Shown here piece by piece: positions 1 through 64,000 of a stretch of 64,000 nucleotides of DNA. The DNA comes from Pezizomycotina sp. ARF18. Lineage: Eukaryota; Ascomycota. The notes under the pieces are model-generated. The model made no database searches, was not told the DNA's origin, and was given only the letters and a program-made list of their open reading frames with translations. The position numbers were made by a program, and so were the translations under genes. The DNA lies in NCBI GenBank assembly GCA_002224055.1, contig AZLU01000051.1, positions 164,047 to 228,046 of the forward strand. The letters are read 5' to 3'. Position 1 is the first letter of the stretch, and every line of letters begins with the position of its first letter.

Positions 1-635
1 GATCCCATGGAATTCTTCTATATCTCTAGCTCTTTAGTGCCTGCGGCGACCACCGCATCAGCTAGGATCCAGCCAAATGTCACGTACGACGATGCTCCCG
101 CGACCTGGATATCGTCATCATCGGCGGTCCGCTGCCGAGTCACCGCCCCACTGCGGCGGACAAGTTCATGAAGGAAGCGTGGGAGAGCACTAAGACGTGG
201 ATTACTACGTGTATCGGGAGCATATGGCTTGCGAGCTCCGGCGTCTTGAAGGGAAGAAGTGCACGACGAACAGGATGTTCCTTCCCGTCGCGAAGCAAAT
301 GCACCCTGACGTCGAGTGGGTCGATCAACGCTGGTCGTTGATGAGAAGCCTTATTCTGGAGAGGGCGGGAAAGGCGAGATTTGGACTAGTGGAGGAGCTG
401 GCGCTGGTACGTAGTGAACCCCTAGATCAGCTCTATTAGCTCAACCTCGAGTAATCGAGACAGAACAATGCGCAGATTAGCGTAACATATTTAACGCGAA
501 TTCGTCTCACACTTAGGAATCGATATGATCGCAACCTACGCTCTCACAAAGTTCAACTCCGACTTGGTCCGAAAGGTAGCGCTGGAGGCACTAGAATTCG
601 ATCCCGAGATTCGAGGACAGTTTTACAAGCAATAA
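1..635 (+). CDS. DJ-1/PfpI-family protein, 3' part (5' end outside window)
   Basis: DJ-1/PfpI proteins are class I glutamine-amidotransferase-like enzymes, often glyoxalases, deglycases or stress proteins; the substrate here cannot be told. An open frame enters from the left edge (MEFFYISSS, then TYDDAP). It is followed by DLDIVIIGGP, the nucleophile-elbow segment TTCIGSIWLA with the family cysteine, KKCTTNRMF, HPDVEW, and GEIWTSGGAGAG. An intron (about 413-517, GTACGT...CTTAG) joins this to IDMIATYALTKF and the C-terminal FDPEIRGQFYKQ, with stop at 633-635. Order and spacing match the family. These pieces lie in different frames: single-base shifts are needed near 100, near 250 and near 326. 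With the cysteine and glycine motifs intact, I read these as likely sequence errors rather than decay. The N-terminal third lies outside the window. Confidence 0.8.
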
Positions 636-1807
636 TATCCTAGCATACCTAATGCATACGTATACATTACAATTCTAGACAGGAAACATAAAGCTACATG
701 TAGGCTAGAAAAAAGACCAGGTATTCTGTCGCATAGATTTAAGAAAAACCTAAAAAATACACTATGCGAAGATTAATCCTGTGGTCGGGTTATATATTGA
801 GTCCGGATCATGGAAGGTCTGCGTCGCAGCCGTAACGAAACATTACTTCAGTGGCGTGATAACACGAGAGGTAAGACCGCAGTGTGAGTACTTATTTGCA
901 AGGTATATCCCAATGTTTTCTCGCTAAGAGTAATTTCAGCGGCGTAACTATTAGGCCGAGATGGAGGAAGAATATAAATTTTAGAACTATCCTGTATTAA
1001 GGTACATGATTATGCAGTAATAACTCGTAGGGACTCCCCAGCGATCTGGAGGGAATAAGGAATATGGAAATATATAGCTTCGCGCGCAGTAAGATAAACC
1101 ACCCAAATTAACAATATTTCTAATTATCAGAAATTGTCGAAATATCAACAAGAAAGAATAAAAAGAGGGGAACTAAATCGCTCGAAAGCAAAGAATAAGG
1201 CGCCCAATAAGATGATGAACAATGGCTATCTCATTAGCCAGATTAAAGATCCCTATATCCCGCGTCTGGCAAAGGAGACGAAATAATATTAAGAATAACG
1301 CTCCCCAAACATTGATGATTTAAAAGAATAAGATTGCATAAAGGCATTAAGCGATTGATCCGTGACCCAAAAACTGGTGTTATATTATCCGACGATGCAG
1401 CCTTGGTATTTTTGTCGAATATCCTTCCGTTCTAACATGGGTATGCTTTCGCCATGGGCTCAGGACTTGGGCAATTGCAGTTTATACACGACGTTCGAAC
1501 GGTTTCTGCGCGTAAATTACGTGACTATATATTATTAGCTTGAAGTTATGACATATTGCACGATGTAAAAAACTTAAGGTAGCTTACTATTCGTTGTATA
1601 CGTGACATCGCCTCATCCGGAGCGCCTTCTTGACTTCCTCAATGTGGTTTAACGTCCATTCTCTATCTTTCTGTTTCACCAGGTCATTAATATTAGAAAA
1701 TAGTCCAAAAGGGTCCAGTTTAAAGTGTAGTATCTGAAAACTTGGAAAGATCATACCCCTAAGAGTCGTATATAAGGCGCTAATATCCAGCCCTCTGTAA
1801 TTGTTAA
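636..1807. other. Intergenic, AT-rich
   Basis: No open frame or recognisable RNA was found. The stretch is AT-rich with short A/T runs and gives no clear sign of a decayed gene. Confidence 0.5.
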
Positions 1808-3688
1808 TCAGTAAGCGCCTATCCAGAGAATATGAACGTATGCGACTTCTTCCTCTTCCTTACCGACAGCATTCAGCAGGTTAACCAGATACATCGCTCC
1901 GAGTATTTTCAGCTCCTTATCCTTCGGCCATGTCCCAATTGGCATCTTGAACTCGTGCTCGACCAAAGTGTCTTCATCAAACCCCGCACTAATTAGATAG
2001 TCCCTCACTTTGTCGTAAACCTTTAGCGGGCGCCCGATCTTATCTAACGCTTGCGTCGCGAGTCTATTCCACTCATGCAGCACGCTACCGTCCGATAATG
2101 TTCCATCGTCGCATTTGAAATCAGCCCTTCGCCACCGATTTCTATCCATCCCCAGGTTTCAGGACCCTATTTATTATTCCAACAGAACAAAGAAAAATAT
2201 CAGAAAAACGGTGCCATGGGACTTCATGGTAGAGTACGACCGCTCGGAGACTTATTCTAAACGAACCGGTATGCGTTTTTTGTGAACTTGCCCAGTCAGT
2301 GACACCAGCATGACATGCTCGGGCGTGCACGAAGTCGAAAGAGTTCGCCGTATACGTCCAGTCTTCGTTAAAGTCGTCAACTTCGAATGCGCAATTTGGG
2401 GTACCCTAATCAGTTAACAATTAGAGAAAAGCCTGGTATACGAGACTAAACATAATGCTGAAGCCATAGTTCCGTGAAGCGGACAAAGTCGAATTATTTG
2501 ATATGAATTACCATTCGGGTTGTATTGGGGAAAGATCTGGAAATGACAAATATTAGTTTTCGGGGAGCCCTATAGCATCTCAGAATTTACATCGATTGTT
2601 CGTGCATACCGTTTCCTATGACCGCCGCGGAAGGATACTATAGTTTCAAGTTAGTTTAAACGTTAGAGTCTTTAGAGGTAGGCAGGTTCACGCTTACCAT
2701 GTCTGCGACCCTCATTGCCCATATTCCTATATTTGAGATCCAATCAATATCACGTGGTCGCATTGAATAAGCTTGAACGATATTTTTAAATTCTGCATCA
2801 TACCTGTTCCTGTCCCTAGATCAAGTATTCGCTAGCGTCATCGACGTAGAGTAAGTAACCGGCGTGGAAAAGGCTACAAACGCTTGGGGAATATTTAGGC
2901 CTATACTTGTGGATTTTGATCTATTGGCGCAAGAAACAGTCCATTTTCGGCGTTCTCGCTCTCGTGTATATTTCGTGGCTAGCGTACGTTTTAAATGAGC
3001 AGAATATCCTTCTAGAATAATAGGTTTCTGTCTATATGACTTACAAGAGATCCATCTGATCTTGTTGTGCCTATATGGAGATTTACAAGAACTGTCGTTA
3101 GTCCAGCATCCTTGTAAGAACCCTGTGATGGCCGAAAGAAAAAGCATACTCACCTCGTCATTCGGTACTATCCATGATCCTTCCTTATAGGCGTGATATC
3201 GTCTTCCATTTTCGTATTTGTAATCTATCCCATGAAATATCACCCTTTTGATTTAGTGTCACTGTTCAAAAGTTCATGCCAAACAGGTTATACATGTCAT
3301 GTTGAATATAAATCTCTATGCGTTGCTAACAATAGGCCCTGACCTTTGATACTCGACTGAAGAGTGTCGGTGATACTCTTTCTGCCCCAGCCGCCATCTC
3401 AGCCAATCAGTTCTCCGAATCAACAGGGATAATCGAAATATCATCGGGTAAATTTCGCAACTAACAAGTCATCGTCCGAATATACAGAATCGTAATCTGA
3501 TATTCCAGACTATAATTTGAGAGATCGTTAAAATGTTAGTGTTGCTTGGCATCCTTAAGAAATGAAAATTTCATATAGCTAAAAAGGGGAAGGGGCCAAG
3601 GAAGAACTACTTGACAACGTACGTCGTCCGTTTCTATAATAACCTGTTGAGGTTGCTGCTGCTGCGAGGGCGACCCTACTATAACCAT
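1808..3688 (-). CDS. LaeA/UMTA-like SAM-dependent methyltransferase, intron-rich
   Basis: Class I SAM-dependent methyltransferase of the large fungal LaeA-like group. LaeA itself controls secondary metabolism, but most paralogues have no known substrate. Reading the minus strand: an N-terminal acidic, glutamine-rich leader (SQQQQPQQVIIETDD), then SITDTLQSS, the group signature YENGRRYHAYKEG and WIVPNDE, QDQMDLL, NGLFLAPIDQNPQ, motif I ILDLGTGTG joined over an intron to IWAMRVADM, then CAFEVDDFNEDW, FDFVHARA, VLKPG, and a C-terminus ending VAYVHILWIGAY. Motif I is perfect only after splicing (acceptors near 2741 and 2821), which supports the exon model. At least seven or eight short introns are needed in under 2 kb. 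The join between VLKPG and DFKCDDGTL near 2150 needs a one-base shift. The start at 3688 is the first ATG of the leader, but an in-frame ATG at 3754 is possible. The P450 gene lies upstream on the same strand. Confidence 0.8.
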
Positions 3689-3759
3689 ATTTCGTTTATT
3701 ATTTCTTGAGGCCTCAATATCTTTAAAGAACTTGGTTTGGTCTTTCGGTCGCACCAGAA

Positions 3760-4843
3760 CGCAAATTGGATGTAAAGAGTAGATAAGGAGTAGAACGTGA
3801 GGAAAGAAACGGGTGAGAGATTTTCGTTCCGCTTTGAAATAATTTTATTTCCCTGATTAATCTATTTTTGCCCTCGCTTTTCAGGTTTCAACGTAATGCA
3901 CGCCATAAATGTAAAGTAAGTAGAAACAAGAAAGGACAGTGGGCCTCTCCACTCTTCGCTCCCGAGCTTTTTTCCTTTTTTGCGAAAGGCTGGAGCGCCA
4001 GGGTTAAATTCTTCAGGTTCCAGACTGTTTAAAATCGTCCCGGGCTTGGAGGTGCCAGTGGAGACCAACACACGGCGGGGCAAGTACCGGTATTCATTGG
4101 CTGGCAAATACCGTCCTCTACAAGCCTCCCTTGTTTCCCTCGATTTCCTCTAGGAACTCAAGGCAAATGTGCCAACGATAAGCGGAACCGGCCACCACTC
4201 CGGAAGTTATAACCCAGATTCTCACGAGCGTGGGCGGATCAATACCCAATTTCGTATTTTTTTTTTTTTTTTGAGCGGTCCAACCCTCAGTTTGACCCGG
4301 TTTCTTGGTCATATTAGCGAGAAAGTGTCGATCCTCCGTCAAAAGGTGAAGGGAAAATGGAAGATTGAGCTAATATACTATGTTGTGTAAATCACGATCG
4401 TGACACTAATGAACCCATGGATCTGGGACGCCGGATAAATAGACCTAAGGATTAAAAAACAGAGGTCAAGACGGCAAACCACGGGGGTAAAAAATCTTTG
4501 AACATGGACAACAAGCATGATTTTGAGCGGTAAGGGTTTTATCACGATAGTTGCACAATTATAATGATATATACTTAGTAGCCACTTGAGATTTCGAACC
4601 GTTCACTTTAAAAATTAATGATTATAAGGCTGAGGACAAAGATCATGGCGCCCGATTTAAGCGCCGTGAAGAAGTTTCAACTATTATAAACATCTCCAAC
4701 AAAACAACAGCCAACTTAATACATCTACAATCCGACCTGTGGTTCAATTTTAACGTATCCTCCATATGATTATAATGAATAATATACACTTAATCCAATC
4801 CAATTTTCGGGACTTCCGACCAATATTAAAAGGTTTCCGCCTA
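3760..4843. other. Intergenic between methyltransferase and P450 genes
   Basis: Short open frames occur on both strands (for example 3862-4107 minus) but show no known motif, signal peptide or conserved composition. A 14-base T run lies near 4258-4271. The 3' end of the P450 gene is at 4844. Confidence 0.45.
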
Positions 4844-6785
4844 TTACTCCTCGACCTTAAGATGCAAGCCGACAGTGCCTTCCGGCGGGTGACCAGCTAG
4901 GAAATCCACGTATTCGAGCTCCTGAGTCGATTTATACGTCGTGTTTTCACCGATATTAATCATTTCGGGGAGCATAATGATAGACGCTATGGCGAGGTAT
5001 ATCTCAGACATCGCGAGGCTAGCCTTATTGTTAGCAAAAAAGTCCTTGGTCCTATACCCTAAGCGCGCGCTTTCAATGTTTGTTGGTATATATTACTTAC
5101 TTCAACCCAAGACACGTTCTGGGGCCTTTGCTAAATGGCATCCAGAACTTTTCCAGCTTGTGCGCGTCAGGGGCTAGCCAGCGCTCAGGCTTGAATTTTT
5201 CTGGCTCCGGGAAAACGGCTGGATTCATTTGGATAAACACGCTGCTTTGTGATACGACAGTCTGTAAAATTCAGAATTAGTGATTCGTTTAGATAAACGG
5301 TAAGATAATCGTGAACTTACACCTAGCGGTAGCTTTTTGCCAAAGAATTCGACATTGGGTTCCGTAACAACTCTTGGAAGGCGGGCTGGAAGCGGGCATG
5401 CGATTCTGTTATGGAATTTATCCATTAGTTGAGATCGAATGATTAGGCACAGGATTGGAAAAACCTTACCGTAATCCTTCTTTGATACAAGCCGTCTATG
5501 AGAGGTATGCGTTAGCGGTGGTCACGGCTTCGCACAATGTTTGAATAATTATTCTTACCAAATAAGGAATCCGTTCCAGCGCCGGCCAGGACATTTGATC
5601 AAGTCCACCAGGAAAGGCATCCCCCAGCAGCGACTTGAGCTTTTGGTATCTCTCCTCATCTTCCAGAATGCCTAGTAGTATAACCTCCATGGAATTGCCA
5701 GTCGACTCCGCACCCGCAAAGATATACCCAAGTGCTTCACCAGTCATGTCCCTATCGCTAAGCATTGCGGGGGACCGTCCCTTGAACTCGGCGTCCTCCA
5801 TCTCCGGCCATAAAAACTCGTGAAAGATGGTCCTGTGCTTAGTAGGCACCTTACCCTGTTTCCTGATAGTGTTGATATCCTGGTAGAATTTCTCGCGGTA
5901 CGTATTCAGGAGCGCGGATCCGGGGTCAAGCTTGTTACCTATAGACGGCGGCATGTTTACGAGGTTGTAAACGAACCAGATGGTGTCAGCCTGAACATCC
6001 AGATGGCCTTGTGAGCGATCTTAGGAGTGTCTGGAAGTCGCGGGCGAGTTTCGGGTTATCGAGGAATTGATAAGACTCTCCGAAGGTGTAATCTGAAATA
6101 ATATCGATCGCAAGGGCTCTGAACATGCTGTGGATGTTAAACGACTCCGAAGACGCTTTAGATTTTTCGATCAGACCGCAGAGTTTCCGGACGTGTTCTT
6201 TGATGATAGGCTCAAGCTCGATGACGCGCTTGCGCCCGAAGAGGGGACTTACGACCGCCCGACGCCTTTGGAGTCGTGCGGGTTGATCATAGCGAATGAA
6301 TTCACAGGGTCTCCGGTAAACCGAAGATAGAATTCGGGATCTTTGGTGAACTTCGAGCCTTGGTGGAATATCCTATCGTAGGAGCCATCCATAGACATCA
6401 AATGCACCTCATCGGGTGTGATACGGATAATAGGACCTGCGCACAAAACATATGACAACCGGTTAGTTTCAGAAAACCCTACGATAGTGTCAATAATACA
6501 AGTAACACGAACCATATTTCTCATGCCACTTTTCAAACTTATGGAAGTACCGGCCATCCTGTATGAAATTGTAGTAGAACTCCGTGAGGTAAGTGATTTT
6601 CGCCATGGTCGGCCCGGGGATATGCGACAGCGGATGAAACCATAGCCTGTAAATGACCTTGCAAAAGCCCGAAACGAAAATGTATAGAGCAAAGACAACC
6701 GGGAGCATCGCCACGCCCAGCAGCGGCGTGGGCTCCGGAAGCTCCACATCCCGTTCCAGGTACGTATGTGTACCGTCATTCCCAT
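4844..6785 (-). CDS. Cytochrome P450 monooxygenase (microsomal, trichodiene-oxygenase/benzoate-hydroxylase type)
   Basis: Heme-thiolate monooxygenase, expected in the ER membrane with a P450 reductase as partner; substrate unknown. The N-terminus has a hydrophobic anchor (LLGVAMLPVVFALYIF) and the hinge FHPLSHIPGP. Next come YGPIIRITPDEVH, VVSPLFGRKRVIELEP, the I-helix oxygen-binding segment FAGAESTGN, the K-helix ExxR in CIKEGLR on its own small exon, the PERW segment (KFKPERW), and the heme loop PFSKGPRTCLGL with the cysteine ligand at about 5120. The C-terminal exon ends VGLHLKVEE with stop at 4844. Clear introns follow HEKYG, ERIPYL, EGLR, KLPLG and the heme loop. Total size fits about 510 residues. 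Frame breaks occur just after the start ATG (6785), after PHDSK near 6262, and near 6000, each fixed by one base. All catalytic residues are present, so the enzyme may be functional if these are sequence errors. Confidence 0.88.
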
Positions 6786-7754
6786 AGTTGCGGTTCTATT
6801 GGAAAGAGGATTAAGAATACTTGTCTGAAGCTGTGAAACCCTTGCCTTTTCCTTTTTTTACTTCTTAAAATACTTAAGTAACTAAAAAAAACTGACTGTA
6901 ATTGGGCACGAAAAATCAACAGAATGGGAGGAAAGAAAAGTTCAGTCTTAAAAAGACAACGCCAGTTCGATGGAAGAAGGCCACTTTGGCCCAAGCAAAA
7001 GAGCGCCTTTCTAGTGGCCATTGGCGCCCGCTATTTCAAATTTGCCTAAGATTTGCCTGATAGCAAAATCTCTTTTTTGCAGCCAAAAATTAGTGCCGGC
7101 GCAATTCGACGGGCTCTAATCATTCTGGACGTCCCAGTAATTATTTCGGCACGTGTGCGGGGTAAAAGATAATTCTGCACGGGGCAGCGATTTTCCGGCA
7201 ATTTTCTGCAAATCCGGCTAGCAGGGCCTGCAGCCACAAAACTGGATTTCTGAACACTTTCTAGTTCATCCAGCCAATCGTTGCTACTACGTAGTCTTCC
7301 TTCAGTGGGACCGTTATACTAATGTTATCCCGGTTCCGCGGAATACCACGCTAGTGGGGGGTCAGTTGGGGTTTTCGTTGTGATCAATTACAAAGCGAGG
7401 CCCGAGGCGAGATTTTATAAGGCAAAGTTGGATGCGTATAGGCAAAATCGGGCAAAGCAGAGAAGGGCGGGTATAGTTAGATTGAGACCGCAAGCATGGT
7501 GCCAGCCATCAGGACTTGTAATTGGATAAAGCCTACGGTTTCTAGACGACATATAGCTATATAGGTTAGAACACTGGTCCTAGTGGAGGTAAAATAGCTA
7601 TAATTAGCTTGGTTTTATTCGTAAGTCTATATATATCTCAGGGAGAGTATACGTTGGATTACACCCTACATTACAAGAAAAGATATCCCGGCCTATCGCG
7701 TGGTTCTTTGTGAGCTTTCCCTCGTTTTCAAATACCCATACTCATCCATGCTTT
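6786..7754. other. Intergenic, upstream of P450
   Basis: The P450 promoter should lie at its left end. Two short minus-strand frames (6776-7021 and 7046-7237) are rich in Lys/Arg and lack motifs, so I do not call them. No RNA gene was seen. Confidence 0.4.
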
Positions 7755-8813
7755 TCAAGCTCGCGTAGCGCGGGAACACATCGGCCTGTACGTTTTCTCC
7801 ATCCAGTCTAACTGCTCCAACAATTGAGCCATTTCGTGGCCACTCAATCCTTCCTTACCCTCCCACCAAGTGCTCAGTACAGCTCCGACCTGCATGATTG
7901 TCACAATGGCATCCAGCACTCCATCCGCCTGTCGTAAATCCTCAGGAAGGCTACTTCTAAACCCTTCCCACCATGCTTTTGCCATTTGCTCTGATCGAGG
8001 CAGTTCGTGCTCCGTTTTTTGTATATTTACGAATGCAATGCGCCTGATCGCCCAGAGGTTGATACCGAGCGGGAGGATCGACGCTCCTTCCCAGTCTATA
8101 AAGCCCTTGATTCCATTCGAATCGTTTAGGATTATCTGAAAAGAAAACCATTTTAATACTGGCTCTTGCTCGAGATTACAGGGGCAAACTTCACAAAATG
8201 AGCTTTTGTCTCAACTTACATTCATAGCATTGATATCTTCATGAATTATCGAAAGCGGAAGACGATTAACGCTACCGCTCTTAATATTTCAATAAGCCCT
8301 GTGATTCGATCCTGCAATCCTTGGTTCTTCGTGTTCACAAACTCTCTCGTGATGATATGCTCTAGCCGTGTAGAATATAGCTTTTTAGAACACCCTCGCT
8401 TTTTTCATTGATAATGAGCAGCGGCAGCAATGCCGCTATCTGCCTCGCAATATCCTCATGCTCACCATCGCTAACCTCATCGTAATCGTCCTTGAGGCTA
8501 TATAATCTTCCGGGTATAAAGTTGGATATATATGCAACAAGGGATATATCTGTGTGTACTTTTCGCATCGCTGGGACAATGTCTCCGAGCTTTGACCGGG
8601 CTAAAGCGGTTTTCGTTGTATCGATCTCATTGTCTCGGAGTTGCACGATCCATTCGGTATTGTTAGCAAGCTTTACATGGATGGTTTGCTCGCCATGCCT
8701 TGGAATTCTGTGAAGCTTGCGGAGACTTCGTCTTGCCCCGTATACCTAGACGCGATGGTACAGGCTTCAGAAATCGCTTGGTCGTCCGAGACGTTTTCAA
8801 TAAGCATAGGCAT
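7755..8813 (-). CDS. APH/choline-kinase-like phosphotransferase family protein
   Basis: Belongs to the aminoglycoside phosphotransferase (APH) fold family. In fungi these are numerous small-molecule or protein-kinase-like enzymes with unknown substrates, and drug resistance should not be assumed. On the minus strand: MPMLIENVSDDQAI, a beta-3-like segment VKLANNTEWIVQLRDNE, a helical region with AMRKVHTD, the catalytic loop IIHEDINAMN (HxDxxxxN pattern), an intron with donor at about 8220, then the metal-binding strand GFIDWEGASILPLG (Asp of the DFG-equivalent). The tail runs AKAWWEGFRSSLPEDLR to the stop at 7755. Frame shifts are needed near 8690, 8390 and 8290, and the key residues are all present. 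I chose the start at 8813 as the first ATG in the beta-sheet frame; an earlier start is possible. Confidence 0.75.
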
Positions 8814-9750
8814 GATTGAGGTTATAGGAGACCCTGTGAGCGGGCTTCTGGCTTGATGGCTATACAATATCTTAAAACTTTCTATGTTGGAGAATGAACT
8901 GGTTCTCACGGCTCGTCGTTTGATCTGCTATAAGGAACGTTATTAATTCGCGCAAGCTTTTGCAAATTAATTATATTATTCCATTCTTTGAATTTTCATT
9001 CCGTTAATGTAAATGTCGATGTTCGCGAGGCTCAAGGCTTTCACGGAACTTGAATCACGGGATATATGATTCAACTGACAGCATGTTTAGATTCAGCCGC
9101 CCATGGCAAATCGAGTAATTCTAACTTAATAAAATGCACGGAGCAGGGTTCCAAGGATGTTCAATATTTTCACTCAAATTCGTCTTCCCTAAATACATCA
9201 AGCTTCAATTTAGACTATCAGCTTGGGTCCAACCGAGAAGTTGGATATTCCCGCACATTTAGATTAGCGCTTGTTAAACAATCATGTTGGCTTCATTTTC
9301 GATTGTAAGGGGTTAGGCGTATCTAACCGTTAGCCCAAGTACTAACCGCGCGCATGATTAAATGAAGAGCTCAAAGCATCATTGATTAATGTAGAAGAAA
9401 GCTGATGTGAATATCCTTCAATTTCAATCCCTTGAATTGACACAGTAAACCTAAAGGTCGGTGAGGCCAGAATGCAGCATGTATTCGTATGGATCGTGTA
9501 AATGTCATTACAGCGCTGCCGATGATGAGAACCAAAGTTTGAATTACAAAATGTATCAATAGCTACAATGATAGTTGAAGATAAGACTAATAATAAGTAT
9601 AGAATGAAGTTGTCCTATGCAGAAATTTCGAAGGTAAAAGCAGAACAAAACAAGTTTAGAGGCAAGCAAATGAGATAGAACAATCAGCTGAAACAATACT
9701 ATTATCCTACAAGATTACCCTCCATATCACCCCGAAATCGTAATCTCATT
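8814..9750. other. Intergenic
   Basis: AT-rich sequence with an 80-residue plus-strand frame (9066-9308) of asparagine/serine-rich, low-complexity character and no motif. Nothing else was recognised. Confidence 0.4.
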
Positions 9751-10921
9751 TTAACCCGATACGTAACCGCGCACCCTCTCCATGAACATCGTCCTTCCTT
9801 TTATCAGCCACACGAAGAATGGCCATAACTTCCACCCGAATAGCGATCCGACACCGCTCTTTTTCCCGATAGGAACAACGATCATGTCGTAATTCCTAAC
9901 CTGCACCTTCTTTCCTTCACCCTTAACGGCCTTCGGAGCGACGAACTTCAGCCACGACTCCACGGCTACCGGAACGCCATCCAGAACACTAAAGAACGTC
10001 CGCGACGACATCGAGGGTATGTCACCGACCGCAAATACTCCGTCTCCAGCCGCCGTAACGCGCAGCTGATCATCTGTATTAACCCAACCCTTGTCGTCTT
10101 TAACGGTATCGGAAGGAAAGAGGAGTTGGGGTGTACGCCCGTCGCATCGATGTATAGATCCGCCTTTAGTACGTCACCGCTGGCTAAAGTGATGTTGTAC
10201 TGCTCCCCGACCTTTTCGACCTTCTCCACCCTCGCGTCCGTCTTAACTTTAATACCTGCAGCCTTCATCCTCGTCGCTGCGAGATCACCGAGAGCTTGAT
10301 CTTTGAGAGTGTGCAGCGGTCTGGGACCGGCCGTTACGAGCGTGACGTCCTTGACCTTAGCGCCCGTGAACCATGTCATGATCTCCCCGCTAGTTTCAAT
10401 CGAAACGGGACCGCCGCCCGCGATAACGATGCTAGAAGCGGCAACGATCTTCTCGTGCATATCCTGGAGAGCGGCGGTAGAAGCCTCCAGATCCTGCTCC
10501 GCATTCAGCTTCCACACGTTGCTCGAGTGATGACTGCCCGACGCGATGAAGAGACTGTCGTACTTAAGTCTTTGCTCCTTAGGCGCATCGGTAACGTCCT
10601 AGGAGTGAACTCTACGCTCTTGCCGGTAAAGTCACGGCTGTCGCAACGCCGTGGATGAAACGGAACTGCTCGGGCGGGTGCTTCGGGAAGTTTCTCTAAT
10701 GTCGACTTTGATTTTTTCTTGCGGAAATGCTCGGGCGAGACGACGGCGCGCACGGTGCCGACAGTGAACCAGAAGTGCGTGGAGGCGGAGAGCATGGTTA
10801 CGCGGTACTTGTTCTTCGTGATCTTCGCGGCTTTGGAGATTTGGGTCTTGAGGAGGGTGTGGGCCGTACCGAGCGCCGCGGCGCCTCCGCCAATTATAAG
10901 AATTTCGTGGGTGTTTGACAT
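9751..10921 (-). CDS. FAD-dependent oxidoreductase, AIF/AMID (FSP1)-like
   Basis: Pyridine-nucleotide-disulfide-type flavoprotein resembling AMID/FSP1-like proteins, which use NAD(P)H to reduce quinones or act in cell-death signalling; the exact role here is unknown. The start at 10921 gives MSNTHEILIIGGGAAALGTA, the FAD-binding GxGxxA Rossmann motif, about 10 residues in. Downstream are a substrate-loop region ending YDSLFIASGSHHSSNVW, the second Rossmann motif IVIAGGGPVSIETSGEI for NAD(P)H, VTAGPRPL, the ATG motif (YIDATGVHPNSSFLP), and the second FAD contact GDGVFAVGDIPS. The C-terminus ends in a hydrophobic segment WPFFVWLIKG, which may touch a membrane. No intron is needed and about 390 residues is the family length. 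At least four one-base shifts (about 10690, 10640, 10590 and 10115) interrupt it. Confidence 0.85.
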
Positions 10922-13134
10922 CTCGCGATCGAGTTCTGGTTGCACGGAACGGAGCGGGGGGAAGATAGTCAATATATCACGAAGGTAAATAGGCTGTAGG
11001 CGGTTGGTAGATGTTAATTTGCTCAATTGCTCTTTCGAATGTCGAGTCTAAAAACCTCTAACTCTCAATGCACGATACTGGATATCGGAGCAGAGGGAAG
11101 AAAATGTCCAGAAGCGAGGTATCGGCCAGCTATATATGTTCAGAACTCTAAAACAGAAATAGCCTCTGACCAAGCGCGTCATAGTATCTAGAAATTTCGA
11201 CGTCGCCATGTCTCCAAACACTAACACGCACAAAGCCGAAAAAGAAAACAAATCATACGATCTACTTGCTTTCACCGGATCTCCGAACGACAATCAGCCA
11301 CAAGGGGAAATCACCTAGCAATTACCGTGCTTTTTAATCAAAAGAAAAACGTAGGCGAACAAAAATCACTAGGTTGTTTCCAGCATCCAAGGATACGGGA
11401 GAGGCGAGGGCAGACTCAATTTTCAAACAATTTTTATGGCAAGGCGAAACGAATTCGTCCGAAGATGCTTCTACCGTAACGCTTGTTCTCAATCCATTGG
11501 CTCAAATGATGGCTAGTGGCGTATTTCGCGCGATAACACACGATAATTAGATCACGACAAAGCCAAGACTTCTAGAGCAGACAGTCTGCCAGGGGAGCTG
11601 TGAGCGGCAGATCACGTGCATTCTCGGGCGATACGAGGCCTGCTATTGTCAGCAAGATTTTGAAGGTCTCAAATTCTCTGAGGGGAAATGATGGGAAATA
11701 GGTTTAGATCGCTAATTAAAAAGCTTAAATTAAAACTCAAGTAGGGAAAGTGGGGCTCCGAAACCCACGGAGAATACCCAAAGTGCCGAAGTTCCGAAAC
11801 ACCGGTCACAATATCCCGGCGTCCTGAGCCTGTATTACATACTCGCTAGTATCCGTATTTCCTGCGATAGTGTTTCCAAACTTCGAAATAGGGATCTTAA
11901 AATTATAGGGACGTTAGATTGGATGTGACACAAGGAATTTTTGGGTGAAAAAAGCAATGGAAAGCTGCTTACAATAGCATTAGAAACCATAATTCGTCGC
12001 AACGGAGATTGTATTTTCTTGATTTGGACCGTTTAAACGCGATATACGGGCTGGGTTGGACCCTCGAGTATAGTTACTAATACAGAAACCTGAGTTCTAT
12101 ATTGACATCAACCTTTTGTCAACCTTGACGTGTTTCATCCGATCTATAAACACGGTGTACACTGATTTTTCCGTCCTATTCCTTATTACTGATGAGAGTA
12201 ACTAATAAAGGAAGCTTACCATTTCTTTGCGGAACCGAGCTTCACATGACGACGTAGCTGTTTCTAACGCTTCATTAATTAACACTTGATCGCTAAGTTA
12301 ATACCAGTGTTGCTCTATAGAAGCTTTACACTTCAGTCAATTGCATGGTGTACACGGGTCTATATAAGTATCATGCTGACGCTTGGGCAGCAGCAACTGT
12401 CATCATCAGAAACCAAACTATTTTTTAGTTCCTCATATCAGAGCTTGCTTTTTAATCCGATTTCAAGATTCCTAATAAAAGTCCAGATTGCTCCGCTGTA
12501 AATTTTTCAAGACGATGTGCGTATAGTAGATGATATTTAATATTTACAGGATATATCTCAGCCAAAAAAAAATATTAGGACTAGACATTAAACCAAACGA
12601 AACACATCATTGGCGTATAGGTATTAGTGGTAAGGTTGTTAGATTTTGGTTATGCCTTCACAAAGGGTAATATAACGAGCTTCGTACCTATAGATTTGCA
12701 CCAGATACTCGCGGATTTTTACTTTACAGTGTCATATAACCCTATAGATGGCTAGTGATTAAGATGTCTTCCAGTAAAATACACCGTGGGAGAACTCGGG
12801 CTAAAGTTTAGAATAAGTAAAGAATTCTAAGATCAAATAAATGACTCATTAATGAATTTTCGGAGCGATTGAAGAATAATACTTAATGATACCAAGTACT
12901 ATAGTCGCGACTTGAAGATAAAGCCACAGGGCAATCAATGATTTAATAAATAAAATAATGAATTAGAGTATTTAATCGTAACTAGAATAGGAATTATAGC
13001 TAAGCAGATAAGCAAGCACCTTGCTCCCTTATCCGGGCCGGGTCTCAGCTCAAGCCCGGCGTAAAGCGTGCAGCTCGACCTCACCTGAAAATATATTGTC
13101 AGCTTTCTCCCTTATCCTGCATCCAATTCTAGAA
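10922..13134. other. Intergenic, AT-rich
   Basis: About 2.2 kb with no supportable gene. It becomes more AT-rich toward 12500-13000, with dense stop codons in all frames. A short pyrimidine-poor GC patch lies around 13030-13080, just before the tRNA gene. Confidence 0.5.
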
Positions 13135-13295
13135 CCGATCTTAGCTCAGTTGGTAGAGCATCAGGTAAGCTTCAACAAATCTTCCTTTCCCAAAAATATT
13201 TCATGAGTCAATCAACTAATCAATTTCTCTCCAGACTGTAACTGTTCAATAAACAATATATCTGAGGGTCCCCAGTTCGAGTCTGGGAGGTCGGA
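13135..13295 (+). tRNA. tRNA-Tyr(GTA) with canonical intron plus a spliceosomal-type insert
   Basis: The folded gene has acceptor stem CCGATCT/AGGTCGG (13135-13141 and 13288-13294) with discriminator A at 13295. It has D-arm GCTC/GAGC, anticodon stem TCAGA/TCTGA, loop CTGTAA with anticodon GTA at 13238-13240, and T-arm CCCAG-TTCGAGT-CTGGG. A short intron (about 13242-13259, 18 nt) follows position 37, exactly where eukaryotic tRNA-Tyr introns sit and are cut by the tRNA endonuclease. A second insert, 13165-13234, splits the anticodon stem between positions 30 and 31. It starts GTAAGC, has a CTAAT branch-like motif at 13216-13220, and ends CTCCAG. Without both inserts the cloverleaf is perfect. 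The internal A and B boxes are intact and a long T run follows. Confidence 0.9.
13165..13234 (+). other. Spliceosomal-type intron-like insert inside tRNA-Tyr
   Basis: This 70-base insert carries all three signals of the mRNA introns seen elsewhere in this window: GTAAGC donor, CTAAT branch motif about 15 bases before the end, and a CTCCAG acceptor after a pyrimidine-rich stretch. It lies in CAG|A, a typical proto-splice site. It contains no T run of five or more, so RNA polymerase III should read through it. Confidence 0.75.
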
Positions 13296-13299
13296 CGTC

Positions 13300-13322
13300 T
13301 TTTTTTTTTTTTTTTTTTTTTT
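13300..13322 (+). terminator. RNA polymerase III T-run terminator of tRNA-Tyr
   Basis: An uninterrupted run of 23 T residues begins five bases after the discriminator base. That is the normal Pol III stop signal, although unusually long. Confidence 0.8.
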
Positions 13323-13626
13323 AATTCGCTATTCTTTTTACAGTTACATTCAAGAGCGGTCTTCTTCTGGACCAATCGTGATTTCTGCTTCTTTTCTTTT
13401 CGATGCATCGTGATCTATTAGAGAAATCTGGAAGGTTGAGTGAGCGTTGTATAGATTGACAGAATACTCCGTGGCGTTCGACTGAATGCATTAAGTCCTC
13501 CTATTTCAATGGTTGAAGGTAATTGAACATTTTCATACTTGACTCTTTCTTCATGATCCAAAGTCATTCTCTGGTAGAAATATTTCAAGGATATCATCCT
13601 TGCGCTTAAGGTCTCACCCCTACAGA

Positions 13627-14392
13627 ATGTCGGAATTCCCTCTTCCAGCTGAGCTCTGGACTGAAATCTTCAATAGCCTCGACTACCCAGCGCTGAAAAA
13701 ATTAATGCCAGTTTGCAAACGCTTTAACAGCCTTATCACCTCGGCTTCCTCAATACACGGATCGGCTTTGGAGAGCGCACTTTTCAGAGGCAATCCTGTC
13801 AACATACGCCTCGTACCATCCAGAACTCCCGCACTTTGAACTTCACCCATTCCTCCAGGACGCAGGTTTACCTCAAATCGTCTTTTTTTAAATGGCCAGT
13901 TAACTGTATCGAACTTACGATACGCGGGAGGGAAGTACTTTACGCAGACGGTACCTACAGTATTGAGAACTTGGCTCTCAGCAGTACTTAGAGAACGCAA
14001 GCAAACACTGGACTGAGAATGCTATCTCGCCCGCAATCAATCAGTTCCTTAACCTTGAAATGTCGGTTCCCATGCTTAGCACTCAAGACCAGATGATCAC
14101 TCTACGGATCCCATAGAAGAAAAACCCGGTCACAATAGCGGGAGTTCTTGCAGCTAGGCTTACTGGCTTCACAAATTGCTGAAGATGTTGAGCAAGCACT
14201 CACCGGTTCGATCCGTCTCTCCCAGTATACGGACGCATGGGAGGGAGAAGCATTTTTGGAAGCAACCGCCTGGCTTGTGGGTCGAGGTGGTATGATTCCG
14301 AAGGGATTGGAGGAGATGGAGGCTAATGAATATCGCGCAAAGTTGATGGAGGATATCAATTTGCTTGCTACGGAAAATGTATTTATGAATTG
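13627..14392 (+). CDS. F-box domain protein
   Basis: F-box proteins link substrates to SCF ubiquitin ligases through Skp1. The start at 13627 gives MSEFPLPAELWTEIF, and the F-box covers about residues 4-40 (LPAELWTEIFNSLDYPALKKLMPVCKRFNSLI). Downstream pieces in shifted frames are coding-like: INQFLNLEMSVPMLSTQD, then LASQIAEDVEQALTGSIRLSQYTDAWEGEAF, LEEMEANEYRAKLMEDI and ATENVFMN ending at 14390-14392. The protein would be about 255 residues. One-base shifts are required near 13836, around 13950 and near 14113. The C-terminal substrate-binding part has no LRR, WD or kelch repeats that I can see, so the target is unknown. The gene lies about 300 bases after tRNA-Tyr. Confidence 0.75.
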
Positions 14393-15059
14393 ATCAGGCG
14401 AAATAATGGATTGAGGAAAGAAGACCTAGAAGGCTTTAGGCTCAATGGTGTTTGCCTATATCTCAAACTTTCAAAGGCCCGTTAAAAATCCTTCACAGAG
14501 TGGTGTAGTATAAGTGACTGAAAGGAAACACTCGATTTCGGGATTGTACTCTGAAGGTACGTGTAGAATATCACAAACTTCAAGAGCGTATTTATCTAGA
14601 ACTTGACTGGATAATAATTAAACAGATTTATTTCTTTATTTTCCCCTCCCATTAGCGTATTAAAAAAAAATTTAATAAATAAATAAAAACAGGTGGACGA
14701 CACAGGCACCAGAGCAAACAAATTCAGCAAACAAACAAAGGAAGCGAATAAACACTCAAATATAAATACTAACAACGAAGTAATAGAACCATTATATAGA
14801 CTCCAAGATACTACCAATACGGAACCACCGAGCACATTATACCATTATTCCGGAGCCGTTCTCCTTTTGTAGTAATAGGCAAGCCCAGAAAAATACATGC
14901 CTTTGATGTGCTCGCGTGATAAATCGCAACAACCACCAAACAGGTGCGGATACCTTTAAACGGGGATTCGCCTTAGCTTATGCTCAATATAGACTTCAAC
15001 ACCAGGGCTAATCAGACCGGGGGTCTTAGTGTCATAGACTCTAGAGCTCTAACTCATTC
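14393..15059. other. Intergenic, AT-rich
   Basis: AT-rich sequence with a minus-strand frame (14596-14835) made of Phe/Leu/Ser low-complexity sequence, which arises from the A-rich strand. No gene is supported. Confidence 0.45.
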
Positions 15060-17771
15060 AGTATACGCTATGGTATTCCGTATCTCTTTGGGATTGTTGC
15101 GTAGCGTTCCACCCAACTTGAGGTGCCGGATGAATAGTCCTCCATGACAAGATCTCGTATCCCTCGCAGTACTTCATCCGCAGCGGGGAATTCATAAATA
15201 GATTTGCGACCGTAATCTCACTGAATCGACCAGCTTAGGAGCAGATTCACCGGTGTACCCATTACTAACCTGTGTTACTATACAAACTAAGGAATCCAGA
15301 CTAAAGGAAGTCCCCGGTATTTATCAGGGTTTTTTTTTTTTATCAAAAAATACCGTTCATCGGAGTTCCCGTATATCCTTAGCATTGAGTCCGCTATCTC
15401 CGATTTCTTCAAATTAATCCTCATAAGAGTAGTATCACGTATGACGGCTCGTTGCCCAGAAGAACACTACAGACATCATCTAATAGAATAGTCCAAAATC
15501 TCTATGAACGATTGCCTATCTACAGTATGTGTACAGGATTACGTAGTATTGCTGGATACGTCATCGAAGCACCGCGCGTGTCGAGGAATCATAGACCCAA
15601 GCTTCAGATCCATCGATAACAGCCCGTGAGCTTGATGCTTGGCTAAGTCAGTGAATGCACGCTCGCCATCGCCCAGAGTTCGGGTTTCGGTTCAAGCTCC
15701 GGAGATAGCTACTAACACCCGCGGCGTACCTTGGCTTGATATTTAACGCAACAGCGGGTTCACTTACAACCACTTGTTTCTTGGGAGGGAATAATAATAA
15801 ACATTAGTGAAATAACCTCGCCACAACTGCCGTGATAGCTCGAAACCTGTGCGGCTAATATAGCAGAGAGCCTGACAGAATATGTTAAGTCATGAAAGAC
15901 GTTGCCCGAAGACTAAGTATACGCTACACCAAGACGCCCTAGCCAAATAGTACCATTAGGCAGTAGATAGCGGTCGAACACCTGACCGATAAATGGTTTA
16001 CTTGCGCTATCCAATCTCCAAATATAATACAAATTTAGCGAATGAGTCCTGAGTCTTTGACAATTTATCATCTCTAGCGTGAGAATTACATTCCATCGGC
16101 TTGTAAAGATTCACGCACCCCGCTGTTTAAATACAATATGCTCCAAACCATCGAACATAAAGGGCCAAAAAACGAAGACGCGACGCCCTACGTACAAAGA
16201 TCATAGGCTTCGAACTAGATCTTTCAATCTCTCGTAAACAGTGGAACCCAGGATAATCGAGTTAACAGTGGGCTCTTATCAACTTACGTATACGTAAATC
16301 TTTCTGCATCAGACGTTTAGAGTATGAACGGCAGCAACATGAGGAGTTGAATACAAATATAGGCAATAGTGCCTTCCTCATAGAAAAAAAATATTCTGAT
16401 CGAAACTGCTTTAGCGTTTGTAAGAAGCATGATTGATTACCAGTTCGAGCGTACCGAGCGAGAGATAACCCGCATCACCCGCCAAATCCTGATTCAAATC
16501 GAATAGTAGACCAGCCGATGGACGACACGCCTTTGCCCCGCCGACGCTATCGATTCTTATAAACAAGCAATTGTTGCAAATGGACAGCTTAGGACACATA
16601 AATTCCACAAAAACCGCAGTACCTTCTCCCGAGTAATACGAAGCACCCATAAACGCTACTCGGAAATGCTCCCAATGAAGGAAGAGCTTGCTATAAACCG
16701 AGGCCTTGAACGCCATGTATCATCATTACATACATCCTCGCATCCTTTCTCATATTCCAATAATCCTAAAGACTTCAAAACCATAGCGTCTAGAAGCTTC
16801 AATCCGGAAACATATTTGCATGTCGAGCAATAGCTCCATTAAGTTAGCTCGGGCGCACCCGTTCATAGCATTGCATGCACTTCCCTAGCCCAAGGATAAG
16901 AGTTAATCCCACGATACAAGCAGTATCGTATATTTCGAAGCTATCCAAAATCTGGAAGCCGATAATCTGATGGTTCAAGGGGGATGACATACTGTACTTG
17001 AAGACATTCACTACATTCGATATATTAGTGAGGGAATAGCCTAGCATGACTCATAGCCGTGGCTGCCCGGAGGTTCCATTTTCAAGGAATATTTCCTAAG
17101 AAGAGGTAGAAAAAGATCATCGAACTTCAAAAATGCCATATGTTGTACGATGAAGTACCTGAGTTCAACCGGTAATATTTCAGGGAGGTGAGTACCTAAG
17201 CCACTACGCAGGAGCTCGAGTAAATACAACTGATGATACAAGAGATGTAACTGTGCATGCCAAATAACAAAGAAATTCGATTAGGATCTCATAGTTGTAT
17301 CTTTTCTTCTTGTTAAATGGAAGCGTGGCGCAGAGAGAAGGATATCAGTCTTGTAATTGACTCAGTATCCACCGGGACGCGAATGATACTAAAATCAAAC
17401 TTCGTCGAGTGGTTATACACAGACAAAACCATAAACATGGAGCTCATAAAGTAGCTTTTGTAGTATTTAAACTATCTATTTGGTTGTTATGGAATTCGCC
17501 CAACATAGGGAAACAAGTGGGACATTGGAAAGCTAAGTGCGAAGAACGATATTCCCAACTACTTCAGGACGTTAATCAAAGAACAATACGTTGAGGGACG
17601 CAGCATATAAAAGTTCGAGGCAACGAAATCCAGCCATCCGACTTCGCCGCCATGCTTGCAAGCGATCCAAAGACTTTCCGTCATACTACTATTTAAAGCT
17701 TTCCCTGGCTCCAAATAAGAGTCGAATCCTATAAGACCGAAGACATCTGAGACTGATGGACGACAAAGCAT
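15060..17771 (-). pseudogene. Possible degraded or unrecognised minus-strand gene(s)
   Basis: Several minus-strand segments have protein-like composition without a match I can name: 17559-17771 (SLWIACKHGGEVGWLDF), 17041-17241 (HLPEILPVELRYFIVQHMAF), 16844-17047, 16411-16716 (SLGTLELVINHASYKR) and about 15085-15200 (EVLRGIRDLVMEDYSSG). They share a strand and follow one another, so they could be exons or remnants of one large gene, but no intron chain joins them convincingly. I assign no function. The surrounding DNA is AT-rich, consistent with mutational decay such as RIP. It may equally be chance. Confidence 0.25.
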
Positions 17772-18558
17772 AATTCGAGTATTACATGCGGAAGGACCGA
17801 TATTCTATTCAAATTATGGTCCCATGCAATAAAATCCTAAGGTAAAACTATCGCTCTACAATTTCCAAAGGCTACGAGATGCGTCATCTCTTATCGAACA
17901 CAGCATACGCCTAAAACTGTGACAATATGACGCAAGAAAGGAGTCAGGTCTAATACTTTATGATAAACTCATCTGAGCTCAAGCGATAATCTTCGACGGT
18001 ATTTTTATAGGCTAAATTCTAAGCAAAGCAGCAGCGGATACAAAACAGAAAAACTTCAATTGAGTACATATTACGAGTCCTAGTAATTCTTGAAGAGGTG
18101 GAGGGATTGAGATATGAATTTTCATTGCACAAGAAATCGCCGGTCGTGATATCACATCAGAAAAAGAAGCCCAGAAGAAAAGAGGGAAATACTGGCTTGG
18201 TTGCGAACGAGGAACACGGTCAGGATATCGAAGAACACCTAGACCAGGTTCTTATAGCGACGCACCAACGCCCCCAGGAGAATTGCAAGAGTTATAAGGA
18301 AGTTTAGTAACGTTTCTTTAGATTTAGTCTTATAGATACAAGAGGTATAGAAGAAGGATACTTAAGTATATAAGAAGTAGAAGTTATAACTAGATGTGCA
18401 CCAATGACGCCAATAAACAACATTAGACTGAAGAAAATGCTAAGGAAATTCGTAGCCCTCAAGATGAAGCAAAAAAGGCTGTCGTGAAGAATGCGACGGA
18501 AAAAAAGAATCGAAGAAAAACAACAGAAAAGCATGCTTTTCGTATCTCACAACATTTG
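17772..18558. other. Intergenic, AT-rich
   Basis: No supportable gene. A lysine-rich plus-strand frame at 18098-18307 and lysine/arginine-rich sequence near 18480-18530 may be remnants, but they carry no motif. Confidence 0.35.
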
Positions 18559-20252
18559 TTATTCACCCTCCGAGAAATAACTGATGTCCGTAGCTTTTAC
18601 CACAAACTGCTCTTCTTCTTCGAAAGCTTCCCGCCGTTCGCTCCCGGCGCGCTCGCCGGCGGACCAGCTGCTCGCTATTTCCGCCCCCACCACCGGTCAA
18701 TATCCTCAAAAAGCTCGAGCTCTTCCTCCTATGGCCGAGCTGCTGCTGCGGCTGCATCTGCACCACGGGCCCTGTCGGCATCAAACTATTCCCGTATTGA
18801 TGCGGCCTCGGCGGCTGCTGCGGTCGTCCTCCGTGCATCGCATGGCCGTTATGCGGTACCGGCGGAACAGGCCTCGAACTGCCCTCGCTATTCCCGCTAA
18901 ACCCACCGCCGTAGTAACCCGGCACACCGCCCACATGGCCGAAATTATTACTATTACTAGTAGGTCCGGGAACGCTGTGGTGCCTCTGCCGCTTGGCTTG
19001 CTCCCACGCGGCTTCTTGCTCTTTATACTGCTTCTTCAATCTCTCCGTCTCCGCGTCTATGGCTGCTTGCTTCCGTCTTCTTTCGCGATCTTCTTCTTCT
19101 AGCATTCTTTTTATGCGCTTTTGTTCGGCTTCGGCTTTTTTAGCGTCTAGTTCGAGTTGTTTCTGTCTTCGTCTTTCCGCTTCGCGCTCTTCGCGCTGTA
19201 ACCGCGCCGTCTCGGCGTATACGTTCTGGTCGATTAATTTCCCGACTTTCCCCGTCGGCGGGCTCGGCGCCTTCGTTAGCGTTATCGGACTACCCGCACC
19301 GATATTGTGCGCGCTGCTACTACTCCCACCGGCGGCGGCGTAATGACAATACCACCAACGCCCGCATTCCCACCCGACGTCCTCCTCGCCGGCACAGGAT
19401 GCGGCGAAACGTTAAATATCGACGTTGGCGTAGTGTAATATAAATCCGCAATCACAGCAGCGCTGAGTACAAGCACTACCTCCAACCCTTCATATCCTCC
19501 ACGTCGACGCGATGTAAATGCGGCTCGTATATCGTCACGTCTTTTAATTTTTCTAGTATCGCGACCGTAATATCCGGTTCCGAACCACCCTTTTTTCTAG
19601 CGGCTGCATCGTGGGATAGTGCATTCGCGGCGGATAGCAGTACGCAACTTAAACTACCCCGCGATAAAACACCACCCTCCCTTCTCCACCTAAACCGTGA
19701 CATTCCCGCCGTGGGTAGTACATTCGCCCTCGCCGCTTCAACGTCAAGTCTACTCCCCGTCGGCTGCCTGAAGCTCCGTTTCGGCAGCGAAAACTCCCAG
19801 TAATTCCCCGTCCACTTACTATTCTTCTGTGAAACAACTACTTGCGACTCGGGATTATACAGCTGTATCGTGAACTCGGTCGGGACGGTTACATTTGGCA
19901 TGGTAGGTGAACCGCCGTTGGCTTGCCGCCGGATTTCCTCGGCGTTTAGCGTGGGGGTTGAGATTGTGGGTTTTACGACGACTTGGGCGTATACGATGTC
20001 GGGCATGTACGCGTCGAGGAGGGCGACGGAGTACTCATCGGGGTGCTTGGAGCGCTGCTTGACGTATGCGGGTTCGGGAGCGTGGTAGTTCTGGGAGAGG
20101 GAGATGATGGATTTGTACGGGTCCCGGTCGGGGGAGGGTTCGATGAAGAATCCTACAATACCACCGCCATCACTGTTAGCACGTTGAATAGATTGAAAGG
20201 GTTAAAGGGAAGCTAAGTGTTGCTTACTCGGGAGGCTCTCGTCGAGCGGCAT
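18559..20252 (-). CDS. Conserved ascomycete protein: N-terminal folded domain plus charged coiled coil
   Basis: I recognise this as a protein type widespread in Pezizomycotina, but I know of no assigned function. Exon 1 is short (MPLDESLP, 20252-20228), followed by an intron with donor GTAAGC and acceptor near 20159. The N-terminal domain reads FFIEPSPDRDPYKSIISLSQ, HPDEYSVALLDAYMPDIVYAQ, VKPTISTPTLNAEEIRR, FTIQLYNPESQVVVS and KWTGNYWEFSLPKRSFR. Next come PDITVAILEKLKDVTIYEPH, VLSAAVIADLYY, a low-complexity Gly/Pro linker, and a strongly charged helix (QREEREAERRRQKQLELD through AAIDAETERLKKQYKEQEA) that should form a coiled coil. It ends with a Gly/Pro/Gln-rich tail and an acidic end (FEEEEQFVVKATD, stop 18559-18561). 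About 540 residues. One-base shifts are needed near 19750, 19490, 19320 and 18630. Confidence 0.75.
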
Positions 20253-22480
20253 GGTGAAGGTTGTATTGAATTCGTCAAAACGGTTTAGCTTAAGATGGAA
20301 GCTTTGCTTCAAGGGTTTACTTCTAAGATATCCAGATGCGCTTTTGACTCTTGACTTCTCTTCGATTGACGATCGTGCCGTTCAGAATGCAAGGTACAGA
20401 TTGCCTAGAAGGAACTTTGTAGAAAGGAAAGGAACAGGAGGGAGAGATGAAGAAATGGAAGCTTCGAGGTCTTATCTGTTCCGACGACGAAACAGCAGAA
20501 AAACAAGGCTGTGAGCAGAAGAATAATAATAATGAAAAAAGAGCTTTCTTCAGCCAAGCAAAAAACCAAGCGGGCCAGGTAAAGCTGCAAACCAACGCAG
20601 CTAAAACGAGGGGTCAAGTAAGTGCTAGTATTACCGATGTACAACTGCAGGCTGCCTTTTTAGCGCCTTTGCAGCGACTGGATGACGCGTGAACGAATGG
20701 AGGCTCAGCAAAAGCTCCCACAGGTGTATGAAGGATATGGACGAAAGAGGTGCCTGCAGGTTCAAGGTCAGGGCTAGCGGATGATAGGAGCAGGCGGACT
20801 GGCTTGGTGGTGGACTTGGTGGTGTTTCGTTTTAGTGGGTGATAATTTTTGGGTGATAGCTGATTTGCGCTGCTTTTTCGGTGGTGGACGTGTGGGGTGG
20901 ATTTCTAAAAATAGCAGAAATGACCTCCTTGCCTTACCTTGCGGAAGAATTATAACAGAGAAATTTATTCCCCGGGTACCTGCCGCTATACGCAAATTCT
21001 GTCGAGTTACCATGTACCCGGGCATCATTCCGAGAATATAAGTGTGTGCAATGGAAGAAAAGCGCAGTGCGACGAACCACAAAGTCAGCCTTGCGCGCTG
21101 CACGATAATCCAACTAACCATACGATACGATAACAGACAAACTCTTCAACTGTAAAGCTGTTACACCGGGCCCTGTCATGTTATCCAAGTCCTTAAAAAG
21201 ACGAACTGTCGTGGAACACGTTAGTACGGGCATTTTGGGGTCATTCTCCGTCACGTTGGTGCTTTCATTTAACCGTGTAACAGAACGGAGTGAGAAACCA
21301 AAGCGGCTTGCGCCTCGTTTTTCGTGTTTCAATTACTTACTTCATTCAATATTACGCCGAACCGAGGCCGAGTATACGGATATTATCTTTCTTGGGGATT
21401 GATTATGAAGGCTTCGGATACCATTATCCATTCTCCTTGTACTCGAACCATGAGCAGACGCGTGTATCCATGCATGGTTTGTTCGTTATTGGAGAGCATA
21501 ACAATTATCATGGCCATTAATAATGAAAACGCTCAGATTGGGATGAAGCGACAGGAACTGCACTGCTCGCGCTCGCGGAGGCCTTGCCTGGGGTCTTAGT
21601 ATATTTTGTCGCTGATTCATCAGCAGGTGGCAGTGCAAGATATAACCGTTAACAGTTACCAAGCCAGAAAGCAAGAGATCAGACTATGATAACGCTGTAT
21701 GAGAGTCTATAGCAAAGAGCTCCTCATTCCACCGTAATTATTTTGAAAGAAAGCCGTTGTTTTCAATGGAGGCCGCAGCAGAAATTCGGTGCCGAATTGA
21801 GGAAAGTGGGGCCGTGGCCGTGAACTCTTCAAATCTTAAGCGACGAGATGCATTTCATCAAGAATTACTTGAGTTGAAAGGAAAGGCTGATTACGACGAC
21901 ACGGGCCCCACAATTATCGATGTTTGCACGCCTTGATAATAAAATGTTCGTCCGAGAAAGCACAGCCATACATGTTGGAGAGTCTCAGTCTCGAACGCTT
22001 TGATTACCAGTTTGTTATTTCTTTAGTATTTACACTTAATAATGCGGACTCATCCGAGCGTGTGTAGGTGAAGAAGGCTTGAAGAGAGCCTGAAACGCGG
22101 CTTGGCTCCCAATGACTGTAATATAACATATATAGATATATATATCATATCCCGCGCAAACTCGTTCAGGAAAGTTGTTTTCCGGATCGGATTCGGTCTA
22201 GTTTTTATTTTTTTTATTTTTATTTTTATTTTTATTTTTTTTTGGAAAAGGGGTGGTCCGCCCGCTTTAATATTTCCATCTGTCTTTGAATCGACTTTAT
22301 CAGGGGTACAAATCCTATACCTGTCGCAGGCTTTCTTTTTGCTTTTTATAATCCGCAGATTCGCACGTTCTTTCAATCTTCTTACCGAATCGAAAGAAGG
22401 GCAGTGCTGGAAAGATTGATATCTCACCTTTCTAATGGGAAAGATCCCTCCGGATGTGAAATTTTGAAAATCACCCCCAT
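20253..22480. other. Intergenic
   Basis: About 2.2 kb without a recognisable gene. It includes the upstream region of the coiled-coil gene and a T-rich tract with TTTTTA units at about 22200-22245. The open frames here are short and low in complexity. Confidence 0.45.
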
Positions 22481-23490
22481 TAATCGAGGGCTCACCTATC
22501 TAAAGTTGCGGACCAATGGGTTTCCACGGCCGCCTGATTCAAAGCTGATGCTCCCTCCCTATATTGGCTCAAATTTCCTCGACAAAACTATTCGCGTAGG
22601 TCGAAACAAACCAATAACATTTCGATAATCCCGCTCAAGGCTCATCATACAGCCTGAAAAGATATAACGTCACGGCACCGTCGGGCCAGGCCCCACAGTA
22701 TGAAAAAGATGGGCGAATTAAGGTGGAGCGCTCTCCTATTTAATTTACATTACGATCCGTGTTTCAATAAATCGCATTAGAAAGCTCAAGGCTCAGCGAA
22801 AAACCTTTGAAACAAAAAAGCTGAGCTGATGACGCGCCAGCTTCCAATACTCGCCATGATCAGGGAAGGCTCATCGCCCAAAATCGGCGAACTCTTCCTT
22901 TATTTGCCATCGAGTAAATCTCATGGTGAGCGTTTAATCAAAAAGACTCTGCCTTCAAATGCTCACTATAATTAGCGAAGGCTCATCGCTTAAAATTAGA
23001 TCGGCGAACTCTTTCTTTATTTGCTAATCTTATGATGAGCGTTCAATGAAAAAGGCTCCCTTATCATCAACGAAAGGCTCACCGAGTAAAAGAGTCGCCC
23101 ACCAGGCCCTGGAGCTGGCGTGACGCCCATGTAAGGCTCACCATTATTAGTGAAAGAATCACCGAATAAATTTGAAGTGGCTCACCATTACGGGATTGGA
23201 TCATTGATAAAATCGAAACCTCGCCTCTATTTACCGCCAATCCCAGTGAATCAGTAGCTAGTAGACGCCGTTATACTACTTAAGCGTCCGCGATTCGGCT
23301 TGGCCGCGCGACATTCCACGTCGCTGAGAGCGAACGCGGTACGCGCTCGGACCTGACAAAAGTTCCTCGAGGCATGAAAGTCTTCCCACACGTTCGACAA
23401 TGGCGAAGCTCAGTTCAATTGTCGCGTCGAGAAACGCAGAATTATAGCTACTCACCATAATAAAGACCATCATCAGGCTCACCAAGACGA
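22481..23490. repeat. Degenerate interspersed GGCTCA/TGAGC repeats
   Basis: The motif GGCTCA recurs at 22489, 22639, 22790, 22868, 22980, 23076, 23135, 23179 and 23476, usually preceded by AA or GA and followed by TC/CC. Inverted forms (ATGGTGAGCG at about 22923, ATGATGAGCG at about 23033) lie between them. The longest matching units (about 22867-22950 and 22979-23060) share the order GGCTCATCGC, CGGCGAACTCTT, TTTATTTGC, TGAGCGTT at a spacing near 110 bases. No coding capacity goes with it. It looks like an old, diverged repeat array or the subterminal part of a mobile element. Confidence 0.5.
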
Positions 23491-23771
23491 AATCCTTCCT
23501 CCCCTCCCAGCGATTCTTTGAGTCTCATAACCAAAGCTTTTCTCGCAACTCGAAAGGCGGCACTTCTCTCTACTCTACATTTTTACTCACTACTATAAGC
23601 TCTTTACATTTTCACTCTCCTCCGCTCAAGATTATGTGTTCTAACTAAATTGCATTTCATAAAATACTCTCTAACAAAACATCCTTCATAACCTTTCTAT
23701 CGTTCATACTTCTCTCTCTACTCTTAATTCCCTGCTCTTCTCTGCCTTTTTTTTTTTTTTTTTTCTTTTAT

Positions 23772-23871
23772 TTTTTTTCTCTACTTTACTCTACCTTCTT
23801 TTATTTTTTTTTCTTTTATTTTATTTTTCTCTACTTTACTCTACCTTCTTTATTTTTCTTTTAGAACCCTC
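23772..23871. repeat. Two-copy CT-rich tandem repeat, period 50
   Basis: The block containing CTCTACTTTACTCTACCTTC (ending near 23798) is repeated 50 bases later (ending near 23848), each copy followed by TTTATT/TTCTTTT. It lies in a long pyrimidine-rich tract (about 23560-23870). Confidence 0.6.
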
Positions 23872-24366
23872 CGTACTTTGCTTCCCTTCCGCAGCTTAAA
23901 CTCATTACCTTTCTTATTCTTTTCCGTATTCTCGATCGTATACTAATCGCTCCTGACTGGTCGAAGTATCAAGTACGTTTTACAACAATGAATAGTCGTT
24001 GATTGGTTGGGTTTCCCGGTAGCACATGTACGCGATGTATACTTTATACAGTCATGAAAAATATTCAGACCTGCCGTCTTGAAAATTGAAAATTGGAAAT
24101 TGATCGGCTTCAAGGCGAAACGCGGTAGAAGACCTGCCGCGCTCAACAACAACCTCCCCTTCTAGCGATACGTACATGTTATCAGCTCGGAGCTAGAGAA
24201 AACCATTTCAGTGCTTCTGTTGAAACGCCTCTAGACCCATCATCCTCATCAACGCGGCAGTACCTCCGGTGCTTTCCCACGAGCGTTGACTCGTGCGGCA
24301 CGATGGCACATTTCAGCGTGCGGCTCCGCTCCTCTGGACGCGACCTAGCAGTATACCTGCAAGCTA

Positions 24367-25406
24367 TCAGCTTGAGCGCGACCGTCGTCGTCTTGAATCG
24401 GCGTCCGTTATGGCAGCGGAGGCCGGCTTGGCATCGTCCGCCTCATCATCCGATGACATGCCCATGTAGTCGCTCACCACAGCGCGCATCGCGGCCAGCT
24501 CCGCCTCCTCCCCTGGTTCTTTTATAAACGCGACCGCAGCCACGGCGTCCCTGTACTGTAGCCGCGCGGCCCTTTCGCTCTCGGTCTCCTCCCACTCGGG
24601 AACCTCCGTGCCTCTGAAAGCACGCGCCGAGAAAAGGTAGTGGCCGCACCCGTAGCGCTGGCGGAGATCCGCCATCAGGAGCCGCAGGAATTGGTACAAA
24701 CTGAGGCCGCCGCCCTCCGACAACAGCGTGAACGTGTCGGCGTACGGCTTCGCTATCCCCCCGCGGCGTACAGCGATCGCACCCACGGCGTGGACTCGGC
24801 GGCGACGTCCTCGTATCCCATGTCGACCGCGACGCGAATGCTCGAAGCCGCGGGGGAGACTGCGTTCTCGCTCGCGGGCCGGGTGCCGCCGAGCCGCGGC
24901 ACTGCGCGTGGCCCTTGAAAGAGGGGTAAGTCCCGAGTAATCGGACGGTTCGGCCATGCACCCATGCCCGTGGGCTCGGAGGGCATCATCCACAGCCGCG
25001 CGGGGCCGTCAGGTTCGGCGACCTCGCAGGCGATGCTCGCCAAGAGAGGATGCAGCCATACCTCCCCCTGTAATCATCGTCCCGGGGGAAATCACGGAAC
25101 AAGCCGCGATCGATGGGCGTGGCGCTCACGCCGGCGCGTGGGCGTTGTCCAAAAAGCGTTCTGAAGAATTTGCACACCCGCGGCATGCGGCGTAGCGTGA
25201 AATAGTCGAGTTCCGAGAGGATCATGTGCCAGATCTCCGGTTGGTAAAAGGGGGGTTCTAGCCTGATTAAACGGGGGCAGAAGATGGGTTACTTTCTTCG
25301 TTATTTCAGTTTTATTTTTCTTTTGATTACCCGGGTACGTATCGGACGGAGCAAGGTGAGCGGTGGGATCCGGGACGGTGAGATGTGAGAGAGCGAGGAA
25401 CTGCAT
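24367..25406 (-). CDS. F-box domain protein (GC-rich gene)
   Basis: Second F-box gene of the window, much richer in GC than its flanks. The F-box reads LPT-EIWHMILSELDYFTLRRMPRVCKFFRTLF (about 25135-25245). One extra G at about 25238 separates LPT from EIW, and removing it gives the textbook F-box start. An upstream exon (MQFLALSHLTVPDP, start 25406) may join through an intron ending near 25265. Downstream pieces read MASIACEVAEPDG, ARLWMMPSEPTGMGAWP, ESTPWVRSLYAAGG, YADTFTLLSEGGGLSLYQFL, ADLRQRYGCGHYLFSARAF, VPEWEETESERAARLQY and EAELAAMRAVVSDYMG, then a basic-serine tail with stop 24367-24369. Several one-base shifts occur (about 25030, 24930 and 24780). The likely role is SCF ligase substrate adaptor, target unknown. 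Confidence 0.75.
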
Positions 25407-25650
25407 AAAAGGGAGAGCAAATAAGAGGACAGTATAAAATGGAGAGCGAAGAAGAGGACAGAGGGAAGAATGATTCTCCTCTAAAGAAATTCCGCAAACA
25501 ATTTTTTTTAGCTTTCGTTGAGGAAACAGCTTGAAAGTTTTTCTCTAGTACATCGCTTGTGAACGTTTATTCTCCTTGTGTCGTGCGCACGCCCGTTTTA
25601 ATAGGTCTTGGCATATACCTTTGACAGCGCATTGGCTTTGGGTTTGCCGC

Positions 25651-25661
25651 TTTATTTATTT

Positions 25662-25713
<52 letters not shown>

Positions 25714-25715
25714 TT

Positions 25716-25807
<92 letters not shown>

Positions 25808-25810
25808 TTT
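25651..25810. repeat. ATTT tetranucleotide microsatellite
   Basis: About 160 bases of almost perfect (ATTT)n with two small interruptions (TATT and ATTATT near 25660-25665 and 25712-25717). The long Ile/Tyr/Leu/Phe open frames across it are artefacts of the repeat. Confidence 0.95.
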
Positions 25811-26340
25811 TGCGTCGTGAGCGGTCATTTCCTCGCTCCAGTCACCTTCGACGAGATATTTCTTGAGTCCAGCAGCTGCCTTCGCGTTCTGCTTCGGCTT
25901 CGACGGGACCGCGCTGTCTTGACCCGTGTATATCGTGTTTCACCTGCATTCCGGAAGTGTCAGCGGTGAATCGATCTAGCTTGCGGCTTGCCTGCTTCAA
26001 GCATCGTGGACTTTGGGGAAATTTTCTTCGAGACTTCGACTCCTTCGCCCTTCAGAGATATTCGGCATGAGGAACCCTTGTGGGCGGGCCAAGTTGCGGC
26101 CACGGTCATAGCGTCAGTGTCAAGCCTGTCCTGCTTTCTTAACACGTTTTTCATAGCTGCTGCAGGGCAACCGACCCTGACGCTGATCGAACAAGAACTA
26201 GTTTTAGTGAAATAAACGTGAATTTGAGGAAATGAGAGACTGTAGGCTCTGCATTCATATGCAGCCACTTACACGGGACACACGTTGAAGCAGCATTACC
26301 CATCCTGGCCTTCCTCTTCCACCGCCGCTGCGCGCCATCG
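25805..26340 (-). CDS. Unrecognised protein gene ending inside the ATTT microsatellite
   Basis: Coding-like minus-strand sequence with no family I can name. Upstream part: RRWKRKARMGNAASTCVPCK, followed by a GTAAGT donor near 26262. After the likely intron: SCSISVRVGCPAAAMKNVLRKQ, DRLDTDAMTVAATWPAHKG, EGVEVSKKISPKSTMLEAGK, then a second intron or shift near 25950, and SAVPSKPKQNAKAAAGLKKY with LVEGDWSEEMTAHDAK. The stop TAA (25805-25807) is supplied by the first ATTT units. The basic patch followed by paired cysteines (CVPC, then two more Cys after the intron) hints at a small zinc-binding or DNA-binding segment, but spacing does not match a Zn2Cys6 cluster, so I leave function open. The 5' end is not defined. 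Confidence 0.4.
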
Positions 26341-27059
26341 TGGGCATTGCCGTTCTTCTCCAACGCTGGCATCTCCTCCCTGGTCTCTCGTCGCGTAGCG
26401 TTCCTGCTTCGTGTCTACGCCGATCGAGACCGTCTGCTCCACCGCGTTGTTAGCTTCTTCGCCTTCCGACTCCGAGGGTGATGGGGTTCATTTGCGTCCC
26501 CTCCTCAACTTTCAGCGCTCGTCCAATGCAGCCTCGTGGTGCGTACAGGTCGATGAGAGTGAAATCAAAGAAGCATCCGTCCCAGCGGGTCTATTTTGAC
26601 GTCAAGGCTTCGCTGTTCGTCGTAATGAAAGGAGGTTTTCTGTAGTTTCCGTTGCTGATCGTGAAGTGGAACATCAAGGAGGAGTGGCGGTGGTGCTTGC
26701 TCGCGCCAGCAAATAAAACAATGCCCCCTCATAAGAGCAGCGGAGATGGGAAGAAGGAGGAAAATAACGAAATGTGGTAGCGGGCATGAGAGAGAATGGT
26801 GGAAAAAAATGGCAGCCGAAACGGGCCATCACGGTGCTGACCGGAATTAAAAACCATATTCACTGTTTAGCAGCTAATCGTCCCTGCTTAATGATCTTTA
26901 GCCTTTAACCTCCCCTCCACCCGGGAGGGGTCCCTCTTCTTTCCCCCTTCCTCCTTCATCCCTCTCTTTTCCTTTTTGTCTCTTCACGAAGAGGAAAATC
27001 ATCAAGCCAAAGACCAACGATACGGAGTGGAGGACGGTCGTCTGTGACAAGCAATCCGA
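26341..27059. other. Intergenic
   Basis: A pyrimidine-rich tract lies around 26900-26990, just before the next coding segment. Possible 5' exons of either neighbouring gene may be here, but I cannot delimit them. Confidence 0.35.
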
Positions 27060-27717
27060 CGATACCAACGAGCAGCGAGAAGCGGATACAGCGAGTTCAC
27101 GACGTTCAAGATGGCCGTAAGGACTCTTCTGCTCATGACAAGACCTTCCCCTCTCCCTCGGCTTGGGCCCCGCAAGCGTCCTATCTCAGAGGAATGTGCC
27201 CACAAACTAACCCCCGGACGTCCCATAGGCTTTCTACACCGATCTCGAGCTCGGGCGCCTCGTCTTGTCGCTCTTCGACTACTACGATTATATGATTGCG
27301 GACCTGGCGTTCCAACAGGGCCGCACTTTCCGCACGCCAGCGAATCATGCGCTGAGGATACGTTACTGGGCAGCGTTGCGTGGTAAGTAAGCCTCGAGAC
27401 CTTCTCTACCGAGACAACAACTGGATCCTAAGTCGGTTCTGCCTACCTTGCGGATTTTGGCACCTTCTACAGACATCGAGCTAGGGTTTCGTTAAGGAGG
27501 GACGCAATAGAGCAGCAAGGACATACCTCGGCTCACGCCATCGATATCATCACCTCTGCTGCACATAGAGCGACGATGTCGTTTATAATGAGCGCGGCCT
27601 CACGATAACGCTCGTATTACTCGGATCATCAAAAAACTCGAGAAAAGTACCGACATTGTAGAGGAAATCGTGAATGACATGCCATATCTGAAGAAAGAGT
27701 GGGAAACCACTGTAGAT
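27060..27717 (+). CDS. Unrecognised multi-exon gene with amphipathic helices
   Basis: Plus-strand exons with clear splice sites but no family I recognise. One exon ends YQRAARSGYSEFTTFKMA before a donor at 27117; the intron runs 27117-27228 (GTAAGG...CATAG). The next exon (27229-27382) reads FYTDLELGRLVLSLFDYYDY, MIADLAFQQGRTFRTPANHA, LRIRYWAALR and ends at a GTAAGT donor. A later stretch gives AHAIDIITSAAHRATMSF, then RITRIIKKLEKSTDIVEEIV and NDMPYLKKEWETTVD, ending at a GTAAGT donor at 27718, so another exon should follow (perhaps within 27825-28080). The helical, heptad-like composition of the later part suggests a helical bundle or coiled coil. The start and 3' end are not fixed. No signal peptide was seen. 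Confidence 0.45.
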
Positions 27718-28080
27718 GTAAGTGAAACTCGTACACTCTAGGATTGAATGAAGGTACGCACGTATACGTACTGAAATTTCGTCCGTTCAAGATACTATTC
27801 GAACTAGGTGATTTTCAAACCGGACAAGCAATTGCTGTAGCAATAGGGAGGAGGACACGCCATGGTCAAGAGAAACAATGGGAAAGCAGGGATCGCGGTT
27901 TCCCTTGGTACGGGGACTTTGCACCAGGACTGGAATGATTCGGAAAAGATGAAGAGTAGCAACGAAAAAAAGGGCAGACTTCATTTTCGAAAGAGAACGG
28001 ATAAGATCAAGAATCAGCTCGAATTCATCGAAGGATACGGAACAATCGTCGAAGGAGGCGCCCGCTGGAGAGAATCATGA

Positions 28081-29078
28081 AGTACAGTGGTAATTCTTTC
28101 ATTCTTGATGATTAGTTTGTAGTAAGGTTAACCAATGTTTGTCCGCTAGGTATCTCATTTGCGGTTTGGGAAGCTGTTTGAAAGCCTCTTGAGTTTTTTT
28201 TTTTTTTTTTTTTCCGTTGTCCTTGCCTCTTCCGTTTGTCCTTTCCATTTCTTATTCGTAAGTGAAAACGTAGGCCTTTCTACGCATGCAGGCGTTATAT
28301 CGGTGATATGTAACTAGGTAGTCTCCCACGCGGAGACATTGACTTTTGTCATGTATATTAGGGCTCCAAATTAGTTCTAAGACCTTTTGATAGTACCAAG
28401 TAAGGCGTTTTCACCTTTGACCTCATACTCCTGTCAAATGTTAGCTCCGGAGCGCAAGTATATATTCACCAAGGTTTTCCTAGAATTTCTTTGGCCGAAA
28501 TAGGATCGGCTACAGAAGAAAGGCTTCTAAGAGAATGTTTAGATGCAATCTCGCGGCTGAGCCTGAGGAGGAAATGTGAATTCACCATGATTTTAGTTAT
28601 TCTTGCTTATAATCTAGCGAAAGCAATATCAAATAGATTAAATTAATTAATCGAGAAAGAGAGAAGGGAAAGAATAGAAGAGATGAATTATTAATTACTT
28701 AAGTAATTAATAAGAGAGGACGGAATCAATCAAATTTATCCGATAGAATTTAATAGTGTGCAGTTGTATCTTTGAGCGGCTCGCCATATAAAAACAGCTG
28801 CGGCGACCTGGTAAATTGATGAAAATTCAAAGCCGCAGCCGCGCTCAGCGACAAAAAACAGTCTCATGACTAGAAAAAAAAAAATAATAATAATATTTTT
28901 TTCTCTTTTTTTTTTTTTTTGGGGGGGGGGGTGTTGAGGTTCCGGAGGTTTGCGGAGGTTTATCCAATTTTATCACTGAACGAGTTTGCTCTTTCAAATT
29001 TAGCAACGGCGAGAAAAGTAACTTATCCATCACACCTCATCACTTTGTATATTTTTCATGATGAGGATTTAACACAGT
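28081..29078. other. Intergenic, AT-rich with homopolymer tracts
   Basis: Contains a T run near 28196-28213, a perfect 26-base palindrome at 28688-28713, an A run near 28874-28884, and a T run directly followed by an 11-base G run at 28921-28931. No gene was seen. Confidence 0.6.
28688..28713. repeat. Perfect 26-bp AT palindrome
   Basis: The half-site TTATTAATTACTT is followed immediately by its reverse complement AAGTAATTAATAA with no spacer. It sits in an AT-rich gap and could extrude a cruciform or be a chance AT palindrome. Confidence 0.8.
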
Positions 29079-29981
29079 ATGCGACCAAAAAATCACGTAA
29101 GAAACGAACAGGTACAACGTCTTCGGCCAAAAATCCATAAACTTCTTAGTACGTAGCTTCCTAAGAACATCAAAGATAAAGCTAACAACAATAACATATC
29201 GCTAGAAGACAATGGTTACGACGTACTACTGCAGAACGTTCTCATCAAGTCTTCGAAATACAACATTACTGGTTACCCACCGCTCGAGGGTAAAACGGTA
29301 TGGGATCTCAACGGAACTCAGAGAGCGGAGTTGGAAAGACGACTGGATGCAGGGCAGATGCTGGTTGAACCTGCAGTCAGTACATCTGAGATGATCCAAG
29401 GTTCCGAAACCTCTGTTGCAGAGGACGATGGTGAGGAAAGCGGCCGCAGACATGAAGTTCACGAAGTCCCGAAAAGTACGGCCAGGAGCGAAACGAAAAT
29501 AAGGTAGATACTTCGCGCTAGTCCATTGACGTTCTAGCTTACATATGTTCCAGGATAGGAAGCGTCCTCGTCAGGGCAGCGCTCCTCATCATAATTTGAG
29601 CTTCGATTCAATAAAGACAGTTCAAACAAACGCTCCATCCGAAACAACACTTGAAAACCTCCTAGCGGACCTTGAATCCCTCAAGGAGACCATTAGTCAC
29701 CAACAGAGCAGTCACGAAATTGTTAGCAAGAGCTTATTGGAGAAATGTTACTTGATGAACAAAGAACTGCTATTATTACAACAAAGCAATCGGAGCAAAT
29801 AACTAGCAATCAAGGTGTTGAAGGAAGAAATATCGACTTGGAAAAGCAACTGGGACAGTTGGAAAATGAGAACAAAGAGCTCAAGAACCAGATCAAGGAG
29901 CTTGAAAATAAGAACAAAGAGCTTCAGATGGCCGAGGAGACGTGGCGCAAACTGTTAATTCAGCAGACTGCACCCAAATAA
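29079..29981 (+). CDS. Hypothetical protein with C-terminal coiled coil
   Basis: No family recognised. From an ATG at 29079 the frame reads MRPKNHVRNEQVQRLRPK and is broken by an in-frame TAG at 29154, then continues NGYDVLLQNVLIKSSKYNIT, GYPPLEGKTVWDLNGTQRAE, LERRLDAGQMLVEPAVSTSE and an acidic stretch. An intron (29504-29553, GTAGAT...TCCAG) leads to DRKRPRQGSAPHHNLSFDSI, a basic nuclear-localisation-like start, then LENLLADLESLKETISHQQS. After a one-base shift near 29790, a strong heptad region follows (LEKQLGQLENENKELKNQIK, ELENKNKELQ), ending TWRKLLIQQTAPK with stop at 29981. The coiled coil suggests dimerisation. The real start may be downstream of 29154. Confidence 0.5.
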
Positions 29982-30078
29982 CGCCTCACCCGTGGATCAT
30001 TGTCCTATTTCTGTTCATTAGGCGAATTACTTTGGTAGCTGGGTACACCAAGACCCTAATGTACAGCCGGTCGATTTG

Positions 30079-30759
30079 TGCACAAGCGTCGTGTCTTCCA
30101 TGGTAGACACGACTCTTACCTAGTTTTAATGGTAGACACGATAACCGAGTATTTATACACGCGATTTGTGCAAATAAAACACACGAATTTTACCTACTTC
30201 AATACAAGCATCTTATCTTAACTTAGCTAAATTAAATCGTATCTTAATTAAGCTAATAATTATATCGCATTTAAGCTATAAATCGTGTCGCATTTAATAT
30301 ACGTATTGTGTATATAAAAATATAAGTATTATAAAAACATTTATTATTATAGTTTTTATAGTAATTTTTTTATTTTATTATTAATTACTTTTAATTATTA
30401 TTAATTATTATTATTATTCTTTAAATTTTAAAATAAACAAATTATACGAGGCTTTAATAATTATTTAACAAATATATATACGTGCGAGTAACAAATTTAA
30501 AAAATATATATAGTATTATAGTGTATTAATTCTTTTTTAAATTTAAATTTTTAAAAAATAAAATACGATGCTTGTATTAAATAAAAAAAATACGACGCTT
30601 ATATTCAAATAAACACGACGCTTATCTTAATAAAAAAAATTACTATTTGCTTTAAAAAAAGAGATACGATGCTCGTGTTAAAAAAAAAAGACATGGTGCT
30701 TACATATTTAAATACGTGAAGCCTGTTTTTTTTATTATGGTAGACACGATGCTTGTGCA
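30079..30759. mobile_element. AT-rich MITE-like element with terminal inverted repeats
   Basis: The left end 30079-30101 (TGCACAAGCGTCGTGTCTTC plus CAT) matches the reverse complement of 30737-30759 at 21 of 23 positions. The 681-bp interior is extremely AT-rich and has no open frame longer than a few dozen codons. Subterminal copies of GGTAGACACGA occur at 30102, 30131 and 30739, and degenerate ACGAYGCTTRT units recur at about 30565-30690. This layout (short TIRs, subterminal repeats, no transposase) fits a non-autonomous DNA transposon. The AT bias with many TA dinucleotides is what RIP mutation would leave. I see no clear target-site duplication, so the exact ends are uncertain. Confidence 0.6.
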
Positions 30760-33700
30760 TAAAAGCGACACGCTCTGGAGAGTTTGTGCTCTAGGGAAGA
30801 GGCAGATCATAGGCTGTAAGCAGCAGAGGGGAATTCCGGAAGAGGCCACTCACAAGAGATATATGGAAAAAGAGTTATTTAAATGGTGTTTGTTGCGTGG
30901 CAAGTTTTCGTATATAATAATAATAATAGAGAAAAAGAGGAGCCTTGTTCTATTATGAGTTAAAGAATAGCTTTTGAGAGAAGACGTTGGTTGAGAGGAA
31001 TAGTCATAAGGAAAACGAAATAGGTTATGAGAGAAAATGAGGTATGAGGGAAAAGAACGGGGTTGTGATCTGGGACTTGCGAGGAGAAGTCGACTCTAAG
31101 ATTGCAATAACGAGGGGGGAATATAGTGAACTTATATTCTTTGAGCCGAGGGGTCTTCGCCTTTGAGCCTTTGAGAAACTTACAGTGAGATTCTGAGCTG
31201 GAACGAGCTGAGCTTTGAGTGAGCTGAACTTTGGAGGAGCTGAGCCTTGTGTATTGTGTGACATTTGCTTTTTTTTTTTTTTTTTTTCGTACATTTGCTT
31301 TTTTCTTCAAACTGGTTTGCACGCTCTTTCAATTCCTGCTCAATCTCGTGACTCGCGCTGTGTAAGTACCTCTCAGGTATCTCAAGTTCAGGTCATGTCG
31401 CTTGTTCTTGTCTTAAATTGCGGTTTGTATCTTTGTTAAAAAAAATAAATATCATTATTATTTATCACAAATCTAACTAACCAAACTAGGGAAAAGAAAT
31501 AAGAAATTGGGTTAGTTTTGCGCGGGACATGAAATTATATATATATATATAATTAGACGTTTCGACGATTATATATAACAACAGGTCCATTGAAGGGGAC
31601 AATGGAATGATTGAAATCCCAATATTGCAAAAAAAAAAAAAAAAAAAAGCTCTACTGACGAAATCGGAACTAAAATTCCCGAGATTGAACGATGGAAATT
31701 TTGTAATTATAAAGCCATAAATAAGAGTTTGGCGGTTTGTAATTTTTGTCACTTGGACAGGAATATTTCACTTGCGCTTGGAAAATGTCCTAAGACAGGA
31801 TACGTTGCGGTTTTGGAGCGTGTTTTAATGCAGCCTACGATTGCGAATTTGGAGAGAACAGGTTGGGCACGTTCACATCCTGCGAATTGAAAATTTTTGG
31901 TCTGGGGCATCCTCTGGGGAATCGACGATCCAGGCTCGCAAGCTAAGTCGGCCACGCAAGCTCCCTTTTTTTCAAAGGGGATCCAATGGGCCATATATAC
32001 GCAACGCTACAAAGTTCATGAAGGACATGGCGTTCTCTATGGAATATATAGATCTGGGATTTAGATCCCAGTATGACAAATCGGATCTTAGTGCGCAATA
32101 TGTATACCTGGACGAAAGGCGAGGGAATATACCGCGCGTACGCAATCGCCATGCAAAGATACAAAAAAACAGGTTCTGCAAATATCGCACGATTTCTAAG
32201 GAAGCTTGATATTCGTGCGCTAATTTTGGCTAGGTATATCGGAATCATGATAATGAGAATCCACAGCTGCTGTTAGGCAATCAAACATTCCATCACTTAA
32301 CTACTAAATATAAAAGTTAAAAAGGATCTTACGTTGTTTTTTTCGGATCCGAATTCATCCACACTCCATCCGAACCGACTCAATGGCAATCGAGGATCGA
32401 GGTCTCTATGCGTTCTTGCGTACGCTTGCGAGTACATAACATTTGATGATCCGTAGTAAGTCTACAGTGCATTGCTTTGTAGAACATTCAATCGAGCAGT
32501 AAAGTACGTATAACAATGCCTTGGTCATGAAAATCAGAAAAGTTGAAGTTCATACTAGACATATTGTATCTCTACGGGCTTTTATCAGGAAGTATACTGC
32601 AAAAGTTGTCTGATACCGCGAATTGAATACTACCAAATAGTAATCTAAATCGATTGGTAATAGCAAAGGCTTTCTTCAAATCGCTCGAAGAAAACTATTG
32701 AGTTACTTGATCAGCATCGTGGTATTACATTGGATCGCGGTTACAGTTAACGTGGCACAATTCCTCACTTGAGATACGGAACGGCACTCAAAGCGTACAT
32801 TGATAATAGTATGTGCACGAGAATCTATAGTAGTTGGTTCACACCGAAATACTTTTTGCATCAGACACGCAAGATTGTTAATGTTCAATGAACGCCGGTT
32901 CTCTGCCCAATTATAAATTCTATTCACATTATACTAGGTAACTCAGTCTAGAATTATTCGTCAGGAAATAGCCATATCGACTCTTACGTTATCATCGATA
33001 ACATAAACAACGCTTATAATGAATAACTGCAAAGTAAAGCATCTTAATGCGGGAGATGTTGCGATAAGCTCCATACTTAGCGATGCCAGAATGCGCTGCC
33101 CTATAAGAGCAGCCTATAAGAAATCTTGCCTTACATTCAGCGGCGTTAATTGTTAACTTTCTTTAGGAGAACAGGTAAGTGTTACACAAAACGCTAGCTC
33201 TCCAAATGCTGAGATCGCGATATAAATTTACCCGTAAAAGAGTTTAGCTCGCAGGGCCCTAAGGGGGGGGGGGGTTCTTTGACATTTAACGGCAGTTGTT
33301 CGATACTTTCTTGGTTGTTTTGCAGCATTTTATAAAGAGGAAAGCTTGTCTCGTGCCCGACTCTTTGGTCTCCAGAATTTTCGGGAGAAAACCTAAGCAT
33401 TAGCATTTTGCCCACTAAACACAGCATCAATACTTGAGCAGGGTTAATAAATTAACCGGGCGGTATATCAAGCTCAAGGCGATCGTCGATTTTCTCTCTA
33501 TTTCCTGTATAGATGAATCCGTACCGATACCTTCGTGGAACGAAGAACAGATTATAGATTATTGCAAGGCGCGCTATCTAACCCGCTGGTTTTTGCATCG
33601 TCATGATAGTAGCGGATTAAAACAAAAAAAAAAATAAAAATAAAAAAAATAAAAAATAAATAGGGAGTTCTGGGCAATGAAACAGAGCATTAAAAACATC

Positions 33701-35041
33701 CACTGCACATGAAACCGTGAGCACTTGAAGCGAGGACACCCTCGCGGTACTCGAAGCGAGTGTTAAGCTAGAAACATTAATTAATTTACAGAACTACAAA
33801 AAAAAAAGAGACAGCGAAATCAAATGATTGAATTGAAATCCGGTACGCAATTTTGAAGGATATTATGTCTCTGTCCTATTTTCATTCATTAGGTTTTGAC
33901 TGAGTACAAGAATTGTCTTTCAATTTGCGCCGTTGTGTGTCTTTTCTCTACATGATGCGGTTAATCCGTTTCCGCGAACCGGCAGCGCGGTCAATATCCG
34001 TCCTTCATTTTTTTTTTCACAATATTCCGATATCGATTCTTCAAGACAACCATAATGATGTCAAAATCCTATGAGCGATTCGAAATCACCATTTATTCAT
34101 TGATATAACCCTCTTTTGCTTTATAGTTCACTTGACGATAATTTCAAAAAAAAAATTTTTATATTATATTTTCAGTCTCATTGTGAACGGAGAATTGCGA
34201 TCGGATCGGCGTCTTCTGTACACCGATTTGGCAGTGGAGACATGCATTGTATCAGGGTCCATTTTCCCTTACGACAACAACCGCACATCTCGCACACAAA
34301 TGACAACCGAAAAGGCCCTCGGTTTAGAGACACTGGGGTCAAACTCCTTACGGTATCAAATATATTGGAAACCACCACAACAACTGAATATCACATTAAG
34401 CAGAATGTATTTATCCACTATCTATGGTGGATAGACAATTTATTCACATTGATAAATGATAAGGTATTAATCTATTTGGGATTGAAGTAAAAAAGTTGAA
34501 ATTTTTTTTTTATACAAGGCAGCGGATAACTGCGCCGAGTTTATTGAAGTTTTTGTTATTTGTGACGTTAGAGAATCAGTTGGAGCTAACGAGCTCCTTG
34601 ATACTCCTCTAAAAGGTCTGTAATAGAGTAAACTACTAAGTGACTAAGAAATAATGAAAAGTGTATAGTACAGTTTACAAAAGGAGAAAAGATAAAAATT
34701 ATTCCTTAGAAAAACAGTGTCTACTATAGCATAGTGTGTAAACCCTTCCTTTCGTCCAGAACGCCATCAAGGGCCTTCTTTCGGTCCTTTGACTAAGAAA
34801 AGAAAAATAAATAAATAAATAAATAAAGATTTTGAGAAAAGAGAAAAGATGTAACCGTGAAGTGGGACAAGTTAGAGCAAGCGTATGATATTGCCCGTCT
34901 TAACATGTAAAGAAGCGAAGTAAACGAAGCCAAATGGGTATATTGAACAGAACGAGAAAAGAATTTTTGAGAAGGAAATAAAAGGAAAAACGTCCATCCA
35001 TATCAAGAAAAAAAATAGTGAATTAAGCAAGTGAATGCCAT
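30760..35041. other. Long gene-poor AT-rich region
   Basis: About 4.3 kb with no supportable gene. It holds T and A homopolymers (about 31269-31286 and 31630-31648), a TA dinucleotide run near 31538-31550, and a G run near 33266-33275. The open frames at 31841-32209, 34116-34490 and 34132-34434 look partly protein-like but have no motif, and competing frames on the other strand are equally long. Transposon remnants are possible but not demonstrable by eye. Confidence 0.45.
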
Positions 35042-35427
35042 TCACCATTGGTCATCCTCTGTCGTGAACCAAATCAGACTGCCGAAGAAGAAGATAACAA
35101 GGCTCGTGATGACGAGGCCGCTTCCCGCTCCGGGGTCGATACCGAGGGTAGGTCCTTGGCCGATACCCGGCTTCTGGTGCTCTTTTGTAGCGTGCGTCAG
35201 CTGCTCAGCTAGGACGGGATCGATGGGAGCGGGCTTCTTAGGAGGGTCAGCGCGCTTCAGCAGGAGGTCGTCATAGTGCACCACTTCAGCTACGGGCTCT
35301 GCGGCGCGGGAGTGAACCTTGCTGTCGACGAGCGAGGTTTCCGTGCGTAGACCGCAGCTTCTGTTGTTGGGATCGCTGTGACAGCGGTGGAGAGGAGGAG
35401 GGAAGTAGCGACGAGAGAGAACTTCAT
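35042..35427 (-). CDS. Small secreted or membrane-anchored hypothetical protein
   Basis: The ATG at 35427 begins MKFSLVATSLLLSTAVTA, a good signal peptide with a likely cut before IPTTEA. After a one-base shift near 35360 the frame gives TETSLVDSKVHSRAAEPVAE, VVHYDDLLLKRADPPKKPAP, a hydrophilic Pro/Gly region (KPGIGQGPTLGIDPGAGS), and one C-terminal transmembrane segment GLVITSLVIFFFGSLIWF followed by TTEDDQW and stop (35042-35044). It would be about 128 residues. The single membrane span near the end suggests a type I protein of the cell surface or secretory pathway. I recognise no domain. A TATA-like AT stretch lies just upstream (about 35450-35470). Confidence 0.6.
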
Positions 35428-38378
35428 TGTGTCGGTTTGGTAAAGAGGAGTTATATATATGTATATATAAAGGTATGATATTGGAGATCGTGATAGGTGA
35501 AGAAAAGGAAATCAATTCCTGGCGTGATAAAACGAAATCAATTCGTAAAGAGAAGATAAGAGGAAATCAATTCCTGGAAAGATATGCTTCACAGAAGCTT
35601 CGAAAGAAACGGAAGTCAAAGGACAGTCGGAAGGCCGCAGGCCGTAAAATGCTAAAAGCACTGAAACGAAAGGAAGGGTAGATGGTCTGTAGCGAAGGGC
35701 CGGCCAGCTGCAGAAGAAAGGGAAGAAAAGTCCATAACTCTGGGGAGGACGGCAGTTGATATATAGTTATTCTGCTTTATGATAGAGAGGGCAGAGGGGA
35801 GATAAGCCTTAACAGAGGAAAAAAGAAAGAAAAAGGCATACCGTTTCGTCTTGCCCTTTTTCTTAATGAACGTGTAACCGTGTCTGCAAGACTGGACCCC
35901 ATAGTATGCTATCACGATTAATTTTTCCCGATACATTGAGGGGTGGGATGCATTGTATCATAGTCGTGAATATTGTTCCCGATTTAGGCCCTCTTCTTAA
36001 GTTATGGTGTTTACGTAGAAACTATAGCGAACAGTTCAAGTTAGGTAGCGCTCCCCTTACGAGCAAACACATGTACACAAGGCCCAAAAATAAAGTATAC
36101 CGCGGGATGTCACTAGTACGTAAACTAGTAGTATGCAAGATCCGTGCGCCCCGTGCATTGTATGTTTGAAATGCTTAAGGATGCGAAAGACAGGTAGGTA
36201 TTTTGTTTTTCCTTACTCTAATGTCGCACAGGATCTGTTCGCCTCCGGCAAAAAATAGTTTGGACATGTGCCGTTCCATCCAGGAAGGCAGTTAAGACAA
36301 GTTTCGTCTGGAACGGCCAAGTACCTCGCCACCAGAACGTGGGCGAAAGGTGACTCTTAGTCCTCCATCCGAAGTAATGTGAGAGCCTAAATAATGTGTA
36401 GGGAAGTACTCGTTCCCGACGTTCACCCCTCGAAGGTACTTGAATCAAGCGGGCGATCTCCACTATGCATTACCATTAATATCTTTGCGATACTTGGCTG
36501 CCTCAAAAAGTACTTACAGTAAGGGTTAGGACGTTCCATCAAGAGTTCTGGGCAATCTATCCCATGTAAACAACCCGCGGGTAATCTGTGGCTTGCAAAG
36601 GGAAAAAATAAGGGGAAAAAGCAAAATGCGTATCGCCCAGAACAATAGTACGGGGAGAGATCATGAAGAGAAGCTTTTCGAGGCTTAAAAGACATGCATG
36701 CCGTTGCCTGTGCTATAATACTATGCATCTTTTCTGTGTACCGCTAACCGGCGCATTTCTCCGCAGGGCAGAAAAAATAGCTGCATTGCTGCTTAACTTT
36801 ACTGGATTTGTATTAATGGGAATCTGTCAAATTGTGTCAGAGGTTTCTGTTTGTTCACAGGTTGTTGTTTCGGACGTTTCGTGTCGCAGATGTTACTGTG
36901 TTAGGAAAGCCTTTACTACTTTCACTCCCATAGCGAAAGAGCAAGTGGACCTACTTCATCCCCCCTTTTGAAGGCTATGGTTTCCCTCAGTTACCCGCGG
37001 TCGGAAAAAAATCTCCTATAAATAAACATGAAGATATTAAAGGGTTAGATAAAAAGCGATAATCGGATAATACAGCCTGGACTTATTCCATCAAGTGATA
37101 AATGTTTTTAAAAGAAGTCCTAATGAGCGAGTGGGTTTGTTTCGCAGTGTTTTGGCTATGTTAGGGGTTCTGTTATATACTTAGTAGGTAAAATTTATTA
37201 TATGTGTAAGGGGCTCCTTCCCTCAATGAACCTCAAACCCGAGCGACATGAAAATACACTGGCAAAGATCAACACTAAAGTGTTGTTATTTTAATATCTT
37301 CGAGACGTCTGAGGTATCCGACAGGAATAAAGCCGTATATCATACATAACCAACGCTACTACCATCGTCCCCCTTTTCGTGTATGTATCATTGAATGTAG
37401 ATGAACTCTTATATTATATTCGATCGCGATATCGGCGGTCGGCAGCGACCTCCGGCTTGTGCATGTCTTTCGTTTAAGGGATGAGGCTTTGAGCCTCCTT
37501 TCCTCGGTGCTTGGCTTCGGTAGCCACCGTCGTCATTTAGTTTATCAATGCCTTGGATAAACAATTAGAAGTTCTTCGTTTTTCTTCGCGATCGTTCTTT
37601 TGAAACTTTGTTTGCCCATCGCGAGGCTTTGGCTTACTAGCGTGGCGAGTATGCTCTCGTGGGAATCTGGGGGAGGTTAATGAGGCTCTTCCGTTACAGA
37701 CTGACTGGTATTCTTTGTCTGATTGGTATCGCTTATTTAACCCCTGTCGCACCGAGCGCGCAGTGTCAGTGTTCCTGCAGAGAAAACGTCAATGCTAAAG
37801 ACGGCGCTTCTTAGATCTCGTTGACACATGGACTCAGCCGACCGTTCAAGCTCGCTCGCTATCAAAGCTGAGGACAATGGGTCCATGGGAAAACCTCTGA
37901 GGCAATGTATGTGTTTGTCTTTCATTTTAGTCTTCTAAAAATAGGACTTTTTTAAAAAAAACATCAGAATACGTTTTTTTTTTTTCCCTTTTTTTTCTTT
38001 TTTTTTTTTTTTTTTTTGCTCTCCTGTCTTCTTTTCGGTTGTATCGTGATGAATATTTCACCTGAAGATGCTTAAGTTTGTAGATCGTAATATACAGTAT
38101 AAATTTCTATATATATTCACAAGTGTTTTTGGTACATTTTTGTATTATACAGCGCTTAAGCTCATCGATTATCCGTTCAGCTAAAAACAATGGCGCAGGT
38201 GGACAAAGGCACAGCTATCGCGACGTTTTGTTCGTTCATGTGTTAAATATTCTAGGTAAAGTATTCAAGACAAACATTTATTAGCTTTTCACTCACGGTT
38301 CAAGATGCGTGAATATCACCTGCTCGTCTATGAAAATCACTTAACGCCTTTTGATAATCGTGCACTTATCGCTCAATA
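35428..38378. other. Gene-poor region
   Basis: About 3 kb without a recognised gene. A long T-rich tract lies at about 37975-38018. The lysine-rich plus-strand frame at 35427-35681 and other short frames carry no motif. Confidence 0.45.
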
Positions 38379-41300
38379 TCAGTCCGCCTTGCTATTTTTA
38401 ACAAACTCCTCCACCAGTGCCTTCTTCAATTCGTCCCGAGCGCTTTCGCTAGAAGCACGGGCACTGCATTTCCTATCTGCTTTGTTAAATCGAGGATGCC
38501 CTGGCTAACATAATTATCACCACCCGCTGAGGAGCAGAATGCCGTATGATCAGGAAAGCTCTGGCTCCGGGCGTGTTCCCGTACTGTAATAACCCGTTTC
38601 TGGAGCGGATGTAATACTTTCTGTAAACAAAAGGTTAGGGTTAGGGTTTAGCAGTGAGTTCATTCCCAATTCTCTAGATAGCAGCTTTAGATCGTCTGGA
38701 ACTGATGAGTGATGATGACTTACCCCAGGACCCGTCGTCACTCCTATACCTGCTCGTTCGAAAACATGACTGGTTAGTTCAACTAGAAGTTTAAAATGGC
38801 CCAAATACTATATATCGCCTTTTCTTAAAGAAAGAAAAAGAGGTTTAAAAACGCTCCTTGGGGCAACTTACGAGTCATCGCCGTCAAGAAGCAACCGTTG
38901 AAATCGAGTCTCCCGTAAGGATCTCGGCCGTTCCAATTGACCTCGCCTCTCTTGCGGAGCTCGTCCGGCAAGTCGTTATAATCTGCATTCGGCCTCAGCG
39001 GAACATTCATCACGCGCTCGATAGTCTCTTTACTCGTGAACCCCGGCGTAAAGTGTAGGCTCAAGCTGTCATCCTTTACACCCTTCCTGCAAAAGCGCTG
39101 GAACTCAGACAGCGGAGGGCTGTTGTAACTCTGCTTGCCAGGTTCACCAGTGTACCATTGCCCAACCGGTTCGTACGCTGGGAGATCTTGGAGCGCGCTT
39201 TTTCTTTTATTTCTTCTTGGGTGGACCTGAGCACGACGTGAGGATTGACGTATTCGAAACCGGGCAGGTCCGAGATGGCATCCCCGACGGTGACCATAGG
39301 GTGAGGCGCTGGTGGGAATCTGTTGCATGCTGTAGACCGAACGCGGCCGGAGCTTCGTCGCCGTCGTAGCCTGTTGTGGTATATTCAGTGCCAAAGCAAT
39401 GTGTGGCTGGGGGAACGCCGGAAGCTTGTGCCCGTTCTTTGCGCCCCATACGAAAACCCTGCGCCGTTGTTGTGGGACCCCGTACTGGCCAGCATGAAGG
39501 ATTCCGAATTTTGTCTGGTAGCCCATGGAAGTCATGGCTCGTACGATCCATCTAGAAATTACAAACAGTCAGCACCTACAAGAAAAGCAGAAAGTGTTCG
39601 CTAGCGCAAAACCAATAGTACTGAAATGGAACATACTTTGCAGTGCCCCTCTCAATATCAGCGAGTCTGCATTGTAGCAGACCGAAGACGTTTTCGAGAA
39701 GAAAATAGGCGGGGCGATAATGCTCGAGGTAAGACAAGAAGGTTACGACCAGTGCATTCTTCGAGTCGTCGGGTGTTCTAAGGCGGTTCATCGTAGAGAA
39801 ACCCTGGCTACAAGTCTGTGTGTTAGCTATATTGGAATTTGGACAAGAAGCAGAAGAAGAATGGCACCATAGATTTACCATGGAGGTCCACCAAAAATGA
39901 AGTCTATCTCGCCGGGCTTTGGCATCGTCGGGATATGCTTCCCTAGACAATCTGACAGCACATCCAATCTTTCTCCTCTGGCTTCTCTTACAGCACGATC
40001 CTGTATAGAAATATTAGCGCATTATATAGATTCTTTGGAAGAGTGGTTTCTTACGAGTAACCGACTGGAGCATTGGTTGTAAACCACGGCGTGAGGGTGG
40101 TTCATCCTATACGCTTCTGCCGCATATGGATCAAGCTCGATAGCATGTGTCGTTTTACGACTCCGGACATCTCCAAACCCATGGATAAACCCCAGCTCCA
40201 GCATAAATATCAAGTCCTCGAAGCGGTTTATTAGAATCCAGGAAACGTTGGATATCACTTTCAGCTGTTATCCTTTCGGATTCGGTAACGGGATGTGGTG
40301 GCAATAGTGTAGACTCTCGATTCGAATTCGGTGGCTTTTTGTTTGTGTCTTGAAGAGATATAGTTTCGATCCTGTTAATGACTTGTTTTATGCCGCCTTC
40401 ACCACGATCCATCCAGAATGTGTGCGGCGAGGAATCTTTCCACGCATTCAAGTCGTCAATCTCGTCGGAATATTTGACGAAACATTTACCCTCTAAATTG
40501 CGTGCTGAAAGCTCTCCGGTCTGATCGTGAGAGTAGAGTTTTCGATTGTCCCGAGGGGGAGCAGGGCGATTTCCTTCAAAGTATTCCTGCCATGAAGCGG
40601 CATCCTTGTCGTCACATCTATAGAGATGTGATACCACTAGAGTAACGTCTACATCCGGATCATATATAAATTTCTTCTTTCTATTGGGCTTCCCTTCCTC
40701 TACTGCAGGCCTATCTCTCGAATTTGACCGATCTGAAACGGCGTATTGTGTTTTGTCGGCATATCACCATCGTTATCGCCTTTTTCAATAAAATAAACAA
40801 AGTCACCGACGCGATATGTTGTATCTTTGTACCTGACCTGCATTTGACCCTGTCCATCGGGCTTCACAATCGGCAGATGCTTTAAAAGTTCCTTCTGGTA
40901 ATTTCGCAAGATTCGCACTTGAGCTTTTCCTCACAGTGATCGAACGTCGTAATGGCGTTATGATACTTTGCCACGTCCTCGAAAACGCCAGTTTTTTTGT
41001 CATAATGGTAGCGACAGATGAAAGAATCTGCCGTATTAAATCCTTTCACTGTCTCTTGTTCTCTTGGGCTTAGGAATTTAACGTCAACTTTGCCGCATAT
41101 GGAATACGCTTCGATCGTGCTACAGGAACTTAGCAGGACGAGCTCGTGTGGTGAAGCCATCTCACGGAGTAGCGTGCTCCCGCAATATCGAACCACCGGC
41201 AATGAACAGCTTCGTCCGGAGCTTTTTATGTAATAAAAGATCTTGACAACCATGCCAAACCTGATCCCATCTTGCTGTACCCGCGGTAATTCGCTTCCAT

Positions 41301-42184
41301 CAGATTGATCCCGGTCGGAAGACGCCGAGTCGAAGATTCTTCCCCAGCCTTGTCTCCTTCCGGTTCCGATTGGGGCTGTCGACACCATACGCCACAACCC
41401 TCCCTTAGGAGGAGGCTTCGCGACGTCAAATGGCGTACCGTCAACGTCTCCAGTGCGCTTGGCGACGAAACAATCGCCAACAGCCAAGTCCCCTTTACCT
41501 GAAAGTACCATCGTATCGTAGCCTTGGATTTTTTGGTGGTTGTAATTTTGCCGTACGTCCATGTGATTTCGCCGCGAAACCGTATTTTTGAGTCGGTGGG
41601 AGGGCGCCCCACGCCTTCGCCACCTGTCGCAGAGGGTCTGGCTTTTCGAGGTTGATGACGGGCGATATATCATTTCCAGCTTTCTCTCGCGGACTTTTTC
41701 GTTGACCACCCGCGATATCAAATCCAGCTCTCCAGACCCCGTCGGTCAACCTCTTCACCCAAGGGTAACGAGCGTTATATCGCTCGGCGCTATCTCCGTT
41801 ATCCTTTGCTTTTTCGATGCTACTGTCGTATCTTCAGGGCTGGGTTCGTTCTCTATACTCGCTCGAGTCTCGTTCCGAAATGTCTCCCGCGCGGATACTG
41901 GAGTGTTGTGGATGCGATTTACGACGGTTGTATTTAGATGGCGGATGGCGCCTTTGCCGGGCTGTCTCAGCATCAATATATAGGTACCTGCGCCGAGCTC
42001 TTGCATCGAATATGCTCTCCAAACGAGCCGCCTGCATATCCAAGCGATTGCTCCCGCTCTCATTGAGGCCGCCGCTGCGCCTGACACCGCGATCCTCTTC
42101 GTCATCTTGAATGGCAACTGGATGACAAAGATATTTACCGCGCAGTGAGTCTGCTTTCGGTCTTAGCCACTGCCTCCTTCCCAA
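38379..42184 (-). CDS. C5 DNA cytosine methyltransferase, DIM-2/Dnmt1-like
   Basis: Methylates cytosine C5 in nuclear DNA. DIM-2-type enzymes act on RIP-mutated repeats, guided by H3K9 methylation and HP1. C-terminal catalytic motifs in order: motif [12 protein letters not shown], completed by a frame shift to [11 protein letters not shown] (40165-40210); [14 protein letters not shown] and [13 protein letters not shown]; motif [13 protein letters not shown] joined across an intron (donor about 39886, acceptor about 39808, catalytic Cys at the splice junction); motif [10 protein letters not shown]; motif [14 protein letters not shown]; and the target-recognition region. The last exon has [18 protein letters not shown] and motif [16 protein letters not shown], then a charged end [15 protein letters not shown], stop 38379. 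N-terminally, two BAH-like regions occur ([18 protein letters not shown] near 40800 and [16 protein letters not shown] near 41460), with a cysteine cluster [11 protein letters not shown] near 40930. Size about 1,200 residues. Several one-base shifts occur. The start near 42184 is uncertain. Confidence 0.88.
38633..38650 (-). repeat. Telomere-like (CCCTAA)n at the 3' end of a methyltransferase intron
   Basis: On the minus strand the last intron of the DNA methyltransferase gene has TAAACCCTAACCCTAACC just before TTTTGTTTACAG. The CTAAC units also match the fungal branch-site consensus CTRAY. Confidence 0.7.
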
Positions 42185-42646
42185 TGGTCAATGCAAATAT
42201 GAGCATTTTTCGATTGAAGGATGAAAAGCTTGTAAGGATGTTCGAGAAGGGCTATAGATGAGAGAATTGGTTAGCATATTCCATGATGCCGGACCGCAGG
42301 ACAAGCCTTACAGTACTTCTAGCAGTATCGCCAGCTTGCATTCATCGAGAGCTAAAACATCGACAAGGCCTCTTGGTTCGGGTTCGTGATTGAGAGGTTT
42401 TGGAAGTTTCCGCGCAGCGCGAAGGTTTTATATGTCCAAACTTTTATGCCAAGACACGAGCCACGATTTTATATTCGTATCAGCCACAGCGGAACCCTAC
42501 TAGCCGAAAGTTTAGCCACATGCTGCTTCGCATTGGATCTAGAAGGCCAAATCTCAAGAACACGAAGAACCACTAAACGAAAGCAAAGACAACAACTTCA
42601 TCACCATCACCTAGCAGCCTCTGCATTCTCAAACAATGACCCTATC

Positions 42647-45600
42647 ATGACGGTCATGCAGGACGGTTCGAACAATCCTACAGCTGCGGAGGGCGGAACA
42701 GACGGCGGGAAAGCTGCGGAGCTGATCCCTGACGTTGTTCGAGGCGATGACCTCCGGAACGGCAAGTCGCAATCAGCTTCAGATTCGGAGCAGGGTAGCT
42801 CGAGGCGTGGTAGGTTGCAAAGCTCATCCTGTATATTCTAGACTACGATTCGAATACTAAATTCCCGATTGCCTATCGATGTAGAGAAAGGACAGATATC
42901 CGCTCATCTCCTGCGAGGAGCCCTAAACGCTATCGCTCAAGGTGCGCCGGACAGCGATTATGACCCGTTCGACAGCTCGTACGCAACCTCGAGAACGTCC
43001 AGGGAGTCTTCGGTCTTCGAGTTCAATTCCGAGAGGAGAGTCCGGAGCGGTATCGCGAACAGCGGGAAGAGGGATCTCAGAGATATACTAGACTGGCACG
43101 TTGACTCTTCGCCCACCGAGCAAGGGTTCCAAATTCCGGCAAAGCTAGTAACGACGATTCCGAGGAAACTGCAGATTTTGTAGACGGTACTGCGAGCGCT
43201 TCCAGCACGGATTCCCAAGCCACTTCTCGCAGACGTCGAATAGGCGATCGCATGCTGTGTCCGTCGCCAGCGAACGGCCGTCGAGGTCGAGACAACCTAC
43301 GCTTACTACCCATACGGCGCAGTCGCTTGGACGGAGTAGGGCTGGAAGCTTGACGAAACAACACGGCATTAGTTCCGGGCTTGAACGGCTTACTCCCTTG
43401 CCACGTCCGCACATCCCTATCGACAGGTCTACCTCGGCAAGCGTGATACGTCGGAGCAAGTCGACACCGAGGTATCCACGATCAGGGCAAAGGGACATCA
43501 TACTTTGCATTAGGAGCAGCAGCGGCACGCTGAAAAGCGAGAAGGAGCATCTGAAACAGCTGCAGAAGCAATATCAGCAGCTGCAACAGTATCAGCAACA
43601 ACAACAGAGACAGAAGCAACAGAGCAATGCGGCGACACCTCCTATGACCGCTCGACTGGCGTTTCTCAACCTGCAAGGGAAGGCCATGCTTCTAGAGAGG
43701 GACATTCATCAAAGGAAGCGCATGCCTCGAAAGAGGTCATTCCTCCAGAGATCACCATTCTCCGCGTGAAGCGCCACCGACAACATCCTTCTCATTCCAC
43801 GACTATCTTTACCTCTCCCTAGGCCCCACGCCCGCCTCGAAGCACGACCTCGCGTCGGCTGAATCCGCATCGAGCGGCTCACCAACTTCCTCTCCCTCCC
43901 CGCGTATCTCGAAGGCGCACTCTGGTTCGGCTGCTTCGCCTGCCTCGACGGGTGGCTCTGGTATTTTACTATCCTGCCCATGCGCTTCATCGGCGCGCTC
44001 TGGGTGCTGGTCATATACTGGATGCGCTGGCTCGGCGAGCAAGGGCCAACTACGCGAAATCGTGGCTTCGTCCGGAGAGTTCATCCGCCGCCGAATCCCG
44101 CCGCGGCAGTAGCAGCGAAGCGGATAAATCCTCCGACAACAAGAAGCAGCGGCTCGCGTCGTCGTCGGGCCGTACTTCCAGGCGGCGTAAAACGTCCGAC
44201 CTGCTTCCAAGCCACAAGGCGGACCTTCTAAAGGGCGCGGTCGTGTTCTGCTCCTGTTGGGTCCTAATGAGCTTCGACGCTAGTAGGATGTACCACGGCA
44301 TACGCGGGCAGAACGCTATAAAGCTCTACGTCATATCAACGTGCTCGACGTCACGGACAGGCTGTGCTCGGCCCTCGGGCAGGATATATTCGAGTGCTTG
44401 TTCTCGCGCGAGTCACTAGAAAGACGCCCGGACGGTACTAGCAAGATCATCCGGCCATTCGCCTTCTTCCTCCTCTCGCTCGTGTATAACGTGCTGCATT
44501 CAACGGCGCTATTCTACCAGGTCATAACGCTTAATGTTGCTGTGAACAGCTATTCTAATGCGCTTCTGACGCTCTTGCTATCTAATCAATTCGTAGAGAT
44601 CAAATCAACCGTCTTCAAGAAGTTTGAGAAGGAGAACCTCTTTCAGATGACGTGCGCAGATATCGTGGAGCGGTTCCAGCTATGGCTTATGCTCCTTATA
44701 ATCGCCAGTCGGAATCTAGTAGAGGTTGGCCTAGACGGGTTTCTCGGCGTTGGAGGCTTCGGCTTGTCAGGACTAGTAACTTCTGGTATCAGCCTAACTT
44801 TAGGCCACGACAACCCTCGACTACGTCAAACGCATCGAAAGCCAGTAGCAGCGGTGGCATGATACTACCAAAGAGCTTTACTATCTTCCCCAAGTGGACC
44901 GGCCAGGTCATGGGTCCGTTCCTGCTAGTTCTAGGCAGCGAAATGCTAGTAGACTGGATCAAGCACGCCTACATATCGAAATTCAACAATGTGAAACCGC
45001 AGATATACTCGAGATTTTTGGACGTTCTGGCGAAGGACTATTACACGAATGTAAGAAAAAGTATTCTATCCACCTCGGTATTTAGCTGACATGTATCGCT
45101 CCAGGCATTCGTGGAAGAAAACCTGACTAAGCGTCTCGGCCTTCCCGTCATCCCACTATCTTGCCTATTCATCCGCGCCTCGCTGCAAACATACCAAATG
45201 TTCATAGCGACGTACGCGCCAGCGTATCCGCTCCCATCCGCCACGACCTCGCTTAGTGAACACACTAGCTCCTCTCCGCCACAACCGCTGCCTTGAACCG
45301 CTTCGACCGCGTCCTCCGTGCATTCTCCTCCGATACCGCATCTTCCTCTCCCTCTGGTTCCTTTCTCTCTTCTCATCTCGCGTCAACTCTGACGATGGTG
45401 TTCTTCTTCTTCGCCGCCTGGTTGGTGTTGCTTGCTATCAAGCTCGTGCTGGGTATCGCACTTCTGGGCTTTAGCAGGAGGCGGTATAAGGGCATGAAGG
45501 AGCGCGAGAAGGCGAACTACGATAGCAGCGGTAGGCGTGTTGGGGTTGGGGCACTGTTGAGATTGACGACGATCGGAGAAGTGGATTTTCATGGGGATAA

Positions 45601-45759
45601 GGAGGGCGAACGCGCTGCGAGGGAGAGGATAGGGCGCCGCCGAAGGATATGGCGGGTTGCCAAACGTTACAAGGTATGTGAGCCGCTTTGCGCAATGGGA
45701 AATTTAAGAGAGTTAACAGTGAAAATAGATATGCTATGGTCGCGAAGAGAATCTGGTGA
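42647..45759 (+). CDS. TAPT1/EMP65 family ER membrane protein
   Basis: Polytopic membrane protein. Yeast Emp65 works with the SUN-domain-like Slp1 to protect newly folded proteins in the ER, and human TAPT1 is the orthologue. The start at 42647 (MTVMQDGSNNP) opens a long low-complexity N-terminal region with an intron about 42831-42884, Ser/Arg-rich stretches and a poly-Gln segment (QLQKQYQQLQQYQQQQQ near 43560-43610). The membrane domain is clear: RIERLTNFLSLPAYLEGALW, FGCFACLDGWLWYFTILPMR, FIGALWVLVIYWM, KADLLKGAVVFCSCW, IKLYVI and VLDVTDRLCSALGQDI, FFLLSLVYNVLHSTALFYQV, SNQFVEIKSTVFKKFEKENL, FQMTCADIVERFQLWLMLLI, PKSFTIFPKWTGQVMG, LGSEMLVDWIKHAYISKFNN, and after an intron near 45053-45104 AFVEENLTKRLGLPVIPLSC. 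The last exon ends YAMVAKRIW, stop 45757-45759. Several one-base shifts occur. It is divergent from the DNA methyltransferase gene. Confidence 0.88.
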
Positions 45760-46363
45760 AGATGCAGGGTATAACTAAGATATTCAGACAATTTGGAAGG
45801 TTAGGTTTACATAGAGTTGTTTTGTATGGATATTTTTATCTTCTCTCATGCATATATGGCGTTTATTAATCTGTTGTTTCGATTCTATATTTAAGCTCGA
45901 TGTTCTCTGGATCTTAGGATTGCATGTATTTCGAACAAATTGTTTTGACTTACCAATACCGCCAACGAGAACTTGCGCTGCCTATTCGTGAGTAATTACT
46001 AAATTAGCGATTGTTTGACTCTCCTGTATTATTCTTGTTTTCCAAACACCTCCAGAGCTTTGGCCGTGATATAGCCGAGCCAATCAATGTCATGCCCGAT
46101 TGAGACGAGGCTGAACCGCGATGTTATTCGATCCTACAGCCTTGTAAATATTCTCCATGAAACCGAGTGCAATAGGGATTAGTCTTTTTTCGGCCAACTT
46201 CTTATCTTTTGGATAGTGAGTATATTTTGCATTCAATTGATCAAGGGATCCTTTTCATTCTGAAAAACCTGGTATAACAATTTAAAAAAAAAAAAACCGA
46301 CCACCTGGGCGATCGGGCTGATATGCAGATAATTTCGAGATCCTACGGTTAGTTATCACAACA
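45760..46363. other. Intergenic
   Basis: About 600 bases between convergently unrelated plus-strand genes. It has an A run near 46281-46292 and no gene. Confidence 0.5.
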
Positions 46364-49300
46364 ATGGATATCCCGGGTGAGAGAGGGCAAGGTTTAAATG
46401 TCCTCAAGGTACCACATTCGAACGGACTTTCGGTCATTGTCGCCCCAGACAAACCAACTATCGAGTATGCATTCCCATATACTATAATGAAAAAATGGAC
46501 AAAGTTTTAATTCTATTGCAGTATTGTATTTATTCACGGCTTCACCGGTGATCCCACGATACTTGGGCTTGCAAGTCTGGACCTGTTCAGGCCGTCGCAA
46601 AAAGCGATCGGTCTTTTAACTTCTTGAACCTTGATAAACTCCCATCCTTGCCCCGCAGAGAAAGCCTAGCTCGACGATGTTATCTATTGGCCGCGAGACC
46701 TAGTACCGTCTATCGCGCCAAAGGCTAGGGTGCTTACATATGGGTACGATACTCATATACGCCACCACCTCCAAGGCCCAATGAGCCGATGTACAGTTTA
46801 CGATCTTGCATGGGGATTTCTCGTCAGCCTTGAAGCGGCGCGCCGATACGACCCTTTACGAGCCTTGGTTTTCATCGCACATAGCCTTGGTGGGATAGTT
46901 GTGAAGGAGGCTTTGAGAAGGTCTCGCGGCTGCGATGAACACCAAATCCATCTAAGGACTGTATACGACCACACTGCGGGATCATATTCTTCGGGACACC
47001 GCATGGTGGGGCCGACCCTCGAAGCTTAGTTCACATATAGCGGGGGCCTGCGCTAAAATCGCAGGATTTTCGGTTAATGAGCAAGTGATGAATACACTTC
47101 TGCCTTCGTCGGAGCGTCTCAAAGAGTTACGTGATGAATTCGGCGCTATGGTCCGTCAGGAGCACTGGGTGATACACTCTTTCCAGGAGCAGTATGGAGT
47201 TAAGCTCCTCAATAACAAGAAGGTGACGACTACAGACAACTCCCATTCATAATTATGAGCAATGGCGTGTTAATTCATAGTCATTTGGTGTTTTAGGTCG
47301 TTGAAGATTCAGCATCTTGTCTAAATGACCCTAGCATCGAGGTCACGCAGTATATCGCCTGCAACCATATGGAAATGTGCCAGTTCAATGGGCTTGATGA
47401 CGGCGAGTTTGGAAAGCTTGGAAGCGCGTTAACCCGAATTTTAGCGGCTATCGCAAACGAGGGTTTACCGGGCGAAAAGGCATTCTCACTGCTCCGGAAA
47501 GGCAGAAATTGCTGGAATCATTACAATTTGAACAACTGGACGCTCGTCACGCTACTATCAAATCGGCTCATACTGAAACATGTGGCTGGCTTCTTGACAA
47601 CCGTGAGTACAAAGATTGGCTCGATGCTAGTAAGTTTTCAGAACATCATGGCTTCCTGTGGATCAAAGGAAAGCCTGGAACTGGTAAATCAACAATCATG
47701 AAGTTTGCATTCGCAAACGCAATGAAGGTCCAGTCGAATAGCATCGTTGCATCCTTTTTCTTCAATGCGAGAGGAGATGAAATCGAGAAGTCCATGGATG
47801 GGATGTATAGGTCATTATTATATCAGTTTCTACGGAATATCCCGGAACTACATTTTCTTTTAGATATCTTAGGCCTCGAGGGCGAGGTGGAACGTCCTTT
47901 TCATGGGATATAGAGATTCTTAAGGATCTTTTCAGTCATACCGTACAAGGGCTCGGAGACCGCAGATTGACTTGTTTCATTGACGCGGTGAATGAATGTG
48001 ATGAGGATCAAGTTCGGGAAATGGTCTCACTCTTCGGGCGGCTAGGACATATGTCTGCCAGTAAATGCAGGTTTTACGTCTGTTTTTCCAGCCGTCATTA
48101 CCCACATATCACCTTCGACAAGGGTACGGTCCTGGTTCTAGAAAGGGAACATGGTCATCATCATGACATCGCTAAATATTTGCACCGAGAGCTCAAAGTT
48201 GGACCTGTTCTGAGGATGAGAGAAGAGATACTGAAGAAATCCTCAGGAATATTTTTGTGGGTGGTTCTGGTGGTTGCTATTCTCAACAAAGAATACGACC
48301 GAGGTCGTTTTCATGTGCTTTGGGAGAAGCTCAACGACATTCCAAGCCTAGATGAACTGCTTGGAGATCTCTTGACGAGAGACGGTGAGGTTACAGAGGA
48401 ACAAATATTATGCCTACAATGGGTACTCTACGCGAGGCGGCCATTGAAGCCTCGGGAACTGTACCACGCCATCCTCTCCGGAGTGGACGCTAAGGCAACC
48501 TTAAAAATTTGGAGCGGCAGTGGAACTGCGACGAGAACATCGAAAAGTTCATCTTACACGCGTCGAAAGGACTCACAGAGATGACATCGTCGACAAATAA
48601 AGTTGTCCAGTTTATCCATGAGTCAGTATCAGATTACCTCCAAGGCAAGGGGTTGGGCATGCTTCGTCCGAACATGCTTCACATTTTCCCGGGCTAAGCC
48701 ACGAGATATTAAAGGATTGTTGCGAAAAATACATAAAAGCGGGAGCCTCCAAGTGCTTAGAATTAATTAGAGGCTTGGAGGATGTTGAATACACAGATGA
48801 TTATCCCGCGACATTTGCATCTGAGGAGCTTCCCTTCCTCAGCTATGCCGTTGAAAATATTTTATATCATGCTGATTCAGCGCAAAGCTATGGCATCTCA
48901 CAAGATGCGTTCCTTCAAGACTTCTCGGATTCACTACTTAAAGGCTGGATCTACCTGAGCAACCTTGCAAGTCCTGATCACTACACGAAGTTGAGCGATG
49001 GCATGACTTGCTCAATGTTCTCGCTACCAGGAATCTACCGCACCTTATTTCTCTTGAAGCTAAACGAGATTTAAGCATTGACACGGATATCGACGGATAC
49101 GGGTCTCCTTATCCATAGTCTCCCGCCACTTCAGTGGGAATGCGCTCAAGGCGCTTTTATCGCCAGATACCTTCATATTAGGTACCAATGCTACGAACTT
49201 TACTGAGGCATCCCAGGAGGACGAGATCGCAGTTGAAATACTTCAAAAACACCGCCGCGAAGTAGGCTTCCGCTACTATAAGCTTGGTTATCTCCTTGGG

Positions 49301-50042
49301 TGGGCGGCGGGGCAGGGCCACTTGGAAGTCATGAGCTGCTTCTAAGGCGGCGAGGTATAATTATCATGTACTGCTCGAAATATTGGTGGAGAGTTCCACT
49401 GATTGAAGCCGCAAAGCAGGGTCATGTCAAAATTGTCAAGCTATTACTCATGGAACCAGATATTGAAATAAACTCGACAGGCATAGACGGAAAGTCCGCG
49501 CTCTTATGGGCAGTGGAACGGGACATAAGGTAGTTAAAGCACTACTATCGCAATCAGATATTGATGTCGACACAGAAGATCGCAGTAAACAGAAGGCAAT
49601 ACACATTGCTGAAAAACAGGCCACAATGACATCGTTAGGCTGTTACTCGCTCGGGCCGGCGGCCTCCTGGTCAGGTTCATCGACCAGGAATATCGCCCAA
49701 CGCCGATTTCCCAGGCGGCATCGGAAGGGCATGAAAGCACCAGTAAGATGGTTTCGAACTATTCAAACACGCATGTATATTCAAACGGCATCCTGCCGCT
49801 GAAGCGCTAGCATTGCCAGTAGCACCAACTAGACACGAAGTGATGCACGTTGCTTCAGCGTAGCCGACGTAACAGCGCAGTCCAGCACGACAAAAGAGCG
49901 CAAAGTTTCACCTTGGGCAGCAGAAGCAAGACACGAGAAATTAGTCAACCTCTTGTCATATGAGCCTGACGTTGACATTGACCCAAACGTTGAAGCCGCA
50001 GGACCAGGGTCTCTACCATCTGAGTTTCTACCAGAAACTTAG
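46364..50042 (+). CDS. Alpha/beta-hydrolase - NACHT - ankyrin NLR-like protein
   Basis: A fungal NLR-like receptor: an N-terminal lipase/esterase-type effector domain (SesB-like), a NACHT NTPase and C-terminal ankyrin repeats. Such proteins are linked to heterokaryon incompatibility and immune-like cell death; ligand unknown. The start at 46364 gives MDIPGERGQGLNVLKVPHSN. An intron (about 46463-46521) precedes IVFIHGFTGDP (oxyanion-hole region). Then come RVLTYGYDTHIR and the nucleophile elbow LVFIAHSLGGIVVKEAL. After a linker and an intron ending near 47297 comes the NACHT domain: GFLWIKGKPGTGKSTIMKFA (Walker A, about 47655-47700), SIVASFFFNARGDE, and LTCFIDAVNECDEDQVREM (Walker B, about 47965-48015). 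FYVCFSSRHYP and EEQILCLQWVLYARRPLKPR follow. Ankyrin-type units include RVPLIEAAKQGHVKIVKLLL, GKSALLWAVERDI and PWAAEARHEKLVNLLSYEPD, to the stop at 50040-50042. Frame breaks occur near 46600, 47015, 47905, 48500, 48695, 49070, 49530 and 49620. Confidence 0.82.
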
Positions 50043-50309
50043 CAGAAGCACATGAAAATTGGCGGAGACTAACCAAACTTCACCAATTAGAGCCTTTATT
50101 CTAGGTAGCAAAAACAACCTTGCCTATATAGCTCCCTGCGAATCTCCATACTGGATATTTATAATAAAGCAGATTATTTGTTATTGGAGTTGAACTATGC
50201 CAGGATACCACAATGCAACACGAAAGGAGTTGATAAGAGTTTAGAATTTCAGCCGCCAATGCTATTAAATATTTGAATATCATTTTCGTTTTATACGAAA
50301 GAATATTGC

Positions 50310-51017
50310 TTAACCGTAATTCTCATCGAAATCCTCCTCGTCATCGTCCGGTGGAGTGGCGTTTTCTTCTTGACGAGCTCTGTACGACAGAGCGGGCAGG
50401 TGCTGTGCAGCTTCAACCAGGGCGATATGCATTCCAAATCGAAGACGTGCGACGGGTGGCAGGGCAGTCGGACTACCAGCGGGTGTGAGTCTGCTCATTC
50501 CATATGTTAGCTTCTCGAGCCGTAGTAGCTTTAATCCGCTTTTAACTATTGCGGTGTGAAACCCACCACTTAGAAACGACATATTGCAGATCGGGCAATT
50601 ATCTGCCTCGTTCAGCTTCTTCTTCGGTATCCTGTCCAGCCCGTCCAGGAATCCTCGGGAACACCTTTCATCTCTTTCCCTCCGAAGCTTCCTGCATCAG
50701 CAGTTCTACCAGCCCTTCCATTATCTCACCGCCTTCGCCGCGCCATGCCTCCGCGAGCTGGCGGAACGGGTTCCCGGTATTCCTTCCCCGCGCCATTCGA
50801 GGGCGCAGAGCTCGGTGCGATCTCGAGGAGAAGATGATGTAAGATCGGGTCGTGCGCGGCGCTGCTTGGCTTTATGACATCGTCGGTTTTGGGTTGTGGT
50901 CGTCTATTTGAACAGAGCTCGTTAGTTGCGAAACTTAAGCTCAAGCTCAGGCTTGAGCTCTCGAAGATAGGTGGGAGGAAAGCTTGGAGGCTATAACTTA
51001 CCTTCGTACGTCGCCAT
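50310..51017 (-). CDS. RING-H2 zinc finger protein (probable E3 ubiquitin ligase)
   Basis: RING-H2 proteins recruit E2 enzymes for ubiquitin transfer; the substrate is unknown. The start at 51017 gives MATYE before a GTAAGT donor (about 51000). The second exon carries KTDDVIKPSSAAHDPILHHL, then NTGNPFRQLAEAW, GEIMEGLVELLMQEAS, the first zinc pair NCPICNMSFL (about 50585), and an intron (donor about 50570, acceptor about 50490). The remainder of the RING follows: RLPCHPSHVFDLECISPWLK, then LHSTCPLCRTELVKKK. Cys and His spacing is complete for C3H2C3. The tail is acidic (DDDEEDFDENYG, stop 50310-50312). A one-base shift near 50365 joins the RING to the tail, and another near 50770 joins the N-terminal region. 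About 200 residues. The gene is divergent from the SERINC gene, 470 bases between starts. Confidence 0.82.
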
Positions 51018-51488
51018 CTTCGTCGATTAGCATTGCGATTGAGTAATTCGGATTGGAACCTGGTTCAATTGTCCATGAAGGAGGATTGGAGGAGGATCGT
51101 GTAGGAAGAGGTTTACGGCCCCAAAAAGTCCCACTTTAGTGGGGTGACACCGGTGGTTTGACATGTCACGTGAAACACGTGGCGTACTGTTGGATCACAT
51201 GATCCGTATGCTTATGTCCTCAATCGATCCTCCCCTGCGTAGCTTCCGTCATAGCTCTCGGAATTTCTGATCCCGCTTTCCTGTTCCTTGATTTTTTTAG
51301 TGGCATTCGTCATGTTACTCCCTTTCCCTTTTTCCTTAAATAATTTTTCATCATCAGACCTTTTTCAACACCATCAAATCTATCATCGCCAAACCACAGT
51401 TCTTCATCGAAAGCGGCTTCAAACCCGCTGCTACAGCGAATATAAACATCCTAATCTCTTTGATTCTTCCTCGAGGGAGGCTATCAAG

Positions 51489-53047
51489 ATGGGTGCTCTA
51501 CTCTCCCTCCCTATGATGGCCATTCCAGCATGGGCACCGTAAGCGCTTACTCCCTTTCCCGCTGAGTTCCGTAGAAAAAGGCTTCATCTCGGTCTTCACC
51601 ACCCTCAACGGTTCAAACTAACTTATATCTCTCTTACAGGTCATGACGCTCGGTGCTTCATGCTGCGGTGCCGCCACGTGCTCTGCGATATTCAGCTCTG
51701 TGGAAATGTCACAACAGTACGGCACCCGTATCGTTTACGCTTAATCCTCGCCGTGAACAGTATCCTGATTGGATCATGATGACGGACTGGGCCTCGAAAA
51801 GCTACGCAAATCACTCTAAACTACATGACTTCAAATGCCAGGGCGGCGACTGTACCGGCTTCGTCGCCGTTCACCGCTCAATTTCGCCCTGGGGTCTTCC
51901 ACTTCTTCCTCGCGTAAATGCTCCTCGGCGTCAGCTCCTCCGCCACGGCCGCGCCGGCATTCAAAACGGCTTCTGGGGACCGAAGATACTCGCTGGGTAT
52001 TCCTCGTCGTCGCGTCCTTCTTCATCCGAAAAGTCTTCATCGTTGTCCTATCGGGTACTACGTCGCTACCGTTGGAGCCGGTCTCTCTCTTCCTCGGCCT
52101 TATCCTCCTCGTCGACTCGCACACTCGGGCGGAAACGTGCTGCAGAAGGTAGACGATACCGACAGCAACGTCTGGCGCTTCATCCTCGTCGGGTACCCTG
52201 GCATGTTCATCGTCTCCATCGCCATGACGGGGGTCATGTACCACTTCTTCGGCAAAGGCGACTGCTCCATGAACATCTCCGCTATAACATCAACCTCCTT
52301 CTCGCCGTCGGCACTTCGGCATGTCGATCCACCCGGCGGTACAGGAAGCAACTCGCAGCAGGCCTGGCGCAGTCCGCCATGGTCGCCGTCTACTGCACCT
52401 ACTCACCATGTCTGCCGTCGCGATGGAACCCGACGACAAGCATGCAACCCGCTATCCGCGCCCTGGCACGAGAACCGCAGCATGTCTTCGGCGCCATCCT
52501 GACGTTCCTCACCGTCGCCTAACCACACCACCCGGCGCCCAAGGTTTGCGATGGGTTCCAACGGTGCTCTGGCTACTCCTCCCTCGCGGATTCGAGCACG
52601 GCCTCGTCACCACCGACCTTCCCGCGCTCAAATGCGCCAAGCAAGCCTCCGCCGCGCGTCGCCGAAGGTGCTCTCCCGCTAGCGCCCTCGACGAGGAAAC
52701 GACGATGAGACGATGGCCCAGTCGGCAACGATGATGAGCGGGCAGCGTCAGTATACTACTCGCTCTTCCACTTTATCTTCATGCTCGCGACGGCTTGGGT
52801 TGCCACGCTGCTTACTATGAGCCTGGATCCGAATCACAAGAGGACTTTGCGCGGTAGGCAGGACCTACCAGGCAAGCTGGGTCAAGATTGTTAGCGCTTG
52901 GGTCTGCTACTTGCTTTACGGATGGAGTCTGATCGCACCTGTTGTGTAAGTCGAGATGCATTCTCCCTTTGAGGTTTGAATCGATAATTTGAGCTAAACT
53001 AACTTTCCTATAGTCTCCAGATAGGTTTGGATAAAACGCTCTCTTGA
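51489..53047 (+). CDS. SERINC/Tms1 family membrane protein
   Basis: SERINC proteins are ten- to eleven-span endomembrane proteins, named for serine incorporation into lipids and now regarded mainly as lipid scramblase-like; yeast Tms1 is vacuolar. Exon 1 is MGALLSLPMMAIPAWAP with a GTAAGC donor at about 51539. Exon 2 starts near 51640 with TLGASCCGAATCSA, a cysteine-rich family hallmark. Then come LNSW-like MMTDWASKSY, CQGGDCTGFVAVHR, IQNGFWGPKI, LFLGLILLVDSHT, AETCCRR and DSNVWRFILVG, GMFIVSIAMTGVMYHFFGKG, DCSMN, HPAVQEA, MVAVYCTY, LTMSAVAMEPDDKH, a Ser/Arg/Asp-rich cytoplasmic loop, YYSLFHFIFMLATAWVATLL, TMSLDPN, and VKIVSAWVCYLLYGWSLIAP. A last short exon follows an intron (about 52947-53013). 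Order of segments is diagnostic. The coding line jumps frames about ten times, the heaviest disruption in the window. Confidence 0.85.
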
Positions 53048-53746
53048 GGTTTGTATCACCTAAGGTCATGGTTCGAACTCTCAAATAAATTTGTACGGAT
53101 AGCAGCGGTTAACAGCCGTTGGTATAGTGCTTAGTTTATTGTATTATCTGAAGACATGTTCTTTATGGAGCATGCGTCAAGAGAAGTGATATTACATTGA
53201 GAGACCTATGGATACATTTTCTATTCTAAGTCCTATTGCTTTGAGTCATCTTGTAGTTGTTCGCTGTAGTTTCTTGTTTTTGGTGTAATTTGTGCTTTTT
53301 AGAACTTCTGAATAAATCGTATTTGAATTGGGTGGCTCGAACTCCTTACATCTCATTCTCATTTTGATGCAATTTTTTTATATACTCTTAGGAACTTAGT
53401 CGCTATACTTCAAGAACGTAATACAGGATATTTATAGTATAGCCTCAAAACCGCAAAGATGGTACCTATGAAGTAATGCGCGGTCTGAAATAATATAGTA
53501 CAGATCCGAACTCACAGGCTATCCGTTATTCTTTTGAAATGCAACATCAGACACTACGTATCTTGATTTTAATCGGTTCATCGAAGAATACTCGTCTTAG
53601 GGCAACAAAATCCAAGACGACTAGCTTCTTGACTGGGAAAGCGTAGTATTTATACTGAACGGTATTCTAGAAACGCTTATACACAATAAACCTCATAACT
53701 CAAACATACATGCGAGAACATACATATATCTGATTACTTCTTAACT
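53048..53746. other. Intergenic, convergent gene ends
   Basis: AT-rich 3' region between the SERINC gene (+) and the rhodopsin-like gene (-). No gene was seen. Confidence 0.55.
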
Positions 53747-55230
53747 CTACATCTTCTCACTAATCTTAACGTCCTCGCTAGACTTACTTGCCTCCGTAAT
53801 CACATCCTCCCTCTCCGTCCCACTCGAGCTCTGCTCGGCAACGTCCACCGTAACCCGCCCGTGACTCTTCACCGTATCCCGGAAAAGACTTCCCTTAAAC
53901 AACTCGAATCAGTAACGCCCTTCTCGCCTTCGCGAAGAACCTCGAACCCCTAGTATTCTTTCCTTGCGCTCCGCACAATCAGACCGAAGACGGTACTCCT
54001 GTATCCAACGAGTCGTCAGAGGGATTAATATTCTGCCGCGGCACGCCGTCTTCGACTTTCCACGCCCGCTCGCCGTCGGTTTTTTATGACGAAGGAGCTA
54101 GGAGCGCGGCCCGCGTTTGCAGGCGTGGTACCAGTGCGAGAGGGAGCGCATGCGGGGGGTTGGAGACTATGATGGCGGAGTTGAGTTCTGCGGCGCCCCC
54201 AGAGCGTGGGCGAACCGTCGTAGGTCGTGTCTGACTTTTGTTACTATGTCGTTGAGGTTAGGATGCGCATTATTGTCATTATGCAGACGCTGTATGAAGA
54301 AAAATTAGTAACGTTCGGTATTAAGATATAATATAGGGTGAAATGTTTCGGGAGACTTAAAATCCACCAGCGCGCAACAGCACAACGATCTGTATCTTCT
54401 CCCAGAGCCTGGTTCCTCAACCTCATCACGAGCGCGATGCGGAGCACCAGCAGTAAAATATCCGTAACGATAGTCAGCGCTCCCACGCGGTAAAAGCCTT
54501 TTCTTATCGATGCACTTCGCCGTGAAAATGTTGTAGCCGTTCCAGTGTCGATCGGTTTACATTGGAAATTACGAGGGGATGCTGATTACTAAGGATTATG
54601 ATGAACGTCCCTGTTTTGCCATGAGGCGGCGGTAGTGTGTGTCGGCGAGAGCTCGTAGTAGAAGACTAGCCAGGCGAGGCGGACGATGGTCATGCCGACG
54701 CTGAAGGAGATCTCGTTTATGGTGAGCCGAGGAGCCAGAATTGGAATTTTGAGAAGGAGATGTCCAGATGTGGTGGCCTATGGCGCCGTTTCTGCTAGCT
54801 GTAGTAATTTCGTAGAGAGCATTAGTGCATCAGTTTCCCTTACTAGACATCTAGATAGTATATCAAATTTTAAGAAGGCGCGATTGAGGTATATGAGACT
54901 CACGCGAGGAAATTGACCGAAGAGGTAAATAAAGCATAGGGCGACGGAGAAGAACTGGAATATCAAGCATGTTAGTTTTATAAATCGTTAATTAGGAAAC
55001 AGATATGTACATACCGCAGAAAAAGCCGCGCACCAATCGGCCTTCTTCAGGCGCCGTTCACCTGTTTCCTACCCACAGCCGAACACAGTCGTCACCAGTA
55101 CTAGAACGTAGTCACCGGCGCCACGACGTACAGCACCTTCTGCTGGTTATCGTGCCGTAATGTTGCGAGAACTTTTTGTAGTTCTTTTACCGTTCCCAAG
55201 GGATCCGGCGACATCGTTGGCGGCACGACT
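53747..55230 (-). CDS. Fungal rhodopsin/SAT4-like 7-TM membrane protein
   Basis: Fungi have many SAT4/rhodopsin-domain seven-helix membrane proteins, some accessory to toxin clusters but mostly of unknown role. On the minus strand: VLYVVAPVTT and VLVLVTTVFGCG (hydrophobic span), then RRLKKADWCAAFSA, resembling the family's DDW region. After an intron (acceptor about 54967) come FFSVALCFIYLFGQFPRVSL, NEISFSVGMTIVRLAWLVFY, a loop, RVGALTIVTDILLLVLRIAL with VMRLRN (typical helix five), MTIMRILTS, and AELNSAIIVSNPPHMRSL, which matches the family's conserved last helix and cytosolic turn. The hydrophilic tail ends TEASKSSEDVKISEKM with stop 53747-53749. Frames change several times and some helices are hard to complete. 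The start is uncertain and may lie near 55430. Assignment is by helix pattern and two family motifs. Confidence 0.5.
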
Positions 55231-57369
55231 GCCGGTTTATCTTGTCGCCGGCGGCGATTATTGCGTCTACGCCTCCGTATCCTCAGCTCAGGGAAGGTCA
55301 TTGCCTCGACATAGAGGCGAACTTTATTAGGTCGTCGGCGCTCATAGTTCCGAAGTATAGATATAAGACTCCTTTCTGATTTGAAGAAGCGTAGCAGAAA
55401 GGAGGATGCGACAGAAGATATAGACCGTACCAAAGCCCTGTATTATAGATCTTTGAAATTGGCCTGTCTAAGTCTTGCTATGGACTTCTCGAGAAAACTC
55501 TTAATCAACATTCTCAACTCGGATCAGCGGTCGCCATGTTCCTTTATAAAGAACATTCGAACGGTTCTTATCTCCCTTAGCACAAACTTTTATAAGCTTT
55601 TTCTATAGTCTTTACATGAACACGATTCCGATAATGGACTTCTGGTGAAAAAATAATAATCCACTATCGTATATCGCAATCTCTAAAATAGAGAGTCGAC
55701 CTCGTATTTTTTAGACTTTTTCTGGTTCGTAAACGCATGCAGGATCAAGCAATAGCTACATGCAGCCCCTGCCCGGTGGGGGAACGCACCACTTGGCGTC
55801 CAACATTTGCCCGCGAAAATTATTTGATAGCTCATGATAATGTCCTATTCCGGCCCCACTCACGTCAGGTACAGTGCGCCAGCCCATGGGGAACTTTTAC
55901 AACTCGACGGACTTCACGGTAACCGTCGGCAGCCTATGCCGTCCCAAAAAGTCGAGAAAGAATCAAAACGCCACCGACGTGCTGAATACGAGGTCCCGAT
56001 TCCGCTGTCAGGACACCACCGGATTGATTGGCTGATTCTCTCAAAACTATAAGCCATTTGCCCAAGTGGCTATCTTTCGCCCTTTACGGTGTTGCATGAA
56101 ATATCTAGGTAGATAAGTTAGGGTTAGGCGGTAAACTCGGCCGACGAAGAGATGAAAAAGCGGAGAAGGTGGGGGAAGTAGCTCAATAAACGGACTTTCT
56201 GTCCCTGAGGGTCAGCAGAGAGTGAACTCGTGTTGGATATTTCTAATCTTTTGAACACGAGAAAGATAAATCCTGTTGGATTTCAACATGGTATTTACAT
56301 TGAAGCCATTTGACTTGAAACATTCGTTCATGATTGTTGGTCAAAATGAAATTTGGTTATGATATCGCAGAGTGATATTCTTAAGACTTCTGTACCGAAG
56401 CAGAAGACTCAGCAGCTTATGGTATGTTAGTAGATACAAGCAAATCATGTTTGAATCGTAAATATGATTCCAGACTCCTCGATACTCTACCTTACTGCGA
56501 TTATCGAGAGATAGTCATCTATTAACTGACTATTTAATCAGAGCCGTCTTACTTACCTCTGATACTTTCGTAACTTAAAGCCCAGTATACACCGAATAGT
56601 TCCCCTCTTAAGGACTCGCGACGTCGTTCTCAGTATTCTGAGTATCCGGCTTTATATTTCATATTTGTACAGCAACGTTTAAGTTCATCATTCACGTTAG
56701 CGCGAAGTATAACCCTAGGCGATCGAGATTTCGTGATAAATCTCGAGTCACCCTAAAAAGGCTTGATGAAACCAATGTAAGTCCCTATTTGGGAAGGTGA
56801 GCGGATCTAATTAATAAAATCCTGTACGATCAATTCCCACAATGAATATTCCGTAGTAGAGGTAGCCAGCGCCCTTAGGATTTCAAGTGGATCTCGCCAC
56901 CAAGATGCCAATTGCTCAAAAATACTTCCATGCATACTTAATTAGATGTTCCTTCATGGCGAATTTTCGGGTAATAGCATTGGTGCGACATGAATATCGT
57001 CAAGGGTGGCTATGTGCTGCCTTTTGTCCAATCAGAATTCTAGCTACTCTATAAGAAATGTCTCTCTAAGAACGTTCAGAAGTTACTGAACTTTCTCTAA
57101 AAGTTAATTTATCCCCGAGATCAGAGGAGAATGACCCTTTGTGGTAGCTATATATATGCATGCACAAGTTAACTACGAAGGGCTGGTGCAAGATTATTTT
57201 TGCCTTAGAACAGTCTTTTAGATCAAGCCTACTTATGAAAAACGGCAAATCTTCTTATGAAACGGTCTGGTAAATCAGAAATGAAGATATTGCCCATATT
57301 GACTCAGTCCTTAAGATATTAACGCATGAATAGCGTCTGGTAAAACTTTATCGCACTAGCTACTGCGCA
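55231..57369. other. Intergenic
   Basis: Mostly AT-rich with no called gene. An arginine-rich minus-strand frame (55101-55433) may hold the first exon of the rhodopsin-like gene. A plus-strand frame at 55737-55922 has no motif. A single TTAGGGTTAGG-like run lies near 56118. Confidence 0.4.
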
Positions 57370-58690
57370 ATGCCTTTCGTCTTCGGTTTCTGGACTGTTT
57401 TTATCTCGATATGCCTGCAGACCACATTCAGAGATGCCATTGCATTCCAACCACCTGTCAAGACATCATCTTCAAATCATTGTCAAGATTCAACGCCAAT
57501 ATGTGAACTCTGGTACTCGTTCGAAAACCAGCATGGAGGTATATCAAAACATCATACTAATATGCTCGGGCGAAGGCAAACATCGTCTTGGACAATGGCG
57601 ATAACAGAATTATATGCCCAGATAGCATTTGCGGATATGCACTCGCCGATAAATGTAAGTCGTCACCTACGGCCCATAAGATTTTGTTCAATTTAGAATG
57701 TTTTTTCCTACGAAAAAGATTTCCTGTGCGTTCACTTATGTGTTTTACTAGTAATGTGTTCCGTTTCAGTCCACCTATCTACTGTTTTGCTCTGTCTTTC
57801 GCCACGATGCTTCAATTTTAGCGGCGCTTTTTCATGTATACATACAAAAGACTGCATGCGATGTGCGAGTTGTGAGATCTCAGTTTGACTCTAGTCTATT
57901 TATACGATTTATAGATCAACCTATTGCGTGTAACAGCAAAGAATGGTGTCTAATGGGGCAATTTTCAAGCACGGGAATTCCATTTGCACCAATAATGGGA
58001 TGTTGCAACGCGAAATATTGTTCCTATTTTACGACTGTCTCGACTCTACAGACTACGATCCCGACTCCGATGCGAATTGTGGGTCGGCCTGCGAAACGCT
58101 ATACTGGTATGTACATTACAAGTGCCTCCCTCGTAGATGGATATATATATGCCATACCGAACCGCTAATACCTGAATCATATATATAGCACATTTTCAGA
58201 CACGCCGTTCTGCAATACCTTGCTATTCGCTCCATGGGCGGCAATCTTTTGGAAATGTGTCAATCAAAAAACTCCTGCAGATTTCGTCTGATAACTGTGC
58301 AATTGACCTATAATGGACAAGAAGACGCACGGAGGCGCTTATGGGATTCCAGCGTATATTCAATTAACAATATTGAGGATGTCGTATATGCTCTTCAAAC
58401 ACCACTGTCGCTCGTCTCAATTTCATTCGGATCATCACGGACCACTGCCTTCACCGACTGCAACCAGTTCACTACCTGTTGAATCAACAAACGCAACAAC
58501 CTCCCAAAATCCTCCAACGTCCTCGCTTCTCTCCAATTCCTCCGAACCTCGCAACTCAAATCCGCCTCAATCTAACGATTCGAGACCAATCGGTCCTATC
58601 GTAGGTGGTGTCGTTGGAGGAGTTGGATTTTTTCTCCTAGTCGTTTAGGATTGGGTTGGCTTATTTATATCGAACGACGTATGAGGAGGA
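57370..58690 (+). CDS. Cell-surface sensor-like protein: signal peptide, Cys-rich ectodomain, Ser/Thr stalk, one TM
   Basis: The start at 57370 gives MPFVFGFWTVFISICLQTTF, a signal peptide. The ectodomain is cysteine-bearing: NHCQDSTPICELWYS, NRIICPDSICGYALADKCK (donor GTAAGT near 57654), then GNSICTNNGMLQREILFLFY and DCLDSTDYDPDSDANCGSAC, ending at a GTATGT donor near 58109. A later exon gives TPFCNTLLFAPW and FTDCNQFTTC. It continues into a Ser/Thr/Pro/Asn-rich stalk (SLPVESTNATTSQNPPTSSL) and a glycine-rich transmembrane helix GPIVGGVVGGVGFFLLVV, extended after a one-base shift near 58646 by LGLGWLIYIERRMRR. The GGVVGGV helix start and O-glycosylated stalk resemble Wsc/Mid2-type wall sensors and related fungal ectodomain proteins, but the Cys pattern is not a canonical WSC or CFEM domain. 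The cytosolic tail seems short or lies beyond 58700. Confidence 0.6.
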
Positions 58691-58699
58691 TCTAACGGG

Positions 58700-61600
58700 A
58701 GTCTCTGCATAATATCCCAGATATCTCACGGCCGATGTCGGAGTTGCAGGCGCCAAAGACGGGTTTATGACGCTATGGTGATCTTTTAAACTTGTAGAGG
58801 AAATTGGTGATAGGGAATTCTTGGTAATTTGTGATTCTTCGAGAGAGCGCGGGATGCCGGAGACATCTCAGGAGCAAAAATCTATGGCTAAAAGAGATGA
58901 GCAGTTGCAGCACGAGCAGCGTAATACTTTCGGCATACGCATGGGGGGCGGGCTATCGAAATTGTTAACTGATTTTACTCTGTATCTTAACCCTTCAACT
59001 ACTCTTCTTCTCCTTCTTTCCCCTAATGCTACTACAAGTGCAAATTAAATGCCCAATATATCCTGGTAAATATTCTTAGTCGGAGGTGATTGCTATATAA
59101 ATTTCTTGGTAGACTTAAGATCAATGCATGATCCGGTCCTCCGCGGAGAATGTATATTACTGGTAATCTACGTCCAAATATTTCTCAATTATGATACTTG
59201 ATATCTCAAAATTATCTATAGTGCGTATCCAAAAGTTGTATGCTCTAACATTTGCGTGCTACTATCGATCGACGAGCGAATCATCATGACTCTCCAGGAC
59301 ATCTAAGAGCTTTTAGGTTTTGACATTGATAATCCAATCGTATTCACGTCTAAATTGCTCCTTTGCCTCATATCTCGGAACCGCTTTCTGGATATAAGAA
59401 GGTAGTTAGTGTGATAAATTGGAACGTCTTTCGCCCATTTGGGTGCGCACGTGGAGTAAATACCAGCGCGTCTGGATTAATATCGTTCCGCTCTTCAATC
59501 TTCTAGGTCATCAATCTAACGCCATATCGCGATCGAACTGACCGAGCTTGAATTATCCTCTTTCCTTCTCAATATTCTCCTTTTCGCATCTTTGCACCTT
59601 CCAACATCGATAATCATCTCACCCACGATCAAAATGCCATCTTGAACGCCACTAGAGCGAACATACAGGGATTAAGTGTCGAGAGCATAACACAGATAAT
59701 AAATAAAGTTCTACAAGGCTTCTTCACGATCGTTATAATATCAAAAAGGAGGTGTTGAGAACTTCTTACTAGGGTACGAGATGCGAGATATTTAACGTCT
59801 TTTTCAACATCCTGGATTAGGAATCGTTAGCCGCGGCCGAGTTACAAGGGGTGGCAGATATGGCGAGACCTTTTTTTTGCAAATTGGATTTTCTTTTTTA
59901 ATCACGAACAAGCATAGCCCTGCATTCTAAGACTTTAATTTTTCTGGGACGGCATATTGACTCTGTTTAGAATCAACGAACCGTACTCTGGGGACAACGA
60001 AACTGGAGTAAAAAGAAGAGTCATACTTGTCAAGGGTAAATCTTTGCGACATATTTAATCTCGCTGAAGATACGAGATTGCAAGTGCGATTGCCCGTATC
60101 TTGAAGCAGACCTTTTCAGCGTTGACTGGGATGCTTACTTCATTAGATAACGTTCCTTCTAGAAGGAAAAATCTCAACACCCCCATTCTAGGTTGATATA
60201 TATGGTGTAATATGATAATATCGAGATGAGCCCGTTAATACTGGCGTTTAATTTCCAACGAAGAAAAGAATCCTTTTTGAAAAACTACTCAATTCACCGC
60301 GGACCATATGAATAGCTCAGGGATCCCGCGGCAGTTGGCTGTATTAATGTGAACACACCGGAGAAGGCGAGGCCGTAAACGTCTAAGGCTTGAACTTTGT
60401 TCTGTTCACGACGCGACGATTTTTAATTTTAAAGTAGAAAACGCGGAATCGCAACGCTTGCTCGTGATTTCCGAGAAATATAAGCTCATATACTAAGATA
60501 CCATCTCTCAGACCCTTTCAGAAATGTAACCTGTGCGCCTCTGAAGTAAGCTAGGTATCGGAATCCCAATTGTCGGCGTGGAGATAAAAATAAAGAGAGT
60601 ATAGATGATACGAAAAACTCTGCAAACGTTTAGCCTATTGATCATTCCTTCTCGCCTCGTGAGACGAAATAGACGATATTTTAGAGCCGTTAAGCATGAT
60701 AATGAGAATCCAAACTCCACATTTCTTATACGCCACGGAGTACATGATACATTCCGATGGAATCACCCAAGGGGATCCTTTTTATAGATACAGTTCGAGA
60801 CTTCGTTACGAACTGTTCGTTTTTGAAGCTTGGTATTCTATCGATAGTAACCAAAGCTCGTCTGCGCCGCCGAAAGCATCTTTGTGGGGACACCGAGAAA
60901 GACTTTTGTGTTAAAGCGAGCGCGAACGGAGACTAATAGGTATAGGCAACCGGGTGACTCTAGCTGCAACTCGAAATGTAAGAGAGCATCCTGATTTAAG
61001 TAATCCTGTGAATTACCCCATAAATATACCTTATCAAAAGCAAGCTCTTTTTGTGGTTGTATCCCGAGAATGAACTCGGCCTTGCGGAGACGGAGGAAGA
61101 TAGATAGCGTCTAAAATTTTTATACATTTGATATCTTCTGATAGGTCGGAAATTTGTTAACCGAAAGGACTCGAGAACAGAATTCAAAAAAGAAGGAAAG
61201 AAAAAGGTTTCGAATTATGTGAGGTGTATTTTATGGCATTTGGAGCCATGGTTCCCGCGCGAGCTTCCCCCTGACGATGCTCGGAGCTTGGAGAAATGTT
61301 TACTGCTGCTACTTTGAACGTTCGCTAAAAGGTTTAAAGTTTAAAGCCTTTAAACCCTAAGCGCTTTGGACCTAAGCCATCCAAAGTGACAGCTAAAATG
61401 AAGTCAACCGACCAGAAGCTCGGAATGATGGCATCGCTTTCCATCTATAGATCTTCACAGCCTCACGATCTTGAAGTCTAGAAACAGAAGCTTCTATTTT
61501 ACGCCCTACCGGATACATCTCTTTTTTTGCCTGTTTTCACAACGGGTTTACGGATGCGCCATATGTGTGTGCATTCCTCTTCCAAAGCTAAGTCGTTTGC

Positions 61601-63566
61601 TGATTGGCGGCCTTAAGAACGAGCTTCTCCTCGGGTGCGGTGGGCCTTGCGAAATGCAACGTTATGCAAGCAGGAGCTGAGACAATTTTTGTTTCCTTTT
61701 CCACCACTTTGATCCTGAGCAAAAAAATTATACCGGCTATAACATCAGTCAATTCAACAGCCTATTTCTTTGCATTGAGAAGCTTATAATAACTTCAGGG
61801 GGATGGTAGAAAAGTAAAAGTTAAAAAAAGCCCTATCATGGATATCGGTGATCAAGGGATAGATATCGCTAGAATACCATCTTGGCCTAATAGAGAGCAC
61901 GTTTATTATTTATCGGGATATCTTTGGAACGAATACGCTATTTCTCCGAATTTCCTGGTAGCTTCACTTCAGAAATATCTCGAGAAGTCATCGTAAACTT
62001 CGTTGACTAATGATGACATAGAATCATAATATTAGTTTCTGAGCTGGCTCTAACAATATACAAGCAATCGCGATTGAAAAAAATTTCCCTCTTTTTCGTA
62101 TTTCCTCTGTATTCGTTCGCTCTGCGACTTGACATTAAAAAGCCAATCACTCGATCACAATAGGAAGATCATACTCTGGCTGGAAGTTCGGTCTAGATCG
62201 AAGAAATGGATGATCAACACCTTTGCAATATTTAGTTAATCGACTCTTTCTTTGGATCTTCAGTTACCAGGGAGTGTAAAAGCTTCCGCAAGAATTTTTC
62301 AGGAAGCACCTCGCGATATATTTAGCAGGCCAAGATGGATATTAGAGAAATATAGTCGGCCGCTACCGAGATGTCAACAAAACTCGTACTCGGGGTGGAT
62401 TGATGATGGGCCATACGATATCACGAGCAACAAAATCTGTATACGGCTTTTAATCCAGTTAATAATACTTTCTGGATATCTCCACGAGATGGTTTTTTTT
62501 ACCAACTCGGCAATTTAAAGGGAAATGAGAAAGTTAAAAAGCTTGTCATCCTCGTGGTCCAAAACAGTTAAAGGAAGAGGCGCAAGAAAATCTACACTGT
62601 TTTTCTCCGCCGAGGTGCGGGTGGAATGGGCATGTCATAGAGGTTATTTTGGGATATCTAGTAAATGCTACCATGCCATTGATCCCGCTACGACAGTCTA
62701 CTATAATATGATTCCTTTTAAAGGTCGATTTGGCGAGCCTCTCGCGCCTATTTTTGAGCATGGCCATTACTATCTTTTGCCTCGAGTTTCTTGGGATAAC
62801 ATCAACGTTAACTCTGAGCACAAAAAACGTTGTTAAACTGACAGGGACAAAAGACATGTCACTAGATTGACACTCCTCCGAAAGGCCGTAAGTTTTTGTC
62901 TAAACGCTCTCGATCCTGGTCCATGAACCTTTTAGCGTTTACTCCTTTTTCTCTCACCCTTTTCTCGAGGAGCGGAAAGACCGAGGAAAAGATAGGATTT
63001 TTGGTGGTTAGGAGAGATTTCCTGCCCGAATAGGGAAAAGGGCTACGAATAAAATTGGCCCAGAGAAGACCGTAATCAAAATGAAACACTGGACCCTTCT
63101 TAAAGTCACGCACACACCTTTCGTCTGAAAGGGTTTAGCCAATAGTAACTAATATTAAAAGAAAATCTACAGCGAAAAAGGCCTTCCAGAGCGATCTTGG
63201 AACACTTAGCTCGAAGTCAACTGCTGTCTAATCCTTTGTTCCGACGGGGATTGTGGATTCGGGAGTGAGTTGCGGAAACAAGACACTACCAAAGTTTTAT
63301 TTATCTGCAGTTTCTTTTTTAAAACCCTTTCGCTTGGGGGGGAGGTCTCAATACTACTATATACGGGGAGTTTACCAATATAGAGCTTGCGAGCGCGCAA
63401 CTGGAAGCTTCAGATATAGTTCACGGGCGATTGTATAGAACGATACAACGGTACAAGAAGGAGGGAAAGCCTCAGAGCCAATCTGTCCACCAAGGCTCTC
63501 CATTTTGCCATGCAACTCGGAACGGGTCGAAGAACAGATGAAGTAAAAGAGGAAAACGAAATAAAG
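58700..63566. other. Long gene-poor region
   Basis: About 4.9 kb without a recognised gene. The plus-strand frames at 62252-62518 and 62525-62836 and the minus-strand frame at 62546-62857 overlap and look equally plausible, so none is called. A stretch near 61325-61360 repeats TTTAAA(G) units. Remnants of mobile elements cannot be excluded. Confidence 0.45.
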
Positions 63567-63998
63567 TTAGCTAAAGCGCCATCCTATTAGAAGCCGCAGA
63601 TTTGCCCAGCGAATTTCCAAGAGGGGCTTAGGCTGAGGAAACATTCTTTCCAATAGGTGGACGAAGATGTCGAGGGTACAAAGGTGACGCATAGTAATCC
63701 TAGTCTCTACCAGGTACACGATACTGCCTAAGATACGGGGGCCAGGCGGCGTGGGATAACTGCAATGATTAATCGGGTGGGACCAGGACCAGGACGACCA
63801 AGCCAGATACTGCAAGATTGTCCAGATTACCACCCTTTTTATTAGACCTGCATGCAGTAGTGCTAGTGAGATCCAGGTACAGAAACAAAAGAAAACCTGT
63901 ACGAGAAAGAGCGCGAATACAACGTTCTCATAGTGCTTGGAATAAGGGTCTCCATTTTCTTTCCTTTTTCTGACCTGCTCGTGGTTATCCTCCTCCAA
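63567..63998 (-). CDS. Possible gene fragment with a membrane segment at right edge
   Basis: A 143-codon minus-strand frame runs to the window edge. It has a charged start (MEEDNHEQVRKRKENGDPYS), then a hydrophobic stretch YENVVFALFLVQVFFCF and CTWISLALLHAGL, VVIWTILQYLAWSSW, and a more polar end. One or two membrane helices are likely if it is real. No family is recognised, and the gene could continue beyond 64000. Confidence 0.3.
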   Translation of the reverse strand: MEEDNHEQVRKRKENGDPYSKHYENVVFALFLVQVFFCFCTWISLALLHAGLIKRVVIWTILQYLAWSSWSWSHPINHCSYPTPPGPRILGSIVYLVETRITMRHLCTLDIFVHLLERMFPQPKPLLEIRWANLRLLIGWRFS

Positions 63999-64000
63999 AC

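Follow-up and report, generated by a model that had tools for sequence, protein, structure and literature searches.

Spliceosomal-type introns in a split tRNA-Tyr gene and in other nuclear tRNA genes of Pezizomycotina sp. ARF18

The window analysed here, a stretch of 64,000 nt (G000:C51:164047-228046) from the 46.4-Mb, 408-contig assembly of Pezizomycotina sp. ARF18, contains a tRNA-Tyr(GTA) gene that is divided into three exons by two inserts of different kinds. The gene and its flanking elements are as follows, with the basis of each assignment in brackets.

13091..13097, + strand: A/T-rich, TATA-like motif ATATATT, 38-44 nt upstream of the tRNA-Tyr gene, role putative (read from sequence)
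13135-13295, + strand: tRNA-Tyr(GTA) gene, whole (read from sequence)
13135..13164, + strand: exon 1, tRNA positions 1-30 (sequence, stem pairing)
13165..13234, + strand: 70-nt spliceosomal-type intron at 30|31 (sequence, motif counts, motif-blind removal scan, paralogs)
13165-13170, + strand: 5′ splice site of this intron, GTAAGC (sequence)
13216-13220, + strand: branch motif of this intron, CTAAT (sequence)
13232-13234, + strand: 3′ end of this intron, CAG (sequence)
13235..13241, + strand: exon 2, positions 31-37, with the anticodon GTA at 13238-13240 (sequence, ARAGORN)
13242..13259, + strand: canonical 18-nt tRNA intron at 37/38 (ARAGORN on the joined sequence: tRNA-Tyr (gta)i(38,18))
13260..13295, + strand: exon 3, positions 38-73 (sequence, stem pairing)
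13274-13284, + strand: B box in the T arm of exon 3 (sequence, stem pairing)
13300..13322, + strand: T23 run, Pol III terminator-like (sequence)

Exon 1 comprises the 5′ strand of the acceptor stem, the D arm, the A box and nucleotides 1-4 of the anticodon stem, reading CCGATCT TA GCTC AGTTGGTA GAGC A TCAG up to the insert, which runs from GTAAGC to ATCAACTAATCAATTTCTCTCCAG. Behind the insert the gene continues with A CTGTAA, the 18-nt intron, A TCTGA GGGT, CCCAG TTCGAGT CTGGG and AGGTCGG A, exon 3 supplying the 3′ strand of the anticodon stem, the T arm, the 3′ strand of the acceptor stem and A73. Pairing is complete in the acceptor stem (7/7) and the T-stem (5/5), and both the A box and the B box are whole. 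The predicted branch adenosine lies 15 nt upstream of the 3′ splice site, and the longest T run within the 70-nt intron is three. The GTAAGC, CTAAT and CAG signals that a preliminary description of this DNA had assigned to an insert at 13165-13234, position 30|31, are found there directly in the sequence. CAG is likewise present at both ends of the insert, as had been remarked; its reading as a target-site duplication is, however, not required, the intron of a paralogous gene described below ending in TTAG.

With default settings, ARAGORN identified no tRNA gene within the window on the unspliced DNA, the Rfam tRNA model gave no match to the unspliced window at the gathering threshold, and the four weak Rfam matches to the unspliced gene at E-values up to 10 included no tRNA. 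When introns were allowed, ARAGORN called the unspliced gene as tRNA-Thr(tgt) with a 70-nt intron, and the gene from which the 70-nt insert had been removed as tRNA-Tyr(gta) with an 18-nt intron. In a motif-blind scan, applied to all split genes reported here, every removal of 40-100 nt was scored; among the 5611 possible removals from the window gene, the originally proposed product scores top and can be reached by four equivalent registers, one of which is GT..AG. The minimum-free-energy fold of the joined precursor, with the 18-nt intron kept, is a full cloverleaf with all four stems, which accounts for 9.6% of the ensemble, the centroid being without the T stem; the best fold of the joined 73-mer, with both introns out, is not a cloverleaf. 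The earlier claim that a cloverleaf emerges upon removal of two inserts, of 70 nt and 18 nt, is accordingly confirmed by the sequence, ARAGORN, the precursor fold and the motif-blind scan. The fold predicted for the unspliced 161-nt sequence is without an anticodon stem, consistent with the earlier suggestion that this stem would be absent before the 70-nt insert is removed.

Three tRNA-Tyr genes were found in the assembly, on contigs C51 (the window gene), C219 and C163, and all are split; genes are designated below by isotype and contig. The C219 gene has an intron at the same position as the window gene (TCAG|GTAAGCTC...CAACTAACGCCACCATTAG|ACTGTAA), although the intron sequence has diverged, while the C163 gene has no intron at 30|31, TCAGACTGTAA being contiguous. 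The C163 gene is interrupted between positions 6 and 7 (CCGACC|GTGAGT...CAAAG|TTAGCTC) and by a second intron in the T loop at 57|58 (GGTTCG|GTAAGA...CTAACAGCTTCATCAG|AATCC). Since the introns of C51 and C219 lie at other positions than those of C163, each gene provides an empty site for the other: C163 agrees with C51 at 23/24 nt and with C219 at 21/24 nt across the former site, and across its own two sites with C219 at 18/18 and 24/24 nt and with C51 at 17/18 and 20/24 nt. A genome search for an uninterrupted tRNA-Tyr 5′ half with up to three mismatches returned C163 alone, itself split elsewhere. No further tRNA-Tyr appeared among the places read from an A-box search (25 matches, 10 of them on contig C50) or from a B-box plus poly-T search (69 matches, read in part); both would miss a gene whose A box is divergent and whose B box is split, and a DNA query with the joined tRNA-Tyr missed the C219 gene, so that DNA queries are not exhaustive. 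An intact tRNA-Tyr gene unseen by these searches is conceivable. Contig C50 (G000:C50, 231,088 bases) holds many tRNA copies and what we take to be GIY-YIG-like reading frames; it is presumably mitochondrial, and large for a fungal mitochondrial genome.

The spliceosomal-type reading of the window insert is supported and extends to 21 nuclear tRNA genes, of 12 isotypes and on 19 contigs, that are split by a total of 25 GT-AG inserts, with one or two in each gene and a tRNA emerging only after their removal. The set consists of Tyr (three genes), Arg-ACG (two), Lys-CTT (two), Ile-AAT, Thr-AGT, Ser-AGA (two), Val-TAC, Leu-AAG (two), Leu-CAA, Pro-AGG (two), Glu-CTC, Glu-TTC, Trp-CCA and His-GTG. 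There are 14 insertion sites, those of the 5′ half of the tRNA being numbered by hand: 6|7, 7|8, 9|10 (two), 15|16 (two), 17|18, 18|19, 28|29, 30|31 (two), 31|32 (three), 52|53 (five), 53|54, 57|58, 59|60 (two) and 66|67 (two). Sixteen of the 21 split genes, the window gene included, also contain the 37/38 intron (by ARAGORN; by eye in Tyr C163). Copies without a spliceosomal-type insert occur for some isotypes (Trp C177, Ile C29, Thr C30, Glu C23 and Glu C2:635k).

These genes belong to 86 nuclear regions compared, which were assembled from A-box, B-box and poly-T patterns, the Rfam tRNA model and DNA queries, and from which chance-looking A-box matches and a tRNA pair on C257 (L023 and L024; AT-rich and mitochondrial-looking) were excluded. 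Of the remaining 65 regions, 35 have an ARAGORN call without joining, some with the wrong isotype, and 30 do not, a few of the latter resembling intact or damaged tRNAs on inspection. Twelve of the 21 split genes were first found without the poly-T pattern and nine through it (Glu C72 also by a partial Rfam match). The first A-box pattern gave 18 matches against 22 in a reversed control, mostly chance, and still yielded Ile C12, Ile C29 and two Asn genes; a concatenated tRNA query returned only 6 places. With introns allowed, ARAGORN called all of the joined genes (21/21), 18 of them with the assigned isotype and Ile with another anticodon, as opposed to 8/21 of the unjoined genes, none with the assigned isotype; without introns allowed, the calls fell to 10/21 joined and 0/21 unjoined. 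The genome search with the Rfam tRNA model matched four split genes (Arg C2, Arg C266, Lys C370 and part of Glu C72), but scored 63 of 1606 candidates, so absence from it means little. In the 18 joined genes tested for stem pairing (Arg C266, Ser C12 and Lys C193 being excluded), the acceptor stem pairs at 7/7 in 17 and 6/7 in Trp C34, and the T-stem at 5/5 in 16, with 4/5 in Glu C2 and 1/5 in Thr C125, both of which have a 1-nt lesion.

In their splicing signals the 25 inserts form a consistent group. GT-AG borders are present in 25/25, with 1-5 equivalent registers each; as the genes were found partly by eye with GT-AG in mind, this is not an unbiased count, and the product of registers/256, 10^-52, is a chance bound only and not a fair p-value. 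The inserts are 58-76 nt long (mean 67), and CTAA[CT] occurs in 23 of them compared to 6.1 expected in shuffles, two being without it. In all but one gene, 10-20 nt separate the second A of the last CTAA[CT] from the 3′ splice site; in the exception the distance is 3 nt and another CTAAC lies 11 nt before the intron end. At the 5′ splice site, A is found at +3 in 21/25, G at +5 in 18/25 and T at +6 in 19/25. For comparison, 18 mRNA introns were taken from six protein genes, five PF00118 genes and the TAPT1-like gene of the window, and set by reading frame; this is a small, author-chosen set that uses five of eight PF00118 regions and skips the unclear cases of L151. These introns, of 54-127 nt, have A+3 in 15, G+5 in 15, T+6 in 12 and CTAA[CT] in 13, with the same GTAAGT-type 5′ site as the tRNA set. 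The tRNA inserts thus resemble the mRNA introns of their host in 5′ splice site, branch motif and length. Exons end in G at the 5′ splice site in 13/25 cases, and in AG in 8, a mild proto-splice preference.

Scored without regard to motifs, the GT-AG product takes first place, alone or shared, for 17 of the 25 introns: 13 in the initial scan, and 4 more once the ends of two Pro genes and of Trp had been corrected. Three D-loop introns are outscored by three or four other removals, the margin being 2 points at most, and another five introns belong to genes bearing a 1-nt lesion. This lesion coincides with the junction in Arg C266 and Ser C12; the best-scoring removal there, which restores the whole tRNA, has no GT-AG register, and the GT-AG removal yields a tRNA 1 nt short.

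Empty sites are also available outside the Tyr genes. Trp C34 agrees with C177 at 23/24 nt, the site of the second Pro C8 intron with C37 at 22/24, Thr at 19/21 and Ile at 20/24. The scores are low for the first Pro C8 intron (14/24), Pro C37 (18/24) and Leu C87 (16/19), as the gene serving for comparison has an intron of its own adjoining the site; here the uninterrupted stretches were matched by eye.

One explanation for the split genes is that they are pseudogenes, extra copies killed by the inserts while intact copies do the work. The insert-free copies of some isotypes are in keeping with this, as are 1-nt lesions in five of the 21 split genes (Arg C266, Ser C12, Glu C2, Lys C193 and Thr C125). 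However, similar 1-nt breaks, seen as frame breaks and stops inside PF00118 matches, affect protein genes of this assembly, so the tRNA lesions may be sequence errors; some split copies may have decayed. Overall the explanation is improbable, given that every tRNA-Tyr gene found is split, that GT-AG is kept in 25/25 inserts and that paralogous exons keep an identity of 84-99% around introns that drift, in four of five pairs. Identity between same-site paralogs is 66% in the intron and 84% in the exons for Tyr, 64 and 99% for Arg, 57 and 96% for Ser and 56 and 89% for Leu, exon figures including the 37/38 intron where present; between unrelated sequences, gapped identity is itself about half. 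Exons are therefore conserved and introns drift at four of the five shared sites, the fifth, that of the Lys pair (92 and 98%), being uninformative. Compensatory stem changes, moreover, span the introns: five between Ile C12 and the unsplit C29, two for Pro, one for Tyr, and three for Glu, where one pair is broken.

Against the pseudogene explanation stands also the rarity in the introns of runs of four or more T, which can stop Pol III. Such runs are found in 2/25 tRNA introns, as opposed to 6.8 in shuffles and to 9/18 mRNA introns (one-sided Fisher p=0.003), a scarcity that fits Pol III transcription; for runs of five or more, the difference (1/25 versus 3/18 mRNA introns) is not significant. 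A run of at least six T starts within 22 nt past the gene end in 21/21 split genes, nine of which were found via the poly-T pattern. TATA-like motifs at -30 to -81 were detected in 8/21 using a simple regex (TATAWA, TATATA, TTATAA or TATAAT), which leaves ATATATT of the window gene outside the count, some loci having short upstream sequence. In several genes the intron cuts the A-box or B-box region, raising the question of how TFIIIC binds. Elsewhere in the window, an AIF-like oxidoreductase gene (9501-11100, - strand) and a gene that is presumably TAPT1-like (43701-46000, + strand) are broken by 1-nt frame shifts where no intron intervenes, which points to a noisy long-read assembly.

A recent spread of an introner-like transposable element into tRNA genes could account for inserts in many genes and at many sites, with a mean of 67 nt and a narrow length range. 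Such a spread is nonetheless very unlikely: a genome-wide search with the window insert returned one match, the insert itself, and in an all-against-all comparison of the 25 introns only the Lys pair is alike (E 3e-24), whereas the other intron-intron matches, with E of at least 0.017, extend over 10-24 nt and in several cases cover the branch and 3′ splice site. No family of near-identical copies at many sites was thus seen, the window insert being compared with the genome and the other 24 introns only among themselves, and this absence of related introns argues against recent element spread. An old introner spread with decayed copies is possible. The preliminary description had allowed for the window gene being a defunct copy into which an introner-like element had inserted; the uniqueness of the insert, the single paralogous intron pair that is alike, the splitting of all tRNA-Tyr genes and the conservation of exons disfavour this.

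It was also considered whether the inserts are cut by the tRNA endonuclease, as are the non-canonical introns of archaea, nucleomorphs and Cyanidioschyzon. This route is known for non-canonical positions, including 30/31 in archaea, according to the relevant sections of PMC4090602, which describe archaeal tRNA introns away from 37/38, located in the D, anticodon and T arms and in some archaea numbering several in one gene, as well as introns of 3-24 nt in nucleomorph tRNA genes of Guillardia; part of PMC3978253 gives 34 of the 43 nuclear tRNA genes of Cyanidioschyzon as disrupted. The genes reported here share with these systems introns off 37/38 but differ in intron kind, theirs being described in those passages as BHB/endonuclease type; the main text of PMC4090602 contains no instance of the word stem spliceosom. 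A 4-bp central helix of BHB type is possible at 2/25 junctions, compared to 0.65 expected by shuffling, and the other 23 are without one, the central helix being the element tested, so BHB/TSEN processing of the 25 inserts is not supported. GT, CTAA[CT] and AG with mRNA-like spacing play no role in that route, and the anticodon stem is missing from the predicted fold of the unspliced Tyr precursor; endonuclease cutting of these inserts is consequently highly improbable. Assembly artefact or contamination is vanishingly unlikely, for although the assembly is noisy at the 1-nt level, indel noise makes no introns, and the 21 genes, spread over 19 contigs, hold different 58-76-nt inserts that bear splice motifs.

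Spliceosomal introns outside mRNA genes have precedents in fungi. Introns of mRNA type are found in fungal U6 snRNA and U3 snoRNA genes, U6 being a Pol III gene, as stated in a section of a 2017 paper (PMC5832005) with reference to Tani and Ohshima 1989 and Canzler et al. 2016; according to that paper, no small structured RNAs other than U3 and U6 are known to be often interrupted by introns. The present case is similar in placing mRNA-type introns within small structured RNA genes, but differs in that the hosts are tRNA genes belonging to 12 isotypes; each has one or two introns of this type, and 16/21 have a 37/38 intron besides. In the rDNA of lichen-forming ascomycetes, ectopic spliceosomal introns with mRNA-like signals, of 57 bp in the tested case, are described in part of PMC8527467. 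Both hosts are ascomycetes. Among protein matches of the present genome, those bearing an organism name come nearly all from ascomycetes; in one search the best was Chaenotheca gracillima at 33% identity, and one weak match was to a Mucoromycete. Both cases involve a short intron, and the spliceosome, which acts on a non-Pol II transcript in the rDNA case, would do so in the tRNA genes too; however, rRNA is a Pol I product and rDNA needs no second, tRNA-specific splicing machine, in contrast to Pol III-transcribed tRNA. Canonical fungal 37/38 introns are removed by protein enzymes and not the spliceosome, according to a passage of a 2026 review (PMC13149111), and, unlike in ordinary fungal tRNA splicing, they coexist here with a second intron kind. 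The portion of a survey of many intron kinds (PMC11782384) that touches on tRNA introns mentions them solely as archaeal-type, and the literature searched, with preprints and most subscription journals outside its coverage, contained no report of spliceosomal introns in tRNA genes. The intron type would therefore be a known one, while its host genes appear to be new and unexpected, and the scale genome-wide.

The split-gene anatomy, the empty sites in paralogs, the conserved exons with freer introns and the likeness of motifs to mRNA introns are direct observations on the DNA. On these grounds the window tRNA-Tyr gene very probably belongs to a set of nuclear tRNA genes across the genome that gained spliceosomal introns at positions throughout the tRNA, with processing, as the preliminary description had proposed for this gene, by two machines, the spliceosome and then TSEN with ligase. 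Pol III would make a single precursor holding both intron kinds, as the terminators and the few T runs suggest, and the nuclear spliceosome, to judge from the mRNA-like signals, would remove the 58-76-nt intron. The tRNA could then fold, RNase P and RNase Z would finish its ends, and TSEN plus ligase would handle the 37/38 intron. For Tyr, the spliceosome should act before TSEN, because TSEN needs a folded tRNA body and the anticodon stem is predicted to be absent before splicing; in yeasts TSEN is located outside the nucleus, which would impose this order as well. The introns may, by analogy with U6 and rDNA, have been gained by reverse splicing into tRNA, probably followed by reverse transcription and recombination, repeatedly and at about 14 positions; insertion reportedly occurred multiple times, as the title of Canzler et al. 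2016 has it. With many tRNA genes split, among them every tRNA-Tyr gene found, the spliceosome would probably be an obligatory step of cytosolic tRNA supply in this lineage, such that spliceosome activity could limit translation through tRNA.

If the split genes are expressed, the spliceosome would routinely handle Pol III tRNA precursors, and two splicing machines would act in a forced order on one RNA; making split tRNAs should need the spliceosome besides the ordinary tRNA-splicing enzymes. The 25 insertions in tiny, conserved genes, several of them with empty sites in the same genome, render intron gain by reverse splicing directly testable. Given that ARAGORN correctly identified 0/21 of the unjoined genes and Rfam matched 4/21, other genomes may hide such genes.

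The number of 21 is a lower bound, and more split tRNA genes likely exist in this assembly, because L103 (C3:405k), L141 (C183:57k) and L143 (C213:53k) are probable tRNA 3′ ends that follow CTAAC..CAG-type 3′ splice sites and whose 5′ exons could not be placed. Additional copies of a tRNA 3′ end lie directly behind the gene at L121 (C37:136.9k) and L027 (C16:228k), and the 37/38 intron of Val C118 contains a T-arm-like stretch. Of the 35 regions that ARAGORN calls and that have no spliceosomal insert, 25 have an anticodon-loop intron, a share that seems high for a fungus. Three similar Pol III-like loci, L110 (C9:212k), L111 (C9:228k) and L133 (C119:11k), have an upstream TATA, poly-T and the common core GGTTACGGC..CCT..GGAC..GGTTCGAYTCTCGGG, with no Rfam match up to E 0.5. 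L119, L124, L128 and L147 (C34, C39) are tRNA-like loci with inserts of roughly 100-180 nt, and Rfam, run on 18 odd loci, gave one weak lncRNA match and tRNA for L134 and L147, the match in L147 spanning 181 nt.
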